Shown in pieces: positions 1-64,000 of a stretch of DNA of 64,000 nt. Positions within the stretch are counted from its first letter, which is position 1. Each line of letters starts with the position of its first letter. Source of the stretch: Bacteroidales bacterium (lineage in GTDB: Bacteria; Bacteroidota; Bacteroidia; Bacteroidales; Bacteroidaceae); NCBI GenBank assembly GCA_029218405.1, contig JAQXRG010000055.1, forward strand, positions 1 through 64,000, in the 5' to 3' direction. A program made the translations under genes and the position numbers. The notes under the pieces were generated by a model. That model did no database searches. It was not told the DNA's origin and worked only from the letters and a program-made list of their open reading frames with translations.

Positions 1-1953
1 CATCTTCTCCACCATCTCGGCGCGGCTCGATGCGGAAGTCCATTCCTTGAACGGTTTCATCACAATCATCACGTCAGCGTCTTCCACCGACATAGGGTCG
101 GTAGGCACCTCTGCCGTACCAATCTTGGCCACCACGTGACGGATTTCAGGAAACTTCTCTTTCAGTACCCGTTCCGCCTCGACCGACACCTCGATGCTGC
201 GTGTGAGCGAGCTGCCCGCAGGCAGGGTCATCTGCATGGCAAAGTCCCCCTCATCAAGAGTCGGAATGAACTCCGCCCCCAAGCGAGTGAACAGCAACAG
301 CGAAGCCGCCAGCAAGGCAAAAGAAGTGCCAAGGGTGATCCCTACCCACCGCATGCAGTGATGCAACACCTTATTATATAAGCTGCCCAACTTTGCGAAG
401 AAGCGGTCGGCCAGCGTGGGACGGAGCGAAATGGTACGCTTCAAGAAAAGCGAGGCCATCATGGGCACATACGTGAGCGACAGCAGCAAAGCCCCGATGA
501 TGCAGAACACCAAGGTCTTCGCCATCGGTGTGAAATACTTTCCTTCGATACCGGTCAGGGTCAGGATAGGGAAAAACACTATCAAAATAATCAGGACGGC
601 GAACGTGGCACTCTTCACCACCCGTTCGGCACCCTGCCCTACCTCCTCGTTCATCTCCTCGACAGTCAGCGTGCGTCCCGACAAGCGACGGGTGTAGAGA
701 TGCGCCAGAATACCTTCGAGCAGGACAATCGAACCATCGACCACAATGCCAAAGTCAATGGCCCCGAGGCTCATCAGGTTGGCGGACACGCCGAAGATCC
801 GCATCAGGATGAAACCGAAGAGCATGGCCAAGGGAATGACAGAAGCCACGATGATGCCCGCACGTAGATTGCCGAGAAAGACGATGAGTACCAGGAAGAC
901 GATGATGGCTCCCTCGATGAGGTTGTAGATGACCGTAGAAATGTTACGGTTCACCAGTTCCGAACGGTTGAGGTAAGGCTCGATGGTCACGCCTTCGGGC
1001 AGCATCTTCTGCACCCTTGCCACTCGCTCCTCCAGGACCTGCGTCACCACGTTGGCGTTCGCCCCCTTGAGCATCATGGCGATACCGCCTACACATTCTC
1101 CCTCGCCGTCCATGGTCATGGCTCCGAAACGTTTGGGGGCACCGAAGCTCACCCGCCCGATGTCGCTCACATGAACCGGCATACCGCCCCGGTTGGCCAC
1201 CACGATGCGCTCCACGTCCTTGACGGACGAAATCATGCCTTCGGAACGGATGTAATAGGCACGGCCCGCCTTCTCGATGTAACTGCCCCCCGTGTTCTGA
1301 TTGTTCTTCGAGAGGGCCTCGAACACATCGGACAGCGTTATCTGGAGTGCGGAAATCACGTCGGGGTCAATGGCTATCTCGTACTGCTTCAGGTAACCGC
1401 CGAAACTGTTGATTTCCACAATGCCCGGAATGCCTGACAACTGACGCTTGACAATCCAGTCCTGGATGGTGCGCAGTTCCATCGCGTCGTAGTCCTCGCG
1501 GTGGCGCTCATCGACCCGCAGCACGTACTGGTAAATCTCGCCCAGCCCGGTGGTGATGGGCATCAGCTCGGGGGTGCCCAGCTCCGGCGGAATCTCTCCC
1601 GCCACGGTCTGTATCTGCTCGTTGATGAGCTGCCTGGCCTGGAGCGTCGGCACACTCTCCTTGAACACTACGGTGACCAATGACAGCCCGAAGCGCGACA
1701 CGGAGCGGATTTCCTCCACATTCATGATGTTGCTCATGGCTATCTCCACCGGCATCGTGATGAGCTGCTCCACCTCCTGCGGAGCCAGCGTGGGCGACAC
1801 GGTGACAATCTGCACCTGGTTATTGGTGATGTCGGGCACCGCGTCAATGGGCAGTGTCAGCATCGAAAAGATTCCACCTGCGAGCAGAAACAAGGTCGTC
1901 AGGGCGACGAAGAGTTTCGACCGGATGGAGAACCGTACAATCTTCGCAAACAT
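1..1953 (-). CDS. CusA/CzcA-family heavy-metal RND efflux pump, 3' end cut off by window edge
   Basis: Inner-membrane proton-driven RND transporter that exports metal cations through a tripartite pump. I translated the minus strand directly, since the ORF track shows only shadows here. It begins MFAKIVRFSIRSKLFVALTT and contains the family landmarks DAVPDITNNQVQI, the first periplasmic domain, then the transmembrane block with GAIDFGIVVDGSIVLLEG, whose acidic residues form the proton relay. 651 residues are present of the roughly 1,030 usual, so the C-terminal half lies outside the window. Metal specificity (Cu/Ag versus Co/Zn/Cd) cannot be decided from this part. The start ATG sits 25 bases downstream of a TATATTTG -7 element. 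Adaptor and outer-membrane genes would be expected to the left of the window. Family call firm; substrate unknown. Confidence 0.93.
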   Translation of the reverse strand, partial: MFAKIVRFSIRSKLFVALTTLFLLAGGIFSMLTLPIDAVPDITNNQVQIVTVSPTLAPQEVEQLITMPVEIAMSNIMNVEEIRSVSRFGLSLVTVVFKESVPTLQARQLINEQIQTVAGEIPPELGTPELMPITTGLGEIYQYVLRVDERHREDYDAMELRTIQDWIVKRQLSGIPGIVEINSFGGYLKQYEIAIDPDVISALQITLSDVFEALSKNNQNTGGSYIEKAGRAYYIRSEGMISSVKDVERIVVANRGGMPVHVSDIGRVSFGAPKRFGAMTMDGEGECVGGIAMMLKGANANVVTQVLEERVARVQKMLPEGVTIEPYLNRSELVNRNISTVIYNLIEGAIIVFLVLIVFLGNLRAGIIVASVIPLAMLFGFILMRIFGVSANLMSLGAIDFGIVVDGSIVLLEGILAHLYTRRLSGRTLTVEEMNEEVGQGAERVVKSATFAVLIILIVFFPILTLTGIEGKYFTPMAKTLVFCIIGALLLSLTYVPMMASLFLKRTISLRPTLADRFFAKLGSLYNKVLHHCMRWVGITLGTSFALLAASLLLFTRLGAEFIPTLDEGDFAMQMTLPAGSSLTRSIEVSVEAERVLKEKFPEIRHVVAKIGTAEVPTDPMSVEDADVMIVMKPFKEWTSASSRAEMVEKM

Positions 1954-1977
1954 ATCTCTATCTATTGATTTGTCGGA

Positions 1978-1985
1978 CAAATATA
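1978..1985 (-). promoter_or_regulatory. Putative -7 element of the RND pump gene
   Basis: TATATTTG on the minus strand matches the Bacteroidota TAnnTTTG -7 box, 25 bases before the pump ATG. No TTG-type -33 box is visible at 19-21 bases, so this is a partial match; it may need an activator. Confidence 0.4.
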
Positions 1986-2005
1986 GATGTTTTCTATATT
2001 GGGTA

Positions 2006-2022
2006 TTCTCCGTACTGGAGAA
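2006..2022. repeat. Inverted repeat between oxyR and the RND pump gene
   Basis: TTCTCC and GGAGAA form a perfect 6-bp dyad with a 5-base spacer. It sits just upstream of the pump's -7 box and downstream of the oxyR stop. It lacks a T-run in either direction, so an operator for a metal-responsive regulator is as likely as a weak oxyR terminator. Confidence 0.35.
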
Positions 2023-2062
2023 AACTGCTACTATTTGTACGCGTTCTATACTGCCGCCCCGC

Positions 2063-2989
2063 TCACACCCGCTGCTCGGTGTTGTTGAGCTTCAGCATCC
2101 GCGGAGGCACGCAGCGCACGATGTTCTCCACCAGCAGGTCGCGCAGGGAGTGGCGCACAAAGTCGCGCGAGGTCATCAGCACAATCTGCCGGGTGGGAAT
2201 GGGCAAGGCAAACGGACGGACCAGCTCCTTCTGCACTCCGGAGAGCTGCTCCAAGGCCAGCTCGGGAATAAAGGTGACCCCCTGGCCGCCCTCCACCATG
2301 CGCATAAAGGTCTCGATGCTGCCAAGCGTGTAGGCTTCCTGTGCCTCGCGGGCCGACTTGAGCCGGCAGAACTTCACCAACTGGTCGCGGAAGCAATGCC
2401 CCTCATCGAGCAGCCATAGCTGCTCATCCTCCAGGTCGGCGGTACGGACCGAACGGCAGGCGAACAAAGGGTCCTCGCGCGACACATAGACGATGAACTG
2501 CTCGTAGTAGAGCGGCACTTGCTCGTAGTCCTCCATATCCGGCAGACTGACCAGCACCGCCGCATCGAGGGTTCCCTCGCGCAACGCCCGACAGATGTCC
2601 GCCGTCTTCAGCTCCGTCACCCGGAGGTCGGTTTCCGGATGCTCCTTCCGGAGCCGGGGGAAGAAACGAGGCAAGAGGTAAGGCGCAATGGTCGGCAGCA
2701 CCCCCAGCCGGAAAGTGCCTGCCAACGAATGACGCTCTTCATCGACGAGCTCTTTCACCCGGGCGGCGGCGGCCAACACCTCCTCGGCCTGCTCCACCAC
2801 CCGCAGTCCGATACGGGTCGGCGTGACCTGCTGTGAGGAGCGTTCGAAAAGCTTCAGTCCCAGCTCAGCCTCTAACTTCTGCACCATGGCGCTCAACGTA
2901 GGCTGAGTGACGCCACACTGTTCGGCAGCCCGCGCGAAATGGCGCATGCGACAGACTGCCACGATGTATTCAAGTTGTTGCAATGTCAT
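2063..2989 (-). CDS. oxyR: Peroxide-sensing LysR-type regulator OxyR
   Basis: Transcription activator of the peroxide response. An N-terminal winged-helix domain (about residues 1-60, MTLQQLEYIVAVCRMRHFAR) is followed by the LysR substrate domain. The redox pair is visible as GHCFRDQLVKFC. With the ATG chosen here the cysteines fall at residues 199 and 208, exactly the numbering of the E. coli OxyR disulfide switch. The ORF track starts 24 bases earlier at a TTG (2,989-3,013), which I reject because MTLQQLEY is the usual OxyR start. Length 308 aa is normal. Divergent from a PTPS-like gene; a good promoter and an OxyR-like operator lie between them, suggesting autoregulation. Its target genes such as katA, ahpCF or dps are not in the window. 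Confidence 0.95.
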   Translation of the reverse strand: MTLQQLEYIVAVCRMRHFARAAEQCGVTQPTLSAMVQKLEAELGLKLFERSSQQVTPTRIGLRVVEQAEEVLAAAARVKELVDEERHSLAGTFRLGVLPTIAPYLLPRFFPRLRKEHPETDLRVTELKTADICRALREGTLDAAVLVSLPDMEDYEQVPLYYEQFIVYVSREDPLFACRSVRTADLEDEQLWLLDEGHCFRDQLVKFCRLKSAREAQEAYTLGSIETFMRMVEGGQGVTFIPELALEQLSGVQKELVRPFALPIPTRQIVLMTSRDFVRHSLRDLLVENIVRCVPPRMLKLNNTEQRV

Positions 2990-3010
2990 ACGGTTCAGCA
3001 ATTGTTTTTT

Positions 3011-3042
3011 CAAAGATAAATAGATTTCATCACACCTGCAAA
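3011..3042 (-). promoter_or_regulatory. oxyR promoter
   Basis: Minus-strand TTTG, 20-base spacer, TATCTTTG: an exact match to the Bacteroidota sigma-ABfr consensus, leaving a short leader before the oxyR ATG. The first ATAG half-site of the putative OxyR operator overlaps it. Confidence 0.72.
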
Positions 3043-3066
3043 CGAGTCTGAATAGATTTCATCTAT
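3019..3066. promoter_or_regulatory. Putative OxyR operator (two AATAGATTTCATC direct repeats)
   Basis: The 13-mer AATAGATTTCATC occurs twice, starts 32 bp apart. The second copy continues to give ATAG-N7-CTAT, the classic OxyR dimer site, and is also a dyad (ATAGAT-TTC-ATCTAT). The first copy keeps the left half and has CACA in place of CTAT. In E. coli the two dimer sites repeat every 22 bp; here the spacing is 10 bp, one helical turn, longer. Its place over the oxyR promoter and upstream of the divergent gene fits autoregulation and co-control of that gene. The link to OxyR is inferred from motif and position. Confidence 0.5.
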
Positions 3067-3086
3067 CCTATCATCGGATTTGTCTG

Positions 3087-3117
3087 TTGGCAGTGAACAA
3101 AATTCTGTGTAAGTTTG
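3087..3117 (+). promoter_or_regulatory. Promoter of the PTPS-like gene
   Basis: TTGG, 19-base spacer, TAAGTTTG matches the Bacteroidota consensus and gives a leader of about 65 bases ending in an unusually strong Shine-Dalgarno (AAGGAGGA) eight bases before the ATG at 3190. Confidence 0.68.
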
Positions 3118-3189
3118 TCCTATCAAAAAAGAAAAACCAAAAAGAAACAAACCGATTAACAACATTATTAATATTAAGGAGGAACAATT

Positions 3190-3753
3190 ATGAGAAGTAT
3201 TACTACATTTGACTTACAGTACGCACACCGTTTCTATGGATTCCAAGGCGAAGCCCAATACCTGCACGGCCACACCGGCGTGTTGACCATCGAGGTGGAA
3301 GACAGCGTAAACCCTGGTGTGAACATGGTCTATCCGTGTAACGAAATACAGAAAGTGGCATGGGACGTGCTGAAGAACTTCGACCACGCCCTCGTGCTCC
3401 GCGAGGATGACCCGTTGCTGCCTGCCATCCTCGACGTGTACGAAAAGCAAGGCATCAAGAACGGACACCCGCAGAACACCATGAAGGGAGCCGCTTTCAA
3501 GACCGAACTCTGCACCGCCTATCCCGACTGCCGCCTCGTGGTGACGAAGGAGACCCTGACGGTGGAAGGCATGATCAAGATGGTGTACGACCTGCTGAAG
3601 GACAAACTCAACATCGCCAAGCTGACCTTCACCAGTGGTGTGAACGCCGCTTCCTGCGAGTTTACCGACCGCAAGGAAATTGACCGTTGCCCGCTCTGCG
3701 GCATCGCTCTCGACGAGAACGGCGTCTGCCCCAAGTGCGGCTACCGCAAGTAA
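3190..3753 (+). CDS. 6-pyruvoyl-tetrahydropterin synthase-like protein with C-terminal zinc ribbon, catalytic Cys absent
   Basis: Member of the QueD/PTPS T-fold superfamily (COG0720), which acts on dihydroneopterin triphosphate and related pterins. Zinc ligands of the family are visible: AHR (His13) and LHGH (His26, His28), and the Asp-His pair FDHAL (Asp65-His66). The catalytic Cys that sits four residues before LHGH in QueD/PTPS is Ala22 here, and the conserved DF of the following strand is PC (Pro49-Cys50). The Glu of the late KET motif also does not appear at its expected place. The last 25 residues are a CPLCG...CPKCG zinc ribbon (Cys167/170/180/183), not present in QueD. It has a strong RBS and faces oxyR across a shared control region. 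It may carry out a different pterin reaction or be a binding or regulatory protein. Confidence 0.8.
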   Translation: MRSITTFDLQYAHRFYGFQGEAQYLHGHTGVLTIEVEDSVNPGVNMVYPCNEIQKVAWDVLKNFDHALVLREDDPLLPAILDVYEKQGIKNGHPQNTMKGAAFKTELCTAYPDCRLVVTKETLTVEGMIKMVYDLLKDKLNIAKLTFTSGVNAASCEFTDRKEIDRCPLCGIALDENGVCPKCGYRK

Positions 3754-3787
3754 GCCCCTGACAGAAAGAGCCTCTCTCTTTCTGATA

Positions 3788-3834
3788 ACAAAGACACAAA
3801 GACCCGTCAGCCAACGACCTCTTTGTGTCTTTGT
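3788..3834 (+). terminator. Stem-loop after the PTPS-like gene
   Basis: A perfect 15-bp inverted repeat, ACAAAGACACAAAGA with its complement, separated by 17 bases, 35 bases after the stop codon. There is no clean T-run, so termination is inferred from position. A related ACACAAAG/CTTTGTGT hairpin occurs at 12321-12349. Confidence 0.5.
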
Positions 3835-4183
3835 GCTTTCAGGAGTCCATCTCCCCTTGGATCCATGAAAGATTTCTGTCGTCCATTAACGCATATTAAC
3901 CATCTATTCGTAGGAAAAACGAGGATTATTTCGTTCTTTTGCAATCTATCATCAAACTTCATGTATCACTTTTACAGAACAGCGTTATGAAACGGCTACT
4001 TTTTGACAGGTATTCAGAGCAGGCTCTGCAGGAGCTGCACCGCTATCGGGCCGTCATGTTCAGCCCGACCCCTTCTTCGTGCTTTCACCCTGCGAACCGC
4101 TGACGGCGCACGCAGCGGTCGTAGCGTGTTGTCTTACGTGCGTCCATCCCACCCTAATCATCAACAAAAAAAACGGTTATACA
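3835..4183. other. Long leader/intergenic region upstream of putA
   Basis: About 350 bases without a recognisable gene. A loose -7-like TTCTTTTG stands near 3940. An ATG at 3987 opens a 38-codon ORF (MKRLLFDRYSEQALQELHRY...), ending at 4103, in a different frame from putA and without a clear RBS. It matches nothing I know. It could be a leader peptide, a remnant or chance. Confidence 0.4.
3987..4103 (+). CDS. Possible 38-aa leader ORF upstream of putA
   Basis: ORF MKRLLFDRYSEQALQELHRYRAVMF..., ending 80 bases before the putA ATG. It is too short for the ORF track. It is not proline-rich, so a classical proline attenuator is unlikely. The first 24 residues look helical and charged like a real protein start; the rest does not. 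No homology can be claimed. Kept only as a candidate. Confidence 0.2.
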   Translation: MKRLLFDRYSEQALQELHRYRAVMFSPTPSSCFHPANR

Positions 4184-7100
4184 ATGAACACACCGACCAT
4201 TACCGAAGTACAAGAATGGGTAATGAAGCTCTACCAGACATGCGAAAGCACCATTACCGTCGAAGAACGTAAAGAACAAGAAAAATATGCCATCATGGTG
4301 CAACGCCCGCAGGACAAGAAATTCCTGGTGAAGATGCTCGATGAATCCTCCCAGATTCGTGACCGCAAAAAGCTGGCTTTGCGCATCAAGGCATTGATTG
4401 ACCTCTACGGCGTACCTCAGTTCCTCAACAAGCGCGACGCTCTCCTGTTCAAACTCTACCAAGCCTTTGGCTATCATTTCGACTTCATCGCCATCCCCAT
4501 CATCAAGCGCCGCCTGCGTTCGGACACCTCGAAAGTCATCATCGACGAGGCCCGTCCGCGCCTGACCGAGCACCTTGCCACCCGTTTCAAGGAGAAAATC
4601 GGACAGAACGTGAACCTGCTGGGTGAAGTGGTGCTGGGCAACGGCGAGGCCGACAAGCGCTACCAGCACTACTTAGAGGCACTGGAAAGCCCTGACATCA
4701 ACTATATTTCTGTAAAAATATCGGGCATCTACGCCCAGACGCACGCGCTGAACTACGAAGAGAGTTTCCCTGAACTGGTGCGCCGCATGTCGGAACTGTA
4801 CCAGAAGGCCATCGACTTCCCCTATGTGGACGAGAACGGACGGAAACGTGCCAAGTTCATCAACCTGGACATGGAGGAGTACAAGGACGCGCATTTCACC
4901 ATGCGCCTGTTCAAGCACGTGCTGAGCCTGCCGCAGTTCAAGAACTACGAGGCGGGCATCGTGGTACAGGCCTACCTGCCCGACGCATACGAGTTCCAGG
5001 GCGAACTGCTGGAGTTCGCCAAGGCCCGCGTGGCCGCCGGCGGCGCTCCCATCAAGATGCGTATCGTGAAAGGCTGTAACCTGGAGATGGAAACAGTCGT
5101 CTCTTCCCTGCGCGGCTGGCCGAACCCCGTGCGTAGCAGCAAGACGGAAGTGGACGCCAACTACCTCCACCTTCTGGAACGCGGCCTGAAGCCCGAGAAC
5201 GCCAAGGTGCTGCACATCGGCATGGCCTCGCACAACCTCTTCACCATCGCCTACGGTTACCTGCTCTCGCAGCGGTACGGCACCCCGAAGGACTGCTTCT
5301 GCTTCGAGATGCTGGAAGGAATGGCCAACCATGTGTGGCGCGCCCAGTCCCTCCTCGGCAACCATGTCATCCTCTATACACCGGTGGTAAAGGACGAGCA
5401 TTTCCTGAACGCCGTCTCCTACCTGGTCCGCCGCATGGACGAGAACACGGCCCCCGACAATTTCCTGACCCATTCCTTCAACCTGAAACCCGGCACCGAG
5501 ACCTGGCAGTTCCTGCAGCAGCAGTTTGAGGACGCTTACGCCCTGAAGGACAAGCTGACCCACATCCCGACCCGTACTCAGGACCGTCACCTGCCCTATG
5601 TGCCGGTGCCTCCCGCCGACGAACTGGAGAACGAGCCGGACACGGACTTCGACCGCGAAGTGAACCAGCAGTGGCAGCGCGAAATCTTTACCAAGTGGAA
5701 GAAATCAGAGAAGGACACGCCCGACATCCTGCCCCTCCAGATTGGCGTGAAGACCGTCATCACCGAAAAACGCCACCGTTACATGGACCGCTGCCAGGAT
5801 GACAAGGTCTGCGTGTGCGAAATGTCCATGGCCGGACAGAAAGAAATCCAGGAAATCCTGCACATCGCCGAGACTGACCCGGCCGGCTGGCGCAAGACCT
5901 CGTTAGAGGAACGCCACCGCATTATGTTCGCCGCGGCCAACAACCTGGGCAGCCTGCGCGGCGACCTCATCGGCTGCATGTGCGCCATTACCGGCAAGAC
6001 CGTGACGGAAGGCGATGTGGAAGTGTCGGAAGGTATTGACTATGCCCGCTTCTACACCACGACGATGAAGAAGTTCGCCGCGCTCGACGATGTGGAAATC
6101 GCCCCCAAGGGCACCATCCTCGTCATCTCGCCGTGGAACTTCCCTTGCGCCATCCCCGTGGGTGGTGTGGTAGCCGGACTGGCCGGCGGCAACACTGTCA
6201 TCCTGAAGCCCGCTACCGTAGCGGCCCCCGTCGCCTGGCTGTTTGCCAAGGCCTTCTGGGACGCTGGTGTTCCGAAAGAAGCCCTGCAGGTCATCATCAC
6301 CGACCGGGAGGCCCTGCAGACCCTGACCGCCTCGCCGGTGGTGAAACACGTCATCCTGACCGGCGGCACCGACACGGCCCGTGCCATCGCCAAAGCTGTG
6401 CCCGCCACCCCGCTGTCGGCAGAGACCGGCGGCAAGAACGTCATCATCCTCACCGCCTCGGGCGACCGCGACCATGCCATCATGAACATTGTCGCCTCCG
6501 CCTTCGGCAACGCCGGCCAGAAGTGCTCCGCCTGCTCCCTCCTGCTGGTCGAACAGTCGGTGTATGACGACAAGGACTTCCAGGACAAGCTGAAGGACGC
6601 CGCCACCAGTATGAAGGTGGGCAGTGTGTGGAACGCCGGCAACATCGTCGGTCCGATGATTACCAACGAGAACGAGAAACTGCTGAAAGCGCTGACCTTG
6701 GAGCCCGGCGAAAGCTGGCTGGTACCGCCCCGGTTCCTCGACGAAAAAAGATACATCCTGGCCCCGACCGTGAAGTGGGGCGTGAAGCCGGGCGGCTACT
6801 CCTTCCGCACCGAACTGTTCGGCCCGATGCTGAGCGTCTGCCCCATCCGCGACCTGCAGGAAGGCATCGACCTGGTGAACGGACTGGACTACGGACTGAC
6901 CTCCGGCCTGCAAAGCCTGGACGAGAACGAGCAGAAGCTGTGGAAGAACTCCATCCAGGCCGGTAACCTGTACATCAACCGAGGCATTACCGGTGCCATC
7001 GTCAACCGCCAGCCCTTCGGCGGCATGAAGCTGTCGGCTTTCGGCGGCGGCGTGAAGGCAGGAGGTCCCAACTACTGCGCCTGCTTTGTCCACATCACCG

Positions 7101-7618
7101 ACAAGCCCGGCAGCCGCACGGACTACAAGGCCAGCTACGAGAAAGCCTACCGGGAGGAATTCAGCCGTCCGCGGGACATCCATCACCTGTACGGCGAGCA
7201 GAACCTCTTCCGCTACCTGCCGCTGAAGAGCATGGTGCTCCGCCTCTTCCCCGGCGACACCGACGAGCAGGCCGCCAGGATAGCGTGCGCCGCCCGCCTG
7301 TGCGGCACGCCGCTCACCATCAGCTTCAACCCGTCGGATGACCGTTCGAAGACGTTGGCCGCCCTGAACTGTCCGCTGAAGAAAGAAAGCCTGTCTGACT
7401 TCCTCGGCTCCATGAACCGCTACGAGCGCATCCGTACCTGCCGCGCCGACCTGCCCGCTGAGATGTACGCTGCAGCGGCCGCCGCCGACAAGTACATCGC
7501 CACCGCCGCTCCGGTGAAGGACGGACGGGTAGAGCTCATCCACTACATCAAGGAGCAGAGCATCGCCTTCGAGTACCACCGGTACGGCAGTATCTCCGAA
7601 GTGCCGGCAGATGAATAA
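4184..7618 (+). CDS. putA: Bifunctional proline dehydrogenase / L-glutamate gamma-semialdehyde dehydrogenase
   Basis: Oxidises proline to glutamate: the FAD-dependent PRODH domain makes pyrroline-5-carboxylate, and the NAD-dependent aldehyde dehydrogenase domain converts its hydrolysed form to glutamate. Reading 1,144 aa from the ATG at 4184: PRODH barrel at roughly residues 130-470 (NYISVKISGIYAQ, HIGMASHNLFTI), then ALDH at about 540-1000 with PWNFP at about 650, the general-base Glu in SAETGGKNV at about 747 and the catalytic Cys in GQKCSACS at about 781. The tail beyond about 1000 is an extra C-terminal segment. I see no N-terminal ribbon-helix-helix DNA-binding domain, so this is a non-repressor PutA. 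The ORF track starts 35 codons earlier; MNTPTITEVQEW is preferred because the extension is unlike the family. A terminator follows. Confidence 0.96.
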   Translation: MNTPTITEVQEWVMKLYQTCESTITVEERKEQEKYAIMVQRPQDKKFLVKMLDESSQIRDRKKLALRIKALIDLYGVPQFLNKRDALLFKLYQAFGYHFDFIAIPIIKRRLRSDTSKVIIDEARPRLTEHLATRFKEKIGQNVNLLGEVVLGNGEADKRYQHYLEALESPDINYISVKISGIYAQTHALNYEESFPELVRRMSELYQKAIDFPYVDENGRKRAKFINLDMEEYKDAHFTMRLFKHVLSLPQFKNYEAGIVVQAYLPDAYEFQGELLEFAKARVAAGGAPIKMRIVKGCNLEMETVVSSLRGWPNPVRSSKTEVDANYLHLLERGLKPENAKVLHIGMASHNLFTIAYGYLLSQRYGTPKDCFCFEMLEGMANHVWRAQSLLGNHVILYTPVVKDEHFLNAVSYLVRRMDENTAPDNFLTHSFNLKPGTETWQFLQQQFEDAYALKDKLTHIPTRTQDRHLPYVPVPPADELENEPDTDFDREVNQQWQREIFTKWKKSEKDTPDILPLQIGVKTVITEKRHRYMDRCQDDKVCVCEMSMAGQKEIQEILHIAETDPAGWRKTSLEERHRIMFAAANNLGSLRGDLIGCMCAITGKTVTEGDVEVSEGIDYARFYTTTMKKFAALDDVEIAPKGTILVISPWNFPCAIPVGGVVAGLAGGNTVILKPATVAAPVAWLFAKAFWDAGVPKEALQVIITDREALQTLTASPVVKHVILTGGTDTARAIAKAVPATPLSAETGGKNVIILTASGDRDHAIMNIVASAFGNAGQKCSACSLLLVEQSVYDDKDFQDKLKDAATSMKVGSVWNAGNIVGPMITNENEKLLKALTLEPGESWLVPPRFLDEKRYILAPTVKWGVKPGGYSFRTELFGPMLSVCPIRDLQEGIDLVNGLDYGLTSGLQSLDENEQKLWKNSIQAGNLYINRGITGAIVNRQPFGGMKLSAFGGGVKAGGPNYCACFVHITDKPGSRTDYKASYEKAYREEFSRPRDIHHLYGEQNLFRYLPLKSMVLRLFPGDTDEQAARIACAARLCGTPLTISFNPSDDRSKTLAALNCPLKKESLSDFLGSMNRYERIRTCRADLPAEMYAAAAAADKYIATAAPVKDGRVELIHYIKEQSIAFEYHRYGSISEVPADE

Positions 7619-7650
7619 CACGATTGTCACCCGTTCATAGCAATTACCGG

Positions 7651-7709
7651 CTGCCCTCCCCCGAAAGATGGAATTATTTCCTTAATTCGGGAGGGGGCAG
7701 CATTTTTTC
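7651..7709 (+). terminator. Rho-independent terminator of putA
   Basis: CTGCCCTCCCCCGAA pairs with TTCGGGAGGGGGCAG (one wobble, one mismatch) across a 20-base loop and is followed by CATTTTTTCG. Confidence 0.75.
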
Positions 7710-7720
7710 GGGCACAGAGG

Positions 7721-7751
7721 TTGGTAATGTTCGAGAACTTTCCTAACTTTG
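7721..7751 (+). promoter_or_regulatory. mdh promoter
   Basis: TTGG, 19-base spacer, TAACTTTG: full consensus Bacteroidota promoter 50 bases before the mdh ATG and directly after the putA terminator. Confidence 0.78.
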
Positions 7752-7802
7752 TAGCGCGAGAAAGCCAATACACTTTTAACAACAACATAAAGAATTAATA
7801 TT

Positions 7803-8804
7803 ATGAAATTTGTAACAGACGAAAAACTGACCATTGTGGGTGCTGCAGGTATGATTGGTTCTAACATGGCACAGACCGCCATCATGATGGGGCTGACCCC
7901 GAACATCTGCTTGTACGACCCCTACGCTCCGGGATTGGAAGGCGTGGCTGAAGAACTCTACCACTGCGGCTTCGAAGGCGTGAACGTAACTTTCACCTCT
8001 GATATCAAGGAAGCGCTGACCGGTGCCAAGTATATCGTGAACTCGGGTGGCGCTGCCCGCAAGGCTGGCATGACCCGTGAAGACCTGCTGAAAGGCAACG
8101 CCGCTATCGCCGAAGAGTTCGGTAAGAACGTGAAGCAGTACTGCCCGGACGTGAAGCACATCGTCGTTATCTTCAACCCCGCTGACATCACGGGTCTGAT
8201 CACCCTGCTGTACGCTGGTCTGAAGCCTTCGCAGGTAACCACGCTGGCAGCCCTCGACTCTACCCGTCTGCGCAGCGAACTGGCCAAGTACTTCCAGGTA
8301 GGCATCGACGAAGTGGAAAACTGCCGTACTTACGGTGGCCACGGCGAACAGATGGCTGTCTTCGCTTCTACCGCCAAGGTAGCTGGCACTCCGCTGACCG
8401 ACATCATCGGTACCGACAAGCTCCCGAAGGAAACTTGGGCTGAAATCCAGCAGAAGGTGACCAAGGGTGGTGCCAACATCATCGCCCTGCGCGGACGTTC
8501 TTCGTTCCAGAGCCCCTCTTACGTCTCCATTGAAATGATCGGTGCCGCTATGGGTGGCAAGGCCTTCCGTTGGCCCGCAGGCACATACGTTTCCAACGAC
8601 AAGTACGACCACATCATGATGGCTTGGGAAACTTCCATCACTGCAGATGGTTGCATCTGCCAGCCCTTGAACGGAACAGCTGAAGAACAGGCTGCACTCG
8701 ACAAGAGCTACGCTCACCTGTGCGAACTGCGTGACGAAGTCATCGCCATGGGTGTGTTGCCTCCCGTTTCTGAATGGAACAAGCTGAACCCGAACATCAA
8801 GTAA
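7803..8804 (+). CDS. mdh: Malate dehydrogenase
   Basis: NAD-dependent interconversion of malate and oxaloacetate, used in Bacteroidota mainly in the reductive branch toward fumarate and succinate. The 333-aa protein has the Rossmann glycine motif GAAGMIGSN near residues 13-21, a substrate Arg in AARKAGMTR, NPAD in the middle, and the catalytic His in YGGHGEQM. Length and motifs fit the Bacteroidota-type MDH. It is a monocistronic unit: its own consensus promoter upstream and a strong hairpin downstream. Codon choice is biased to a small set (AAC, CTG, GGT, GCT), as expected for a highly expressed gene. Confidence 0.94.
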   Translation: MKFVTDEKLTIVGAAGMIGSNMAQTAIMMGLTPNICLYDPYAPGLEGVAEELYHCGFEGVNVTFTSDIKEALTGAKYIVNSGGAARKAGMTREDLLKGNAAIAEEFGKNVKQYCPDVKHIVVIFNPADITGLITLLYAGLKPSQVTTLAALDSTRLRSELAKYFQVGIDEVENCRTYGGHGEQMAVFASTAKVAGTPLTDIIGTDKLPKETWAEIQQKVTKGGANIIALRGRSSFQSPSYVSIEMIGAAMGGKAFRWPAGTYVSNDKYDHIMMAWETSITADGCICQPLNGTAEEQAALDKSYAHLCELRDEVIAMGVLPPVSEWNKLNPNIK

Positions 8805-8859
8805 TCCGTAAGGGAATCAGAGAAGCATTCATTTCGCTTCCCCCTGCGGGAAGTCACAC

Positions 8860-8904
8860 AAAGCCAAATGTCTTGCTGAAGCCTCAGCAACGCATTTGGC
8901 TTTT
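8860..8904 (+). terminator. Terminator of mdh
   Basis: AAGCCAAATG pairs with CATTTGGCTT, with an inner stem TTGCTGA/TCAGCAA and AGCC loop, ending in CTTTTG. Long and nearly perfect. Confidence 0.8.
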
Positions 8905-8967
8905 GACTCCTCTGCCTCCCGCCTGACTGTTCACCACTTATGTACTGCTTCACAAAACGCTTCCAAG

Positions 8968-11241
8968 TTGATTGACCAGACCACCATAGACCGTATCATG
9001 GACGCGGCACAGATTGTAGATGTCGTCTCCGAGTTTGTCACGCTGCGCCGCCGAGGCACCAGCTACATCGGCTTGTGCCCTTTCCACAACGAGAAAACCC
9101 CATCGTTCAGTGTGTCCCCCAGCAAAGGACTCTGCAAGTGTTTCAGCTGCGGCAAGGGAGGCAACGTGGTCCATTTCATCATGGAGCACGAACAGCTCTC
9201 CTATTACGAGGCGCTGAAATGGCTGGCCAAGAAGTACAACATCGAGGTGAAGGAACGCGAACTGACCGAGGAAGAGAAGCAAGCCCACAACCTACGCGAG
9301 AGCCTGTTTGTCGTCAACCAGTTCGCCAACGACTATTTCCGTCATACCTTGTACAATACCCTCGACGGACAACGCATCGGCATGACCTACCTGCGGGGAC
9401 GCGGTTTCCGGGATGACATCATCCAGAAGTTCCAGCTGGGCTACAGCACCGACCAACGCGATGCCCTGGCACGTACCGCCCTCCAGAAAGGATACCAGGA
9501 AGACTATCTGCTGAAGACAGGGATCTGCTACCGAAAGGAAGACGGAAGCCTGCGCGACCGGTTCTGGGGACGAGTCATCTTCCCGGTCCACACCCTCTCG
9601 GGAAAAGTGGTCGCTTTCGGCGGACGAGTGCTGAACGCGGCGACCAAGAACGTGCAGATGAAGTACGTCAACTCGCCGGAGAGCGAGATTTACCACAAGA
9701 GCCGCGAGCTGTACGGCATCTTCTTCGCCAAGCAGGCCATCATGCGGCAGGACCGCTGCTTCCTGGTAGAAGGATATACCGACGTGATTTCCATGCACCA
9801 AAGCGGCATCGAGAACGTGGTCGCCTCGTCGGGAACCGCCCTGACCCCCGAACAGATACGGCTCATCCACCGTTTCACCAACAACATCACTGTGCTCTAC
9901 GACGGCGATGGAGCCGGCATCAAGGCCAGCATCCGAGGCATTGACATGCTCCTGGAGGAAGGCATGAACGTGAAGGTCTGCCTGTTGCCCGACGGCGATG
10001 ACCCGGACAGCTTCGCTCGGAAGCACAACGCCACGGACTACCAGGCGTACATCAACACGCACGAAGTGGACTTCATCCGCTTCAAGTCGCAGCTCCTGCT
10101 GGAGGAAACCGGGAAAGACCCCATCAAACGTGCGTCGCTCATCAGCAGCATCGTGAAAAGCATTTCCGTCATCCCCGACAGTATCGTGCGTTCGGTGTAC
10201 ATCCGAGAATGCAGCCAGCAGCTGGCCATCGAAGAGAAAGTGCTGGTGGAGGCTACGGCCAAGCTGATTGAGCAGGCCCGCGAGAACCGGTTCAAGGAAC
10301 GCCAACGCCGCGAACAGCAGGAAGCCCGGAAGCTCCGGCAGACCGCAGCAGGGACAACAACCACAGGGACGACATTCCAGCCGGCAGCCGGCACCTCGGC
10401 AACCGGCCCCACAGGCGCAGCCGTCTCAGGTACCTTCTTGCCTCCGGAAGCCTCCGCTCCGGGAACCTCGTTCCCTCCGGAAGCCTCCGACCCAGGAGCA
10501 CCTTTTCCACTGACAGCCGCCGTCCCGGGAGCACCGTACCCGTCGGAAATCCCTGCCGCCATCGGCCCCGGACTGCCGGACGTACCCCCTCCCGACTTCC
10601 CGCCAGAAGCCACGAGCACTCCTCCCGCCGACGTGGATGAGTATTACAGCTCCTTCATTCCCCAACAGGGGAACGAGGAAAAAGTGTTCTATGCCAAAGA
10701 AGAGGAACTGGTACGGATGATTATCCGCTACGGAGAAAAAATTGTCTGTTACATGGAGACTGAAGAAGGAGAGCAACTGCCCCTGACTGTCATCCAATAC
10801 ATCTCTATGGGACTGAAAGAGGACGGACTGCAGTTTCACGATGCCCTGCACCGGCAACTCCTGAAAGAGGCTGAGCAACATGCGTCCGACCCCCTTTTCG
10901 TGGCCGAGCGCTACTTTATCCAGCATCCCGACCCGGCCATCAGCAGCCTGTCCGCCAACCTGGCGAACGAACGCTACCAGCTCAGCAAGTACCACTCGAA
11001 AGCCCAGAAGATTATCACCGATGAGGAACGGCTGCACGAACTGGTGCCCCGACTGCTGACCGACTTCAAGATGTCCATCGTAGATGAGGAGCTGAAGCAC
11101 ATCCTCCAAGCCTTGGGCGACCCGGCCGTTGCCGGCGACCCCCAGCGTTGCACAGAGGCGATGCAACGCTACAAAGACCTGCACGCCACGCAGAGCCTGT
11201 TGGCGCAACAGGCCGGCGACCGCGTGGTGCTGAAGGTCTGA
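8968..11241 (+). CDS. dnaG: DNA primase DnaG
   Basis: Synthesises RNA primers at the replication fork. From the proposed TTG start (LIDQTTIDRIMDAA) the protein has the zinc-binding domain CPFH...CFSC (Cys37, His40, Cys58, Cys61), the catalytic core, and the TOPRIM domain (FLVEGYTDVISMHQ near residue 265, YDGDGAG near 310). The ORF track starts 24 codons upstream (MAFDSSAS...), but IDQTTIDRIMDAA is the normal DnaG start, so I prefer the TTG; there is no in-frame ATG at that place. An unusual feature is a Pro/Ala/Thr-rich tract of about 100 residues (roughly 460-557, repeats of FPPEAS and PGAPFP types) before the C-terminal helicase-interacting region. It converges on folE with a single base between stops. 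Confidence 0.94.
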   Translation: MIDQTTIDRIMDAAQIVDVVSEFVTLRRRGTSYIGLCPFHNEKTPSFSVSPSKGLCKCFSCGKGGNVVHFIMEHEQLSYYEALKWLAKKYNIEVKERELTEEEKQAHNLRESLFVVNQFANDYFRHTLYNTLDGQRIGMTYLRGRGFRDDIIQKFQLGYSTDQRDALARTALQKGYQEDYLLKTGICYRKEDGSLRDRFWGRVIFPVHTLSGKVVAFGGRVLNAATKNVQMKYVNSPESEIYHKSRELYGIFFAKQAIMRQDRCFLVEGYTDVISMHQSGIENVVASSGTALTPEQIRLIHRFTNNITVLYDGDGAGIKASIRGIDMLLEEGMNVKVCLLPDGDDPDSFARKHNATDYQAYINTHEVDFIRFKSQLLLEETGKDPIKRASLISSIVKSISVIPDSIVRSVYIRECSQQLAIEEKVLVEATAKLIEQARENRFKERQRREQQEARKLRQTAAGTTTTGTTFQPAAGTSATGPTGAAVSGTFLPPEASAPGTSFPPEASDPGAPFPLTAAVPGAPYPSEIPAAIGPGLPDVPPPDFPPEATSTPPADVDEYYSSFIPQQGNEEKVFYAKEEELVRMIIRYGEKIVCYMETEEGEQLPLTVIQYISMGLKEDGLQFHDALHRQLLKEAEQHASDPLFVAERYFIQHPDPAISSLSANLANERYQLSKYHSKAQKIITDEERLHELVPRLLTDFKMSIVDEELKHILQALGDPAVAGDPQRCTEAMQRYKDLHATQSLLAQQAGDRVVLKV

Positions 11242-11242
11242 G

Positions 11243-11836
11243 TCACCCGTTCCGGCGAATCAGGTTCATGAACTCCTCGCGGGTCTTGGCCTGATTGAAC
11301 GCGCCGGTAAAATCCGAAGTGGTCGTCACGGAGTTCTGTTTCTCCACGCCACGCATCTGCATGCACATGTGCTTGGCCTCGACTACCACCATCACGCCCA
11401 GCGGATGCAGGGTCTCCTGGATGCACTCCTTGATTTGCAGGGTCATCCGCTCTTGCACCTGCAGCCGGTGCGAGAAGATGTCCACCACACGCGCAATCTT
11501 GCTCAATCCGGTGATATAGCCGTCCGGGATATAAGCCACATGCACCTTGCCGTAGAAAGGCAGGATATGATGCTCGCACATCGAGAAGAAGTCAATGTCC
11601 TTCACGATGACCATCTGCCGGTATTCCTCCTTGAACTTCGCGGCATTGAGCACCTCCTTCGGATCCACATCGTATCCACGGGTCAAGGTCAGCATTGCCT
11701 TCGCCACCCGCTCCGGGGTCTTCAGCAATCCTTCGCGTTCAGGATCCTCCCCCAACAACGACAGGATTTCGCGGTAATGCCCCATCAGCTGCTCCACCTT
11801 CTCGGCGGGCCACTGCATCAGATTCGTATCTATCAT
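11243..11836 (-). CDS. folE: GTP cyclohydrolase I
   Basis: Converts GTP to 7,8-dihydroneopterin triphosphate, first step of folate (and pterin/queuosine) synthesis. The 197-aa protein shows zinc ligands in SMCEHH (Cys87, His90) and Cys158 ([10 protein letters not shown]), the signature [20 protein letters not shown], and catalytic HHILPF. Length is typical. Last gene of a minus-strand cluster: the ATG follows the stop of the SPOR gene after one base, so translation is probably coupled. It converges with dnaG; the two stop codons are one base apart and no terminator fits between them. Confidence 0.96.
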
Positions 11837-11837
11837 C

Positions 11838-12299
11838 TTATTCCATTGGTATGTTTATATTCTCTCGCACGATGGCGACTTCCTTGAATTTCCCGCTGCC
11901 CTTCAATTGGCGCATCGCGGCATACGCCTCCTCCATCGTCTTGTAATCGCCTACCCTGCACAGCCAACGCGGCGGCAGGAAGTACGTATAGACCGAAACA
12001 GCCGGAAACTCCTTCTTCACTTTATCGGCCACGGCTGTCGCCTCGTTACGGGCCGCACGCGAGTTGTTGCCCGCATACACCTGTACACGGTAGCCCTTCG
12101 CCTTCAGCTGGTTCTGCCCTTCCGTCTCCGCCGATGCCTGGTAACGTCGGCCTATCAGTGCGGCAATCTCCGCGCTCTGGTGGACCGTCACTTCCCCCTG
12201 GCCGATACGGCGGGTCTGCAGGTCATCCACAATGGTCTGCGCGTCCAGCGCGCCGGCGGCCGCCACCAGCATTATTCCTGCCAACAAATACTTTCTCAT
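11838..12299 (-). CDS. Secreted SPOR-domain protein
   Basis: 153 aa. An N-terminal signal peptide ([21 protein letters not shown]) places it in the periplasm. The C-terminal half ([20 protein letters not shown]... to ICKVGDY-like [14 protein letters not shown]) is a SPOR domain, which binds denuded glycan strands of peptidoglycan at division sites. No enzymatic domain is present. It sits between tpiA and folE and abuts folE by one base. A terminator hairpin separates it from tpiA, although some readthrough could still supply it. Role beyond septal peptidoglycan binding unknown. Confidence 0.85.
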
Positions 12300-12320
12300 G
12301 TTCCTTCCTAAAAAAACTCA

Positions 12321-12349
12321 GGAACACAAAGAACGTGCCTTTGTGTTCC
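12321..12349 (-). terminator. Stem-loop between tpiA and the SPOR gene
   Basis: Perfect 11-bp stem GGAACACAAAG/CTTTGTGTTCC with a 7-base loop; read on the minus strand it lies just after the tpiA stop and is followed by a T-containing stretch (TGAGTTTTTTTAG). It probably terminates or attenuates the tpiA transcript. Confidence 0.7.
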
Positions 12350-12366
12350 CTTGTCATTACTTCCGA

Positions 12367-13122
12367 TTAGTTAAAAGCGTCGATGATGCCCTTGAAATCA
12401 GCCACCTTCAGTGCGGCGCCACCGATCAGGCCACCGTCAACATCGGGGTTAGCGAACAGTTCCTTCGCATTCGAAGGCTTGCAGCTGCCACCATACAGGA
12501 TGGAGGTGTTGTCGGCCACTTCCTGGCCATACTTGGCAGCCACCAACGAGCGGATGTGCGCGTGGATTTCCTGTGCCTGAGCGGGAGTAGCGGTCTTACC
12601 GGTACCGATGGCCCAAACCGGCTCGTAAGCCAGGATTACCTTACCGAAGTCCTCTGCTGAGAGCGAGAAGACAGAAGCCAGCTGAGCTTCCACCACTTCG
12701 TTCTGCTTGTTGGCTTCGCGCTCTTCCAGCACTTCGCCGATGCAGAAGATGGGCTTCAGGTTGTTGGCCAATGCCAGCTTCACCTTTTCTTCCAGGATTT
12801 CAACAGTTTCGTGGTAGTAAGCACGACGTTCAGAGTGACCCAGGATAACGTACTGAGCCCCTGTAGAAGCTACCATGGCTGCAGAAACCTCACCCGTATA
12901 TGCGCCCGATACCTTGTCGGCACAGTTCTCGGCACCTACACCAATGATGGCACTGTCCACGATAGGAGTAACAGAAGCCAGGTGGATAAACGGAGTGCAG
13001 ATGATAACGTCGCAGTTGGGTTTCTCTGCGGTCAGTGCCTCGTTCAATTCTTTCGCCAAAGCGATACCTTCTTGCAGGGTCTTGTTCATTTTCCAGTTAC
13101 CTGCTACAATGTTCTTTCTCAT
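12367..13122 (-). CDS. tpiA: Triosephosphate isomerase
   Basis: Interconverts dihydroxyacetone phosphate and glyceraldehyde 3-phosphate in glycolysis. All active-site residues are visible: Lys11 in GNWKMNK, His96 in ILGHSERR, Glu167 in AYEPVWAIG, and the phosphate-gripping YGGS and GGAALK loops. 251 aa is the usual length. It is third to fourth in a minus-strand run (M23, DUF1599, BT_3928-type, tpiA) with only 20 bases to the preceding gene, and a hairpin follows. Codon use is strongly biased, as for an abundant enzyme. Confidence 0.97.
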
Positions 13123-13142
13123 TTTGTTATATCATTAAAGGG

Positions 13143-14471
13143 TTAATGTTGTTCATTCTCAGTCTCTTGTCGGTCCTTCTGCCCACGTTGTCCCTTCCGC
13201 CGCTCCTTGCGTCCCAGCCAGGCCAGGTCGGCCAGCGAGAACATGACCAGCGGACCGAAGAACCACCCCAGCACCTCGCCGATTTTGCGGCTCACGCTCT
13301 TCCGGTTCACCTGCCCCAACGGCAGTTCGTCCAAGGGAGCGCTCAGCTGGAACTCGTCGGGGAAGTTGTTCACACTCCATTTGTTGAGCACTACCCCGCG
13401 CTGCAGCAAGACCAGTCCCGGATGCGAACGGACCATGGACTTCAGGGTCACGTCCTCCATCCATGCAAAGGGGTATTCCGCCCCCGTGTTCTCCTGCCAG
13501 TCGATGACGGCCTGACCCGACGAGGCCGTCACACACAAGAACCGGTAGCCATGCTCCACGCAGTAGTCATAGACCTCGTTCTGCAGATCCATCCCACTGT
13601 CGTCCGCCATTTGCAGGTAAGGAGCCACCAGCAGGAACGTATAATTCCCGTCCGCCAGCACTTCTTCGGACACTTCCGTCCCATCCTCCTGCAAAGTTAT
13701 TGAAAAATCACGAATCGGAGGCTCATATCCGGGCTCTTTTTCGATAGTTTTTGCTTCCACAAAGTGCCAGGTGGAGTCCGAAGGGTAATTATCGACGGTA
13801 AACTCCTCCTGCTGGCCGTCCTTTTCGCAGACATACACCGTTTCCAGCACCGAGAGCTTCTCGCCTTCGGGCACCTCCATCCCCTTGCGGATGTCCGCAC
13901 CGATGGCGAACGGGCTGAAGTCAAAGACAGGCAGCTCGCGCAGACAGTACAAGGAAAAGAAGATGATAAAGACAATGCCGTACAAGGCAATCAGCCAATC
14001 GACCTTATAAGTGACCAGCTTGAACAGCCACCGCTGCCCCCTGTGCACCACCAGGACAGCCGCCAGCAACACCACGTTCTTGAAAAAAGTCTCCCAGTTG
14101 GTCAGTACCACCGCATCGCCGAAACAGCCACAGTCCGAGATGGGATTGGCCACGGCCAACCAAAGGGTCAGCGGAGTCATCACCGCCATGAACAGCACCG
14201 ACAGCGAAGCGGTCGTCGCACGGCGGATGCCAAAAAACAAGGACAGTCCCAGCGAGAACTCGAAGACGGCCAAGGCCAGCCCCGCCAAAAACGGATAGGC
14301 CATCGGAAGCGACTCCACGCCCAGGGCCACTAAGTAATCCTGCAGCTTGTAATACGTGCCCCAAGGGTCGTTGGCCTTGACAAACCCTGAAGCGATGAAC
14401 ACCGCCCCTACCAAGAAGCGGCACAGGTTCACCCCTACCTTCCGGACGGTATGTACATAGCTATTCTCCAA
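13143..14471 (-). CDS. BT_3928-type membrane protein with DoxX-like N-terminal domain
   Basis: 442 aa. The first half is a DoxX-like four-helix membrane domain (FLVGAVFIASGFVKANDPWGTYYKLQDYL, then helices with SDCGCFGDAV, a MauE/DoxX-type cysteine loop). A fifth helix near residue 160 leads into a periplasmic or cytoplasmic domain with thioredoxin-fold flavour (YTFLLVAPYLQMAD, AWMEDVTLKSMVRSHPGLVLLQRGVV) but no CxxC. The last helix and a basic tail (KERRKGQRGQKDRQ) close it. Bacteroidota genomes carry this family beside tpiA, and the name BT_3928 family is used for it. The ATG overlaps the DUF1599 stop by 11 bases. Function unknown; a redox or quinone role is guesswork. Confidence 0.8.
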   Translation of the reverse strand: MENSYVHTVRKVGVNLCRFLVGAVFIASGFVKANDPWGTYYKLQDYLVALGVESLPMAYPFLAGLALAVFEFSLGLSLFFGIRRATTASLSVLFMAVMTPLTLWLAVANPISDCGCFGDAVVLTNWETFFKNVVLLAAVLVVHRGQRWLFKLVTYKVDWLIALYGIVFIIFFSLYCLRELPVFDFSPFAIGADIRKGMEVPEGEKLSVLETVYVCEKDGQQEEFTVDNYPSDSTWHFVEAKTIEKEPGYEPPIRDFSITLQEDGTEVSEEVLADGNYTFLLVAPYLQMADDSGMDLQNEVYDYCVEHGYRFLCVTASSGQAVIDWQENTGAEYPFAWMEDVTLKSMVRSHPGLVLLQRGVVLNKWSVNNFPDEFQLSAPLDELPLGQVNRKSVSRKIGEVLGWFFGPLVMFSLADLAWLGRKERRKGQRGQKDRQETENEQH

Positions 14472-15000
14472 ATTCCAGTTTGATTAGCCCGAACACCGCA
14501 TAGTTCATCATATCCATATAGTTGGCGTCAACCCCTTCAGACACCAACGTGGCACCGCTCAGTGCCTCAATCTGCTTGGTCCGGTAAATTTTCATCAGAA
14601 TCAAGTCAGTATAGGAAGAGGGGCGCATGCTCCGCCACGCCTCCCCATAGTCATGGTTCTTCGCCAGCATCAGTTCCAGCGCCTTGTGCGCCTGCTCATC
14701 GTACAGGTCAAGCGCCTGCTGCTCGGTCAGGTCATCCCTGTCGGAATAGCCCAATTTCAGTTGAATCAGCCCGATGATGCTGTAGTTGACAATCGCTATC
14801 CACTCCGGCCGAACCCCTTCATCCACCAGTGCCACCCCCGTCGTCTCGATGCTACGGATACGGTTGGCCTTGATGAAAATCTGGTCGGTGACCGATGTAG
14901 GACGCAGGATGCGCCACGCCGCCCCGTAGTCGTGCAGTTTCTTGGCGTACAAGTCCCGGCACAGCGCGACCACCTGTTCGAATTGCTGCCTCGTATCCAT
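14461..15000 (-). CDS. DUF1599-family protein made of two tandem repeats
   Basis: 179 aa with no signal peptide, so cytoplasmic. The sequence is two copies of one unit of about 70-80 residues: AKKLHDYGAAWRILRPTSVTDQIFIKANRIRSIE...VNYSIIGLIQLKLG and AKNHDYGEAWRSMRPSSYTDLILMKIYRTKQIE...MNYAVFGLIKLEFG. HDYG.AWR.(M/L)RP.S.TD is conserved in both, which suggests a symmetric ligand or active site. Fits DUF1599, common in Bacteroidota at this locus. No biochemical role is known to me. Ten bases separate it from the M23 gene, and it overlaps the next gene. Confidence 0.8.
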   Translation of the reverse strand: MDTRQQFEQVVALCRDLYAKKLHDYGAAWRILRPTSVTDQIFIKANRIRSIETTGVALVDEGVRPEWIAIVNYSIIGLIQLKLGYSDRDDLTEQQALDLYDEQAHKALELMLAKNHDYGEAWRSMRPSSYTDLILMKIYRTKQIEALSGATLVSEGVDANYMDMMNYAVFGLIKLEFGE

Positions 15001-15010
15001 CGTCTTCTTC

Positions 15011-15934
15011 TTATGAACACTTCAGCACCTGTCCGATGCGCAGGGTGGTGGTCCGTTTGATACCGTTCAGGCGGCACAGACGGTCGATGGAGATACGGTA
15101 CTTGCGCGAGATGCTTCCCAGCGTGTCCCCTTTCTTGATCTTGTGGTAACGGATGGCCGATTCGTCCGCCTCTTCCGCCACTGCGGCCACCGCCCCTTTC
15201 TTGCCCGAGCGGACAGCCGCCAAGGCACGTGTGCGCTGGTTGGCGTAGCGGTTGGCCCCGCGGATGAACAGATAGCTGTCGGCCACAATATCCTGGTTCG
15301 GGAAGTCAAAGATAAATTCAGGATTGATGACCTCACCGAGGAAGCGGGTCTCGAAGTGCAGGTGTGAGCCTGTGGAACGACCCGTGTTCCCGCCCAAGCC
15401 GATGGGATCGCCCGCCTTGACGTATTCGTCCTCCTTCACAATCTGTTTCGAGAGGTGTCCATAGACGGTCTCCAGTCCGTTGTCGTGGCGGATGACCACA
15501 TACTTTCCATAGCCCCTGCGCTCGTACTTCACCATGCGCACCCGTCCATCGAAGGCCGCGCGGATGGTGTCACCGATATAGACCTTGATGTCCAGTCCGT
15601 TGTGCATCCGTCGCCAGCGTGGACCGCATTTCGAGGTAATCTTTGTCTGGTGAGTAGGCATATAGAAGCCCGTGAGGTCGATGCGGAAACTGTCGGGGAC
15701 ACTTACCGTATTCCCGTACGCATGCACACGGTCATTGTTCCAATTGGGATAAAGGCTGTACGCCGGATAGACCGACTGTTCCACTTTAATCTGGCGAATC
15801 AGCGCCAGCGAGTCAACCGCCTTGAGCTTTCTGTCGATGGGAGCCTGACGGGCCAGCAAATCCTGTCCCGACACCTGGACACTGACCAGCGCCAAGGCGG
15901 CCATCGCAACTGTACGAATACGTTTTAAAATCAT
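15011..15934 (-). CDS. Secreted M23-family peptidoglycan endopeptidase with LysM domain
   Basis: 307 aa with a signal peptide (MILKRIRTVAMAALALVSVQVSGQ). The middle is an M23 (LytM-type) zinc endopeptidase: H-x3-D in MHNGLDIKV and the HLH motif in TGSHLHFE, with GYGKYVVIRH and YGHL between them. The C-terminal 45 residues are a LysM module (YHKIKKGDTLGSISRKYRISIDRLCRLNGI). It should cleave peptide cross-links in the periplasm. It heads the minus-strand run leading to tpiA, with its own promoter and a leader of about 140 bases. The zinc ligands appear intact, so an active enzyme is expected. Confidence 0.93.
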   Translation of the reverse strand: MILKRIRTVAMAALALVSVQVSGQDLLARQAPIDRKLKAVDSLALIRQIKVEQSVYPAYSLYPNWNNDRVHAYGNTVSVPDSFRIDLTGFYMPTHQTKITSKCGPRWRRMHNGLDIKVYIGDTIRAAFDGRVRMVKYERRGYGKYVVIRHDNGLETVYGHLSKQIVKEDEYVKAGDPIGLGGNTGRSTGSHLHFETRFLGEVINPEFIFDFPNQDIVADSYLFIRGANRYANQRTRALAAVRSGKKGAVAAVAEEADESAIRYHKIKKGDTLGSISRKYRISIDRLCRLNGIKRTTTLRIGQVLKCS

Positions 15935-16078
15935 TCTGTTCTCTATCTTTTTTTGGGGAAGGTATTGCTACCTGTCAGCATTCACTATACATTCATTCAA
16001 GCGCGTTGTCCCCTTCCGGCATCCTCCGGACAGCCCCAGCCAACTCGGCTCCGCACGGGGTACGGAACAAACACGTTT

Positions 16079-16109
16079 CAAAGATAAACATTTTCAGAGA
16101 AACGGCAAA
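16079..16109 (-). promoter_or_regulatory. Promoter of the M23 peptidase cluster
   Basis: Minus-strand TTTG, 19-base spacer, TATCTTTG; exact consensus. It gives a leader of about 140 bases before the M23 ATG. Confidence 0.75.
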
Positions 16110-16178
16110 ACCCGGTTAACTATTTTTCAAGTAAAATTTGTAAGATACCTTATTTGTATTGTATTTACACCGAAGTTT

Positions 16179-16194
16179 TATGTTGTACAACATA
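16179..16194. repeat. Perfect 16-bp palindrome TATGTTGTACAACATA
   Basis: Uninterrupted palindrome in the AT-rich gap between the DUF3256 stop and the M23 promoter, about 70 bases upstream of that promoter's -33 box. Possible operator. Its core GTTGTACAAC recurs inside the zapA-rny structured element. Confidence 0.4.
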
Positions 16195-16215
16195 CATTCC
16201 TTCCGAACATACCGG

Positions 16216-16863
16216 TCATTCCCCGCCTTCCCGTCGGAACTTCCCGTCCTTCCAGCTGTAGGCCACCGGCACTTTGCGCACATAGTTCCGGAGTTGCTCC
16301 CCCTTCTCCTTCTCCATATAATCGGGCGTCGTATAGACGAACGACAGCGAGTCGGAAGTCGCCGACAGCGAAGCCTTCATCAGCAGCATGTCTGCCTCCC
16401 GCCGGAGGTTCCTCATCGCATCGGTCTCCGCCTGCACAGTAGTAGGATAGAAGTCGTCCTCGACCGGGAGCGACACGAAGTCGGCCGTCGGCAGCGATTC
16501 CCAGCGCACCGAATAAAAGGCCACCCGGCTGTCAGCCACAGGTGCCTGGCAGGTATGAACCACACAGATGACATTCACTGAATCGTTCACCGGCAGCAGC
16601 TTCATCTCGACGGTGCTCATCGCCGTCTCTTTCAGCAACAAGTAGTTGTCCGTCAGCCGCAGCATCTCGGCCTTTCCTCCGAAACGGTCCTTCACTTCCG
16701 CCTTCATGCCGCCCTCCAGGAAGTCACCGAAATCCTCCCGGTTCACCTTGGTCAGCAACGGCGCCAGCGAATCGGGCATATTCACGAACAAGTTTTTCAG
16801 CTCCTGCGCCCTGACGGCAACTCCCGCCAGCAGCGCCACACACACTACAAGATATCTTTTCAT
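16216..16863 (-). CDS. Secreted DUF3256-family protein
   Basis: 215 aa from MKRYLVVCVALLAGVAVRAQ, a clear signal peptide; the ORF track start is five codons earlier (MVTGT) and would spoil it. The mature part begins LKNLFVNMPDSLAPLLTKVNREDFGDFLEGGMKAEVKDRFGG and matches the DUF3256 family typical of Bacteroidales. No catalytic motif is recognisable. It is probably periplasmic or surface-associated. Monocistronic: a palindrome and another promoter lie downstream, and its own promoter is upstream. Confidence 0.8.
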   Translation of the reverse strand: MKRYLVVCVALLAGVAVRAQELKNLFVNMPDSLAPLLTKVNREDFGDFLEGGMKAEVKDRFGGKAEMLRLTDNYLLLKETAMSTVEMKLLPVNDSVNVICVVHTCQAPVADSRVAFYSVRWESLPTADFVSLPVEDDFYPTTVQAETDAMRNLRREADMLLMKASLSATSDSLSFVYTTPDYMEKEKGEQLRNYVRKVPVAYSWKDGKFRREGGE

Positions 16864-16888
16864 CGTTCCAGTTACCATTTATGAGTTG

Positions 16889-16919
16889 CGAAGATACTAC
16901 AAGCCCGCTAACCTCCCAA
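16889..16919 (-). promoter_or_regulatory. Promoter of the DUF3256 gene
   Basis: Minus-strand TTGG, 19-base spacer, TATCTTCG, one mismatch from TAnnTTTG, 25 bases before the ATG at 16863. Confidence 0.55.
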
Positions 16920-16979
16920 CAAAAAAAGGAGTTTTTAACGTCTTCACGGCACGTTTCGACGAAAGAAACCGTCCGATTG

Positions 16980-17010
16980 TTGTCTGAAAGCCAAAAAACC
17001 TTTACCTTTG
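16980..17010 (+). promoter_or_regulatory. Promoter of the TauE-type exporter gene
   Basis: TTG, 20-base spacer, TACCTTTG; consensus, 28 bases before the ATG at 17039. Confidence 0.72.
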
Positions 17011-17038
17011 CCGCATCAACCGATAATAATTGAGACGA

Positions 17039-17767
17039 ATGTTTACGCTGTTTCTTGGGGTACTCCTACTGACCATCGCCGCCAGCTTCATCCAGCGGGT
17101 AAGCGGCTTCGGGTTCGGCATCTTCGTGATGATGTTCTTCCCGTTTTTCCTGCCCACGTATGGCGAGTCGGTCATGCTGTCGGGACTGCTGGCAGGCACT
17201 ACCGCCCTGCTGGTCGCCCTCCGCCACCGCCAGGACATCCGCTGGGACGTGATGGGATGGGTAACGCTGCTCAACTTGTCGGTGTCTGCCGTATCCGTCG
17301 CCTACATGGCCTCCTGGAGCAACGAGCTGCTAAAACGTTGTCTCGGCGGCTTCCTCATCCTCATCGGCCTCTATTTCCTGTTCGGATCCGGACTGTCCCG
17401 CCTGAGCTTCCGGTCGAGGACATCGCAGTGCCTCGTCGGAGCCGTTAGCGGCCTCATGGGCGGCATGTTCGCCATGCCGGGTCCTGCGGTCGTTATCTTC
17501 TGCATCCGCTCCCTCCCCGACAAGCGGCAGTACATGGCCACCATGCAGGCCTTCTCGGTGGTCTTCAACGTGTTCTACACCTTTGTCCGTGCCCGGGCCG
17601 GCTTCTGGTCCGACCTCACCCTTCCCCTGTGGGGCATCGGCCTGCTGGGGGTCGTGGCCGGTTCATGGGTCGGCGCCCGCTGCTTCGAGCGCATCAGCTC
17701 CGCCAGCCTGAAACGGATGGTGTATCTCCTGATGCTGGCCAGCGGGGCGGTGGCCTTAGTGGGATAA
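17039..17767 (+). CDS. TauE/SafE-family (TSUP) membrane exporter
   Basis: 242 aa from the ATG (MFTLFLGVLLLTIAAS); the tracked ORF begins at an upstream TTG, MRRM. Seven to eight hydrophobic helices with the two family repeats: SFIQRVSGFGFGIFVMMFFPFFL near the N-terminus and GAVSGLMGGMFAMPGPAVVIFC in the middle. TSUP proteins move small organic or sulfur anions (sulfite, sulfoacetate, organosulfonates) across the inner membrane. Nothing nearby identifies the substrate. It has its own promoter and stands alone between divergent DUF3256 and the susC promoter. Confidence 0.85.
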   Translation: MFTLFLGVLLLTIAASFIQRVSGFGFGIFVMMFFPFFLPTYGESVMLSGLLAGTTALLVALRHRQDIRWDVMGWVTLLNLSVSAVSVAYMASWSNELLKRCLGGFLILIGLYFLFGSGLSRLSFRSRTSQCLVGAVSGLMGGMFAMPGPAVVIFCIRSLPDKRQYMATMQAFSVVFNVFYTFVRARAGFWSDLTLPLWGIGLLGVVAGSWVGARCFERISSASLKRMVYLLMLASGAVALVG

Positions 17768-17801
17768 ATGTCGCCTGTTTCCAACTATTTTTCTTTTTTT
17801 A

Positions 17802-17831
17802 TTGTCAGTTCAGAAAAGTTGTATAACTTTG
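17802..17831 (+). promoter_or_regulatory. susC promoter
   Basis: TTG, 19-base spacer, TAACTTTG; consensus, followed by a leader of about 95 bases before the susC ATG. Confidence 0.75.
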
Positions 17832-17932
17832 CATTGGAAGATAAGGAAACGGTTTTCCTTCTGCTGCTCCTGTAAGAGCCGTAGGGAAACTTACGCCTTA
17901 CTCCTTTATTAATAATCTTAATACACTTTTTT

Positions 17933-20900
17933 ATGTTAAAGCGATTCAAATCTGTTGGCTTGCTGTTAGCAATGGGGGGGGGTATTTCAATAATACCCAA
18001 TCCTTTATCAGCAGCCGAAGTGGCCTCGGCCATCGTCCAGCAAACCGGGACTTGTAAGGGTATAGTTAAAGACGCGACCGGTGAGGCCATCATCGGGGCT
18101 TCTGTACTCGTGAAAGGTTCAACAAACGGTACCATCACTGACTTTGACGGTAATTTCGAGTTGAGTGATGTAAAAAAAGGAAGTGTTTTAGTCATCTCCT
18201 ACATCGGATATGTGACCCAAGAGGTCAAATATACCGGACAGCCCATCCAAGTCAGCCTGAAGGAAGACAACATGAACCTGGAAGAAGTGGTTGTCGTAGG
18301 TTACGGTACCCAGAAAAAGACCAACCTGACCGGCTCGGTGGCCAATGTAAACAACAAACTCATCGAGAGCCGTCCCATCACTTCCGTTTCCGCCGGTCTG
18401 CAGGGCCTGCTGCCGGGTGTGACAGTCACCCAGCGAAGCGGACAGCCGGGTTCGGACAATGGTACTATCCGTGTACGCGGTACAGGTACATTCAACGTGG
18501 CCGACCCGATGGTGATTGTCGATGGAGTGGAATCGACCATGAACGACATCGATGCCAATGACATCGAGTCCATCTCCGTGCTGAAGGACGCGGCGTCTTC
18601 GGCCATCTACGGCTCGAAAGCCGCCAACGGTGTCATTCTGATTACCACCAAGCGCGGTAAGGCCGGCCAAAGCGTAGTCAACTACTCCGGCATGTTTGGC
18701 TGGCAGTCAGCTACTGAACTTCCGGAATACTGTACGTCAGCCGAATACGCTAAGCTGACCAACCGTGCGTTGCAGAACAACGGCTACTCTCCCCGCTACA
18801 CTGAGGAGGAAATCCAAAAGTTTGCCAACGGCTCAGACCCGTACAACTACCCCAATACCAACTGGCAGGATTTGCTGTACACCGAATCGGGATTCCAGAC
18901 CCAGCACAACATCAGCGTGAACGGTGGAACGGAAGCCATGCGCTACATGGCCTCGGTCGGCTACCAAGGACAGGATGGTATCATCCGTAACGCGTCGAAA
19001 GACCAGTACAACATGCGACTGAACCTCGACGGAAAGCCCAAGAGCTTCCTGGAGACCTCTTTCAGCCTGTCGTACACCCGGATTGACTTGACGGAACCCA
19101 ACAACCCCTACACAGGTGCCGACCTCGGCCAGTTCTTCCGTCAGGTAAACATGATTTCCCCCATGGTACCTTATAAAAAAGAAGATGGTTCCTATGGCAC
19201 CATCGGTGACGGTAACCCCATCGCCTGGCTGGACAACAACTCTACCACCAACCGTATCCGTCACAACTTGCAAGCCATCGGGTCGGTCAAGCTGATTCTC
19301 TTGCCACAATTGTCGGTGAAAGCGATGGGCTCCTACAAGTTCTACTACGAGGATTTCCACGCAATGGTGAAATGCCTGAAGTTCACGGACACCTGGACAC
19401 AGGGCTCAATGGACAAGCTCACCGAACGCGACACGCACTACGACCGGGTGACGGGTGACATCATCGCTGAGTACAAGGACAGTTTCGGATCGCACAACCT
19501 GCAAGTGATGGGAGGCTACCATGCCGAACTCTACAAGTACAAGACCACCCAGGCCTATCGCCAGAACTTCCCGAGCAACCAGCTCACCGACCTGAATGCC
19601 GGCGGTACCGCCAACATGAGCAACTCAGGCTACAGCCGCGAGCTGGCCATGCTGTCATGGTTCGGACGTGTGAACTATGACTTCGCCGGCAAGTACCTGT
19701 TGGAAGCCAACCTGCGTTATGACGGAACCTCCCGTTTTGCCCGCGGCAACCGTTGGGGCACATTCCCTTCAGTCTCTGCCGGCTGGAGAATCTCCGAAGA
19801 AAGTTTCTTCGAACCGATGAAGGACATTGTGAACAGCGCCAAGCTGCGTGCCTCATGGGGTAAGCTGGGCAACCAGGATATCGGTCAGGGCTACTATCCC
19901 ACCGTATCCACATTGACGTTGGGCAAGAACTACCCCTTCGGCGGAGCCATCCAGTCGGGTGCCTACACGCAGTACGCAGCCAACCAAGCCCTGCAGTGGG
20001 AAGGTACCACGACATGGGGCATCGGTCTCGACTTCACGCTGTGGAACCGCTTGAACGTGACGATGGACTACTATAACAAGACCACAGACGGCGTGCTGAT
20101 GGCCGTATCTACCCCCGTGACCTACGCCCTGCAGAGCTATTACGACAATGTGGGCAAGGTCAACAACAAAGGTTTCGAGCTGGCGCTTGACTACCGCGAC
20201 CGCTTCGGAGATGTTGAGTTCAACGCAGGAGCCAACATCGCCTTCAACAAGAACAAGATCCAGTCGATGGGCGAAGTGAGCGAACAGATCAACGGCGGCG
20301 ACGGTTACACCTACATCATGCGTGAAGGGGAAGCGATGAACAGCTTCTACGGCTACGAGTCCGCCGGCCTCTTCCAGTCGTGGGACGACATCAAGAGCTG
20401 GCCGGGCATCAAGGATCTTGGCAACGGACAGTACGCTTACGCTTTCAACACAGGCTACAAGGTACAGCCGGGCGACATCAAGTACGTTGACCAGGACAAG
20501 GACGGCCAAGTGACCACCGCCGACCGCAAGGTGCTGGGTTCTTGGGATCCGGGCATCACCTTCGGTTTCAACTTAGGCGCCAACTACAAGGGTTGGGACA
20601 TCATGGCCTTCTTCCAGGGGGCTACGGACGTGAAAGGCTACCTCGGCATTGAAGCTGTGGGATCCATCGACGGTAATGCAGCCAAACCTGCCAAACTGTG
20701 GTTAGACAGCTGGACCGAAGACAATAAGGGCGCGAAGTATCCGCGTGTCACCACCACCCTCTATGGCGTGAGCATGCCGAACACCTGCTCCGACTTCTGG
20801 ATGCAGGACGCCACTTATCTCCGCCTGAAAAACCTGCAGGTAGGTTACACATTCCCGAAAGCCTGGACCAGCAAGCTGGGAATCTCCAAGCTGAGAGTGT

Positions 20901-21031
20901 ACTACTCCGGACAGAACATCCTGACCTTTACGGGCTTCCTGAAAGGATGGGATCCCGAAGCGCCGGCTGGCCGAGGCAACTACTACCCGCAGACACAAGT
21001 TCATTCGTTCGGTCTGAACCTGACTTTCTAA
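17933..21031 (+). CDS. SusC/RagA-family TonB-dependent outer-membrane transporter
   Basis: 1,032 aa. Signal sequence MLKRFKSVGLLLAMGGGIS..., then a CarboxypepD_reg-like domain (GIVKDATGEAIIGASVLVKGSTNGTITDFDGNFELS), TonB box plus plug (LEEVVVVGYGTQKKTNLTGSVANVN, VRGTGTFNVADPMVIVDG), and a 22-strand barrel ending GLNLTF. Paired with susD 25 bases downstream; together they form a lidded porin importing oligosaccharides or peptides. No STN domain, anti-sigma factor or hybrid two-component regulator is present, and no glycoside hydrolase follows, so the substrate is unknown. Nine consecutive G's (17974-17982) at codons 14-17 could make expression phase-variable by slippage. Confidence 0.96.
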   Translation: MLKRFKSVGLLLAMGGGISIIPNPLSAAEVASAIVQQTGTCKGIVKDATGEAIIGASVLVKGSTNGTITDFDGNFELSDVKKGSVLVISYIGYVTQEVKYTGQPIQVSLKEDNMNLEEVVVVGYGTQKKTNLTGSVANVNNKLIESRPITSVSAGLQGLLPGVTVTQRSGQPGSDNGTIRVRGTGTFNVADPMVIVDGVESTMNDIDANDIESISVLKDAASSAIYGSKAANGVILITTKRGKAGQSVVNYSGMFGWQSATELPEYCTSAEYAKLTNRALQNNGYSPRYTEEEIQKFANGSDPYNYPNTNWQDLLYTESGFQTQHNISVNGGTEAMRYMASVGYQGQDGIIRNASKDQYNMRLNLDGKPKSFLETSFSLSYTRIDLTEPNNPYTGADLGQFFRQVNMISPMVPYKKEDGSYGTIGDGNPIAWLDNNSTTNRIRHNLQAIGSVKLILLPQLSVKAMGSYKFYYEDFHAMVKCLKFTDTWTQGSMDKLTERDTHYDRVTGDIIAEYKDSFGSHNLQVMGGYHAELYKYKTTQAYRQNFPSNQLTDLNAGGTANMSNSGYSRELAMLSWFGRVNYDFAGKYLLEANLRYDGTSRFARGNRWGTFPSVSAGWRISEESFFEPMKDIVNSAKLRASWGKLGNQDIGQGYYPTVSTLTLGKNYPFGGAIQSGAYTQYAANQALQWEGTTTWGIGLDFTLWNRLNVTMDYYNKTTDGVLMAVSTPVTYALQSYYDNVGKVNNKGFELALDYRDRFGDVEFNAGANIAFNKNKIQSMGEVSEQINGGDGYTYIMREGEAMNSFYGYESAGLFQSWDDIKSWPGIKDLGNGQYAYAFNTGYKVQPGDIKYVDQDKDGQVTTADRKVLGSWDPGITFGFNLGANYKGWDIMAFFQGATDVKGYLGIEAVGSIDGNAAKPAKLWLDSWTEDNKGAKYPRVTTTLYGVSMPNTCSDFWMQDATYLRLKNLQVGYTFPKAWTSKLGISKLRVYYSGQNILTFTGFLKGWDPEAPAGRGNYYPQTQVHSFGLNLTF
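17974..17998 (+). repeat. G9 homopolymer with adjoining hairpin in susC signal-sequence codons
   Basis: A run of nine G's from the last base of codon 14. Its last three G's open a perfect 7-bp hairpin GGGTATT-TCAAT-AATACCC. Gain or loss of one G would shift the susC frame before the signal-peptide cleavage site. Confidence 0.8.
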
Positions 21032-21056
21032 TTATTCACCTTAAACAGCATTTGAT

Positions 21057-22667
21057 ATGAAAAAGTTTTTAAAATATTGCTTGCTTTTAGCAGTTCCGGC
21101 AGCCTTGTCTAGCTGCTCTGAAGATTTCTTGGATAGAGCTCCGGGCGACGCCCTGTCTCCCGCCACGTTCTGGAAGACAGAAGCGGATGCCGACCTGGCG
21201 TTGACGGGCTGCTACCGTCAGAATGCCAGCCCGTACCGTATTGAGGAAATGTGGTATTGGGACTGCACCTCCGACAATCAGTACAACTTCCATACGCACG
21301 AAGGCTACCGCTGCATCGGCAACGGCACCATGGCTCCGTCGGGTGTCAGCATCGTCAACTACTTCAATTTTCTGGGTATCCGCACGTTCAATGAATACCT
21401 GAAAATGGAGAACACCATCGAGTTCTCGTCCGAGGCCAAACGCGAACAGTACCGCGCGGAAGTACGCACCCTGCGGGCCATGCAGTACTTCTGGAAGGTG
21501 ATGTGCTATGGCGACTTCCCCTTCACGGAAGACGTGTTCGCCTCTATCGAGGAATCCATGGTTCCACGCACGCCGAAAGAAGAAATCCTAGCGTTCGTGA
21601 AGAAAGAGCTGAGTGAAAGCATCAACGCGTTGCCCAAGACCGCTGTGGCCGGACGACTGACCCGTGGAGCCGCACAGGCATTCCTTGCCCGCGTGAGCCT
21701 CATCACCGGCGACTATGCACAAGCCGCCACCACGGCACAAGCCATCATGACGGAAGGCAGCTACTCCATGCCCGACCTCTCTTATGAGGAGTCGTTCCTG
21801 AAGGCCAACCAGTACAACTCGGAAGTCATCTTCACCACCGAGCACAACAAGGCAGGCGGCTACAGCATGTGGTTCGGCCCCTATATCTCCAATGGTTACG
21901 GCGGCTGGTCATCCATCGTTCCGACCCAGAGCCTCGTGGATGCTTACGAGACCAAGAACGGTCTGACCATTGATGAAGACCCGGCGTATGACAAGACCAA
22001 TCCGTATGTGAACCGTGACCCGCGCCTGCGTGCCACTATCCTGTATCCCGGACAAGCCTATGGCATTTACGAAGGCAGCGGATTCCCTTCCATCGTACCG
22101 GGCAGCGGCGACTACGGACCCGATGCCAACAACTGTACGCATACGGGCTACAACTTCAAGAAGTTCTACAGCGACTTGAGCGAGTATGACAATGACCCCT
22201 GGGATGCTGAGCGCAACTTCCCCGTGCTCCGCTACGCCGAAGTGCTGCTGACCTATGCGGAAGCCAAAATCGAGCAGAACCAGATAGACAATTCCGTTTA
22301 CGCGGCCATCAACCAGGTGCGCCACCGTGCCGGAATGCCGGATGTCGATGAAGCCAAATACAACAACCAGGCCAAACTGCGCGAACTGGTGCGTCGCGAA
22401 CGCCGCGTAGAGCTGGCGTATGAAGGGCTGCGCCGTTGGGACATCCTGCGCTGGGGAATCGCCAATGAGGTCATGAACCAGCCTGTAACCCGTCCGGAAG
22501 GCCAACTGCTGACCACGAAGAACGCGGAGGGTGACTTCAATGTGAACATCACCGGTTCTACCATTGAAGAAAACCGTACGTTCACCGTTGGCAAACACGA
22601 GGTGCTTCCCATCCCGCAGAGCGCCATCGACGCCAACCCGAACCTGAAACAGAACGACAACTACTAA
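21057..22667 (+). CDS. SusD/RagB-family outer-membrane lipoprotein
   Basis: 536 aa. Lipoprotein signal MKKFLKYCLLLAVPAALSSC with Cys20 acylated, followed by the acidic SEDFLDRAP typical of surface-exported Bacteroidota lipoproteins. The body has SusD-like TPR helices (ATFWKTEADADLALTGCYR, LRAMQYFWKVMCYGDFPF) and the C-terminal family block EVLLTYAEAKIEQNQ...INQVRHRAGMPDV...ELVRRERRVELAYEGLRRWDILRW. It acts as the substrate-binding lid of the SusC barrel encoded just upstream. The last gene in the transcript; a hairpin follows. Confidence 0.96.
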   Translation: MKKFLKYCLLLAVPAALSSCSEDFLDRAPGDALSPATFWKTEADADLALTGCYRQNASPYRIEEMWYWDCTSDNQYNFHTHEGYRCIGNGTMAPSGVSIVNYFNFLGIRTFNEYLKMENTIEFSSEAKREQYRAEVRTLRAMQYFWKVMCYGDFPFTEDVFASIEESMVPRTPKEEILAFVKKELSESINALPKTAVAGRLTRGAAQAFLARVSLITGDYAQAATTAQAIMTEGSYSMPDLSYEESFLKANQYNSEVIFTTEHNKAGGYSMWFGPYISNGYGGWSSIVPTQSLVDAYETKNGLTIDEDPAYDKTNPYVNRDPRLRATILYPGQAYGIYEGSGFPSIVPGSGDYGPDANNCTHTGYNFKKFYSDLSEYDNDPWDAERNFPVLRYAEVLLTYAEAKIEQNQIDNSVYAAINQVRHRAGMPDVDEAKYNNQAKLRELVRRERRVELAYEGLRRWDILRWGIANEVMNQPVTRPEGQLLTTKNAEGDFNVNITGSTIEENRTFTVGKHEVLPIPQSAIDANPNLKQNDNY

Positions 22668-22706
22668 TCACGACGCTGTCACAACGACAGTTGTTTGAAT
22701 AAAGAA

Positions 22707-22771
22707 CGCCAAAGGGAGCCAGAGCTGTGAACGCCCATCAACGGGCAAGCCGCCTCTTCTCTCTTTGGCGC
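22707..22771. terminator. Stem-loop between convergent susD and Dus genes
   Basis: CGCCAAAGGGAG pairs with CTCTCTTTGGCG (one wobble) and holds an inner GCCC/GGGC stem. It could serve both strands; no long T-run. Confidence 0.55.
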
Positions 22772-22779
22772 TCATCGTT

Positions 22780-23721
22780 TTACTGCCCCAACGCTTCCCG
22801 CACGCCCGCCAGATACGCCTCTAACCGGTTGGCCTTCAGGATGACCTTGCGTTGCCGCTTGGGCAAGTCGGGCAAGAGGTAGTCCCACATGGTCCGCAAC
22901 TTCTGCAGCAGCTGCGCCTCACCGCCTTCTATCCGCTCGCTGCACGCCGCCACCCATTGCCGGTGCCACAACGCGGTGTAAGCAATCAGCTCCTCCTCCG
23001 TCGCCTCCTTGCCCCTACGAATCTCCAGTGCGAGCGTGGGACGAGCCAGCAATCCTCTGCCCAGCATCAGTCCCGCTAACCGCGGATAGGCCCGCAGCAC
23101 CTCCTGCGCCTGCGCGAGCGAGCGGAGGTCGCCGTTATACACCAACGGCTTGGTGCACCGTTCGTAGAACGCCGCAAACTGATCACGGTCCACCTCTCCC
23201 CGGTACTGCTGCCGGCCCACACGCGGATGCACAGTCAGCCGCCGCACCACCGAACCGTTGAACAACGGCAACAACGCCTCCCATTCGTTAGGCCGCTCCG
23301 CTCCGAGGCGCATCTTCACCGAAAAGCCAATGTCGGGGAAGTCCCGCATCGCCTCCAACAGTGCCCACACGCGGTCCGGACAAGGCAGTAGGCCGGCTCC
23401 CTTCCCCTTGCGCACGAGCACCGGGAAAGGACACCCCATGTTCACCTCCACCTCGCGGTAGCCCCACCCGTCCAACACGCTGACCAACCGGCGGAACTCC
23501 TCCGGCTCCGCGACCAGCACCTGGGGCACTAATCGCTCCACGTGGTTCGCGGCCGGGTCCATCTCCCGCCGGTCCTTGTTGCGGAGCCCGTCCTTCTCCC
23601 ACCGCACGAAAGGAGCGCCATACACATCCACACCCCCTATCGTGCGACGGTGCGCCTCGCGCCACGCCAGCTCTGTATATCCCTGCAAGGGGGCGGCATA
23701 TAACAAAAATTCAGATTTCAT
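22780..23721 (-). CDS. tRNA-dihydrouridine synthase family protein
   Basis: 313 aa from MKSEFLLYAAPLQGYTELAWRE; the tracked start 19 codons upstream has no support. FMN-dependent TIM barrel that reduces uridines in tRNA D-loops. Visible family motifs: APLQGYTE, the catalytic Cys in VNMGCPFP, KMRLG, VHPRVGRQQYRG, YNGDLRS and MLGRGLLARP. Subfamily (A, B or C) cannot be assigned from motifs alone. Divergent from the M28 peptidase gene with overlapping promoters, and convergent with susD. Confidence 0.9.
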   Translation of the reverse strand: MKSEFLLYAAPLQGYTELAWREAHRRTIGGVDVYGAPFVRWEKDGLRNKDRREMDPAANHVERLVPQVLVAEPEEFRRLVSVLDGWGYREVEVNMGCPFPVLVRKGKGAGLLPCPDRVWALLEAMRDFPDIGFSVKMRLGAERPNEWEALLPLFNGSVVRRLTVHPRVGRQQYRGEVDRDQFAAFYERCTKPLVYNGDLRSLAQAQEVLRAYPRLAGLMLGRGLLARPTLALEIRRGKEATEEELIAYTALWHRQWVAACSERIEGGEAQLLQKLRTMWDYLLPDLPKRQRKVILKANRLEAYLAGVREALGQ

Positions 23722-23728
23722 GGTCTTT

Positions 23729-23762
23729 TTGTGCCAAAGATAAGGCATTATTCGTAATTTTG
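23729..23762 (+). promoter_or_regulatory. Putative promoter of the M28 peptidase gene
   Basis: TAATTTTG -7 box at 23755-23762 with TTG 23 bases upstream, slightly longer than usual. Confidence 0.45.
23735..23742 (-). promoter_or_regulatory. Putative -7 element of the Dus gene
   Basis: TATCTTTG on the minus strand, 14 bases before the ATG at 23721, implying a very short leader. No clear -33 box. It overlaps the divergent promoter of the M28 gene. Confidence 0.45.
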
Positions 23763-23794
23763 CGGCCTGTAAGACCAACTAAAACAAAAATGCA

Positions 23795-25393
23795 ATGAAA
23801 AAAGGAATTATCTGCGCACTGATGTGCCTCGCCGCCTTCGCCCACCCGGCTGCGGCACAAGACACCGATGACGACGGGCTCTCCTTCTTCAAGGAGCGCG
23901 TCAAGACCTTGGGCTCCGATGAGTTCGGAGGACGCAAGCCGCTCACGCCGTACGAGACGAAAACCATCCACTACATCGCCGACGAATTCCGGAAGCTGGG
24001 ACTGCAGCCCGCCAACGGCGACAGTTACTTCCAGGAAGTCCGCGAGATCGCCACAATGACCCGGCCCAAGAACAACCGAATCACCGTCAAGGGCAGCAAG
24101 GGGAAGACCGATCTGCGCTTCGGCAACGACGTAGTGATATGGACCAACCGGGGCACGGAAAAAATTGTCATCCCCACCACCGACCTGGTGTTTGTAGGCT
24201 TCGGCATCCATGCGCCCGAATACGGCTGGGACGACTACAAGGACATTGACGTGAAGGGAAAAATCGTCATCGCCATGGTGAACGACCCCGGCTTCTACGA
24301 CCCCCAGCTCTTCCGGGGCAAGAACATGACCTACTACGGACGCTGGACCTACAAGCACGAGGAGGCCGAACGGCAGGGAGCCGCCGGCGTGCTGGTGCTG
24401 CACAACAAGGCCGCCGCTTCCTACGGCTGGGAGGTCTGCATGTCCTCGCACGTGCAGAAGAACATCGGACTCTGCGACGAGACCCTCAACGCCAATGCCA
24501 TCGGCCTGAAAGGCTGGCTGGCCGAAGAGGCCTGCCGCCGCATCTTCGCCGCCAGTGGCACCGATTTCGAGGCCGCCCTTGCCGCCGCCAAGCGGCCGGG
24601 CTTCAAGAGCATCGCGCTCAACGCCAAGAGCAAGGTGGAGCTCAACGTGCAGTACGAGACCGGGCTGTCACACAACGTGGCCGCCGTCCTGCCGGGCACC
24701 GACCTCCAGCACCAGTACATCGTGTGCACCGCCCACTGGGACCACTTCGGCATCGGCACGCCCGTGAACGGCGACAGCATCTACAACGGTGCCAGCGACA
24801 ATGCCTCGGGAGTGGCCGCGCTGATGTGGCTGGCCCGCAAGTACCAGCAGCTGCCTGTCCGTCCGCGCCGTTCCCTGGTCTTCGTGGCCGTCACTTCCGA
24901 AGAATGCGGCCTGCTCGGCTCGCAGCATTACTGTGAGCACCCGCTCTTTCCCCTGGAACAGACCGCCCTCAACCTGAACTTCGACGGCTGCGCTCCCGCC
25001 GCGCGCACCCACGACGTGAACCTCCGGGCAGCGGGCAAGACGAACCTCGACGCGCTGGTGGTGGCCATGGCCTCGGCACAAGGACGGCGGGTCAACATCC
25101 TCACCGAGGACCCCGCGGGCGGCTTCTTCCGCTCCGACCACTTCAACTTTGTGAAAAAGGGAGTGCCCACCGTGCTGGCCGGAGGCGGGAAAGACTATGT
25201 GGACAAGGCCCGTCAGGAGGCGAAACCAAAGGTGTACCGTTACCACCAGCCAAACGATGAGTACGACGAGTCGTGGTGGGACTTTGACGGCACGATGGAG
25301 AACCTGAACCTGATGTTCGGCATCGGGCTGGCCGTCGCCAACGCCGACGGAATGCCTGTCTGGCTGCCCGGAGCTGACTTCCAGCGTCCCTGA
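23795..25393 (+). CDS. Secreted M28-family zinc aminopeptidase with PA domain
   Basis: 532 aa with signal peptide MKKGIICALMCLAAFAHPAAAQ. A protease-associated (PA) insert lies at about 110-270 (VFVGFGIHAPEYGWDDYKDIDVKGKIVIAMVND, GAAGVLVLHNK). The M28 domain follows with the dinuclear zinc ligands: TAHWDHFG (His, Asp), NGASDNASGVAAL (Asp), SEECGLLGSQHY (catalytic Glu-Glu) and a late His (RYHQPNDEYDE). It trims N-terminal residues from peptides in the periplasm or outside the cell. It converges with the metallophosphoesterase gene, 26 bases between stops. Confidence 0.92.
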   Translation: MKKGIICALMCLAAFAHPAAAQDTDDDGLSFFKERVKTLGSDEFGGRKPLTPYETKTIHYIADEFRKLGLQPANGDSYFQEVREIATMTRPKNNRITVKGSKGKTDLRFGNDVVIWTNRGTEKIVIPTTDLVFVGFGIHAPEYGWDDYKDIDVKGKIVIAMVNDPGFYDPQLFRGKNMTYYGRWTYKHEEAERQGAAGVLVLHNKAAASYGWEVCMSSHVQKNIGLCDETLNANAIGLKGWLAEEACRRIFAASGTDFEAALAAAKRPGFKSIALNAKSKVELNVQYETGLSHNVAAVLPGTDLQHQYIVCTAHWDHFGIGTPVNGDSIYNGASDNASGVAALMWLARKYQQLPVRPRRSLVFVAVTSEECGLLGSQHYCEHPLFPLEQTALNLNFDGCAPAARTHDVNLRAAGKTNLDALVVAMASAQGRRVNILTEDPAGGFFRSDHFNFVKKGVPTVLAGGGKDYVDKARQEAKPKVYRYHQPNDEYDESWWDFDGTMENLNLMFGIGLAVANADGMPVWLPGADFQRP

Positions 25394-25419
25394 GCCGGAC
25401 TATCGCTGCGGCAGCTCCA

Positions 25420-26253
25420 CTACCGCCGCCGCAGCTCCACCACCACGACCTCGGACGGGGTGAACAGCCGGATGTCGCGGCGCGAAGTGCCGATGCCATT
25501 GCTGACAATCACCGGAATGCCCTCACTGTTGCGCCGGCGGCCCGTCAGGAAACGGTTGCCATACTTCGAGAACCGCGCCAGCGACCAGCGGCGGAACAGG
25601 CTCACCTGTCCGCCGTGGGTATGTCCGGCCAGGGCCAAGTCGGTGTGCGTCACCGGCACGTCCTCCACATAGTCGGGCGTATGGGTGAGCAGCACCACAA
25701 AGTCCTCGTCGTGCAAGGCCAGCGTGGGCGACACTCCGTTGCGGCGCAGGTCGAAGGGATTGCGAACACCGGCCACCAGCAGCCGGTCCGCCCCTCGGCG
25801 CAGGGTGTCCACCCGGTGCTCTATTAGCCGCACGCCGTGCTCCCACATCGCCTTGCGCACCAGCGAGTCGGCCTCCCCCCGCTCATGGTTGCCCATCACG
25901 GCCAGGGTGCCGAACTCGGTCCTGACCTGCCCCAGGGCTTCGAAAAGCTCGTCCATATCGCCCCCTTCGCGGCCTCGGTAGTCGCCGCCCAGCAGCAAGA
26001 CATCGGCCGCCACCCCCTGCAGCACGGCCACTAACCCCTGCAGCCGCTTGCGGCCGAAACGGCTTTCGTAATGGAAATCGGTGGCAAACGCCAGTCGGAA
26101 CCCGTCGAACGCCTGCGGGACCTGCGGACTGCACAGCTCGTAGCGCTTCACCCTTCCCACCGCCCCATGGCGTGAAAAAGAAGCGGTGGCGCACGATGCC
26201 AACAACATCGCGGCGACCACCGCCCCAAAACAACTGTATCTCTTTTTTCGCAT
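25420..26253 (-). CDS. Calcineurin-like metallophosphoesterase, probable lipoprotein
   Basis: 277 aa. N-terminus MRKKRYSCFGAVVAAMLLASCATAS has a lipobox (LLASC), so it is probably anchored in a membrane and periplasm-facing. Dimetal motifs are complete: ATDFHY (D-x-H), GGDYRG (GD), GNHERG (GNHE), HTPDY and AGHTHGGQ (GHxH). This arrangement resembles the YkuE/YaeI group, some of which hydrolyse phospholipid intermediates. In those the first motif is usually DLHL rather than DFHY. Substrate unknown. The gene starts 27 bases after the stop of the ADP-ribosylglycohydrolase gene, so they may be cotranscribed. Confidence 0.88.
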   Translation of the reverse strand: MRKKRYSCFGAVVAAMLLASCATASFSRHGAVGRVKRYELCSPQVPQAFDGFRLAFATDFHYESRFGRKRLQGLVAVLQGVAADVLLLGGDYRGREGGDMDELFEALGQVRTEFGTLAVMGNHERGEADSLVRKAMWEHGVRLIEHRVDTLRRGADRLLVAGVRNPFDLRRNGVSPTLALHDEDFVVLLTHTPDYVEDVPVTHTDLALAGHTHGGQVSLFRRWSLARFSKYGNRFLTGRRRNSEGIPVIVSNGIGTSRRDIRLFTPSEVVVVELRRR

Positions 26254-26280
26254 GTACTATAAGGATAAAGGCATTCGCAG

Positions 26281-27387
26281 CTAAGGATGACGGCGTTCGT
26301 CAGGATATTCAGTCAGCCTCCCCCGGCACAGGTCGTCGGCCATGTGGAGAATCAGGTCATGGAACGCCAATTTCCCGGCAATCGAGCGCGGCAACTGCCG
26401 GTAGCCGACCGCCGCCCCCAGGATATGGCCCGTCACAGAGCCGGTCGCGCTGCTGTGGCCGGCATGGTTCACCGCCGCCCGCATCGCTTCCGCCCCTTTG
26501 CCGAAATGCTTCAACGCACAATAAATCGCGATGGCCAGCACTTCCTCGGCGGTCTCTCCCCTGCCCAACGACTCCACCGCCTCTACGTTCGACCGATAGG
26601 AAGCCGACAGCCCCACCGCCCGTTCCACCAGCCGGGACAGGTATTCCACCGATTTCAGTTCGTCAGGAAACAGACGCACCAGCGTGTCCAGCCCTTCACG
26701 AACATAGCTGGTCAGACGGGTGCGGGTAGGCCATCCGTCCCTGACCAGCCGGTAGATGACGTGCGCCTCCAGTGCCGCCGACAGGTAGCCCAACGGATGG
26801 TGGTGTGTGATGCGCGCCACGTCGGCCGCCAGCCTGTCGGCCTCCTCGATGCCCTTCCCGGTCACGACCGCATACAGGGGCACCGGGGCCACGCGCGTCA
26901 CCGCGCCGTGTCCGTTGCTCCGGTTGACATAGTCCTTGCCCTCGAAAATCGTTCTCAAGGCCAGCAGGCTCGTGTTGTCGGGCGTGCACCGCTGGTTCAG
27001 TCCCGGCACCTGGCGTAGCCAGCACCGCTCGAAGCGGGTGTTCTTCCAGCCCGACTGCTCCAAATACCATTCCACGTACGCATATGTAATCACCTCCAGC
27101 ATCGTCAGGCCGTTTTCCGGTTCATACAGCATCCCCCACACCGTGTAGAGCGTCAGCTGGGTGCTGTCGGATACCGGCGCTTTTCCTCCCTGATGCCCCA
27201 CCATCTGCCACAGATGGTCCGTGTCCAGACAGGTAATGCCTCTCGGCCCGTAGCGTTGCTGGATTTTCTCGTACGACCGCAAGCCATTCACCGGGAAGCC
27301 GAGTGCATCACCTACAGCCCCTCCCAGCACCGAACCTCTAATGCGGTCCTGCAAACCGTTGAAATCCATGCTCATACTCTTTTCCAT
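26281..27387 (-). CDS. Degenerate ADP-ribosylglycohydrolase-family protein
   Basis: 368 aa, all-alpha DraG/ARH fold: GSVLGGAVGDALGFPVNG at the N-terminus, SDSTQLTLYTVWGML, HHPLGYLSAA, and NHAGHSSATGSVTGHILGA. Active members remove ADP-ribose using two Mg ions held by (T/S)DDT and a late GDxDST. Here the first is SDST (second Asp lost) and the late motif reads GHSSAT, so both Asp ligands are replaced by His and Ser. The fold signature is intact, but metal binding is doubtful. It may be a binding protein or have another substrate. The start could be MEKSM or MSMDF. No partner ADP-ribosyltransferase lies nearby. Confidence 0.85.
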   Translation of the reverse strand: MEKSMSMDFNGLQDRIRGSVLGGAVGDALGFPVNGLRSYEKIQQRYGPRGITCLDTDHLWQMVGHQGGKAPVSDSTQLTLYTVWGMLYEPENGLTMLEVITYAYVEWYLEQSGWKNTRFERCWLRQVPGLNQRCTPDNTSLLALRTIFEGKDYVNRSNGHGAVTRVAPVPLYAVVTGKGIEEADRLAADVARITHHHPLGYLSAALEAHVIYRLVRDGWPTRTRLTSYVREGLDTLVRLFPDELKSVEYLSRLVERAVGLSASYRSNVEAVESLGRGETAEEVLAIAIYCALKHFGKGAEAMRAAVNHAGHSSATGSVTGHILGAAVGYRQLPRSIAGKLAFHDLILHMADDLCRGRLTEYPDERRHP

Positions 27388-27548
27388 CTCTCTAAAATGT
27401 TCTATTCAAGTAGGTTCATCGGATTTACCCCCCCCATCACCCTTCACGTCTCATCCACACATAAGGAAATCCTTCTTTATGTTTTCCCTACAAATTTACG
27501 GAAAAACGTCCACTCAGCCAACACTTTTCAGAAAATTTCACCTTCCGA

Positions 27549-27579
27549 TTGATAAATTCTATAAAAAAGACTATCTTTG
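27549..27579 (+). promoter_or_regulatory. menA promoter
   Basis: TTG, 20-base spacer, TATCTTTG; consensus, 29 bases before the menA ATG. Confidence 0.75.
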
Positions 27580-27608
27580 CATCCCGTTCAACCAACACTA
27601 CAGTGACC

Positions 27609-28490
27609 ATGAAGACCAATTCCTTCCAAGCCTGGCTGCTGGCGGCCCGTCCGAAAACCCTGACCGGAGCCGCCATCCCCGTCATGACCGGCTGCGCCCT
27701 GGCTCATTGGCAAGGCTGCCTCCAGCTGGCCCCCGCCCTGCTCTGCTTCGCCTTCGCCTTCCTGATGCAGATTGACGCCAACTTCGTGAACGACCTCTAC
27801 GACTTCCTGAAAGGCAGCGACCGGGGCGACCGTCTGGGTCCCGAACGGGCCTGCGCCCAAGGCTGGATCAGTCCCCGGCACATGCGGTGGGGCATCCTTA
27901 TCACCACCCTGTTGGCGGCGGCCTGCGGCCTGAGCCTGCTGGCCTACGGCGGCCTGTGGATGATACCCGTAGGCCTGGCCTGCATGGTGTTCGCCTTCCT
28001 CTACACGGCCGGCCCCTATCCCTTAGCCTACCACGGCTGGGGCGACGTGCTGGTGGTGGTGTTCTTCGGCTTCGTGCCCGTGGGCTGCACCTTCCTCGTC
28101 ATGGTCCACCGGTGGGACACGTCTGTCACCCTTGCCTCGCTGGCCTGCGGCTTGGTGATTGACACCCTGCTGATGGTCAACAATTTCCGCGACCGCGAGC
28201 AGGACGCGCTGAGCGGCAAGCGAACGCTGGTAGTCCGTTTCGGCGCCCGTTTCGGCCTGGTGTTCTACTACCTGCTAGGGATGGCCGCCTGCTGGTGCTG
28301 CTTCTATTTCCTCACCTGCGGAAAGCCCTGGGCCGCCCTGCTGCCCCAGTTCTACCTGCTGCCCCACATCCTCACCACACTGAAGATGGCCCGCATCCAC
28401 CGCGGCCGCGAGCTGAACCTCGTGCTGAGCGAGACCTCGCGGAACATGCTCCTCTTCGGCCTACTGCTGACAGCCGGACTGGTGCTGTAA
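27609..28490 (+). CDS. menA: 1,4-dihydroxy-2-naphthoate polyprenyltransferase
   Basis: Attaches the isoprenoid tail to DHNA in menaquinone synthesis at the inner membrane. 293 aa from MKTNSFQAWLLAARPKTLTGAAIPVMTGC; the tracked ORF runs 20 codons further upstream across the promoter, so I reject that. UbiA-family motifs: NDLYDFLKGSDRGDRLGP (N-D-x2-D-x4-D) binds the prenyl diphosphate, and the second Asp motif is NNFRDREQDALSGKRTLVVRFG. Eight or nine hydrophobic helices. The polyprenyl synthase at the right edge of the window could make its side chain. Confidence 0.93.
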   Translation: MKTNSFQAWLLAARPKTLTGAAIPVMTGCALAHWQGCLQLAPALLCFAFAFLMQIDANFVNDLYDFLKGSDRGDRLGPERACAQGWISPRHMRWGILITTLLAAACGLSLLAYGGLWMIPVGLACMVFAFLYTAGPYPLAYHGWGDVLVVVFFGFVPVGCTFLVMVHRWDTSVTLASLACGLVIDTLLMVNNFRDREQDALSGKRTLVVRFGARFGLVFYYLLGMAACWCCFYFLTCGKPWAALLPQFYLLPHILTTLKMARIHRGRELNLVLSETSRNMLLFGLLLTAGLVL

Positions 28491-28801
28491 GGAGGACGAA
28501 AGGTGGCTTAATGACCTAATGACAACGTTCCCGTTCCGAGGCGATGTTTCGAGAAAGTGTTTCGAGGACAAAGCCAGGGCATCCTACCACCGTGGGACCA
28601 TCCTAAGGCCTCTCCACGACCGGTCCGGATTTTGCAGACTCGACTATTTTTATTATTATTACCTTTGTAAAATCATCGGTCAAAAGCATTCATTCACGAC
28701 CCCATTCCAGAACGTTTCGTCAGCCAATTGAGCAGTAGCCAGCCGGATGGGATGACGCTATGGCCAGCAACGCACTACATTTTATTCACTTCAAAAAAAA
28801 C
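28491..28801. other. Intergenic region between menA and mgtC remnant
   Basis: About 310 bases without a credible gene. GTTTCGAG occurs twice in tandem near 28540-28560. A TACCTTTG -7 box lies at 28660-28667 with TTTG 25 bases upstream, a non-ideal promoter for mgtC. The short ORFs listed by the track here lack family features. Confidence 0.45.
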
Positions 28802-29506
28802 ATGACTATGGACATGATTACAGAATTATCACTGAGACTGGGTACAGCTCTTTTATTAGGTGGAGTCATTGGTGTCGAACGAGAATGGCGTTCCAAAGAT
28901 GCCGGCTTTCGCACTCACTTCCTTGTCGCCTTAGGAAGTGCATTATTTTGTATTGTATCCGAATATGGATTTGGAGGAAACTTAAAGGACACGTCACGAA
29001 TGGCGGCGCAGGTTGTCTCCGGCATCGGATTTTTGGGTGCCGGAACCATCATCTTCCAAAAGAATGTGATACGTGGTCTTACCACAGCCGCCGGATTATG
29101 GGTAACAGCCGCCATTGGGCTGACTTGCGGAACAGGAATGTATGCAATCGCCGCCATTGCAACAGGAATGGTGATAGTGGGTTAAGAGGTGATAAACGCC
29201 TTGATTCCTCCTATTGGCACTACCACCGTCATGCTTACTTTTACAGCGACTTCAAAAGAGCGTATCAAAAATGTCGTAAATCAAATAAAGGACGACTGCA
29301 TAGAATTGTATTCGTATGAACTCAAGAATCACCGCACTTCTCAAGGTGAAATCTTTGAGGCGAACATAGAAATGAAAGTAAGACGTGGCAATCACAATGA
29401 ACGTCTGATTGATTATATGGATGAATCCACTTTAAAAAGTCGGCTGCTCGACCAATATTTATTAATATTAGGAGCCTCCCCCCGAAAAAAGAGCTGTAAG
29501 ACGTGA
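28802..29506 (+). pseudogene. MgtC/SapB-family membrane protein gene interrupted by an in-frame TAA
   Basis: The reading frame is continuous from ATG 28802 to 29506 except for TAA at codon 128 (29183-29185). Before it: MTMDMITELSLRLGTALLLGGVIGVEREWRSKDAGFRTHFLVALGSAL..., the MgtC membrane domain with its conserved GVEREW..K.AG.RT and GAGTI motifs. After it, still in frame: EVINALIPPIGTTTVMLTFTATSKERIKNVVN..., the end of the last helix plus the ACT-like cytoplasmic domain. One base change (TTA Leu to TAA) explains it. A GTG two codons later could restart translation, so two separate peptides are possible. The gene is visibly AT-richer than its neighbours, suggesting transfer. MgtC proteins help growth in low Mg2+. 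Confidence 0.85.
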
Positions 29507-29518
29507 GGAGCTGAAAAG

Positions 29519-29558
29519 AACGGATGTAAATCTTGCAGACGCTTGACTTACACCCGTT
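29519..29558 (-). terminator. Terminator of tRNA-Ser(UGA)
   Basis: Minus-strand hairpin AACGGGTGTAA/TTACATCCGTT, one mismatch, followed by CTTTTC, directly after the tRNA 3' end. Confidence 0.65.
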
Positions 29559-29560
29559 AT

Positions 29561-29648
29561 TGGCGGAGAGACAGGGATTCGAACCCCGGGTACCTCGCGG
29601 TACAACGGTTTTCAAGACCGCCGCAATCGACCACTCTGCCACCTCTCC
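29561..29648 (-). tRNA. tRNA-Ser (anticodon UGA)
   Basis: 88 nt with long variable arm. Acceptor GGAGAGG/TCTCTCC, discriminator G and encoded CCA. Anticodon stem-loop GGTCTTGAAAACC gives UGA. T arm CGGGG-TTCGAAT-CCCTG. It lies between the broken mgtC and the AAA-ATPase/nuclease gene. Confidence 0.97.
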
Positions 29649-29687
29649 TGGACTTCTTCGAGAAATGTCTTCCTCAGAAAATCGGTG

Positions 29688-29718
29688 CAAAGGTAAGGTT
29701 TTTTTCTGAATCTGCAAA
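29688..29718 (-). promoter_or_regulatory. Promoter of tRNA-Ser(UGA)
   Basis: Minus-strand TTTG, 19-base spacer, TACCTTTG; exact consensus 40 bases before the tRNA. Confidence 0.78.
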
Positions 29719-29737
29719 CCTTTCACGATTTTTTTCC

Positions 29738-29768
29738 TTTGCCACATCGTTTTTTTACGTTATCTTTG
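29738..29768 (+). promoter_or_regulatory. Promoter of the AAA-ATPase/nuclease gene
   Basis: TTTG, 19-base spacer, TATCTTTG; exact consensus about 30 bases before the start codon, back to back with the tRNA-Ser promoter. Confidence 0.77.
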
Positions 29769-29798
29769 CCGAAGGCTAACAGTAAACAATGAATGAAT

Positions 29799-31397
29799 AT
29801 GAAGTACCCGATAGGAATACAGAGTTTTGAGCGGATTAGAGAGGACGGGTTTGTCTATGTGGACAAGACCGCATTAGTGTATGACCTCGTCAGCGACGGG
29901 ACGATTTATTTCCTCGGACGGCCCCGCCGCTTCGGAAAGAGCCTGCTCGTCTCGACCTTAGAAAACTATTTCCTCGGGCACAAGGAGCTTTTCCGCGGAC
30001 TCGCCATCGACTCGTTAGAGCAGGAATGGGCGGAATATCCTGTCTTCCATGTCGATTTCAACGGAGTCAACTTCACACAGCCCCACGCCTTGGAGGACAC
30101 CCTACAAGACTTCGTGGAAAAGGCCGGGAAGGCGTACGGCATAACGTCCTCGCAAGCGCAGTTCGGATTGCGCTTCAAGGAGATACTGGAGGCCGCCCAC
30201 GAGCAGACTGGCCGCCGGGTTGTCGTGCTCATCGACGAATACGACAAGCCCCTGTTAGACGTGATGAACACGGGCATTCCCTCGCCTGTCATCGCCGGGG
30301 ACATCCAGACCCTGGAGGACTACAACCGGGAAATCTTAAAAGGCTTCTACAGCGTGTTCAAGCTTGCTGACAAGCACCTGCGGTTCGTGTTGCTGACCGG
30401 CGTGACGAAGTTCTCACAAATCAGTGTGTTCAGCGGGTTCAACCAACCGAAGGATATCAGCTACGATGCCCGCTACGACGCGCTCTGCGGCATCACCAAG
30501 GACGAACTGCTCACCGTCTTCAAGGAGCAGATCCGGGAACTGGGCGAGATGAACGGCATGACGGAGGAGGAGGCCATCGACAAGCTGACACACAAGTACG
30601 ACGGCTATCACTTCAGCAAACGGATGAAGGATATCTTCAACCCGTTCAGTATCCTTAACTGCTTAGACTCTAAAGATTTTCAAAACTATTGGTTCGCCAC
30701 CGGAACCCCCACCTACCTCATGCGCCTGATGGCCGACAACCGGGAGAACATCAACGAGCTGGCGGGGAAGGAATACCCTGCCGCCGAGTTCGTGGACTAC
30801 AAGGCTACCCGGCAGAAACCGCTGCCCATGCTCTACCAAAGCGGATACCTGACCATCAAGGGCTATGACCCGGACTTTAATGTCTATCGCCTGGACTTCC
30901 CTAACGAGGAGGTGCGAAGCGGAATGGTGGCCCTGCTCGCGTCCGACTATTTCAGTAACGAGAACTATTCCAGTTCCTGGATTATTGATGTCACACGGAC
31001 ACTCCGTAAAGGCGACCTGGAGAAGTTCAAGCTCCAGCTCACCGCCTTCCTGGCCAACGTCTCCTACCGCTTCCAGCGCAAACAGGATGTCCGTGAGTGC
31101 GAGCGGCACTTCCAGTACACCTTCTACCTCATCCTGCAGCTGCTCGGCAAGTACAACACCTATGTGGAGAAGGAGACCAGCCAGGGACGCATCGACTGCG
31201 TGTTGGAGTGTCCCGGTTACGTCTATATCTTCGAATTCAAGCTCAACTCCACTGCCGGGGCGGCTCTGCAGCAGATTGACAACAAAGGCTACGCGCTGTC
31301 CTACGCCGCCGACACGCGGAAGCTGTACAAGGTGGGGGTCAGCTTCTCCTCGGAGACAGGTACCGTCAACGACTTTGACTACTGTACTCGCGAGTAA
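29799..31397 (+). CDS. AAA-ATPase-like / PD-(D/E)XK nuclease fusion protein
   Basis: About 532 aa; the start MKYPIGIQSFERIREDGFVYVDKT is the family start, two codons after the tracked one. N-terminal half: AAA-ATPase-like (PF09820 type) with Walker A variant GRPRRFGKSLLVSTLENYF and Walker B-like VVVLIDEYDKPLLD, followed by LLTGVTKFSQISVFSGFNQ. C-terminal 100 residues: PD-(D/E)XK nuclease fold (DUF1703) with GRIDCVLECPGYVYIFEFKL. These single-gene units are abundant in Bacteroidota, often in many copies, and appear mobile or accessory; biological role unclear (defence and selfish-element roles have been suggested). Placement beside a tRNA and a decaying AT-rich gene fits an accessory site. Confidence 0.88.
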   Translation: MKYPIGIQSFERIREDGFVYVDKTALVYDLVSDGTIYFLGRPRRFGKSLLVSTLENYFLGHKELFRGLAIDSLEQEWAEYPVFHVDFNGVNFTQPHALEDTLQDFVEKAGKAYGITSSQAQFGLRFKEILEAAHEQTGRRVVVLIDEYDKPLLDVMNTGIPSPVIAGDIQTLEDYNREILKGFYSVFKLADKHLRFVLLTGVTKFSQISVFSGFNQPKDISYDARYDALCGITKDELLTVFKEQIRELGEMNGMTEEEAIDKLTHKYDGYHFSKRMKDIFNPFSILNCLDSKDFQNYWFATGTPTYLMRLMADNRENINELAGKEYPAAEFVDYKATRQKPLPMLYQSGYLTIKGYDPDFNVYRLDFPNEEVRSGMVALLASDYFSNENYSSSWIIDVTRTLRKGDLEKFKLQLTAFLANVSYRFQRKQDVRECERHFQYTFYLILQLLGKYNTYVEKETSQGRIDCVLECPGYVYIFEFKLNSTAGAALQQIDNKGYALSYAADTRKLYKVGVSFSSETGTVNDFDYCTRE

Positions 31398-31472
31398 GCT
31401 GAAGCGCGCTGAACACCCTCACTCAGGTGCTCCACAACGGAGATTTTCCGCACGCCTTTTCCGGCTCAGGAC

Positions 31473-31503
31473 TTGGTGTTTCTGCCAAAAATACGTAAAT
31501 TTG
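31473..31503 (+). promoter_or_regulatory. dsbD promoter
   Basis: TTG, 20-base spacer, TAAATTTG; consensus, 57 bases before the dsbD ATG. Confidence 0.7.
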
Positions 31504-31560
31504 CGCCCTGTAAGCAGAATACGAACGAAAACAAGTATTAACTCATATCCACACATCGCA

Positions 31561-33588
31561 ATGACGAAAAAGATTCTACTCAGTTGGCTGTTCATGGCCA
31601 TGCTCTGCCTGCCGGCACTGGCGCAAATCCAGGATCCGGTGAAGTTCAAGACAGAATGGAAAGCGCTTTCGGAAGAGGAAGCGGAAATCATCTTCACGGG
31701 TGCCATCGACGAAGGATGGCATGTGTATTCCACCGACCTGGGGGACGGAGGTCCGACACAGGCTGCGCTGAACATCGAAGTGCTCAACGGCGCACGGCTG
31801 GAAGGCAAGCTGACCCCCCGCGGCAAAGAAGTGGACAAGATGGACCCAGTGTTCGACATGCGGGTGCGCTATTTTGAGAAACAGGCCGTCTTCGTGCAGA
31901 AAGTGAAGCTGTTGGGCGGCGACTACCGCATTGCGGGCTATCTGGAATACGGCGCATGCAACGACGAGAACTGCCTGCCACCCGCCGCAGTGGAGTTCAC
32001 CTTTAACGGACAGGCGAAGGGAACCGCAGCGGCCGCCCTCCCCACGGATGGAGAAAACGCAGCCGCAGCGGACGGAGCAAACGCTACAGCGGACGGACAA
32101 GGAGCCGCCACAGAGCAGGCCGGACCGGACACCGCCGCCACAGCCCTGCAAGGCACCGCCGACTACTGGCGGCCGGTGGTAAGCGAGCTGCGGGCCATGG
32201 GCGAGCAGGTACAGGCCAGCGACCTTTCCTGGTTCTACATCTTCGGCATGGGCTTCGTGGGCGGTCTGCTGGCCTTGTTCACGCCCTGTGTATGGCCCAT
32301 CATCCCGATGACCGTCAGCTTCTTCCTGAAGCGCACCAAGGACAAGAAGAAGGGCATCCGCGACGCATGGACCTACGGCGCGTCCATCGTGGTCATCTAC
32401 CTGACACTGGGGCTGGCCATCACCCTGATTTTTGGCGCCAGCGCCCTGAACGCCCTCTCCACCAACGCTGTCTTCAACATCCTGTTCTGCCTGATGCTGG
32501 TGGTGTTCGCCGCCTCGTTCTTCGGCGCGTTCGAGATTACCCTGCCCTCGAAGTGGAGCAACGCGGTGGACAGCAAGGCCGAGCAGACCACGGGCCTGCT
32601 GAGCATCTTCCTCATGGCCTTCACGCTGTCACTGGTGTCCTTCTCCTGCACGGGCCCCATCATCGGCTTCCTGCTGGTAGAGGTGTCCACCACCGGCAGT
32701 GTGGTCGCCCCCGCCATCGGCATGCTGGGCTTTGCCCTGGCCTTGGCCCTGCCGTTCACCCTCTTCGCGCTTTTCCCCTCCTGGCTGAAGTCGATGCCGA
32801 AGTCGGGCGGCTGGATGAACGTCATCAAGGTGACGCTGGGCTTCTTAGAGCTGGCCTTCGCGCTGAAGTTCCTCTCGGTGGCCGACCTGGCCTACGGCTG
32901 GCGGCTGCTGGACCGCGAGACCTTCCTCGCCCTGTGGATTGTCATCTTCGGCCTGCTGGGCTTCTACCTGCTGGGCAAGGTCAAGTTCCCGCACGACGAT
33001 GATGACACGAAGGTGAGCGTGCCCCGCTTCTTCATGGCCCTCTTCTCGCTGGCCTTCGCCGTCTATATGATTCCGGGCCTGTGGGGCGCCCCGCTGAAGG
33101 CGGTCAGCGCATTCGCGCCGCCCATGCAGACCCAGGACTTCAACCTCTACAAGAACGAGGTGCACGCACAGTTCACCGACTTCGACGCGGGCATGGCCTA
33201 CGCCCGCCAGCAGCGCAAGCCGGTGATGCTGGACTTCACGGGCTTCGGCTGCGTGAACTGCCGGAAGATGGAGCTGGCTGTATGGACCGACCCAAAGGTG
33301 AGCAAGCTGATGAACGAGGACTACGTGCTGATTACGCTCTACGTGGACGAGAAGACGAAACTGCCCGAGCCCATAAAGATCATGGAGAACGGACAGGAGC
33401 GCACGCTGCGCACCGTGGGCGACAAGTGGAGCTACCTGCAACGCTCGAAGTTCGGTGCCAACGCACAACCGTTCTACGTACTGATTGACAACGACGGAAT
33501 GCCGCTCAACGCTTCCTACTCGTACGACGAGGAGGTGCAGAAGTACGTGGAGTTCCTAGAGACGGGACTGAAGAACTACAAGAAATAA
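31561..33588 (+). CDS. dsbD: Thiol:disulfide interchange protein DsbD
   Basis: Carries electrons from cytoplasmic thioredoxin across the inner membrane to periplasmic thiol proteins. 675 aa from MTKKILLSWLFMAMLCLPALAQ (signal peptide); the tracked ORF extends 232 codons upstream as a shadow of the AAA-ATPase gene. N-terminal periplasmic domain with YGACNDENCLPP, an Ala-rich linker of about 50 residues (150-198), the membrane domain with its redox cysteines in FTPCVWPIIP (Cys243) and SFSCTGPIIG (Cys363), then a thioredoxin domain with GFGCVNCRK (Cys564, Cys567). Own promoter. The cysteine desulfidase gene starts 34 bases downstream, hinting at joint thiol/sulfur metabolism. Confidence 0.95.
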   Translation: MTKKILLSWLFMAMLCLPALAQIQDPVKFKTEWKALSEEEAEIIFTGAIDEGWHVYSTDLGDGGPTQAALNIEVLNGARLEGKLTPRGKEVDKMDPVFDMRVRYFEKQAVFVQKVKLLGGDYRIAGYLEYGACNDENCLPPAAVEFTFNGQAKGTAAAALPTDGENAAAADGANATADGQGAATEQAGPDTAATALQGTADYWRPVVSELRAMGEQVQASDLSWFYIFGMGFVGGLLALFTPCVWPIIPMTVSFFLKRTKDKKKGIRDAWTYGASIVVIYLTLGLAITLIFGASALNALSTNAVFNILFCLMLVVFAASFFGAFEITLPSKWSNAVDSKAEQTTGLLSIFLMAFTLSLVSFSCTGPIIGFLLVEVSTTGSVVAPAIGMLGFALALALPFTLFALFPSWLKSMPKSGGWMNVIKVTLGFLELAFALKFLSVADLAYGWRLLDRETFLALWIVIFGLLGFYLLGKVKFPHDDDDTKVSVPRFFMALFSLAFAVYMIPGLWGAPLKAVSAFAPPMQTQDFNLYKNEVHAQFTDFDAGMAYARQQRKPVMLDFTGFGCVNCRKMELAVWTDPKVSKLMNEDYVLITLYVDEKTKLPEPIKIMENGQERTLRTVGDKWSYLQRSKFGANAQPFYVLIDNDGMPLNASYSYDEEVQKYVEFLETGLKNYKK

Positions 33589-33622
33589 ACCACGGCCACT
33601 ATCCTAAAAGAAGAGAGAGCGT

Positions 33623-34918
33623 ATGATAGAGAAATCGGAAAGAGAACAGATTATCGCCCTGATAAAGCGAGAGGTGGTGCCCGCCATCGGCTGTACGGAG
33701 CCCATCGCCGTGGCCCTGTGCGTGGCCCGTGCCACGGAACTGCTGGAAAGCCGCCCGGAACAAATCCGGGTGGCGCTCAGCGCGAACATCCTGAAAAACG
33801 CCATGGGAGTGGGCATCCCCGGCACCGGCGGCATGATAGGGCTGCCCATCGCCATCGCGCTGGGAACCCTCATCGGCAAGTCGGCCTACCAGCTGGAGGT
33901 CCTGAAGGACAGCACACCGGAAGCGGTGGAGGAAGGCAAACGGCTCATCGGCGAGAACATCATCCACATCGCCCTGAAGGAGGGCATCGAGGAGAAGCTT
34001 TACATCGAGGTGACCTGCCAGGCCGACGGGCATACGGCCACCGCCATCATCAGCGGCGGACACACCCGCTTCGTCCACGAGAGCCGTGACGGGGTCACCC
34101 TGCTCGACCGCCAGGGGGGCGTGACCGAGGAAAGCGGGGAGAAAGCGCCCGAACTGACCCTGCGGAAGGTGTTCGAGTTTGCCGACACCACACCCATCGA
34201 AGAGATTGCCTTCATCGGGGAGGCCAAGCGACTGAACAAAGCGGCCGCCGAACAGTCGTTCAAGGCTCGCTACGGCCATGAGCTGGGACGTACGCTGCGC
34301 GGCAGCCAGAGCGAGCGGACTTTCTTAGACAACAACACGTTCACGCACATCCTTTCCTACACGTCGGGGGCTTGCGACGCGCGTATGGCAGGCGCCATGA
34401 TTCCGGTGATGAGCAACTCGGGCAGCGGCAACCAAGGCATTGCCGCCACCGTGCCGGTGGTGGTCTATGCCGAGGACAACCACAAGACCGAGGAGGAGCT
34501 GACGCGCGCCCTGATCCTGAGCCACCTCACCGCCATCTACATCAAGCAGAGCCTGGGCCGGCTGTCGGCCCTCTGCGGCTGCGTGGTGGCCGCCACGGGC
34601 AGTAGCTGCGGCATCACTTACCTGATGGGAGGGCGCTACGAGCAGGTATCGTATGCGGTGCAGAACATGATCGCCACGCTGACGGGCATGATCTGCGACG
34701 GCGCAAAACCGAGCTGTGCCCTGAAGCTGACCAGCGGCGTATCGACGGCGGTCCTCTCGGCCATCCTCGCCATGGAGCAGAAATGTGTGACTTCGGTCGA
34801 GGGCATCGTGGAGAAGGACGTGGATCGCAGTATCCGGAACCTGACGCACATCGGCAGCGTGGGCATGAACGAGACCGACCGCATGGTGCTCGACATCATG
34901 ACGCACAAGCAACCGTAA
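33623..34918 (+). CDS. L-cysteine desulfidase / UPF0597 (CyuA-like) protein
   Basis: 431 aa; the family splits L-cysteine into pyruvate, ammonia and sulfide using a 4Fe-4S cluster. Visible motifs: PAIGCTEPIAVALC near residue 23 (Cys24, proposed base/ligand), GMGVGIPGTGG-type NAMGVGIPGTGGMIGLPIA, MIPVMSNSGSGNQGI, and the cysteine-bearing LCGCVVAATGSSCGITYLMGG and CDGAKPSCALKL. Length normal. It begins 34 bases after dsbD and ends 19 bases before the AlbA_2 gene, so dsbD-desulfidase-AlbA_2 may be one transcript. It could serve cysteine detoxification or use as an energy source, releasing H2S. Some UPF0597 members act on other substrates, so the reaction is inferred. Confidence 0.88.
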   Translation: MIEKSEREQIIALIKREVVPAIGCTEPIAVALCVARATELLESRPEQIRVALSANILKNAMGVGIPGTGGMIGLPIAIALGTLIGKSAYQLEVLKDSTPEAVEEGKRLIGENIIHIALKEGIEEKLYIEVTCQADGHTATAIISGGHTRFVHESRDGVTLLDRQGGVTEESGEKAPELTLRKVFEFADTTPIEEIAFIGEAKRLNKAAAEQSFKARYGHELGRTLRGSQSERTFLDNNTFTHILSYTSGACDARMAGAMIPVMSNSGSGNQGIAATVPVVVYAEDNHKTEEELTRALILSHLTAIYIKQSLGRLSALCGCVVAATGSSCGITYLMGGRYEQVSYAVQNMIATLTGMICDGAKPSCALKLTSGVSTAVLSAILAMEQKCVTSVEGIVEKDVDRSIRNLTHIGSVGMNETDRMVLDIMTHKQP

Positions 34919-34937
34919 CCAACGTGACGCTACGGAC

Positions 34938-35603
34938 ATGGACGCTACCGACTATTTGCACGAACTGATTGCCGAAGGGGAGCACCTACACCAGGATTTC
35001 AAGTTCGCCATCTCCGACGCCCGCAAGATAGCCCGGAGCCTGTCCGCCTTCGCCAACACCGGGGGCGGACGGCTGTTGGTGGGCGTGAAGGACAACGGGC
35101 GAATCGCCGGCGTGCGCTCGGAGGAGGAGATGTACATGATCGAGGCGGCCGCCTCCCTGTACTGCCGCCCTGCCGCCGAAATCCATACGTATATATATAA
35201 GGTAGAGGGGAAGGATGTCCTCGTGGTGGAAATCCCGGAGCACGCAGTGAAGCCTGTCTGCGCAGTGGACGAGGAGGGAAAGGCGTGGGCGTACGTCCGT
35301 GTGGCCGACGAGAACATCCTGGCCAATGCCGTCCACCTGAACATCTGGAAGCACGAGCGGCAGGAGACGGAGGTGGTGATGACCTACACCGAACAGGAAC
35401 AACGGCTGCTCGACGTACTGGGACAACGGGGAGCTCTCTCGCTGAACCAGTGCTCCAAGGTCATGGGCACGGACCGCCGCTCCCTCTGCCAGCTGCTGGC
35501 CGACTTCATCCGCTTCGGCCTGGTGGAGCAGGTCTTCACCGGACACCGCTTCCACTACCGCCTGCGGACATCCGCCACTGACCTTCCGCCGGGCGAACCC
35601 TGA
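34938..35603 (+). CDS. AlbA_2 (Schlafen-type) domain protein with C-terminal helix-turn-helix
   Basis: 221 aa. Residues 10-130 are an AlbA_2/Schlafen-type domain: GEHLHQDFKFAISDARKIARSLSAFANTGGGRLLVGVKDNGRIAGVRSEEE, the F.N..GG.L..GV motif being diagnostic. The C-terminal 70 residues (EQEQRLLDVLGQRGALSLNQCSKVMGTDRRSLCQLLADFIRFGLVEQV) look like a winged helix. Such proteins are usually called transcriptional regulators or ATP-binding proteins, without firm proof. Sitting right after the cysteine desulfidase gene and before an alanine symporter it may regulate one or both. No nuclease residues are obvious. Confidence 0.82.
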   Translation: MDATDYLHELIAEGEHLHQDFKFAISDARKIARSLSAFANTGGGRLLVGVKDNGRIAGVRSEEEMYMIEAAASLYCRPAAEIHTYIYKVEGKDVLVVEIPEHAVKPVCAVDEEGKAWAYVRVADENILANAVHLNIWKHERQETEVVMTYTEQEQRLLDVLGQRGALSLNQCSKVMGTDRRSLCQLLADFIRFGLVEQVFTGHRFHYRLRTSATDLPPGEP

Positions 35604-35744
35604 ACAAATCCTGAACGGCCGCAGAATGCCCCCCTAACGGACAAACAGCGTGCTCCTGACCCGCCCACAGAATGAACAAACGATAATCCCTTCATCCCGA
35701 ACAGACCAACAATGATTTTCACTGACCCAAACAACTGAACGAAT

Positions 35745-37145
35745 ATGGAAATCTTTCAATCTCTCATTAACGGGGCGAACGACCTACTTTGGACGTATGT
35801 CCTCATCGCCCTGCTCATCGGTTGCGGACTGTGGTTCAGCCTCCGCACCCGCTTCGTACAATTCCGCCTGTTCCGCGAGATGATCCGCACCCTGGGCGAG
35901 TCCGCCCCCAGCACGGACGGCCACGAGCGGCACATCTCTTCCTTCCAGGCCTTCACCATCTCCTTGGCCAGCCGGGTGGGGACGGGCAACCTGGCCGGCG
36001 TGGCCACCGCCATCACCGTGGGCGGTCCGGGTGCCATCTTCTGGATGTGGGTCATCGCCCTCATCGGCGCCAGCAGCTCCTTCGTCGAGTCCACCCTGGC
36101 CCAGCTGTTCAAGGTGAGAGGCGAGACATCCTTCATCGGCGGACCGGCCTACTACATGGAGAAGGGGCTGAAGAAACGCTGGATGGGCGTGCTGTTCGCC
36201 GTGCTCATCACCCTGACCTTCGGCTTCGCCTTCAACTCGGTGCAAAGTAACACCCTCTGCGCTGCCTTCGAACACGCCTTCGGGACAGACCCACTCTGGA
36301 TGGGCCTGGGACTCACCGCAGCCACCCTGCTCATCATTTTCGGAGGCGTGCACCGCATCGCCCGTGTGAGCAGCCTCATCGTGCCTGTGATGGCCGTGGG
36401 CTACCTGCTGCTGGCCTTGCTGATTGTCGTCATGAACCTGGAGCACCTGCCCGCCGTCCTGACACAGATTGTGGAGAACGCCTTCGGCCTCCACCAGGCC
36501 GTGGGCGGCACGTTGGGTGCCGCCCTGATGCAGGGCATCCGCCGCGGCCTGTTCAGCAACGAGGCCGGTATGGGCTCGGCCCCCAACGCCGCCGCCACCG
36601 CCCATGTGGGCCACCCGGTGCAGCAAGGGTTCATCCAGACCCTGGGCGTCTTCTCGGACACCCTGCTCATCTGCTCCTGCACCGCCTTCATCATCCTGTG
36701 CAGTGGGGTGGACACAACGACGACCGCCGACGGCGTACAGCTGACGCAGACCGCCCTGACCTCGCAAGTGGGCAGCATCGGAGCCTCCTACGTGGCCGTC
36801 GCCCTGATGTTCTTCGCCTACAGCTCCATCCTGGGCAACTACTACTACGGCGAAGCCAACCTGCAGTTCATCACCCGAAAGAAGTGGGTGCTGCAGACCT
36901 ACCGCCTGCTGGCGGGCAGCATGGTGCTGTTCGGAGCGGTGGCCAGCCTCAACGTGGTGTGGAGCTTGGCCGACCTGTTCATGGCACTGATGGCCCTCTG
37001 CAACCTGACAGCCATCCTGCTGCTGGGCAAATACGCCTTCCGCCTGCTCGATGACTACTGCCGCCAGAAACGCGCGGGAGTGAAGAATCCGGTCTTCCGG
37101 AAAGAGCAGATGAAAGATATTGCGCCCGACATAACGTGTTGGTGA
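35745..37145 (+). CDS. Sodium:alanine symporter (AGCS family)
   Basis: 466 aa with about 11 membrane helices. AGCS signatures: QAFTISLASRVGTGNLAGVATAITVGGPGAIFWMW, RRGLFSNEAGMGSAPNAAATA and SSILGNYYYGEANL. Imports small neutral amino acids (alanine, glycine) with Na+. About 140 bases separate it from the AlbA_2 gene; this gap holds no clear consensus promoter, so cotranscription is possible but unproven. Substrate not decidable beyond the family. Confidence 0.93.
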   Translation: MEIFQSLINGANDLLWTYVLIALLIGCGLWFSLRTRFVQFRLFREMIRTLGESAPSTDGHERHISSFQAFTISLASRVGTGNLAGVATAITVGGPGAIFWMWVIALIGASSSFVESTLAQLFKVRGETSFIGGPAYYMEKGLKKRWMGVLFAVLITLTFGFAFNSVQSNTLCAAFEHAFGTDPLWMGLGLTAATLLIIFGGVHRIARVSSLIVPVMAVGYLLLALLIVVMNLEHLPAVLTQIVENAFGLHQAVGGTLGAALMQGIRRGLFSNEAGMGSAPNAAATAHVGHPVQQGFIQTLGVFSDTLLICSCTAFIILCSGVDTTTTADGVQLTQTALTSQVGSIGASYVAVALMFFAYSSILGNYYYGEANLQFITRKKWVLQTYRLLAGSMVLFGAVASLNVVWSLADLFMALMALCNLTAILLLGKYAFRLLDDYCRQKRAGVKNPVFRKEQMKDIAPDITCW

Positions 37146-37156
37146 CATTTTTCATG

Positions 37157-37164
37157 TATATTTG
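37157..37164 (+). promoter_or_regulatory. Putative -7 element upstream of the unrecognised gene at 37194
   Basis: TATATTTG, 29 bases before the ATG; the nearest TTG is only 15 bases upstream, so the promoter is non-ideal. Confidence 0.4.
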
Positions 37165-37193
37165 CAACCTGAATATAAAACCTCAATAGAACT

Positions 37194-37817
37194 ATGAGCA
37201 TATTTTCGAAACTGTTCGGCAAGAAACCTGCCGAAGAAGAGACCGTAAGAGTGGGCGGCATGGAAGACTTCATGACCCTTATCCGTGTGTACTACCAAGC
37301 CGTCATGGCCGCACAGTTAGGCATCAGCAACATCAACTTCCTGCCCGATATGGCCGTGTTCAAACGCACGCTGAAGATTCCCACCCAAAACAACAAGCTG
37401 GGCATCGCCGAGCGGTCGCGCTGCAAGAAGATGCTGGCCGACCTGTACGGACTGGAGGACGTGTTCTTCAAAGAGATTGACAGCTCCATCAAGAAGAACT
37501 GCCGCAACGTGAACGACATCAAGACCTACCTCTTCCTGTTTCAGGGCTTCAGCCAGGACCTGATGATGGTCATCGGCAACCTGATGCAGTGGAAGTTCCG
37601 CATGCCGGGCGTGTTCAAGAAACTGCTGCGCAACATGACAGAAAAGACCGTGCACGACATCCTGACCAAGTACGACTGGAAGGATGACGGGGTGCGCAAG
37701 ACCTGCAACAACATCCGCCAGTACCAGCACACGCTGGGCTACAGCGAGGCATGGATGACCGACTACGTCTATCAAATCGTGCTCCTGGCCAAGAAGGAGC
37801 CCAAGCCGCAGGCATAA
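37194..37817 (+). CDS. Conserved-looking helical cytoplasmic protein of unknown function
   Basis: 207 aa, MSIFSKLFGKKPAEEETVRVGGMEDFMTLIRVYYQAVMAAQLGISNINFLPDMAVFKRTLKIPTQNNKLGIAERSRCKKML.... No signal peptide or membrane segment; mostly amphipathic helices with many Lys and Met. I do not recognise the family. Reading frame, codon use and spacing are those of a real gene. Its TAA is followed immediately by the ATG of the uracil-DNA-glycosylase-family gene with zero bases between, so the two are very probably translationally coupled and may act together. Confidence 0.72.
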   Translation: MSIFSKLFGKKPAEEETVRVGGMEDFMTLIRVYYQAVMAAQLGISNINFLPDMAVFKRTLKIPTQNNKLGIAERSRCKKMLADLYGLEDVFFKEIDSSIKKNCRNVNDIKTYLFLFQGFSQDLMMVIGNLMQWKFRMPGVFKKLLRNMTEKTVHDILTKYDWKDDGVRKTCNNIRQYQHTLGYSEAWMTDYVYQIVLLAKKEPKPQA

Positions 37818-38450
37818 ATGGAGACAGTACCTGAAATGGAGGCCGTACCTGAAAGCCACCCGTTGGAGCCGTTCCTGCCGGAGGAGGCTGTCCTGCTCAT
37901 GCTGGGCAGCTTCCCGCCGCAACGGAAGCGGTGGAGCATGGACTTCTTCTACCCCAACCTGCAGAACGACATGTGGCGCATCTTCGGCCACTGCTTCTTC
38001 GGGGACAAGGCCCACTTTCTGCTGCCGGGACAGAAGGCGTTCGACAAGGAGCGCATCATCGAGTTCCTGACCCGGCAGGGCATCGCGCTCTACGACACGG
38101 CCTGCACCGTGCGCCGGCTGCAGGACAACGCCTCGGACAAGTTCCTGGAAATCGTGGAACCTACCAACATCCGGCACCTACTGCGGCAACTGCCCCAGTG
38201 CAAGGCCATCGCCACCACCGGACAGAAAGCGACGGACACGCTGAGGGCCGGACTGGACATCGCGGAGGAACCGCCCGTGGGCGGAAGCGTCGCCTTCGAA
38301 GTGGACGGACGACAGCTCCGGCTCTACCGGATGCCGTCGAGCAGCCGTGCCTACCCGCTGAAACTGGAAAAGAAGGCGGAGACCTACGGACGGATGTTCC
38401 ATGAACTGGGCATCCTCCCCTACGGAATCTCTCTTCCTCTCCCGGAATGA
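37818..38450 (+). CDS. Uracil-DNA glycosylase superfamily protein
   Basis: 210 aa. The core looks like the Mug/UDG-superfamily fold: LLMLGSFPPQRKRWSMDFFYPNLQNDMWRIFG (first catalytic loop, GSFPP), ALYDTACTVRR, CKAIATTGQKATDTL, and the late loop RMPSSSRAYPLKLEKKAETY (PSSS in place of HPSP). Such enzymes excise uracil or mismatched bases. Catalytic residues differ from classical UDG (GQDPYH), and there are no Fe-S cysteines of families 4/5. Substrate is unknown. Coupled with the preceding unrecognised gene. The first few residues (METVPEMEAVPESHP) contain a short repeat and the true start may lie at a later Met. Confidence 0.78.
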   Translation: METVPEMEAVPESHPLEPFLPEEAVLLMLGSFPPQRKRWSMDFFYPNLQNDMWRIFGHCFFGDKAHFLLPGQKAFDKERIIEFLTRQGIALYDTACTVRRLQDNASDKFLEIVEPTNIRHLLRQLPQCKAIATTGQKATDTLRAGLDIAEEPPVGGSVAFEVDGRQLRLYRMPSSSRAYPLKLEKKAETYGRMFHELGILPYGISLPLPE

Positions 38451-38556
38451 TTCTTCCCTTCGAAATGATTCTTCCCTTTGGAACGATTCTTCCTCCGGAT
38501 TGATTCTTCCCTTTGGGACGGTTTTTCCCGCCGGATGATTCTTCCCTCCGGCGCCC
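38447..38556. repeat. Six-copy imperfect tandem repeat, period about 18 bp
   Basis: Units beginning GATTCTTCCC (or GGTTTTTCCC) start at about 38449, 38467, 38485, 38502, 38520 and 38537, followed by CTTTGGAAC- or TCCGGAT-like tails. It begins at the stop of the glycosylase gene and ends 165 bases before tRNA-Trp. Antisense frames read as repeats of REESFRREESF, but no start or family supports a protein. Confidence 0.85.
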
Positions 38557-38680
38557 CGCCCGATGACTTCGGAAAGACAGAACGCCCCGTCAGTCCCTGT
38601 ACGCAGTCCAGGAGGACGGTACGGAAGGTCCCTGGAGGGCTTACGCCGCGGCTCTTTTCTAAATTTTTTTCCGAAAACGC

Positions 38681-38710
38681 TTGCAGAATCGAAAAAATGT
38701 CGTACCTTTG
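38681..38710 (+). promoter_or_regulatory. Promoter of tRNA-Trp
   Basis: TTG, 19-base spacer, TACCTTTG; consensus, 11 bases before the mature tRNA. Confidence 0.78.
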
Positions 38711-38721
38711 CAACCGCAAAC

Positions 38722-38794
38722 ACGGGAATAGCTCAGTTGGTAGAGCATCGGTCTCCAAAACCGAGTGTCGGGAGTTCGAGCCTCTCTTCCCGTG
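38722..38794 (+). tRNA. tRNA-Trp (anticodon CCA)
   Basis: 73 nt. Acceptor ACGGGAA/TTCCCGT, discriminator G; D arm GCTC-AGTTGGTA-GAGC; anticodon stem-loop TCGGTCTCCAAAACCGA gives CCA; T arm GGGAG-TTCGAGC-CTCTC. The 3' CCA is not fully encoded. Confidence 0.97.
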
Positions 38795-38798
38795 CAGA

Positions 38799-38826
38799 AG
38801 AGGACGGTTATCCGCCCTCTTTTTTC
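38799..38826 (+). terminator. Terminator of tRNA-Trp
   Basis: GAGGACGG-TTAT-CCGCCCTC stem (one mismatch) followed by TTTTTT. Confidence 0.8.
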
Positions 38827-38930
38827 GTAGAATACCCCCAATTTCTATCAGAATTTCCCCGAAAATAAAAAAAAACGAGGTTCCTACTCGAAATTTCAGC
38901 AAAAAATTTTCAGATTTCCAACGAATCCAC

Positions 38931-38938
38931 TATATTTG
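38931..38938 (+). promoter_or_regulatory. Putative -7 element of the zapB-like/zapA transcript
   Basis: TATATTTG, 20 bases before the ATG at 38959. A TTTT tract stands where the -33 box should be, a partial match. Confidence 0.45.
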
Positions 38939-38958
38939 TGTAGAATTTCGGTAAAGTA

Positions 38959-39252
38959 ATGACGGACGAAGACAAAAAGCGATTGAACACCTTTGAAGGA
39001 AAGCTAAGACACCTGTTGTATCTGTACGACGAGGAGAAAAAGAAAAACGCCGCCCTGAAGAAGCTGCTGGCTGAAAAAGAGGCCGAACTGCAGCGCGTGG
39101 ACAATAGCCGAAAAGAATTGGAAGCCAGCTATACCTATTTGAAAGCCGCCCGTATCGTCAGTATCAACGACAACGAACTGCGTGATACCAAACAACGATT
39201 GGCGAGGCTTGTGCGTGAAGTCGACAAATGCATCGCTTTGCTGAACGAATGA
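38959..39252 (+). CDS. ZapB-like coiled-coil protein
   Basis: 97 aa, almost wholly coiled coil: KRLNTFEGKLRHLLYLYDEEKKKNAALKKLLAEKEAELQRVDNSRKELEASYTYLKAARIV. Small cytoplasmic protein directly upstream of zapA (24-base gap), as in other Bacteroidota where this position holds a ZapB-like cell-division accessory protein. Sequence alone cannot prove ZapB identity because coiled coils are uninformative; the call rests on location, size and composition. Confidence 0.72.
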   Translation: MTDEDKKRLNTFEGKLRHLLYLYDEEKKKNAALKKLLAEKEAELQRVDNSRKELEASYTYLKAARIVSINDNELRDTKQRLARLVREVDKCIALLNE

Positions 39253-39276
39253 CAAGAACAGTAAATACGACTCATC

Positions 39277-39576
39277 ATGGACGACCCGAAAAGAATGAGA
39301 ATTCATCTGCTCATTGACAACGACCGGTACCCGCTCGTCATCCAACGGGAAGACGAACAGCTCTATCGGGACGCTGCCAAACAGATAGACTATAAACTCA
39401 ACAGATACCGCAGGGAATACCCTGACTTCAGCGCGTCAAAGCACTGGGCAATGACGGCTCTCGAACTGGCTTTCGAGAACATGACCTTGAAAGACCGGAA
39501 CGATACCCGCCCGCTGCTGGACAAACTGAAGGAGTTGGAAGCCGACATGGACCGGCTCATCAACGGACAGGAATGA
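39277..39576 (+). CDS. zapA: Cell division protein ZapA
   Basis: 99 aa. ZapA stabilises FtsZ filaments at the Z-ring. N-terminal globular part MRIHLLIDNDRYPLVIQREDEQLYRDAAKQIDYKLNRYRREYP with the typical I.G..Y.L......E...R.AA..ID.K pattern, then the WAMTALELAFENMTLKDR helix and a C-terminal coiled coil (LLDKLKELEADMDRLI). Length normal. Between the ZapB-like gene and rny; a structured spacer follows. Confidence 0.88.
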   Translation: MDDPKRMRIHLLIDNDRYPLVIQREDEQLYRDAAKQIDYKLNRYRREYPDFSASKHWAMTALELAFENMTLKDRNDTRPLLDKLKELEADMDRLINGQE

Positions 39577-39631
39577 ACGGACGGCAGCTGGGGGAAGAAG
39601 GGCCAGAAGGCTTTTTCAACGGGAAACTATC

Positions 39632-39694
39632 ACGCATAGGTTGTACAACCGGAGACGGATACATCCGTCCGGAGTGCGGCGTATGCGTTTTTTT
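39632..39694 (+). terminator. Branched structured element with T-run between zapA and rny
   Basis: Outer stem ACGCATA/TATGCGT encloses two hairpins, GGTTG-TA-CAACC and CCGGAGACGGAT-AC-ATCCGTCCGG (2-base bulge), and is followed by seven T's. This three-way fold could be a terminator or attenuator for zapA, or the 3' part of a small RNA. GGACGG at about 39580 could pair alternatively with CCGTCC. I could not match it to a named RNA; 6S RNA was considered but the gap (145 bases) seems short. Confidence 0.6.
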
Positions 39695-39721
39695 ATATAT
39701 TTTAATAACTAACTTAATGTA

Positions 39722-41254
39722 ATGGCAACAGTAATATTTGTAGTAGTGGCGTTCCTCGCAGGAGGGGCCCTGGCATATTGCTTCTTCAAGTATGGATTGA
39801 AACAGCGGTATGACAAAATATTGAAGGAGGCGGAAAACGAGGCAGAAGTCATCAAAAAGAACAAACTGCTCGAAGTAAAGGAAAAATTCCTCAACAAGAA
39901 GGCGGACCTGGAGAAGGAAGTGGCCCTGCGCAACCAGCGCATCCAGCAGGCCGAGAACAAACTGAAACAGCGCGAACTGGTGCTGAACCAGAAGAACGAG
40001 GAACTGCAACGCAAACGGAACGAGACCGAGGCCATCAAGGAGAACCTTGACGCGCAACTGGTCATCGTGGAGAAGAAGAAGGAAGAACTGGACCAGCTGC
40101 AGAGCCAGGAACGGGAAAAGCTGGAGGCTATCTCCGGACTCTCGGCCGAGGAGGCCAAGGAACGCCTCGTGGAGTCCTTGAAGGAAGAGGCGAAGACGCA
40201 GGCACAGTCGTACATCAACGACATCATGGACGACGCCAAGATGTCGGCCAACCGCGAGGCCAAGCGCATCGTCATCCAGTCCATCCAACGGGTGGCCACC
40301 GAAACGGCCATCGAGAACTCGGTGACGGTGTTCCACATCGAGTCGGACGAAATCAAGGGACGCATCATCGGCCGCGAAGGCCGCAACATCCGTGCCCTCG
40401 AAGCCGCCACTGGCGTGGAAATCGTGGTGGACGACACCCCGGAAGCCATCGTCCTCTCGGCCTTCGACCCTGTACGGCGTGAAATCGCGCGTCTGGCCCT
40501 GCACCAGTTGGTGACCGACGGCCGTATCCACCCGGCACGCATCGAGGAAGTGGTGGCGAAAGTGCGCAAGCAAGTGGAAGACGAAATCATCGAAACGGGT
40601 AAGCGCACCACCATCGACCTGGGTATCCATGGCTTGCATCCGGAACTCATCCGCATCATCGGTAAGATGAAGTACCGTTCCTCCTATGGCCAGAACCTGC
40701 TGCAACACGCCCGGGAAACGGCCAACCTCTGTGCCGTCATGGCTTCGGAACTGGGCCTGAACCCCAAGAAGGCCAAACGTGCCGGACTGCTGCACGACAT
40801 CGGCAAGGTGCCCGACGAGGAGCCCGAACTGCCGCACGCCCTGCTGGGTATGAAACTGGCGGAGAAATACAAGGAGAAGCCGGACATCTGCAACGCCATC
40901 GGTGCTCACCACGACGAAGTGGAGATGACCAGCCTGCTGGCTCCCATCGTACAGGTGTGCGACGCTATCTCTGGTGCACGCCCGGGAGCACGCCGCGAAA
41001 TTGTGGAAGCTTACATCAAGCGCCTGAACGACCTGGAACAGCTGGCCATGTCCTATCCCGGCGTGACCAAGACCTACGCCATCCAGGCAGGTCGCGAGCT
41101 TCGCGTCATTGTGGGAGCAGACAAGATTGACGACAAGCAGACGGAAAATCTCTCTACCGAAATCGCCAAGAAGATTCAGGACGAAATGACCTATCCGGGA
41201 CAGGTGAAGATTACGGTCATCCGCGAGACTCGTGCGGTAAGCTTCGCGAAATAA
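39722..41254 (+). CDS. rny: Ribonuclease Y
   Basis: Membrane-bound endoribonuclease that starts mRNA decay. 510 aa: an N-terminal membrane helix ([22 protein letters not shown]), a long charged coiled coil (about 25-160), a KH RNA-binding domain ([31 protein letters not shown], near 210-240), and the HD hydrolase domain with LLHDIGK and AHHDEVEM. Every domain is complete and length is standard. The leader is very AT-rich, following the structured element, so transcription may arise from readthrough or from a promoter I cannot define. A terminator shared with the convergent gene follows. Confidence 0.96.
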
Positions 41255-41276
41255 ACAATCGGAAGGAACTCGAAAG

Positions 41277-41325
41277 AAGGAGTTGGCGGAAGCCCTGCAA
41301 AAGCACCGCTGACTCCCTCTTTTTG
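41277..41325. terminator. Terminator between rny and the convergent phosphodiesterase gene
   Basis: AAGGAGTTGGCGG pairs with CCGCTGACTCCCT (inner mismatch) and is followed by CTTTTT on the plus strand. Confidence 0.68.
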
Positions 41326-41329
41326 CGTC

Positions 41330-42199
41330 TTACTCTCCGGCCAATGTCACCAGCACCGGCGCATGGTCGGAAAGGAAGCCCTCGTTCTCCTGTTCGGCCA
41401 ACACTCCGTAGCGCAGTACCTTCCATTCCCCACCGAGGAAGACATAGTCGATGCGCTCCCGCTCGTTCATCGGCACACGACCGAAATCATGGAACGTCCA
41501 GTCGGGCCCATACACGACAGGGGAGACCGTTCGTGCGTCCGTCAGGTGCTTGGGATTCCCGGCATCGGTCACCTGGCGGACCACTTCCGAAGCAGGGTCG
41601 GCGTTGAAGTCACCCGTCACCACCACCGGCAGTCCGGCTCCCAGTTCCTGCACCTTGTCCAGCACTAAGGCCACGCCCTGGCGGCGGGCTTCCACTCCCA
41701 CATGGTCCAAGTGAGTGTTCAGAGCCAGCAAGACGGTTCCTGTGCGCTTGTCCTTCAGTTTCGCCCAAGCCGCGATGCGCTCACAAGCACCGTCCCATCC
41801 CTTCGAGCCGGCCACCTCCGGGGTCTCGCTCAGCCAGAAATTGCCACTGTCCAGCAGTTCGAAGCGATCCTTCTTGTACCACAAGGCACTGTATTCTCCC
41901 TTCTGCTGACCATCCTCACGGCCTACTCCCACCACTCCATAATCGGGCAGCCGCTCCTGCAGGTCGAGCAACTGGCCGTGCAGCACCTCCTGGGTACCCA
42001 CAATCTCCGCATCGTAGAAACGGATGGCCCCTGCCACCCGGTCCTTGCGGAACCGCCAGTTGTTCAGGCTGTCCGCCGGGTTGTCATACCTCACATTAAA
42101 ACTCATCACATCCACCGGCTCGGCCGTGAATGCACTCTTCTGGCCTCCCGCACAGGCAACCGCCAGCAGCGGGAACGCTAAAAATGTCCATCTTTTCAT
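41330..42199 (-). CDS. Endonuclease/exonuclease/phosphatase-family lipoprotein
   Basis: 289 aa. Lipoprotein signal MKRWTFLAFPLLAVACAGG (Cys16), so membrane-anchored outside the cytoplasm. EEP-fold motifs are complete: VMSFNVRYDN (Asn), VGTQEV (metal Glu), LNTHLDHVG, VTGDFNADPAS, ERIDYVFL and LSDHAPVLV (catalytic His). Bacteroidota relatives are annotated as sphingomyelinase/phosphodiesterase-like; substrate cannot be decided. Divergent from yicC with closely opposed -7 boxes. Confidence 0.9.
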   Translation of the reverse strand: MKRWTFLAFPLLAVACAGGQKSAFTAEPVDVMSFNVRYDNPADSLNNWRFRKDRVAGAIRFYDAEIVGTQEVLHGQLLDLQERLPDYGVVGVGREDGQQKGEYSALWYKKDRFELLDSGNFWLSETPEVAGSKGWDGACERIAAWAKLKDKRTGTVLLALNTHLDHVGVEARRQGVALVLDKVQELGAGLPVVVTGDFNADPASEVVRQVTDAGNPKHLTDARTVSPVVYGPDWTFHDFGRVPMNERERIDYVFLGGEWKVLRYGVLAEQENEGFLSDHAPVLVTLAGE

Positions 42200-42223
42200 G
42201 TCTTTCTTATCTTAGGTGTCCTA

Positions 42224-42231
42224 CAAAGATA
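42224..42231 (-). promoter_or_regulatory. Putative -7 element of the EEP lipoprotein gene
   Basis: TATCTTTG on the minus strand, 24 bases before the ATG; no standard -33 box. Confidence 0.45.
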
Positions 42232-42252
42232 CGGTTTTTCAGAAATATTCCC

Positions 42253-42260
42253 TATCTTTG
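42253..42260 (+). promoter_or_regulatory. Putative -7 element of the yicC-gmk-nadD operon
   Basis: TATCTTTG, 29 bases before the yicC ATG; only 21 bases from the divergent -7 box, so the two promoters cannot both be occupied. Confidence 0.5.
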
Positions 42261-42289
42261 TCGCACGAAAAAAATAACAGACGAAGAAT

Positions 42290-43165
42290 ATGATACAATC
42301 CATGACCGGATATGGCAAGGCTACCGCCACATTCGGAGACAAGAAAATCAATGCCGAAATCAAGTCATTGAACAGTAAGGCACTGGACCTCTCCACCCGC
42401 ATCGCTCCGATCTACCGGGAGAAGGAGATGGAGATTCGCGCCCTGTTGTCACAAACCCTCGAACGAGGAAAAGTGGATTTCTGCCTGTGGGTGGAGAAAG
42501 ATGCCTCAGCGACAGCGACTCCCATCAACGCCGCCTTGGTAGAGAACTACTACCAGCAGATAAAGTCCCTGTCGGACAACCTGCAGATTCCCCTGCCCGC
42601 CGACTGGTTCACGACCCTGCTGCGGATGCCCGATGTGCTGACCCGCGTGGACGTGCAGGAACTCGACGAGGAAGAATGGGCCGTCGCCCGCCGTGTGGTG
42701 CAGGAGGCCATCCAGCAACTGGTGGACTTCCGCCTGCAGGAAGGTGCCGCCTTGGAAAAGAAATTCAACGAGAAAATCGACAATATCGAACGGCTGCTCC
42801 ACTCCATCGAACCGTACGAGAAAGAACGGGTCCAGAAAATCCGTGAACGCATCACGGACGCCTTGGAGAAGACCCTCAGCGTGGACTACGATAAGAACCG
42901 GCTGGAGCAGGAACTCATCTACTACATCGAGAAATTAGACATCAACGAGGAAAAGCAGCGCCTCGCCAACCACCTGAACTATTTCCGCGAGACACTGGCG
43001 GACGGCCATGGCCAAGGCAAGAAACTCGGCTTCATCGCCCAGGAGATGGGACGCGAAATCAATACCACCGGCAGCAAGTCGAACCACGCCGAGATGCAGA
43101 ACATCGTCGTGCAGATGAAAGACGAGCTGGAACAAATCAAGGAACAGGTGCTGAACGTCATGTGA
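42290..43165 (+). CDS. YicC-family endoribonuclease
   Basis: 291 aa. Begins with the family hallmark MIQSMTGYGKA and ends with the conserved HLNYFRETLADGHGQGKKLGFIAQEMGREINTTGSKSNHAEMQNIVVQMKDELEQIKEQVLNVM. The YicC/YloC family has been shown to cleave RNA in E. coli and Bacillus. Middle region is helical. First gene of yicC-gmk-nadD (gaps of 33 and 2 bases); the yicC-gmk neighbourhood is widespread in bacteria. Confidence 0.92.
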   Translation: MIQSMTGYGKATATFGDKKINAEIKSLNSKALDLSTRIAPIYREKEMEIRALLSQTLERGKVDFCLWVEKDASATATPINAALVENYYQQIKSLSDNLQIPLPADWFTTLLRMPDVLTRVDVQELDEEEWAVARRVVQEAIQQLVDFRLQEGAALEKKFNEKIDNIERLLHSIEPYEKERVQKIRERITDALEKTLSVDYDKNRLEQELIYYIEKLDINEEKQRLANHLNYFRETLADGHGQGKKLGFIAQEMGREINTTGSKSNHAEMQNIVVQMKDELEQIKEQVLNVM

Positions 43166-43198
43166 CCCTGCCATCAAGAACCCTTAACAACAACCTAT

Positions 43199-43771
43199 AT
43201 GTCTGGAAAACTGATTATCTTCTCCGCCCCATCGGGGTCTGGAAAATCCACCCTCATCAACTACCTGCTGCAGCACCATCCGGAGTTGCGGCTGCGGTTC
43301 TCCATCTCCGCCACCAGCCGTCCGCCGCGTGGCACCGAACAGGACGGAGTGGAATACTTCTTCCTCTCTCCCGAAGAGTTCAAGCGGCGCATCGCCGCCG
43401 ATGAGTTCCTGGAATACGAGGAGGTCTATGCCGACCGCTTCTACGGCACCCTGAAAGCACAAGTGGAAAAACAGCTGTCGGAAGGACAGAACATCATCTT
43501 CGACGTAGATGTGGTGGGCGGCTGCAACATCAAAAAGTTCTACGGCGAACGGGCACTCTCGGTCTTCATCCAGCCTCCTTCGGTCGAGGAACTGCGCCGA
43601 CGGCTGGAAGGCCGTGCCACCGACACGCCCGAAGTCATCGAAAGCCGCATCGCCAAAGCGGAATATGAACTGGGCTTCGCCCCGAAATTCGATGTGGTCA
43701 TCGTCAACGATGACCTGGAGAAAGCGGAAGCCAAGGTGCTCGACACCTTGACCCGGTTCCTGAACGCCTGA
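43199..43771 (+). CDS. gmk: Guanylate kinase
   Basis: Phosphorylates GMP to GDP with ATP. 190 aa with P-loop [10 protein letters not shown] at residues 9-18, the GMP-binding [50 protein letters not shown], and lid [19 protein letters not shown]. Complete and of normal length. Two bases separate its stop from the nadD start. Confidence 0.97.
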
Positions 43772-43773
43772 CC

Positions 43774-44400
43774 ATGGAAACGACACGGATAAAAACCGGC
43801 ATCTTCGGCGGCTCGTTCAATCCTCCGCACATCGGACACCTGGCCTTGGCCAACTACCTGTGCGAGTACGGAGGACTGGACGAGGTATGGATGGTGGTCT
43901 CCCCCCAAAACCCGTTCAAGCAGAACATGCAGCTGATGGACGATGACCTCCGCTTGGCCATGGTACAGGCGGCCACCGCCGGTTATCCCAAACTGAAAGC
44001 CTGCGACGTGGAGTTCCACCTGCCCCGTCCCTCGTACATGATTACGACCCTCCGGCAGCTGGAGGCCGACTTTCCCGACCGTTGGTTCAGCCTCATCATC
44101 GGCGCCGACAACTGGGCGTCCTTCGGCCGCTGGAAAGCCTCCGATGAGATTCTCCGCGACTTCGAGGTCGTGGTCTATCCTCGTCCGGGCTACGACATCG
44201 ACCCTTCCCGGTTGCCGGAACACGTACGCATAGTGCCGACACCCCTGCTCGAAATCAGCTCAACTTTCATCCGTCAGGCACTGGAAGAGGGGAAGGACGT
44301 GCGTTACTTCTTGCACCCTACCACCTGGGAGCTGCTGACGGAAGGCGACCGCTTCACGCCTCTCACCGCTTCCGCCTCCAACGGATTGTCGGGCCAGTAG
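43774..44400 (+). CDS. nadD: Nicotinate-nucleotide adenylyltransferase
   Basis: Adenylates nicotinate mononucleotide to deamido-NAD. 208 aa. Nucleotidyltransferase motifs: [18 protein letters not shown] and [29 protein letters not shown] (ISSTxIR). Length is somewhat above usual: the last 25 or so residues, [19 protein letters not shown], run antisense through the 3' end of hrpB, a convergent overlap of 97 bases. The core ends at TTWELL, so the tail is probably an unconserved extension. Confidence 0.94.
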
Positions 44401-46799
44401 TGCTTGGGATAGCGGCGGCGCAGCTCCTTGCGGACCTCAAAGTAGGTCCCCGACCAGAAACTGCGGAGGTCCTGGGTCAGCTGTACGGGCTTGAACCCCG
44501 GTGAGAGCAGTTCCATCAGCACCGGACGGCGGCCATCGTCCACACGGGGAGTGTCGGTCAGTCCGAAGCACTCCTGCAGCCGGACACACACCACGGGGGC
44601 CTCCGCTCCCTGACGGTAGTCCACGCGGATGCGGCTGCCGGTGGGCACCTGAAGGTGGGAAGGCGCCAAACGGTCCACCGCCACCTGCTGCTCGTAGGAC
44701 AACTGCCCCCACACGACTTCGCAAAGAGGAATCCGACGGAGTTCCGTTCCGGTGGAGGCCTTGCCGGCATACAGGGGCAGCCATTCATCGGCCGACGCCA
44801 GCAGCGCGTCGGTGGAAAGGTCGGGCAATTCCAGTTCCGGATGCCATTCGGCCACGGCGGCGATACGCCGCTGCAACCGTTGCACTTCCTCGTCCACTTC
44901 CAGCCAGCTCCGTCCTTCCTTACGGACAGCGGCACAAAGCACCTTCAGCCGTTCTTCATCGGGCACAGTGGCCATCGGACGCGCGGCCACCAACAGGCAG
45001 CCTACCCGCTGTTCGAGCTGGGCCACGACGCGCCCTTCCTTGCTGTCCCAAAAGAGGGCGGGACGTTCGACGGCCAGTGCCTCGACCGTCATCCTATCCA
45101 TCGGAGCCGCCAGGAAAATTCGGGTACCGACGGACGCCACCGCCAACAGTTCGCAGGCGGCCAAGGGGTCTTTGTCATCGATGGTCACCGTCATCCCTCC
45201 CGCCAGCTTGTAGCGGGCGTGACCGGCCACTCGGGCGATGCGCTCCGGATAGGCCACGGCCACCAACCGGCCCACGTCGTAAGGGTCGGGCGGCGTGTTG
45301 TCTTCGGCTACCTGTCCACCCGCCATCCGGCGGTACTGGACAGCGGCAGCGGCCATCCGGCTCCATCCGCCACGGGCCCCCTTCCGGCGTTCTTCCCGCA
45401 AGCGGAGAACGCGGGCGCAAAGATCGGCCGTTCCAGCCTGTGCCAACGGGTCACGTTCCTCTAAAAGCGCGGCAATGTCCGCCGCCAAGGCCTTCAAGGA
45501 AGCCGTGTCCGCCTTCACCATCATCTGCGCCATCCGCGGATGGCAAGGCAAGGCCGCCAACTGCCGCCCGTGACGGGTCAGCCGGTCGTGCTCATCCAAC
45601 GCGCCCAGCCAGCGCAACACCTGCCGGGCCTGCCCCACGTGAGCGGCAGGAGGCGGCGTGAGCCAAGGCAGCCGTTCCACCTCTCCCCCGCCCCAGGCGG
45701 CAATATCGAGCAACATGGATGCCAGGTCAGCCTCACAGATTTCTGGGGTCCGGCATTCGGCCATCCGCTGCTCGGTAGCCTTCGACCACAGCCGGTAACA
45801 CGTTCCCTCGGCCACGCGCCCCGCGCGACCGCTGCGCTGCTGGGCCATGTCCATGGAAATGCGGACGGTCTCCATCCGGCTCAGTCCGCTACGAGGGTCA
45901 AAGACCATCGTGCGGCAGAATCCGGCATCAATGACAGTACGAACCCCCTCGATGGTCAAGGAAGTCTCTGCCACAGGGGTGGCCAACACCACTTTCCGCT
46001 CACCCGGGGCGGAGGGAGCGATGGCGGTCCGCTGCTCCTGCGGCGACAACAGCCCGTACAACGGATAGACCTGGGTCGTCCCCAACGTATTCTCTAACAG
46101 TTCCCTGCACTGAATGATTTCTCCCTGTCCGGGCAAGAACGCCAAGATGTCCCCCTCGTGCTCACGATGCGCCCGGCTGACAGCCCGTGCCACCTGCAGG
46201 GCGCACTGCCGTTCGTCCGCTTCCTCGCCGTAGCGGATGGCCACCGGAAACATCCGCCCCTCGCTTTCCACCAACGGCGCGTCCAGTGCCTGACAGAGCG
46301 TGTCGGTATCCATCGTGGCGGACATCAGGACGATGCGAAGGTCGGGCCGGAGCACGCGCTGCGCCTCGCGGGTCAAGGCCAGCGCCACATCACTCTGCAG
46401 GCTCCGCTCGTGAAACTCGTCGAAAACGACCACCGACACGCCGTCGAGCGTGGCGTCCTCCACCAACAAACGGGTCAGGATGCCTTCCGTCAGTACCTCC
46501 ACCCGGGTGTCCGCCGACACTTTCCGTTCGAAGCGTACCCGATAACCGACGGTCTGGCCCACCGGCTCGCCCAGCATGAAGGCCATGCGCTCGGCAATCT
46601 GCCGCGCCGCTATCCGCCGGGGCTCCAGCACCAGCACCTTGCCCTCGACCGCCTGCAGGAGGGTGAGCGGAAGCAAGGTGGACTTGCCCGCCCCGGGAGG
46701 AGCGGTGACAATCAGGCGCGCGTGGGTCTCTAACCGACGGTTGACCGTATCGGCGATGGCTCCTGCCGGCAGCTCACGAAGGTACTTCTCTAACCGCAT
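44304..46799 (-). CDS. hrpB: ATP-dependent helicase HrpB
   Basis: 831 aa DEAH-box helicase. Walker [14 protein letters not shown], motif II FDEFHER (DEFH in place of DEAH), motif III SATMD, and motif [20 protein letters not shown]. The C-terminal HrpB-specific domain ends in [42 protein letters not shown]. Cellular role unclear; likely RNA or DNA remodelling. Starts three bases after the lipoprotein gene stop, so cotranscribed with it. Its final codons overlap nadD on the other strand. Confidence 0.95.
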
Positions 46800-46802
46800 G
46801 GC

Positions 46803-47627
46803 TTATTCCCCGCTTTTTTCCTGCATCTTCCGCTGCACAAACTGGATTTTCAGCCGCGCCTCCTGCTGTTGCTGGCGAATCTGCTCCATGCCGGAAAGGA
46901 TTCGTGCCAAATCGGCTACTGCCACCACCGCCTTCACGTCAGAAGGTTGCATCACCGTCTTGTAGTTGCGGTCGCCCACGAACTCCAGACGGAGCGGCTT
47001 CTTGTCCTGATTCGCCACAATGAACGCCACCACACCGCCGTCAGCTCCCAGCTTATAATCCGCCTTCTCGACGGCACGTCCCAGGTCGGTGGTCTCATAG
47101 CTGTCGGGCGACATTGGTGTCTCGGCGTACGTGTCGCCCGACACGCTCACCTTGACCGACGTATGGTGGATGCCGCTCCCGCAATAGATGGAGGTTAGCG
47201 ACATCTCTCCCCGCTCGCTGACCTGCGCGCGGAGAAACGAGCGGCCGGTGTTCTTCTCCACCACCTGCGTGGGATAGAAATAGTTGCCGATTTCCTGATA
47301 GGCCGTGTCCTTTTCGAGCACGAACTGCCCCTTGATGGAATCGAAAGCAGCCTGCTTCCGCTCCATCAGGCTGTCTAAGTAAGCCAATGTCTTCCGCTGC
47401 TCGTCAAGCTCCACCCGCTGCATCAGTCCGATGGCTGCCTTCCGCGCGTCGAACGCCTTGGGATACGTGTTGCGGAGGCTGTCAATCCGCAGCTTGGCGA
47501 TACTGTAGTCGCCCTCGGCATACGCCGATTCGGCCTGCTCCAGCAACTGGGCGGCCTTCTTTCCGTCGCTGTCACAGCCTCCCAGGAGGAAGGCTGCCGC
47601 GACCAGCCATAGCATTTTCTTGTTCAT
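46803..47627 (-). CDS. Lipoprotein with coiled coil, function unknown
   Basis: 274 aa from MNKKMLWLVAAAFLLGGC; the tracked start 14 codons upstream would bury the signal peptide. Lipobox LLGGC at Cys18. A TPR-like helix pair follows (AAQLLEQAESAYAEGDYSIAKLRIDSLRNTYPKAFDARKAAIGLM), then coiled coil (VELDEQRKTLAYLDSLMERKQ), a beta-rich middle (TGRSFLRAQVSERGEMSLTSIYCGSGIHHTSVKVSVSG), and a final helix rich in Gln (MEQIRQQQQEARLKIQ). I recognise no named family. Operon with hrpB; divergent from the CCA-adding enzyme gene. Confidence 0.8.
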   Translation of the reverse strand: MNKKMLWLVAAAFLLGGCDSDGKKAAQLLEQAESAYAEGDYSIAKLRIDSLRNTYPKAFDARKAAIGLMQRVELDEQRKTLAYLDSLMERKQAAFDSIKGQFVLEKDTAYQEIGNYFYPTQVVEKNTGRSFLRAQVSERGEMSLTSIYCGSGIHHTSVKVSVSGDTYAETPMSPDSYETTDLGRAVEKADYKLGADGGVVAFIVANQDKKPLRLEFVGDRNYKTVMQPSDVKAVVAVADLARILSGMEQIRQQQQEARLKIQFVQRKMQEKSGE

Positions 47628-47658
47628 AGTGTGCGATGTATATTGTTTCGAGTGGATG

Positions 47659-47666
47659 CAAAAATA
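47659..47666 (-). promoter_or_regulatory. Putative -7 element of the lipoprotein-hrpB operon
   Basis: TATTTTTG on the minus strand, 31 bases before the lipoprotein ATG; no clear -33 box. Confidence 0.4.
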
Positions 47667-47710
47667 CAATTTTTAATTGGCATTTCCCCTCATGACTCCT
47701 CTTTTTTTTG

Positions 47711-47718
47711 TAATTTTG
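47711..47718 (+). promoter_or_regulatory. Putative -7 element of the CCA-adding enzyme gene
   Basis: TAATTTTG, 24 bases before the ATG at 47743; the -33 position is a T-rich tract rather than TTG. Confidence 0.45.
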
Positions 47719-47742
47719 CGGCCCAATCAGAACAGAAAATAC

Positions 47743-49158
47743 ATGAATTTGAAAGAGCATTTCACAGGAAAGATATTCCGTTTGATTTCCGAGACCGCCG
47801 ATGAGATGGGCTTGGAGTGTTATGTGGTGGGGGGCTATGTACGCGACCTGCTGCTGCAACGCCCCTCGAAAGACATTGACGTGGTGGTGGTGGGCAGCGG
47901 CATTGAGATGGCGCAAGCCTTGGGCCGGAAACTGGGCAAGGGCGCTCACGTGTCGGTATTCAGGAACTTCGGCACGGCACAGGTGAAATACCGCGACACG
48001 GAAGTGGAATTTGTGGGCGCGCGCAAAGAATCGTACAGCCACGACAGCCGCAAGCCAGTGGTGGAGGACGGAACCTTGGAGGATGACCAGAACCGGCGGG
48101 ACTTTACCATCAACGCTATGGCCGTGTGCCTCAACCAGGAACGGTTCGGCGAACTGGTGGACCCGTTCGGAGGGGTAGAGGACCTGGAGGACCGCATCAT
48201 CCGTACTCCGCTCGACCCTGACATCACCTTCAGCGATGACCCCCTGCGCATGATGCGCTGCATCCGGTTCGCCACACAGCTGAACTTCTACATCGAAGAC
48301 GAGACCTTCGAGGCGCTGGAGCGTAACCGCGAACGCATCGGAATCATCTCGAAGGAGCGCATCGCCGACGAGCTGAACAAGATTCTGCTGGCGCCTGTCC
48401 CTTCCAAAGGGTTCGTGGACCTGGACCGCTGCGGCCTGCTGGCACTGATTTTCCCCGAACTGACAGCCCTGCAAGGCGTGGAGGTGAAGAACGGACGGGG
48501 ACACAAGGACAATTTCTACCATACCTTGGAGGTGGTGGACAACATCGCCCGCGTCAGCGACAACCTGTGGCTCCGCTGGGCCACCTTGCTGCACGACATC
48601 GGCAAGCCCCGCACCAAGCGGTGGGAACCGAAGGCGGGTTGGACGTTCCACAACCACAACTACATCGGCGAACGGATGATTCCGGACTTGTTCCGCCGCA
48701 TGAAACTGCCGATGAACGAGAAGATGAAGTACGTACAGAAGCTGGTGGGACTGCACATGCGTCCCATCGTCATCGCCGACGAGGAGGTGACCGACTCCGC
48801 CGTACGCCGGCTGCTCTTCGAGGCAGGTGATGACATCGACGACCTGATGATGCTGTGCGAGGCGGACATCACCTCGAAGAACGAGGCCCGCAAGCAACGC
48901 TTTCTCGACAACTTCAAGCTGGTGCGCCAGAAACTGAAAGACCTGGAGGAAAAGGACCGCATCCGCAACTTCCAGCCACCGGTGGACGGGGCGGAAATCA
49001 TGCAGGTGTTCGGTCTGGAGCCGTGTCGCGAGGTCGGTACGCTGAAGAGCGCCATCAAGGATGCGATCCTCGATGGCGTCATCCCCAACGAGCACGATGC
49101 CGCGTATGCGTTCTTGTTGGCGAAAGCGGCGGAAATGGGACTTTCGCCGAAGGCGTAA
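47743..49158 (+). CDS. tRNA nucleotidyltransferase (CCA-adding) / poly(A) polymerase family with HD domain
   Basis: 471 aa from MNLKEHFTGKIFRLISETADEMG; the upstream 22 codons of the track cross the promoter. Class II nucleotidyltransferase: GGYVRDLLLQRPSKDIDVVVVGSG (G-G-x-V-R-D and DID metal Asp), RRDFTINAMAV, DPLRMMRCIRFATQL, RI..ISKERIADELNK. An HD domain follows (HTLEVVDNIARVSDN, LLHDIGKPRT, NHNYIGERM). It adds or repairs the CCA 3' end, needed here because tRNA-Trp and tRNA-Ser(GGA) genes lack an encoded CCA. Confidence 0.93.
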   Translation: MNLKEHFTGKIFRLISETADEMGLECYVVGGYVRDLLLQRPSKDIDVVVVGSGIEMAQALGRKLGKGAHVSVFRNFGTAQVKYRDTEVEFVGARKESYSHDSRKPVVEDGTLEDDQNRRDFTINAMAVCLNQERFGELVDPFGGVEDLEDRIIRTPLDPDITFSDDPLRMMRCIRFATQLNFYIEDETFEALERNRERIGIISKERIADELNKILLAPVPSKGFVDLDRCGLLALIFPELTALQGVEVKNGRGHKDNFYHTLEVVDNIARVSDNLWLRWATLLHDIGKPRTKRWEPKAGWTFHNHNYIGERMIPDLFRRMKLPMNEKMKYVQKLVGLHMRPIVIADEEVTDSAVRRLLFEAGDDIDDLMMLCEADITSKNEARKQRFLDNFKLVRQKLKDLEEKDRIRNFQPPVDGAEIMQVFGLEPCREVGTLKSAIKDAILDGVIPNEHDAAYAFLLAKAAEMGLSPKA

Positions 49159-50457
49159 TCAGAGGTCCTCACAGTCGGCCAGCTGGGCCAGCTTCATGCT
49201 GTTGGAGCCTTTGACAAGGATGCAGCAGTCTTGTGGGGGAGCCTGATGGAGCAGTTCCTTCACCTGGCCTACCTGTCCACATACCGGATAGGGAGGGCAG
49301 GTGGCGGCAAACTCCGAGCCGACCAGGATGACTCGGTCGAAGGCGCATGCCTGCAGCTCGTCCACAATCCGGCGGTGCTCACGGGCACTGCTCTCTCCCA
49401 GTTCCTTCATGTCGCCCAAAATGACCATCTTCTGCGGGGCATTCATCCGGCAGAAGTTCCGCAAGGCCGCCATCATGCTGGTAGGATTGGCATTGTAAGC
49501 ATCGATAATCAGGCGGTTACGTCCCGTATCCTTCAGTTGCGAACGGTTGTTGTGGGGCTCGTATGCGGCCAGTGCCTCACAGATGTGTGCGTCGGACACC
49601 CCGAAATAGCGTCCCACTGCCACGGCGGCTAAGGCATTGTCGAGGTTGTAGGCTCCGATGAGCTGCGTCTGAACCTCGTGCGTCGCCCCATCGGCCGTCC
49701 AGCGGAACCGCAGGAAGGGCGAGCAATCCACCACTTCCCCACTTACCGCCAGTCCGGCCGTCTGTCCGTAGCGGACACAGGGGAAGCCATGCGCCATCTC
49801 GTTCAGGTAAGGATTCTCGTTCTGCAAGAACACCACCGACCGCTCCCGGGTGCGGAGAAAGTCGTACAGTTCCCCTTTGGTGCGGACCACCCCTTCCAAC
49901 GAGCCGAAGCCCTGCAGGTGAGCCAGTCCTACATTGGTAATCAATCCATAGTCCGGCTCGGCGATTTCCACCAGTTCCTGGATGTCCCCGGGATGGCTGG
50001 CTCCCATCTCCACCACGGCCACCTCATCGTCTGCCGTCAGCCGCAGCAAGGTCAGGGGCACGCCAATGGCGTTGTTCAGGTTGCCCTGTGTGGCCAATGT
50101 ACGGTATTTCTGCCGCAACACCGCCGCCAGCAGTTCCTTGGTAGTGGTCTTTCCATTGGTACCGGTCACCCCGATGATACGGGTGCCCAAGCGGCGGCGG
50201 TGAAAACGGGCCAGCTGCTGCAGGGTCCGCAATCCGTCCTCCACGAACACAATCTCCGGGCGGGCAGGGTCGGCATACGCACCCTCATCCACCAGCGCAT
50301 ACCGGCAGCCGGCAGCCAATGCCTGCGCCGCAAACGCGTTGCCATTAAAATTCTCTCCTTTCAGGGCGATAAACATCGACCCCTCCGGACAGCGGCGGCT
50401 GTCGGTGGTCACCTCGCCGCACGCCTCGAACAATCGGTATAGTTCTTCTATTTCCAT
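49159..50457 (-). CDS. murF: UDP-N-acetylmuramoyl-tripeptide--D-alanyl-D-alanine ligase
   Basis: Last cytoplasmic step in peptidoglycan stem-peptide assembly. 432 aa from MEIEELYRLFEACGEVTTDSR; the tracked 16-codon extension overlaps the anSME stop and is rejected. Mur ligase motifs: GVTGTNGKTTTKELL (P-loop), GNLNNAIGVPLTLL, VEMGASHPGDI, NVGLAHLQGFGS, and DAYNANPTSM. Length is slightly below E. coli MurF but normal for Bacteroidota. Stop codons of murF and the CCA enzyme abut with no gap. Follows anSME after 31 bases. Confidence 0.95.
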   Translation of the reverse strand: MEIEELYRLFEACGEVTTDSRRCPEGSMFIALKGENFNGNAFAAQALAAGCRYALVDEGAYADPARPEIVFVEDGLRTLQQLARFHRRRLGTRIIGVTGTNGKTTTKELLAAVLRQKYRTLATQGNLNNAIGVPLTLLRLTADDEVAVVEMGASHPGDIQELVEIAEPDYGLITNVGLAHLQGFGSLEGVVRTKGELYDFLRTRERSVVFLQNENPYLNEMAHGFPCVRYGQTAGLAVSGEVVDCSPFLRFRWTADGATHEVQTQLIGAYNLDNALAAVAVGRYFGVSDAHICEALAAYEPHNNRSQLKDTGRNRLIIDAYNANPTSMMAALRNFCRMNAPQKMVILGDMKELGESSAREHRRIVDELQACAFDRVILVGSEFAATCPPYPVCGQVGQVKELLHQAPPQDCCILVKGSNSMKLAQLADCEDL

Positions 50458-50488
50458 GCTCTCGTTATAGTAGATGATTGATGAAACG

Positions 50489-51706
50489 TCACTTGACAAA
50501 CACACACTTCATGACATTGGCGGGCGGACGCTGGTTGTCCAGCTCGTTCTTCATGAAGTCCATATAGGGAGCCACGTGCTCAAAGAACTGGTGGTACCCC
50601 TTGCACAGGTAGTTGAGCCCGAAATTACCGTACTTATCACGCACGAAACGGTTCTTGGGACACTCCCCGTGGCAGGCGAAGAGGAACTTGCACTCCTGGC
50701 ACTGGGCCGGCAACCGCTCGCTCTTCATCCGCGAGAACTCCTTCTGCTGGTCCGAATACATCATCTCGGTGATGGTCCGCTCGCGCAGGTTGCCCAGACG
50801 GTGCTCGGGATAGACAAAGTGATCGCACGAATAAAGGTCGCCGTTGAACTCCATCGCTCCGGCATGTCCGCACTCCTTGGCGAGGATGCACACGCCGGGA
50901 GCCTGACCGCACCAGTTGGCCAAGGTTGCGTCGAACAACTGCACGAAATACTCGCCCACATCGTGGTGGACCCATTCGTCAAAAATGGTACAGAGGAAGT
51001 TCCCCCACTGCTCCGGACGGATGGAGAAGTCCATCAGCTCACCGCCTTCCTGCATGCCCGGTGCCAGCCGCAGGCCGTCCGCACGCGTCATGTTGCGCTC
51101 CACAATCGGCGAGAACTGGATGTAATGACAACCTATCTGCTTGAAGAAACGGTAGAACTCCAACGGATAGTCGGCATTATAGTCGTTCACCACCGCCAGC
51201 GCATTCCATTCCACCCCATGCTTGTTCAGCAGCTCGATGCCCTTCATCACCTGACGGAAGGTCGGCTTGCCGGTCGCCGTGCGGCGGTATTCGTCGTGGA
51301 ACTCCTGCGGGCCGTCGATGCTCAGTCCCACCAAGAAGTGGTTCTCCTTGAAGAAGCGGCACCATTCGTCGGTGAGCAAAGTCCCGTTGGTCTGGATGCA
51401 GTTGTCAATCTGCCGTCCTCCGGCGTACCGACGCTGCAGTTCCAGTGCGCGTTGATAGAACGAGAGAGGTCGCATCAGGGTCTCGCCGCCGTGCCAGGTA
51501 AAGAGCACCTCGGGGGTGAGCTGCGCCTCGATGTATTCCTTGACGAACTTCTCCAACAGCTCGTCGGTGATGACATGGTTCTTCACATCCGTGTACAGAT
51601 GGTTCTTCTCCAAGTAATAGCAATACTTGCAGCGCAGGTTACACAGCGAACCGGCGGGTTTCAGCATGACGTACAGGGGTCGTGCGAAAGGAAACAGGGT
51701 ATTCAT
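50489..51706 (-). CDS. Anaerobic sulfatase-maturating-type radical SAM/SPASM enzyme
   Basis: 405 aa from MNTLFPFARPLYVMLKPAGSLCNLRCKYCYYLEK. The CNLRCKYC motif binds the radical-SAM 4Fe-4S cluster; LFTWHGGET, IQTNGTLL and VGLSIDGPQEFHDEYRR are typical of anSME. SPASM cysteines for two auxiliary clusters follow (CGHAG...YSCDHFVYPEHRLGN, CQECKFLFACHGECPKNRF). It oxidises an active-site Cys or Ser of sulfatases to formylglycine. No sulfatase gene is in the window, so substrates would act in trans. Upstream of murF by 31 bases. Tracked start is 13 codons earlier. Confidence 0.9.
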   Translation of the reverse strand: MNTLFPFARPLYVMLKPAGSLCNLRCKYCYYLEKNHLYTDVKNHVITDELLEKFVKEYIEAQLTPEVLFTWHGGETLMRPLSFYQRALELQRRYAGGRQIDNCIQTNGTLLTDEWCRFFKENHFLVGLSIDGPQEFHDEYRRTATGKPTFRQVMKGIELLNKHGVEWNALAVVNDYNADYPLEFYRFFKQIGCHYIQFSPIVERNMTRADGLRLAPGMQEGGELMDFSIRPEQWGNFLCTIFDEWVHHDVGEYFVQLFDATLANWCGQAPGVCILAKECGHAGAMEFNGDLYSCDHFVYPEHRLGNLRERTITEMMYSDQQKEFSRMKSERLPAQCQECKFLFACHGECPKNRFVRDKYGNFGLNYLCKGYHQFFEHVAPYMDFMKNELDNQRPPANVMKCVFVK

Positions 51707-51770
51707 GGTATTCAGTTCTTTTACGTTATGGTTGGATACTCTCATGGTCAGTCACTCTAATATGCGGGAG

Positions 51771-51778
51771 CAAAGATA
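51771..51778 (-). promoter_or_regulatory. Putative -7 element of the anSME-murF unit
   Basis: TATCTTTG on the minus strand, 64 bases before the anSME ATG; -33 box not clear. Confidence 0.45.
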
Positions 51779-51855
51779 ACGACTTCGGTGGAAAGAACCA
51801 TCATCCACAGAAATAATTTACAGGACAAGAGCACGAAAAAACCAATTATTGTCGC

Positions 51856-51863
51856 TACCTTTG
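51856..51863 (+). promoter_or_regulatory. Putative -7 element of the folP-cdaA unit
   Basis: TACCTTTG, 25 bases before the folP ATG; -33 box not clear. Confidence 0.5.
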
Positions 51864-51888
51864 CGGAGTTTTCTAACCCAACAGAACG

Positions 51889-52740
51889 ATGAGACAAAAG
51901 AACCGATTTATCAACGTGAACGGACGACTGATGGACCTCTCCACCCCACAGGTGATGGGCATCCTGAACGTGACGCCCGACTCTTTTTACAGCGGCAGCC
52001 GCAAGCAGACGGAAACGGAAATCGCGGAACGGGCCGACCAAATCCTTGCCGAAGGCGGTAGCATCATCGACATCGGCGCCTACTCGTCGCGCCCCAACGC
52101 CGAACACATCCCGGCGGAAGAAGAAATGCGACGGCTGCGCAACGGACTGAAAATCATCTTCCGCCGCCATCCCGAAGCCGTAGTGTCGGTGGACACGTTC
52201 CGTGCCGATGTGGCTCGCATGTGCGTGGAGGAATACGGAGTGGCTCTCATCAACGACATCGCCGCCGGCGAAATGGATGCCGACATGTTCCGCACCGTGG
52301 CCCAGCTTCGCGTACCTTATATTATGATGCACATGCAGGGCACCCCACAGGACATGCAGCAGCACCCTCACTACGACAACATTGTGAAAGAGGTGATGTA
52401 CTACTTCTCGGAGAAAGTGGCGAAGCTGCGTGACCTGGGCGCGAAAGACATCCTCCTCGACCCGGGCTTCGGCTTTGGCAAGACACTGGACCACAACTAC
52501 GAACTGCTGGCCGGGATGCAGGAGCTGTCCTCGTTCGGCCTGCCCATACTGGTGGGCGTTTCGCGGAAGTCCATGATATACAAGCTGCTGGGAGGAACCC
52601 CAGAGGACGCGCTGAACGGCACGACGGTCATCGACACCCTCTGCTTGCAGAAGGGAGCGGACATCCTGCGCGTACACGATGTGAAGGCGGCGGTGGAAGC
52701 CGTGCGGATTGTAACGAAGATGAACCAGTTCACCCATTAA
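51889..52740 (+). CDS. folP: Dihydropteroate synthase
   Basis: Condenses 6-hydroxymethyl-dihydropterin diphosphate with p-aminobenzoate. 283 aa with MGILNVTPDSFYSGSR, IIDIGAYSSRPNAEHIPAEEE, SVDTFRADVA, INDIAAGEMD, MHMQGTPQDMQ, LLDPGFGFGKTLDHNYELL, GVSRKSM and LRVHDVKAAVEAV. All pterin- and pABA-binding loops are intact. Shares the folate pathway with folE. cdaA begins 12 bases downstream, a pairing common in Bacteroidota. The 649-aa minus-strand ORF across here is its shadow. Confidence 0.96.
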   Translation: MRQKNRFINVNGRLMDLSTPQVMGILNVTPDSFYSGSRKQTETEIAERADQILAEGGSIIDIGAYSSRPNAEHIPAEEEMRRLRNGLKIIFRRHPEAVVSVDTFRADVARMCVEEYGVALINDIAAGEMDADMFRTVAQLRVPYIMMHMQGTPQDMQQHPHYDNIVKEVMYYFSEKVAKLRDLGAKDILLDPGFGFGKTLDHNYELLAGMQELSSFGLPILVGVSRKSMIYKLLGGTPEDALNGTTVIDTLCLQKGADILRVHDVKAAVEAVRIVTKMNQFTH

Positions 52741-52752
52741 CCGCATACGGCC

Positions 52753-53529
52753 ATGCCATTCGATTTCAGCCTTATCGGGATGAAAGACATCCTGGACATC
52801 CTGCTGGTGGCCTACCTGCTCTACAAGAGCTACCAGCTCATGAAATCCTCCGGATCGCTCAACGTGTTCGTGGGCATCCTCGTGTTCATCGTCATCTGGA
52901 TCATCGTGTCGCAGGTGCTGCAGATGCGGCTGCTCGGCTCCATCTTTGACAAGTTGGTGAGCGTGGGGGCCCTGGCACTGATTGTCCTCTTCCAGGACGA
53001 GATCCGTCACTTCCTGCTCACGCTCGGCTCGCGCCACCACACCATCAGCATCCTGCGCTTCTTCCGGGGAGACCGGGAAGGGGAAGCCAGCAAGGAAGAC
53101 ATCATGCCCATCGTCATGGCGTGCATGAGCATGGGAAAAGGCAAGGTGGGCGCCCTCATCGTCATCGAGAAGAATTTCCCCTTGGACGACATCGTGCGCA
53201 CGGGCGACGTGATTGACGCGAACATCAACCAGCGGCTCATCGAGAACATCTTCTTCAAGAACAGTCCGCTGCACGACGGGGCGATGATCATCAGCAACAA
53301 GCGCATCAAAGCGGCGGGCTGCATCCTGCCGGTTTCGCACAACCTGGACATTCCCAAGGAGCTGGGACTGCGCCACCGGGCGGCCATGGGGGTCTCGCAG
53401 GAAACGGACGCAATGGCCATCATCGTGTCCGAGGAAACAGGAAACATCTCCATCGCCTACCAAGGACGGTTCTACCTGCGCCTCACCGCCGAGGAGCTGG
53501 AACGAAAGCTGACGGAAGGCGCGAAATAA
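52753..53529 (+). CDS. cdaA: Diadenylate cyclase (c-di-AMP synthase) CdaA
   Basis: Makes c-di-AMP from two ATP. 258 aa: three membrane helices (about 12-26, 37-56, 67-81), then the DAC domain with DGA at 175-177 (SPLHDGAMII) and RHR at 207-209 (LGLRHRAAMGVSQETDA). Complete. c-di-AMP controls turgor and cell-wall balance. No regulator CdaR or GlmM is adjacent, as usual in Bacteroidota; here it follows folP. Confidence 0.95.
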   Translation: MPFDFSLIGMKDILDILLVAYLLYKSYQLMKSSGSLNVFVGILVFIVIWIIVSQVLQMRLLGSIFDKLVSVGALALIVLFQDEIRHFLLTLGSRHHTISILRFFRGDREGEASKEDIMPIVMACMSMGKGKVGALIVIEKNFPLDDIVRTGDVIDANINQRLIENIFFKNSPLHDGAMIISNKRIKAAGCILPVSHNLDIPKELGLRHRAAMGVSQETDAMAIIVSEETGNISIAYQGRFYLRLTAEELERKLTEGAK

Positions 53530-53601
53530 CCGCGCGCCCACTGAATCCGCCCGTTTGCATAGAATTTTCACCATTTTGCCCGCATTCTCGGTTTTTAGTT
53601 G

Positions 53602-53609
53602 TATCTTTG
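53602..53609 (+). promoter_or_regulatory. Putative -7 element of the omega-amidase gene
   Basis: TATCTTTG, 20 bases before the ATG at 53630, with TTTTG 23 bases upstream. Confidence 0.5.
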
Positions 53610-53629
53610 GCCACAAAACCTTGAAAGAA

Positions 53630-54391
53630 ATGAAAACAATTCTATTGCAAACTGATATTGAATGGGCAAATCCCGTGGCAAATGTCCGCCAAGCGGACGC
53701 AATCATCGACCGCTATCCCGATGGGGACTTGTTCATCCTGCCGGAAATGTTCTCCACCGGGTTCTGCACCCAGCCGCAAGGCATCGCTGAACCGGCGGAC
53801 TGCGACACGGTGGCGTGGATGAAGCGCAAGGCGGCGGAACGCCAGTGCGCCATCGCGGGCAGTATCGCCATCGAACAGGACGGACGGTTCTACAACCGCT
53901 TCCACTTCGTGCATCCCGACGGACAGGTGGACTGCTACGACAAGCATCACCTCTTCACGTACGGCGGCGAGCACAAGCAGTTCACACCCGGCACGGAACG
54001 GGTCATCGTGCGGCACGACGGCGTGCGCATCCTGTTGCAGATCTGTTACGACCTGCGTTTCCCGGTCTTCGCCCGCAACCGGAAAGACTACGACATGATA
54101 CTGTACGTGGCCAGCTGGCCCATTCCCCGCATCGAGGTGTGGAAGACACTCCTCCGTGCCCGCGCCATCGAAAACCAATGCTTCGTGGCCGCTGTGAACC
54201 GCACCGGCCATGACCCGTACTGCCAGTACAACGGCGGCAGCGCGGTCATCGACCCGTACGGCAAGACCTTAGCTGCCTGTGCGGACGGTACGGCATGCGA
54301 AGCGGTGGCGGACATTGACCTGACGGTCCTTGAAGCTTTCCGGGAGAAATTCCCGGTACTGGACGACGCGGATCCTTTCGTCCGCTCGTAA
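53630..54391 (+). CDS. Nitrilase-superfamily omega-amidase
   Basis: 253 aa from MKTILLQTDIEWANPVANVRQAD; the tracked ORF's 25-codon extension crosses the promoter. Catalytic triad is visible: Glu39 (LFILPEMFSTGF), Lys105 (CYDKHHLFTYG), Cys139 (LLQICYDLRFPVFARN). The family (YafV/Nit2-like) hydrolyses 2-oxoglutaramate and related keto-acid amides. It lies 32 bases upstream of iorA, so it may be cotranscribed with the keto-acid module and remove amide by-products of glutamine transamination. Confidence 0.9.
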   Translation: MKTILLQTDIEWANPVANVRQADAIIDRYPDGDLFILPEMFSTGFCTQPQGIAEPADCDTVAWMKRKAAERQCAIAGSIAIEQDGRFYNRFHFVHPDGQVDCYDKHHLFTYGGEHKQFTPGTERVIVRHDGVRILLQICYDLRFPVFARNRKDYDMILYVASWPIPRIEVWKTLLRARAIENQCFVAAVNRTGHDPYCQYNGGSAVIDPYGKTLAACADGTACEAVADIDLTVLEAFREKFPVLDDADPFVRS

Positions 54392-54423
54392 CGTATTCCT
54401 CCCCATGACTAATCCAACTGCTT

Positions 54424-56046
54424 ATGGAAAACAAGACGATACATTTACTGCTGGGCGACCAGGCCATTGCGCTGGGCGCCCTACATGCCGGCATTTCAGG
54501 AGTATATGCTTATCCCGGAACGCCCTCGACTGAAATCACTGAATTTATCCAAGCCTCTCCCCTGGCCCGCGAGCGTGGACTCCACAGCTCTTGGTGCACC
54601 AACGAGAAGACCGCCATGGAGGCGGCGCTCGGCGTGTCGTACGTCGGCAAGCGAGCCTTGGTCTGCATGAAACACGTAGGCATGAACGTCTGCGCCGACG
54701 CGTTTGTCAACGCCGGGATGACCGGCGTGAACGGTGGCATCGTGGTGGTAGCGGCCGATGACCCATCCATGCACTCGTCGCAGAACGAACAGGACTCCCG
54801 GTTCTACGGGAAGTTTGCCATGGTGCCCATCCTGGAGCCCTCGTCGCAACAGGAGGCGTACGACATGATGGACTTCGCCTACGACCTCTCGGAAACGGTC
54901 GGACTGCCCGTGTTGCTGCGCATCACGACCCGCATGGCCCACTCACGGGCCAATGTCGCTGTCAAGGAGACCGCCGCACCGGTGGCCTGCACCGGAAAAG
55001 CCTCCGTCCCCACCGACTGGGTGCTGCTGCCCGGCAATGCCCGCCGCCGTTACCTGAAGGTCATCGAGGCACAGACGGACCTGCTGGAACGTGCGGAGCA
55101 CTCGCCTTTCAACCGCTTCACCTTCCCCACCGACGGAAAAGCCGCAAAGGGAATCGTGGCGTGTGGCATCGGCTACAACTACGTGATGGAAAACTATCCG
55201 GACGGCTGCCCCTTCCCGTTGGTCAAGGTGGCGCAGTACCCACTGCCGACAGAAGCCCTCACCCGCCTGGCCAACGCCTGTGAAGAACTGTGGGTCGTCG
55301 AAGAAGGACAGCCCTTCGTGGAAGAACAGCTGAAGGGAATCCTTCCCTCCACCTATACGGTAAAGGGCCGCTTGAGCGGTGACCTGCCCCGTACGGGAGA
55401 ACTGACTCCCGACACAGTACGCAAGGCGTTGGGACTGCCGTGCGAAGAAGTGTTCGCAACGGCCCAGCACGTGGTTCCCCGTCCGCCCGCTCTCTGCAAC
55501 GGCTGCGGCCACCGCGACGTGTACGATGCCCTGAACCGGGTCATCGCCGGCTATCCCGACGCAAAAGTATTCGGCGACATCGGCTGCTACACCCTCGGTG
55601 CCCTGCCCCCGTTCCGCGCGCTGAACAGCTGTGTGGATATGGGTGCTTCCATCACCATGGCGAAAGGGGCCGCTGACGCCGGCTGCTTCCCCTCGATAGC
55701 GGTCATCGGCGACTCCACCTTCACCCATTCGGGCATGACCGGCCTGCTGGATGCCGTGAACGACCGTGCGAACATCACCGTCATTATCTCGGACAACCTG
55801 ACCACCGCCATGACCGGCGGACAGGACTCGGCAGGCACCAACAAGTTCGAGGCCATCTGCCTGGGACTGGGCGTGGAGCCTGAACACGTACGGGTGGTGG
55901 TGCCCTTGCCCAAGAACATGGAGGAAATCACCCGCATCCTGCGCGAGGAAATCGACTACAACGGAGTGTCGGTCATCATCCCCCGCCGGGAGTGCATGCA
56001 GACCCTGAACCGTAAGTTGAAACAGAAAAGAGCAGCAAAGAAATGA
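54424..56046 (+). CDS. iorA: Indolepyruvate ferredoxin oxidoreductase, alpha subunit
   Basis: Thiamine-diphosphate subunit that converts aryl-pyruvates plus CoA to aryl-acetyl-CoA, CO2 and reduced ferredoxin, or the reverse. 540 aa: pyrimidine-binding part GDQAIALGALHAGISGVYAYPGTPSTEITE with NEKTAMEAALGVSYVG, central domain, then PP domain CNGCGHRDVYDALN, GDIGCYTLGALPPFRALNSC, GDSTFTHSGMTGLLDAV...TVIISDN. Ends about 20 residues after the PP domain (CMQTLNRKLKQKRAAKK) without the two 4Fe-4S motifs found at the C-terminus of archaeal IorA. Electron exit must use a cluster elsewhere. Overlaps iorB by 4 bases. Confidence 0.92.
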   Translation: MENKTIHLLLGDQAIALGALHAGISGVYAYPGTPSTEITEFIQASPLARERGLHSSWCTNEKTAMEAALGVSYVGKRALVCMKHVGMNVCADAFVNAGMTGVNGGIVVVAADDPSMHSSQNEQDSRFYGKFAMVPILEPSSQQEAYDMMDFAYDLSETVGLPVLLRITTRMAHSRANVAVKETAAPVACTGKASVPTDWVLLPGNARRRYLKVIEAQTDLLERAEHSPFNRFTFPTDGKAAKGIVACGIGYNYVMENYPDGCPFPLVKVAQYPLPTEALTRLANACEELWVVEEGQPFVEEQLKGILPSTYTVKGRLSGDLPRTGELTPDTVRKALGLPCEEVFATAQHVVPRPPALCNGCGHRDVYDALNRVIAGYPDAKVFGDIGCYTLGALPPFRALNSCVDMGASITMAKGAADAGCFPSIAVIGDSTFTHSGMTGLLDAVNDRANITVIISDNLTTAMTGGQDSAGTNKFEAICLGLGVEPEHVRVVVPLPKNMEEITRILREEIDYNGVSVIIPRRECMQTLNRKLKQKRAAKK

Positions 56047-56639
56047 AAACAGACATCATACTTTCCGGTGTGGGTGGACAGGGCATCCTGTCCATCGCCA
56101 CCATCATCGGGGAAGCGGCTACCCGAATGGGACTGAACCTGAAACAAGCCGAAGTACACGGAATGAGCCAGCGGGGCGGGGACGTACAGTCAAACCTCCG
56201 GCTGAGCGACGCGCCCATCGCCTCCGACCTCATCGCCTTGGGCAACGCCGACCTCATCCTCTCGCTGGAACCGATGGAAGCCTTGCGGTACCTGCCCTAC
56301 CTCTCGAAGGAAGGGTGGATCATCACTTCCTCGGCCCCCTTTGTGAATATTCCCAACTACCCGGACGTGGACGCGCTGCTGGCCGAACTGGACGCGCAGC
56401 CGCACGTGGTGGCCTTGGATGTGGAACAGCTGGCCAAGGAGCACCAGATGCCCAAGTCGGCGAACGTCATCCTGCTGGGGGCCGCCGCGGCGTTCCTGAA
56501 GGTGCTCGACGCCCCCACCTTGCGGGAAAGCGTGGCACGCATCTTTGCCGTGAAGGGAGAGGCGGTAGTCAGCCTGAACCAGCAGGCGTTCGACCTGGGT
56601 TATGACTATGTGAAACAACTTCATGCCCAATGCCTATGA
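56043..56639 (+). CDS. iorB: Indolepyruvate ferredoxin oxidoreductase, beta subunit
   Basis: 198 aa, the gamma-domain (2-oxoacid:acceptor oxidoreductase) partner of IorA. Begins KTDIILSGVGGQGILSIATIIGEAATRMGLNLKQAEVHGMSQRGGDVQSNLRLSD, the family signature, and ends with the conserved dimerisation helix (LNQQAFDLGYDYVKQL). ATG overlaps the iorA stop (ATGA), so stoichiometric coupled translation. It overlaps the aminotransferase start region too. Confidence 0.94.
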   Translation: MKTDIILSGVGGQGILSIATIIGEAATRMGLNLKQAEVHGMSQRGGDVQSNLRLSDAPIASDLIALGNADLILSLEPMEALRYLPYLSKEGWIITSSAPFVNIPNYPDVDALLAELDAQPHVVALDVEQLAKEHQMPKSANVILLGAAAAFLKVLDAPTLRESVARIFAVKGEAVVSLNQQAFDLGYDYVKQLHAQCL

Positions 56640-57976
56640 GCCGCGTATTCTCCGAAGAACTGGTCGCCCAGGTGGCCCGTGACATGAAAGTGGCGGACCT
56701 GGCGAACGCCACCATCGGCGACGTGCTGCTGGTGGCCTCCCGGCTGGAAGAACTGACGGGCATTCCTTTTATCCGCATGGACCAGGGCTCGCCGGGACTG
56801 CCCGCCAACCGCATCGGCATTGCTGCCGAGAAGGCCGCCCTCGACAAGGGACTGGGTGCGCAGTATCCGGCTGCCGCCGGTGTGCCCGAACTGAAGGAAG
56901 CCGCCTCACGGTTCGTCAAGGCCTTCGTCAACATCGACATCTCGCCCCGCGCCTGCATCCCGACCACCGGGTCGGTGTGCGCGTCCTTCGGGGCGTTCAT
57001 CGCCTGCACCCAACGGATACCCGGCAAGGACAAGGTGCTGTTCATTGACCCCGGCTTCCCCATCCAAAAGTCACAACTGCGCATCCTGGGCATCGGCTGG
57101 GAGCTGTTCGACATCCACGACTACCGGGGCACGGCCCTGAAAGACAAGCTGGAGAGTTTCCTCCAGCGGGGCGACATCGCCGCCATTGTCTATTCCAACC
57201 CGAACAACCCGGCGTGGATTTGCCTGGAAGAGGAAGAACTGCGGACCATCGGTGAGCTGGCCACCCGCTACGATGTCATCGTACTGGAAGACCAGGCCTA
57301 CTTCTGCATGGACTTCCGTCATCCCTATGGACGGCCCTACCAGGCTCCCTTCGTGCCGACCGTAGCCCGCTACACCGACAACTACATCCTGATGCTGTCG
57401 GCCTCGAAAATCTTCAGCTATGCCGGCCAACGCATCGCACTGGCCTGTGTGTCCGACGCGCTGTTCGACCGCCAGTTCCCGGCCTTTGCCCAGCGCTACG
57501 AGAACACCGGCGTGTTCGGCCCCACGTTCATCGCCTCCATCCTCTACATGATTACCTCGGGCTGCACCGCCACCACCCAGTACGGCATGGCGGAGATGCT
57601 CGAACGCTCGGTCAGCGGCGACATTGATTTTGTGGAAGACACCCGCGAATATGAACGCCGTGCCAGCCGCATGAAGAAAATCTTCACCGACCACGGCTTC
57701 CACATCGTCTATTCACACGACGTGACCGACAAGGTGGGCGACGGTTTCTTCTTCACCCTGGGCTATCCCGGACTGAGCGGCGGTGAACTGCTGAAGGAAT
57801 TGATGTACTACGGCGTGAGCAGCATCTCCCTGTCCACCACGGGCAGCGAGCAGGACGGCGTGCGGGCCTGCACGTCGCGGATGCGCGAGGAGCTTTACCC
57901 CGTGCTGGAAGAACGGATGAAGGCCTTCGAAGCGGACCACCCGAACAACGAATCCGAACTTTACCCTAAACCCTAA
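56636..57976 (+). CDS. PLP-dependent aminotransferase (class I/II), probably aromatic
   Basis: 446 aa from MSRVFSEELV; the MPMS start two codons upstream is possible. Fold type I: PLP-binding Lys in LSASKIFSYAGQRIALACVSD, NPNNPAWICLEEEE (Asn of NPxNP), LEDQAYFCMDFR (Asp-x-x-Tyr), and CTSRMREELYP (carboxylate-binding Arg). Embedded in the iorAB-CoA ligase operon, overlapping the iorB stop by 4 bases. This context suggests it interconverts aromatic amino acids and aryl-pyruvates; substrate is inferred, not read from motifs. Confidence 0.88.
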   Translation: MSRVFSEELVAQVARDMKVADLANATIGDVLLVASRLEELTGIPFIRMDQGSPGLPANRIGIAAEKAALDKGLGAQYPAAAGVPELKEAASRFVKAFVNIDISPRACIPTTGSVCASFGAFIACTQRIPGKDKVLFIDPGFPIQKSQLRILGIGWELFDIHDYRGTALKDKLESFLQRGDIAAIVYSNPNNPAWICLEEEELRTIGELATRYDVIVLEDQAYFCMDFRHPYGRPYQAPFVPTVARYTDNYILMLSASKIFSYAGQRIALACVSDALFDRQFPAFAQRYENTGVFGPTFIASILYMITSGCTATTQYGMAEMLERSVSGDIDFVEDTREYERRASRMKKIFTDHGFHIVYSHDVTDKVGDGFFFTLGYPGLSGGELLKELMYYGVSSISLSTTGSEQDGVRACTSRMREELYPVLEERMKAFEADHPNNESELYPKP

Positions 57977-57986
57977 CAACTGAAAT

Positions 57987-59288
57987 ATGATCTGGAACCC
58001 CAACAAAGAATGTATGCCACGCGAGCAGATGCGTGAGCTGCAAGGCAAACGCTTACAGAAACTGGTAAGCTACGTGTACCACAACGTACCGTTCTACCGC
58101 CACAAGATGCAGGAGATGGATCTCTCGCCTGAAGACATCCGTAGCATCGACGATATCGTGAAACTGCCCTTCACCACCAAGCAAGACCTGCGCGACAACT
58201 ATCCGTACGGACTGCAGGCCGCCCCTGCGTCGGAGATTGTCCGTGTGCATGCCTCATCGGGCACGACCGGCAACCCGACCATCGTAGGCTATACGCGCCG
58301 CGACCTGGCAATATGGTCGGAAGTGATGTCGCGCAGCCTCACCGCCTATGGTGTGACACGCCACGATACTTTCTCCGTCAGCTACGGCTACGGACTGTTC
58401 ACCGGCGGACTCGGCGCCCACTACGGCGTGGAGAACATGGGTGCCACCGTCATCCCGGCCTCGACCGGCAATACGGAAAAGCACCTGCGACTCATCCGTG
58501 ACCTGAACATCACAGGCATCGCCTGCACGCCGTCGTACGCCCTCTACTTAGCCGAGGTCACCGAACGCATGGGACTGAGCAAGGACGACCTGAGCCTGCG
58601 CATCGGTGCCTTCGGTGCGGAACCCTGGACGGAGAACATGCGACAGGAAATCCAGCAGCGCCTGGGGCTGAAAGGCTACAACCTCTACGGCCTGAGCGAA
58701 ATCATGGGCCCGGGCGTGTCGTACGAATGCGAGGAACAGCACGGGTCGCACATCAACGAAGACCATTTCTTCCCTGAAATCATCGACCCTGACACCCTGG
58801 AGCCGCTGCCCGTCGGACAGACCGGCGAACTGGTGTTCACCACCCTGACCAAGGAAGGCATGCCCCTGTTGCGCTACCGCACCAAGGACCTCTGCGCCCT
58901 GATGGAAGGCGAATGCCCCTGTGGCCGTACCAACGTCCGCATGACCCCCATCATGGGCCGCAGCGACGACATGCTCATCATCCGTGGCATCAACGTCTTC
59001 CCCTCGCAGGTGGAAAGCGTCATCCTGGAGATGAAGGAATTCGAGCCGCAGTACCTGCTGGTAGTGGACCGCAAGAACAACCTCGACACCCTCGAAGTGC
59101 AGGTGGAGGTACGCCGCGACTTCTTCAGCGACGACATCGGCACCATGCTGGGCCTGAAGAAAAAGCTCTCGGACAAGCTGAAGAGCGTGCTCTCCATCAG
59201 TGCCGAAGTGAAACTGGTAGAGCCCAACAGCATCCAGCGCAGCGAAGGAAAGTCGAAGCGCGTGATTGACAAACGTAAACTGGTTTAA
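57987..59288 (+). CDS. Phenylacetate--CoA ligase family (arylacetate activation)
   Basis: 433 aa adenylate-forming enzyme of the PaaK type. Motifs: VRVHASSGTTGNPTIVGYT (phosphate loop), GYGLFTGGLGAHYG, GAFGAEPWTENMR, NLYGLSEIMGPGVSYEC, YRTKDLC, and MIIRGINVFPSQVESVILEM. The start MIWNPNKECMPREQMRELQGKRLQKLVSYVYHNVPFYRHKM is the usual one. It forms aryl-acetyl-CoA from phenylacetate or indoleacetate, the substrate for reductive carboxylation by IorAB, or runs backwards to yield ATP during fermentation. Ten bases after the aminotransferase gene. Confidence 0.92.
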   Translation: MIWNPNKECMPREQMRELQGKRLQKLVSYVYHNVPFYRHKMQEMDLSPEDIRSIDDIVKLPFTTKQDLRDNYPYGLQAAPASEIVRVHASSGTTGNPTIVGYTRRDLAIWSEVMSRSLTAYGVTRHDTFSVSYGYGLFTGGLGAHYGVENMGATVIPASTGNTEKHLRLIRDLNITGIACTPSYALYLAEVTERMGLSKDDLSLRIGAFGAEPWTENMRQEIQQRLGLKGYNLYGLSEIMGPGVSYECEEQHGSHINEDHFFPEIIDPDTLEPLPVGQTGELVFTTLTKEGMPLLRYRTKDLCALMEGECPCGRTNVRMTPIMGRSDDMLIIRGINVFPSQVESVILEMKEFEPQYLLVVDRKNNLDTLEVQVEVRRDFFSDDIGTMLGLKKKLSDKLKSVLSISAEVKLVEPNSIQRSEGKSKRVIDKRKLV

Positions 59289-59307
59289 CCTTAAAAACAG
59301 AAGCGAT

Positions 59308-59724
59308 ATGACAGTGAAACAATTATCCGTCTTCTTGGAGAACAAGACCGGAAGAATCAACGAAGTGGTACGTACCTTGGGGCAGAACGGCATCAACATG
59401 CATGCCTTCAGCATGGCGGAGACCGCCGACTTCGGCATCCTGCGCCTGATTGTATCGGACGTGGAAAAGGCCGTGGAAGTGCTGCGTGCCCGCGACTTCG
59501 CGGTGATGTCCACCGACGTACTCTGCCTGAGTTGCGCCAACACCCCCGGCTCCTTAGCCACCATTCTGGAGTACTTGGCCGAAGAGAACATCTTCATCGA
59601 GTACATGTATGCCTTCGCGCAGAACGAGGCCGCCCATGTGGTCATCAAGCCGAACGACCTGCCACACTGCATCAGCCTACTGCAGGAGAAGCAGTGCGAA
59701 CTGCTGACCCAAGAGAACCTGTAA
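59308..59724 (+). CDS. Tandem ACT-domain protein
   Basis: 138 aa from MTVKQLSVFLENKTGRINEVVRTLGQNGINMHAF; the tracked start 14 codons earlier overlaps the CoA-ligase stop. Two ACT domains (1-70 and 71-138: SCANTPGSLATILEYLAEENIFIEYMYAF), no catalytic part. ACT domains bind amino acids; this stand-alone type accompanies iorAB/CoA-ligase operons and probably senses aromatic amino acids to set flux. It lies 19 bases after the ligase gene, and a strong terminator follows. Confidence 0.88.
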   Translation: MTVKQLSVFLENKTGRINEVVRTLGQNGINMHAFSMAETADFGILRLIVSDVEKAVEVLRARDFAVMSTDVLCLSCANTPGSLATILEYLAEENIFIEYMYAFAQNEAAHVVIKPNDLPHCISLLQEKQCELLTQENL

Positions 59725-59728
59725 AGCC

Positions 59729-59786
59729 GGTGCCAACGGCACCGACAGGCATAAAAAAAGGATGCTCCAATGAGCATCCTTTTTTA
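59729..59786. terminator. Bidirectional terminator after the iorAB operon
   Basis: A perfect hairpin GGATGCTC-CAAT-GAGCATCC flanked by A7 and T7 (59753-59786), serving both the iorAB operon and the convergent exbD genes. A smaller CGGTGCC/GGCACCG stem precedes it. Confidence 0.92.
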
Positions 59787-59802
59787 TATCCAAAGAATCG
59801 GA

Positions 59803-60267
59803 TTACATACGCTGAGTAGCAGAGTAGTTAATCTTCAACGCATATGCCTGACGCAAAGCCTGCTTCACTTCGGTCACGATACCCATCTTGGTCTTGGCAT
59901 CCACCTTCAGCGAAACCGTCATGTACGGCTTGTCCTCTTCCTTCATGTTCTCACGTTCCTGGTAAATGTAGTCCTGCACTTCCGAAGATTCTGCGAACTT
60001 ATCGTTCAGCTGGATACGGTCAGAGGTACCCATCTTCTTCTGGAACTCAGGCATCGGCTTACCAATGTAGATGAACGATACCAACGATTTCTTCTCCAGC
60101 TTTTCGAGCTCAGTAGCCTGCGGCACTTTGAATTGAACCTTCAAAGTAACTTCACGCATGGTTGTTACAATCATGAAGAAGAACAACATGGTAAAGATAA
60201 GGTCGGGCAACGAAGAAGTATTCAGCTCCGGCATGCCCCGCTTACCTGTCTTATTAAATTTTCCCAT
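59803..60267 (-). CDS. exbD: ExbD/TolR-family biopolymer transporter (second copy)
   Basis: 154 aa. One N-terminal helix with the essential proton-carrying Asp: LNTSSLPDLIFTMLFFFMIVTTMRE (Asp22). The rest is periplasmic and ends in the family VTEVKQALRQAYALKINYSA. Works with ExbB to energise TonB. Last gene of the exbB-orf-exbD-exbD cluster, two bases after the first exbD. Confidence 0.93.
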   Translation of the reverse strand: MGKFNKTGKRGMPELNTSSLPDLIFTMLFFFMIVTTMREVTLKVQFKVPQATELEKLEKKSLVSFIYIGKPMPEFQKKMGTSDRIQLNDKFAESSEVQDYIYQERENMKEEDKPYMTVSLKVDAKTKMGIVTEVKQALRQAYALKINYSATQRM

Positions 60268-60269
60268 AA

Positions 60270-60857
60270 TTATTTTCCTCCATACTTTTTAGGTTCTGCC
60301 TCAGAAATCTTCTGCGGATAGTACTGTGCGATAGCGTCCTTCTCGTCTTCGGAACAGTCAGCCAAGTCCTTGCCGAACTGCTTGGAAGCGAGTTCCTGAC
60401 GCAATTCGTTGTAGGCTGCCACCAGTTCGTTCTGCACCTGGAGGTACGCTTCGTAGCTGGTACCCACGTCATTCTGCACAGAGATAACATGCTTTTCAGT
60501 AATCATCACGTCACCGAAGAAGGGGATGTTCTTCGCATGCTTTTCGGGCATGTTCTCATCATCGTTCGGATTGGCAATGAATTCCTTTGCTTTTGCTCTC
60601 AGTTGGCTTATCTCGGCCCATTCTCCGCCCACCATCAGCTGGTCGTCCTTGTTGAGGCGGACCTGGAGAACGTTGCGCTCCTTAACAATAATATCGTCCT
60701 TCTGTTCCTTGTTCTCGGGGGGAGGCGGCAGGCGTCTCGCGAGACCACGGTCAGTATCCATTGATGTTGTTGTCAGGAAGAAAATAAGCAACATGAAGGC
60801 AATATCCGCCGTAGAACTGGAATTGATTCCCGGCATCGTTTTTTTCTTTCTTGCCAT
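60270..60857 (-). CDS. exbD: ExbD/TolR-family biopolymer transporter (first copy)
   Basis: 195 aa. Membrane helix with Asp18 (INSSSTADIAFMLLIFFLTTTSM). Longer periplasmic part than the second copy, with RLPPPPENKEQKDDIIVKERNVLQVRLNKDDQLMVGGEWAEI and an Asp/Lys-rich C-terminal helix. Two ExbD paralogs with one ExbB is the normal Bacteroidota arrangement and suggests a heteromeric ExbD pair. Confidence 0.93.
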   Translation of the reverse strand: MARKKKTMPGINSSSTADIAFMLLIFFLTTTSMDTDRGLARRLPPPPENKEQKDDIIVKERNVLQVRLNKDDQLMVGGEWAEISQLRAKAKEFIANPNDDENMPEKHAKNIPFFGDVMITEKHVISVQNDVGTSYEAYLQVQNELVAAYNELRQELASKQFGKDLADCSEDEKDAIAQYYPQKISEAEPKKYGGK

Positions 60858-60877
60858 TTTACTTACTTTCTAAACGT

Positions 60878-61339
60878 TTACTTTTTAAAGATACCTGTCA
60901 GGTTCAGGATAGTAGCCACGGCTGCAATCGTGAACAATCCATAAATGGAGTACAACATCATGTCGGACAACTTCAGCAGGGAAGCGTCAGTGAAAGTCTC
61001 ACCGCTGGCCATCAGCAGGGGTTCTGCAGAGCTCATGCCGTAAGCGATGATGAGCACCACTGCGAACAGAGCCAGTCCCAGCAAGGACTTCACGGCAGCC
61101 TTCGGGTTGTCTTTCAAAGAGATTCCAAACTGTGCCAAAGCACCCAAAACAGTTACAAGCACACACAAACCAAACATCACGTACATGAAGTACATCAGGG
61201 TTTCAGTGTTCTCGGGGGCGTTGTATTCGCCTACCGGATTCGTGTATCCTACTCCGAAGAACAGTCCCAATACAAGTAAAGTCAATGCAATAAGGACATA
61301 GAAAACGTAGTAGGACGCTTTATATGATAACTTAGCCAT
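60878..61339 (-). CDS. Membrane protein of the ExbBD cluster, function unknown
   Basis: 153 aa with four predicted membrane helices (ASYYVFYVLIALTLLVLGLFFGVG; LMYFMYVMFGLCVLVTVLGALAQF; LLGLALFAVVLIIAYGMSS; LYSIYGLFTIAAVATILNLTGI). Always lies between exbB and exbD in related genomes as far as I recall. No named domain. Probably an accessory of the TonB-energising complex. Seven bases after exbB. Confidence 0.8.
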   Translation of the reverse strand: MAKLSYKASYYVFYVLIALTLLVLGLFFGVGYTNPVGEYNAPENTETLMYFMYVMFGLCVLVTVLGALAQFGISLKDNPKAAVKSLLGLALFAVVLIIAYGMSSAEPLLMASGETFTDASLLKLSDMMLYSIYGLFTIAAVATILNLTGIFKK

Positions 61340-61346
61340 GTCCTAA

Positions 61347-62117
61347 TTATTTTTTATATTTCAAGTTATACTTCATGATGATATCCAACAAGGTGATAGA
61401 AGAATCTTCCATCTGGCTTGTGATAGCTTCAATCTTAGACAAGATGTAGTTGTAGAATACCTGAAGAACCAATGCTACGATCAAACCGAAGATAGTAGTG
61501 ATCAAGGCCACCTTCATACCACCTGCTACGACTGTCGGAGAGATATCACCAGCCTGCTGGATCTTATCGAAGGCCATGACCATACCAACGACGGTACCGA
61601 TAAATCCGAGAGACGGAGCCATTGCGATGAACAGGGTAATCCAAGAGCAACCCTTTTCAAGGTAACCGGCCTGCACACCACCGTAAGATACTACCGAACG
61701 TTCAACAACGTCCAGACCTTCGTCGATTCTCATCAGACCCTGGTAGCAGATAGAAGCAACCGGACCGCGAGTGTTGCGGCAGATGGTCTTGGCACCTTCT
61801 ACGTCACCCTTTTCCAAAGCGGCTTCTACTTTACCCATCAACTTTTTAGCATTCACTTCAGCCAAGCTCAAATAGATGATACGTTCGATACAGAAAGCCA
61901 GACCGATGACCAAAGCGATGGCAGGCAGTGACATAAAGCCAGCGTCACCTTCGATAAACTTGGTCTTCAACTCTTTGTGCAAACCACCTTCTTCAGCGGC
62001 TACAGTTGCTGTCTGTTCTGTTGCTTCCGGAGCTGTTTCGTCCTGAGCCATAGCTGTCAGAGTCGTTCCAAACGAGAGGACTCCCATCACTGCAAGAATT
62101 GCGAATAACTTTTTCAT
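61347..62117 (-). CDS. exbB: ExbB/MotA/TolQ-family proton channel protein
   Basis: 256 aa. Signal-like N-terminus MKKLFAILAVMGVLSFGTTLTAMAQ, a first helix (SLPAIALVIGLAFCIERIIYL), cytoplasmic loop, and the paired helices with family motifs SWITLFIAMAPSLGFIGTVVGMVMAFDKIQQAGDISPTVVAGGMKVALITTIFGLIVALVLQVFYNYI. Forms the proton channel with ExbD and drives TonB-dependent transport such as through the SusC in this window. First gene of the cluster, 77 bases after tRNA-Ser(GGA); I see no consensus promoter between, so cotranscription with the tRNA is possible. Confidence 0.94.
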   Translation of the reverse strand: MKKLFAILAVMGVLSFGTTLTAMAQDETAPEATEQTATVAAEEGGLHKELKTKFIEGDAGFMSLPAIALVIGLAFCIERIIYLSLAEVNAKKLMGKVEAALEKGDVEGAKTICRNTRGPVASICYQGLMRIDEGLDVVERSVVSYGGVQAGYLEKGCSWITLFIAMAPSLGFIGTVVGMVMAFDKIQQAGDISPTVVAGGMKVALITTIFGLIVALVLQVFYNYILSKIEAITSQMEDSSITLLDIIMKYNLKYKK

Positions 62118-62193
62118 TGTGTGTCTAATTTTTTAAGATTAATTAATTAATAGTTATAAATAGTTATTATTCTCTTTCCTTGTTTCATTCTTG

Positions 62194-62281
62194 CGGAGAG
62201 AACGGGATTCGAACCCGTGATACGCTTTTGGCGTATACACGCTTTCCAGGCGTGCCTCTTCAACCACTCGAGCATCTCTCC
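62194..62281 (-). tRNA. tRNA-Ser (anticodon GGA)
   Basis: 88 nt with long variable arm. Acceptor GGAGAGA/TCTCTCC, discriminator G, no encoded CCA (CAA follows). Anticodon stem-loop CACGCCTGGAAAGCGTG gives GGA. T arm ACGGG-TTCGAAT-CCCGT. Upstream of exbB on the same strand. Confidence 0.97.
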
Positions 62282-62449
62282 TTTTACATCCTCTGAAGGA
62301 CCTCATTTCTTAAATCGGGTGCAAATTACAAATAAATTCGCAAACCGCAAGCGATTTCAGTCACAAATGTATTCTTTTTTTTCGTCTTCTCTACTATTCT
62401 GCCCACAAAAGTTTTTCATTTAGGCTAAAATTAATATACTTTAAAAACT

Positions 62450-63232
62450 TCACCCCTCAATTTTGAACACTTTTAAGGCATTTTGGGTCGTTCGGCGTGT
62501 AACCTCCTCCAGCGACACCCGGTAAACCTGAGCCAGTCGGGCCGCCACCTCCACCACGTACGCGCTCTCGTTCCGCTTTCCCCGATGGGGCACCGGAGCC
62601 AGGTACGGAGCGTCTGTCTCCACCACCACCCGGTCCAGCGGCACCGCCTGCAGCGCCTCGCCCACGGTGCTTTTCTTAAAGGTCACCACTCCGTTCACGC
62701 CGAGCATGAACCCTTCGTAATCGAGCAGCCGGGCCACCAGTTCCTCATCGCCACCGGTAAAGCTGTGAAAGATGCCCGTCAGTCCTTCCTTTTTATAAGG
62801 AGCCAGCACCTCCAACAGTTCAGCATAGGCTTCCCGACAGTGGAGCACCAAGGGAAGGCGGTGCTCCAAGGCCCACCACACCTGCACGTCGAGCGCCTTC
62901 ATCTGTTCCACCTTGTAGGTCTTGTCCCAGTAAAGGTCCATGCCTACCTCGCCGATGCCATAGAAACGGGTGTCGCCGTGCAGCCACGCCTCTACCCTCG
63001 CCAACCGCTCCTGCCAGTCGGCCCCCACCGACGTAGGATGGAGTCCTATCATCGGATAACAGCCGGGATGCGACGTACAGAGCCGGAGCATCGGTTCCAC
63101 CGTCGTGTCGTCGATGTTGGGCATGAACAGTCGGGTGACCCCCGCCTGAAACGCACGGGCCACCACCGCATCACGGTCCTCGTCGAACTCTTCGGTGTAC
63201 AAGTGGGTATGGGTGTCAACCAGTGTCAGCAT
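62450..63232 (-). CDS. tatD: TatD-family metal-dependent hydrolase
   Basis: 260 aa TIM-barrel deoxyribonuclease. Metal motifs: DTHTHLYTEEFDEDRD (H-x-H), GLHPTS, IGEVGMDLYWD (catalytic Glu), LVLHCREAYAE (His), IFHSFTGG (His) and VETDAPYLAPVPHRGKRNESAYV (Asp). Complete. It starts seven bases after the stop of the polyprenyl synthase gene, so the two share a transcript; this pairing is seen in other Bacteroidota. Confidence 0.94.
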   Translation of the reverse strand: MLTLVDTHTHLYTEEFDEDRDAVVARAFQAGVTRLFMPNIDDTTVEPMLRLCTSHPGCYPMIGLHPTSVGADWQERLARVEAWLHGDTRFYGIGEVGMDLYWDKTYKVEQMKALDVQVWWALEHRLPLVLHCREAYAELLEVLAPYKKEGLTGIFHSFTGGDEELVARLLDYEGFMLGVNGVVTFKKSTVGEALQAVPLDRVVVETDAPYLAPVPHRGKRNESAYVVEVAARLAQVYRVSLEEVTRRTTQNALKVFKIEG

Positions 63233-63239
63233 CGTCGGT

Positions 63240-64000
63240 TCAAAGTTGGCGGTTCATCAATTGGCCGACATAGTCCTTCAGCGGCTGCTTCAGGGCGGCC
63301 TCTACCCCTACCTCCTCCAGGCTCTGCAGCCCTTCGGCATAGTAGGCGGCAATCTTCTCCCGGCACCGCTCCGCGATACCTACCTTATTATATAGTGCGG
63401 TGACCGCCACGATCTTTTCCGCAGGGTCTGCGTCCGTAGCCGCCAACCAGCCTTCGAGGGCCTTCCGGTCATCGGGCTCCGCCAGCTGCAAGGCCGTAAT
63501 CAGCATATAGGTCTTCTTGTTGCACAGGATGTCACCACCGATTTTCTTGCCGAACGTGGCCGGGTCGCCATAGACATCCAGGTAGTCGTCCTGCAGCTGG
63601 AAAGCCAGCCCCATCCGTTCTCCGAAGCGGTACAGTCGTTCGGCGTCCTCCGCCGGCGCTCCTCCCAGCACGGCACCCATCTTGAGCGCACCGGCGAGCA
63701 GCACCGATGTCTTGAGCCGGATCATCTCGATATACTCTTCCACGGTCACATCGTCGCGCCGTTCGAACTCCATGTCCCATTGCTGTCCCTCGCAGATTTC
63801 CAGCGCGGTCTGTCCGAACACCTCCATCACCTGCGGGAGTGCCTCCGCCGAGCATTCCTGCGCCAGAAAGCGGTAGGAAAGAATCAGCATTGCATCACCC
63901 GAGAGGATGGCCGTGTTCGCGTCCCATTTCTTGTGGACGGTCGGCACGCCCCGGCGCATATCGGCGTTGTCCATCAGGTCATCGTGCAGCAACGTGAAGT
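63240..64000 (-). CDS. Polyprenyl diphosphate synthase, 5' end cut off by window edge
   Basis: At least 253 aa in an open frame that runs off the window (the frame before the tracked Met reads ...FTLLHDDLMDNADMRRG). Both Asp-rich motifs are visible: DDLMD and DDYLD, with KKIGGDILCNKKTYM between second motif and C-terminus. It condenses isopentenyl diphosphate units to make a prenyl tail, for menaquinone or undecaprenol precursors; chain length cannot be read because residues upstream of the first motif are outside. About 70-80 N-terminal residues are missing. Confidence 0.92.
   Translation of the reverse strand, partial: FTLLHDDLMDNADMRRGVPTVHKKWDANTAILSGDAMLILSYRFLAQECSAEALPQVMEVFGQTALEICEGQQWDMEFERRDDVTVEEYIEMIRLKTSVLLAGALKMGAVLGGAPAEDAERLYRFGERMGLAFQLQDDYLDVYGDPATFGKKIGGDILCNKKTYMLITALQLAEPDDRKALEGWLAATDADPAEKIVAVTALYNKVGIAERCREKIAAYYAEGLQSLEEVGVEAALKQPLKDYVGQLMNRQL

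Follow-up and report, generated by a model that had tools for sequence, protein, structure and literature searches.

A G9 tract in the signal-sequence codons of a Bacteroidales susC gene is a likely site of slipped-strand phase variation

The outer membrane of gut Bacteroidota is rich in transporters formed by SusC/SusD pairs, which determine the glycans that these bacteria can use and are also immune targets. One such pair is encoded in the window, the 64-kb stretch of Bacteroidales DNA analyzed here, which belongs to a draft genome of 2.71 Mb with 83% completeness. The susC/ragA gene (17933–21031, + strand) was identified from its open reading frame and from Pfam and NCBIfam matches, and it encodes a TonB-linked outer-membrane transporter of 1032 aa with CarbopepD_reg_2, Plug and TonB_dep_Rec domains (Pfam), matching NCBIfam TIGR04056 at 1015 bits as well as TIGR04057. 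Downstream lies susD (21057–22667, + strand; Pfam SusD_RagB and SusD-like_3), encoding the surface glycan-binding lipoprotein partner of 536 aa. All the characters of a SusC/RagA member were found in this gene, namely a CarboxypepD-like domain, a plug, a β-barrel, the SusC signature and a downstream susD. A TauE-family permease (Pfam) is encoded upstream, and no glycan-degrading gene was identified adjoining the susC/susD pair. The sequence TAACTTTG (17824–17831, + strand) resembles the Bacteroides -7 element TAnnTTTG and, together with TTG at 17802–17804, was taken by eye to be the probable susC promoter, of a type that lies outside the range of the sigma-70 promoter scan. Residues 1–29 of the protein, MLKRFKSVGLLLAMGGGISIIPNPLSAAE, were assigned by eye as the signal sequence.

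A homopolymer of nine G residues (17974–17982, + strand; AT-G9-TATT) was located within these signal-sequence codons by pattern search. The gene begins ATG TTA AAG CGA TTC AAA TCT GTT GGC TTG CTG TTA and continues GCA ATG GGG GGG GGT ATT, and the tract therefore covers the last base of codon 14, all of codons 15–16 and two bases of codon 17, as the initial annotation had described in placing it within the first 17 codons. Poly-G/C contingency loci are known from Campylobacter jejuni, Neisseria meningitidis, Helicobacter pylori and Bordetella pertussis. Such loci are recognized by a homopolymer of about 8 or more units in a coding region or promoter, in which a change of one unit shifts the frame and turns the gene OFF, and both properties were found for the susC G9, the second by computation. 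When lengths from G7 to G11 were tested, G9 was in frame (ON) and predicted the full-length protein, whereas G8 and G10 predicted peptides of 19 and 41 aa, respectively.

Whether such a tract exceeds chance depends on what is counted. On the + strand of the window, no other G run exceeds G6, and extrapolation from G-run lengths gave about 0.03 expected runs of G9 or longer on this strand, or about 0.2 for C runs. With both strands counted, runs of at least eight Gs number ten in the 2.71-Mb draft and those of at least nine number six, a total of long runs no greater than that extrapolated from the G- and C-run lengths of the window, and in dinucleotide shuffles the expected number of G7 words even exceeded that observed. 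The idea that G9 is rare by length alone was thus rejected, since genome-wide counts of G runs are not above extrapolation. Nor did the genus stand out for very long G runs: of 399 family genomes, 93 contain runs of at least 12 Gs, some of these runs at contig ends as possible sequencing artefacts. Position gave a different result. Two of the six G9+ runs of the draft belong to paralogous susC genes, on contigs C55 (the window) and C103, and sit at the same codon of their signal sequences. Across 61 genomes of the genus, SusC signal-sequence codons contain five G9+ runs where no more than 0.39 were expected (P of about 6e-5, a guide only, as genes of shared ancestry were treated as independent). 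The expectation assumed at most 323 G9+ runs in the 61 genomes, an overestimate in which overlapping words are counted, and about 40 SusC genes per genome with a 100-bp zone each. What exceeds chance is therefore the position of the tract and not its length.

These counts bear on a neutral origin of the tract, in which the glycines of an MGGGI peptide have come to be written GGG GGG GGT by synonymous drift, the run then slipping at the background rate with no regulatory role, the signal sequence needing small hydrophobic residues and the OFF copies of relatives being recent loss-of-function mutations. The agreement between the genome-wide number of long G runs and extrapolation is in keeping with such an origin, as is the occurrence of long G runs at many non-SusC sites across the family. 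GGG accounts for 15.7% of glycine codons in eight window genes, and at this local frequency MGGG with two GGG codons is expected in about 2.5% of cases, which speaks for a contingency site.

Comparison with orthologs, based on one genome per species, gave results of two kinds. The second susC of the same genome, on contig C103 (MLKQFKSVGTVLLMGGGILL...), has G9 at the same codon as the window gene, in frame and ON. Its locus is syntenic, with the same gene order, with a locus of the nearest species (G013, contig C114), with identities of 96% for SusC (over 853 aa), 95.6% for SusD and 72% for the following gene. The tract of that ortholog is G8 and the gene is OFF, translation from the conserved ATG stopping after 19 residues; downstream of the tract, 998 codons are free of stops. 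The dN/dS of the susC pair was 0.044 at a dS of 0.62, and that of SusD was 0.042. The C114 gene is thus best read as the OFF allele of a maintained gene, and its OFF state would be recent or reversible, because a long-dead gene would have decayed, whereas this frame is open and its dN/dS is as low as 0.044. Tract length accordingly differs between these orthologs, with G9 ON in one and G8 OFF in the other.

The syntenic ortholog of the window gene itself, on contig C110 of the same species (SusC 89% and SusD 91% identical), reads ATG GGA GGG GGC ATT at the tract site, so that the glycines are kept, the run is interrupted and the gene is ON. The dN/dS of this pair was 0.067, indicating purifying selection, and the C110 gene appears to be locked ON in that species. 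In the initial annotation, relatives that keep the gene and lack the tract were regarded as evidence against slippage; exactly this was seen in the only close ortholog (GGA GGG GGC), and it counts against slippage at the window gene. Retention of the MGGGI peptide and not of the run also favors the neutral origin. Phase-locked alleles are normal at contingency loci, and gain or loss of a tract is commonplace there. A SusC 89% identical to that of the window is also present in a record of Phocaeicola plebeius (L049), which agrees with G013 at the tract site, and for these two reasons the host genus is probably Phocaeicola.

The last three Gs of the tract are shared with a perfect 7-bp hairpin (17980–17998, + strand; GGGTATT/AATACCC, 5-nt loop TCAAT), found by a repeat scan. 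The initial annotation had correctly noted this hairpin and had proposed that it may promote slippage or affect translation; neither role was supported, as 40 perfect 7-bp hairpins with loops of 3–8 nt occur in the 64-kb window and sequence comparison showed the stem to be absent from the C103 paralog and from both G013 genes. Control by the hairpin, with the stem stalling replication or hiding the translation-initiation sequence, is scarcely credible: the stem is real and folds at about -8.7 kcal/mol, but such stems are found every 1.6 kb in the window, this one is conserved in neither the paralog nor either relative, and it lies more than 45 nt downstream of the start codon. It was therefore rejected as a functional part on frequency and non-conservation and is regarded as incidental.

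Around the promoter and N-terminus of the window susC (17300–18300), only short, chance-like inverted repeats were found, and an invertible promoter or invertase-switched susC was rejected for want of suitable repeats in this interval. Elsewhere in the genus, SusC N-termini occur as pairs or arrays of opposite orientation whose signal-sequence DNA is nearly identical, an arrangement resembling invertible SusC shufflons (G015:C1:935261-937252, G015:C45:85705-87758, G002:C1:2903217-2905270, G063:C1:4615832-4646102 and G011:C1:798071-815916).

Tracts at the corresponding position were sought in other susC genes as runs of G8 or longer about 50–110 bp before the conserved SusC motif GE..[VI]IGA, and reversed-pattern controls of this search gave no cases. 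Three further distant susC lineages of the genus carry G8 to G14 at the tract position, two of them OFF by one frame step. In the first, G034 has G14 and is OFF and G014 has G8 and is ON, with a matching neighborhood and flanking proteins 67–82% identical. In the second, G026 has G12 and is OFF, its tract lying outside the search range and having been met among the long G runs of the genus, and G171, from a different genus, is ON with G9. Two more genes are ON, a susC of G010 with G9 and a susC of G043, of another family, with G10. Within the pairs G034/G014 and G026/G171, SusC identity is about 48–49% and the run lies at the corresponding codon, and the SusC groups are about 30–42% identical to one another and to the window protein. 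In total, nine tract-bearing susC genes were obtained, 6 ON and 3 OFF; they were picked for carrying G8+ runs, and the frequency of tract loss is not derivable from them. In all three OFF genes, the downstream frame is open for 997–1086 codons. Runs of 12–14 may be miscounted in draft assemblies, G8 or G9 less readily. Tract-bearing susC genes are rare: of 399 family genomes in a sampled search, 4 had such genes, as did 1 of some 290 others from the order; no relative was found in viral contigs.

These lineages speak against the neutral origin of the tract on two counts: three of nine tract-bearing genes are OFF solely at the tract, beyond which some 1000 codons are clean, and at least four distant SusC lineages (pairs 42–49% identical, others about 30%) have the tract at equivalent codons, above the positional expectation. 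We consider a neutral homopolymer rather unlikely. RNA polymerase slippage or ribosomal frameshifting offers another reading, in which every DNA length would yield some full-length SusC and the tract would act as a rheostat and not as a switch. Homopolymers can provoke reiterative transcription, and leaky expression would also explain purifying selection on OFF genes; however, such slippage is best known for A/T runs and reversible switching explains the purifying selection equally well, which leaves a rheostat very improbable.

Other G runs were recorded in a survey of runs of G10 or longer in the genus, a convenience sample. Many are intergenic, some just upstream of reading frames, and others lie inside or beside frames of surface function, including a family-2 glycosyltransferase (L201), hexapeptide transferases (L200, L205) and a weak acyltransferase-3 match (L199); these may fit a broader poly-G repertoire. 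Two SusC genes are interrupted deeper in the protein, in the CarboxypepD region (L167:1474, G11) and in the plug region (L151:1548, G13). In the window, a G8 (27428–27435, - strand) precedes the start of a minus-strand ADP-ribosylglycohydrolase-like ORF by 40 nt, in a 5'-leader or promoter position. In the same genome, a 166-aa ORF that matches no Pfam family and lacks homologs in the 61 genomes of the genus has a G10 among its first 20 codons, in frame (C129:17437-17446; L185:3438); an eight-C run on the coding strand (C65:13207-13214; L186:4208) lies in the signal codons of an 800-aa lipoprotein-like gene, a potential frame switch with no close ortholog in the genus; and a G9/C9 (C95:56087-56095; L188:4088) separates a glycosyltransferase from a sugar transferase in an exopolysaccharide locus. 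At L158, L160 and L009, intergenic G runs are followed by a TA-rich Bacteroides -7-like sequence, as in a promoter spacer, where run length could tune transcription. G005, G364 and G177 have unusually many long G runs per genome, possibly artefacts or mutator-like expansion.

Compared with the known homopolymer contingency loci, the susC gene is alike in that a G/C run lies early in the coding region of a surface-related gene and one-base changes toggle the frame and, across the SusC tract group, in the occurrence of ON and OFF alleles whose downstream frames are intact. It differs in being a Bacteroidota SusC nutrient transporter with a fairly short G9, for which switching is deduced from sequence. 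To our knowledge, variation in gut Bacteroidales has been investigated almost exclusively as DNA inversion, and the programs that find invertons are blind to one-base slippage. For Bacteroides fragilis, two reviews (PMC11868660, PMC12632263) cite Nakayama-Imaohji 2009 for the switching of SusC/SusD by a site-specific invertase. That system concerns the same protein family and stochastic on/off expression but acts by recombinase-mediated DNA inversion, and the window gene is without such flanking inverted repeats. Bacteroides is mentioned only for inversion-based switching in the passages retrieved from the 2025 phase-variation review (PMC11868660), and the 2025 Bacteroidales review treats phase variation via DNA inversion, the words slipped and homopolymer being absent (PMC12632263). 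In a capsule gene of B. fragilis YCH46, a frameshift arose from one additional C in a four-C run and replicative slippage was proposed (PMC3090145); this is likewise proposed slippage in a Bacteroides surface locus, but in a polysaccharide locus with four Cs, and neither in SusC nor in a long homopolymer. No report of SusC slippage was found in the open-access papers searched, in which SusC phase variation proceeds by DNA inversion; absence from these papers does not prove poly-G switching of SusC to be new.

Considering all the above results, we propose, with a probability of about two in three, that the G9 of the window susC is a simple-sequence contingency site switched by slippage. Slipped-strand mispairing at replication would add or remove one G in the tract and shift the susC frame inside the signal sequence; G9 (or G6, G12) would give the full transporter, and G8 or G10 would give a peptide of 19 or 41 residues. 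A minority of cells would then be without this SusC on the surface until a further slip restored expression, and such switching could alter nutrient uptake, phage sensitivity or immune recognition. The slippage first suggested in the initial annotation is supported by the frame logic, by the C103 G9/ON and C114 G8/OFF alleles and by the other SusC lineages, and is weakened by the broken run of the window ortholog. The putative slipped-strand ON/OFF switching of SusC is well supported by these allele comparisons in the group as a whole, and for the window gene itself it is likely; that slippage causes the length changes, and that it is frequent, reversible, selected and acting at the window gene, is what we infer from them. 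Because the C103/C114 alleles and unrelated lineages show both ON and OFF lengths, slippage would be a route beside inversion, as had been anticipated. More tentatively, and at somewhat less than even odds, we suggest that signal-codon poly-G slippage is a recurrent, selected SusC ON/OFF system of this genus, probably Phocaeicola, beside invertases, and that it perhaps extends to surface-polysaccharide genes, since more G10+ runs adjoin glycosyltransferase, acyltransferase and hexapeptide-transferase frames. If SusC is indeed switched by poly-G runs, an overlooked layer of heterogeneity could be sought immediately in metagenomic reads that already exist, and SusC genes annotated as pseudogenes may be OFF-phase genes.
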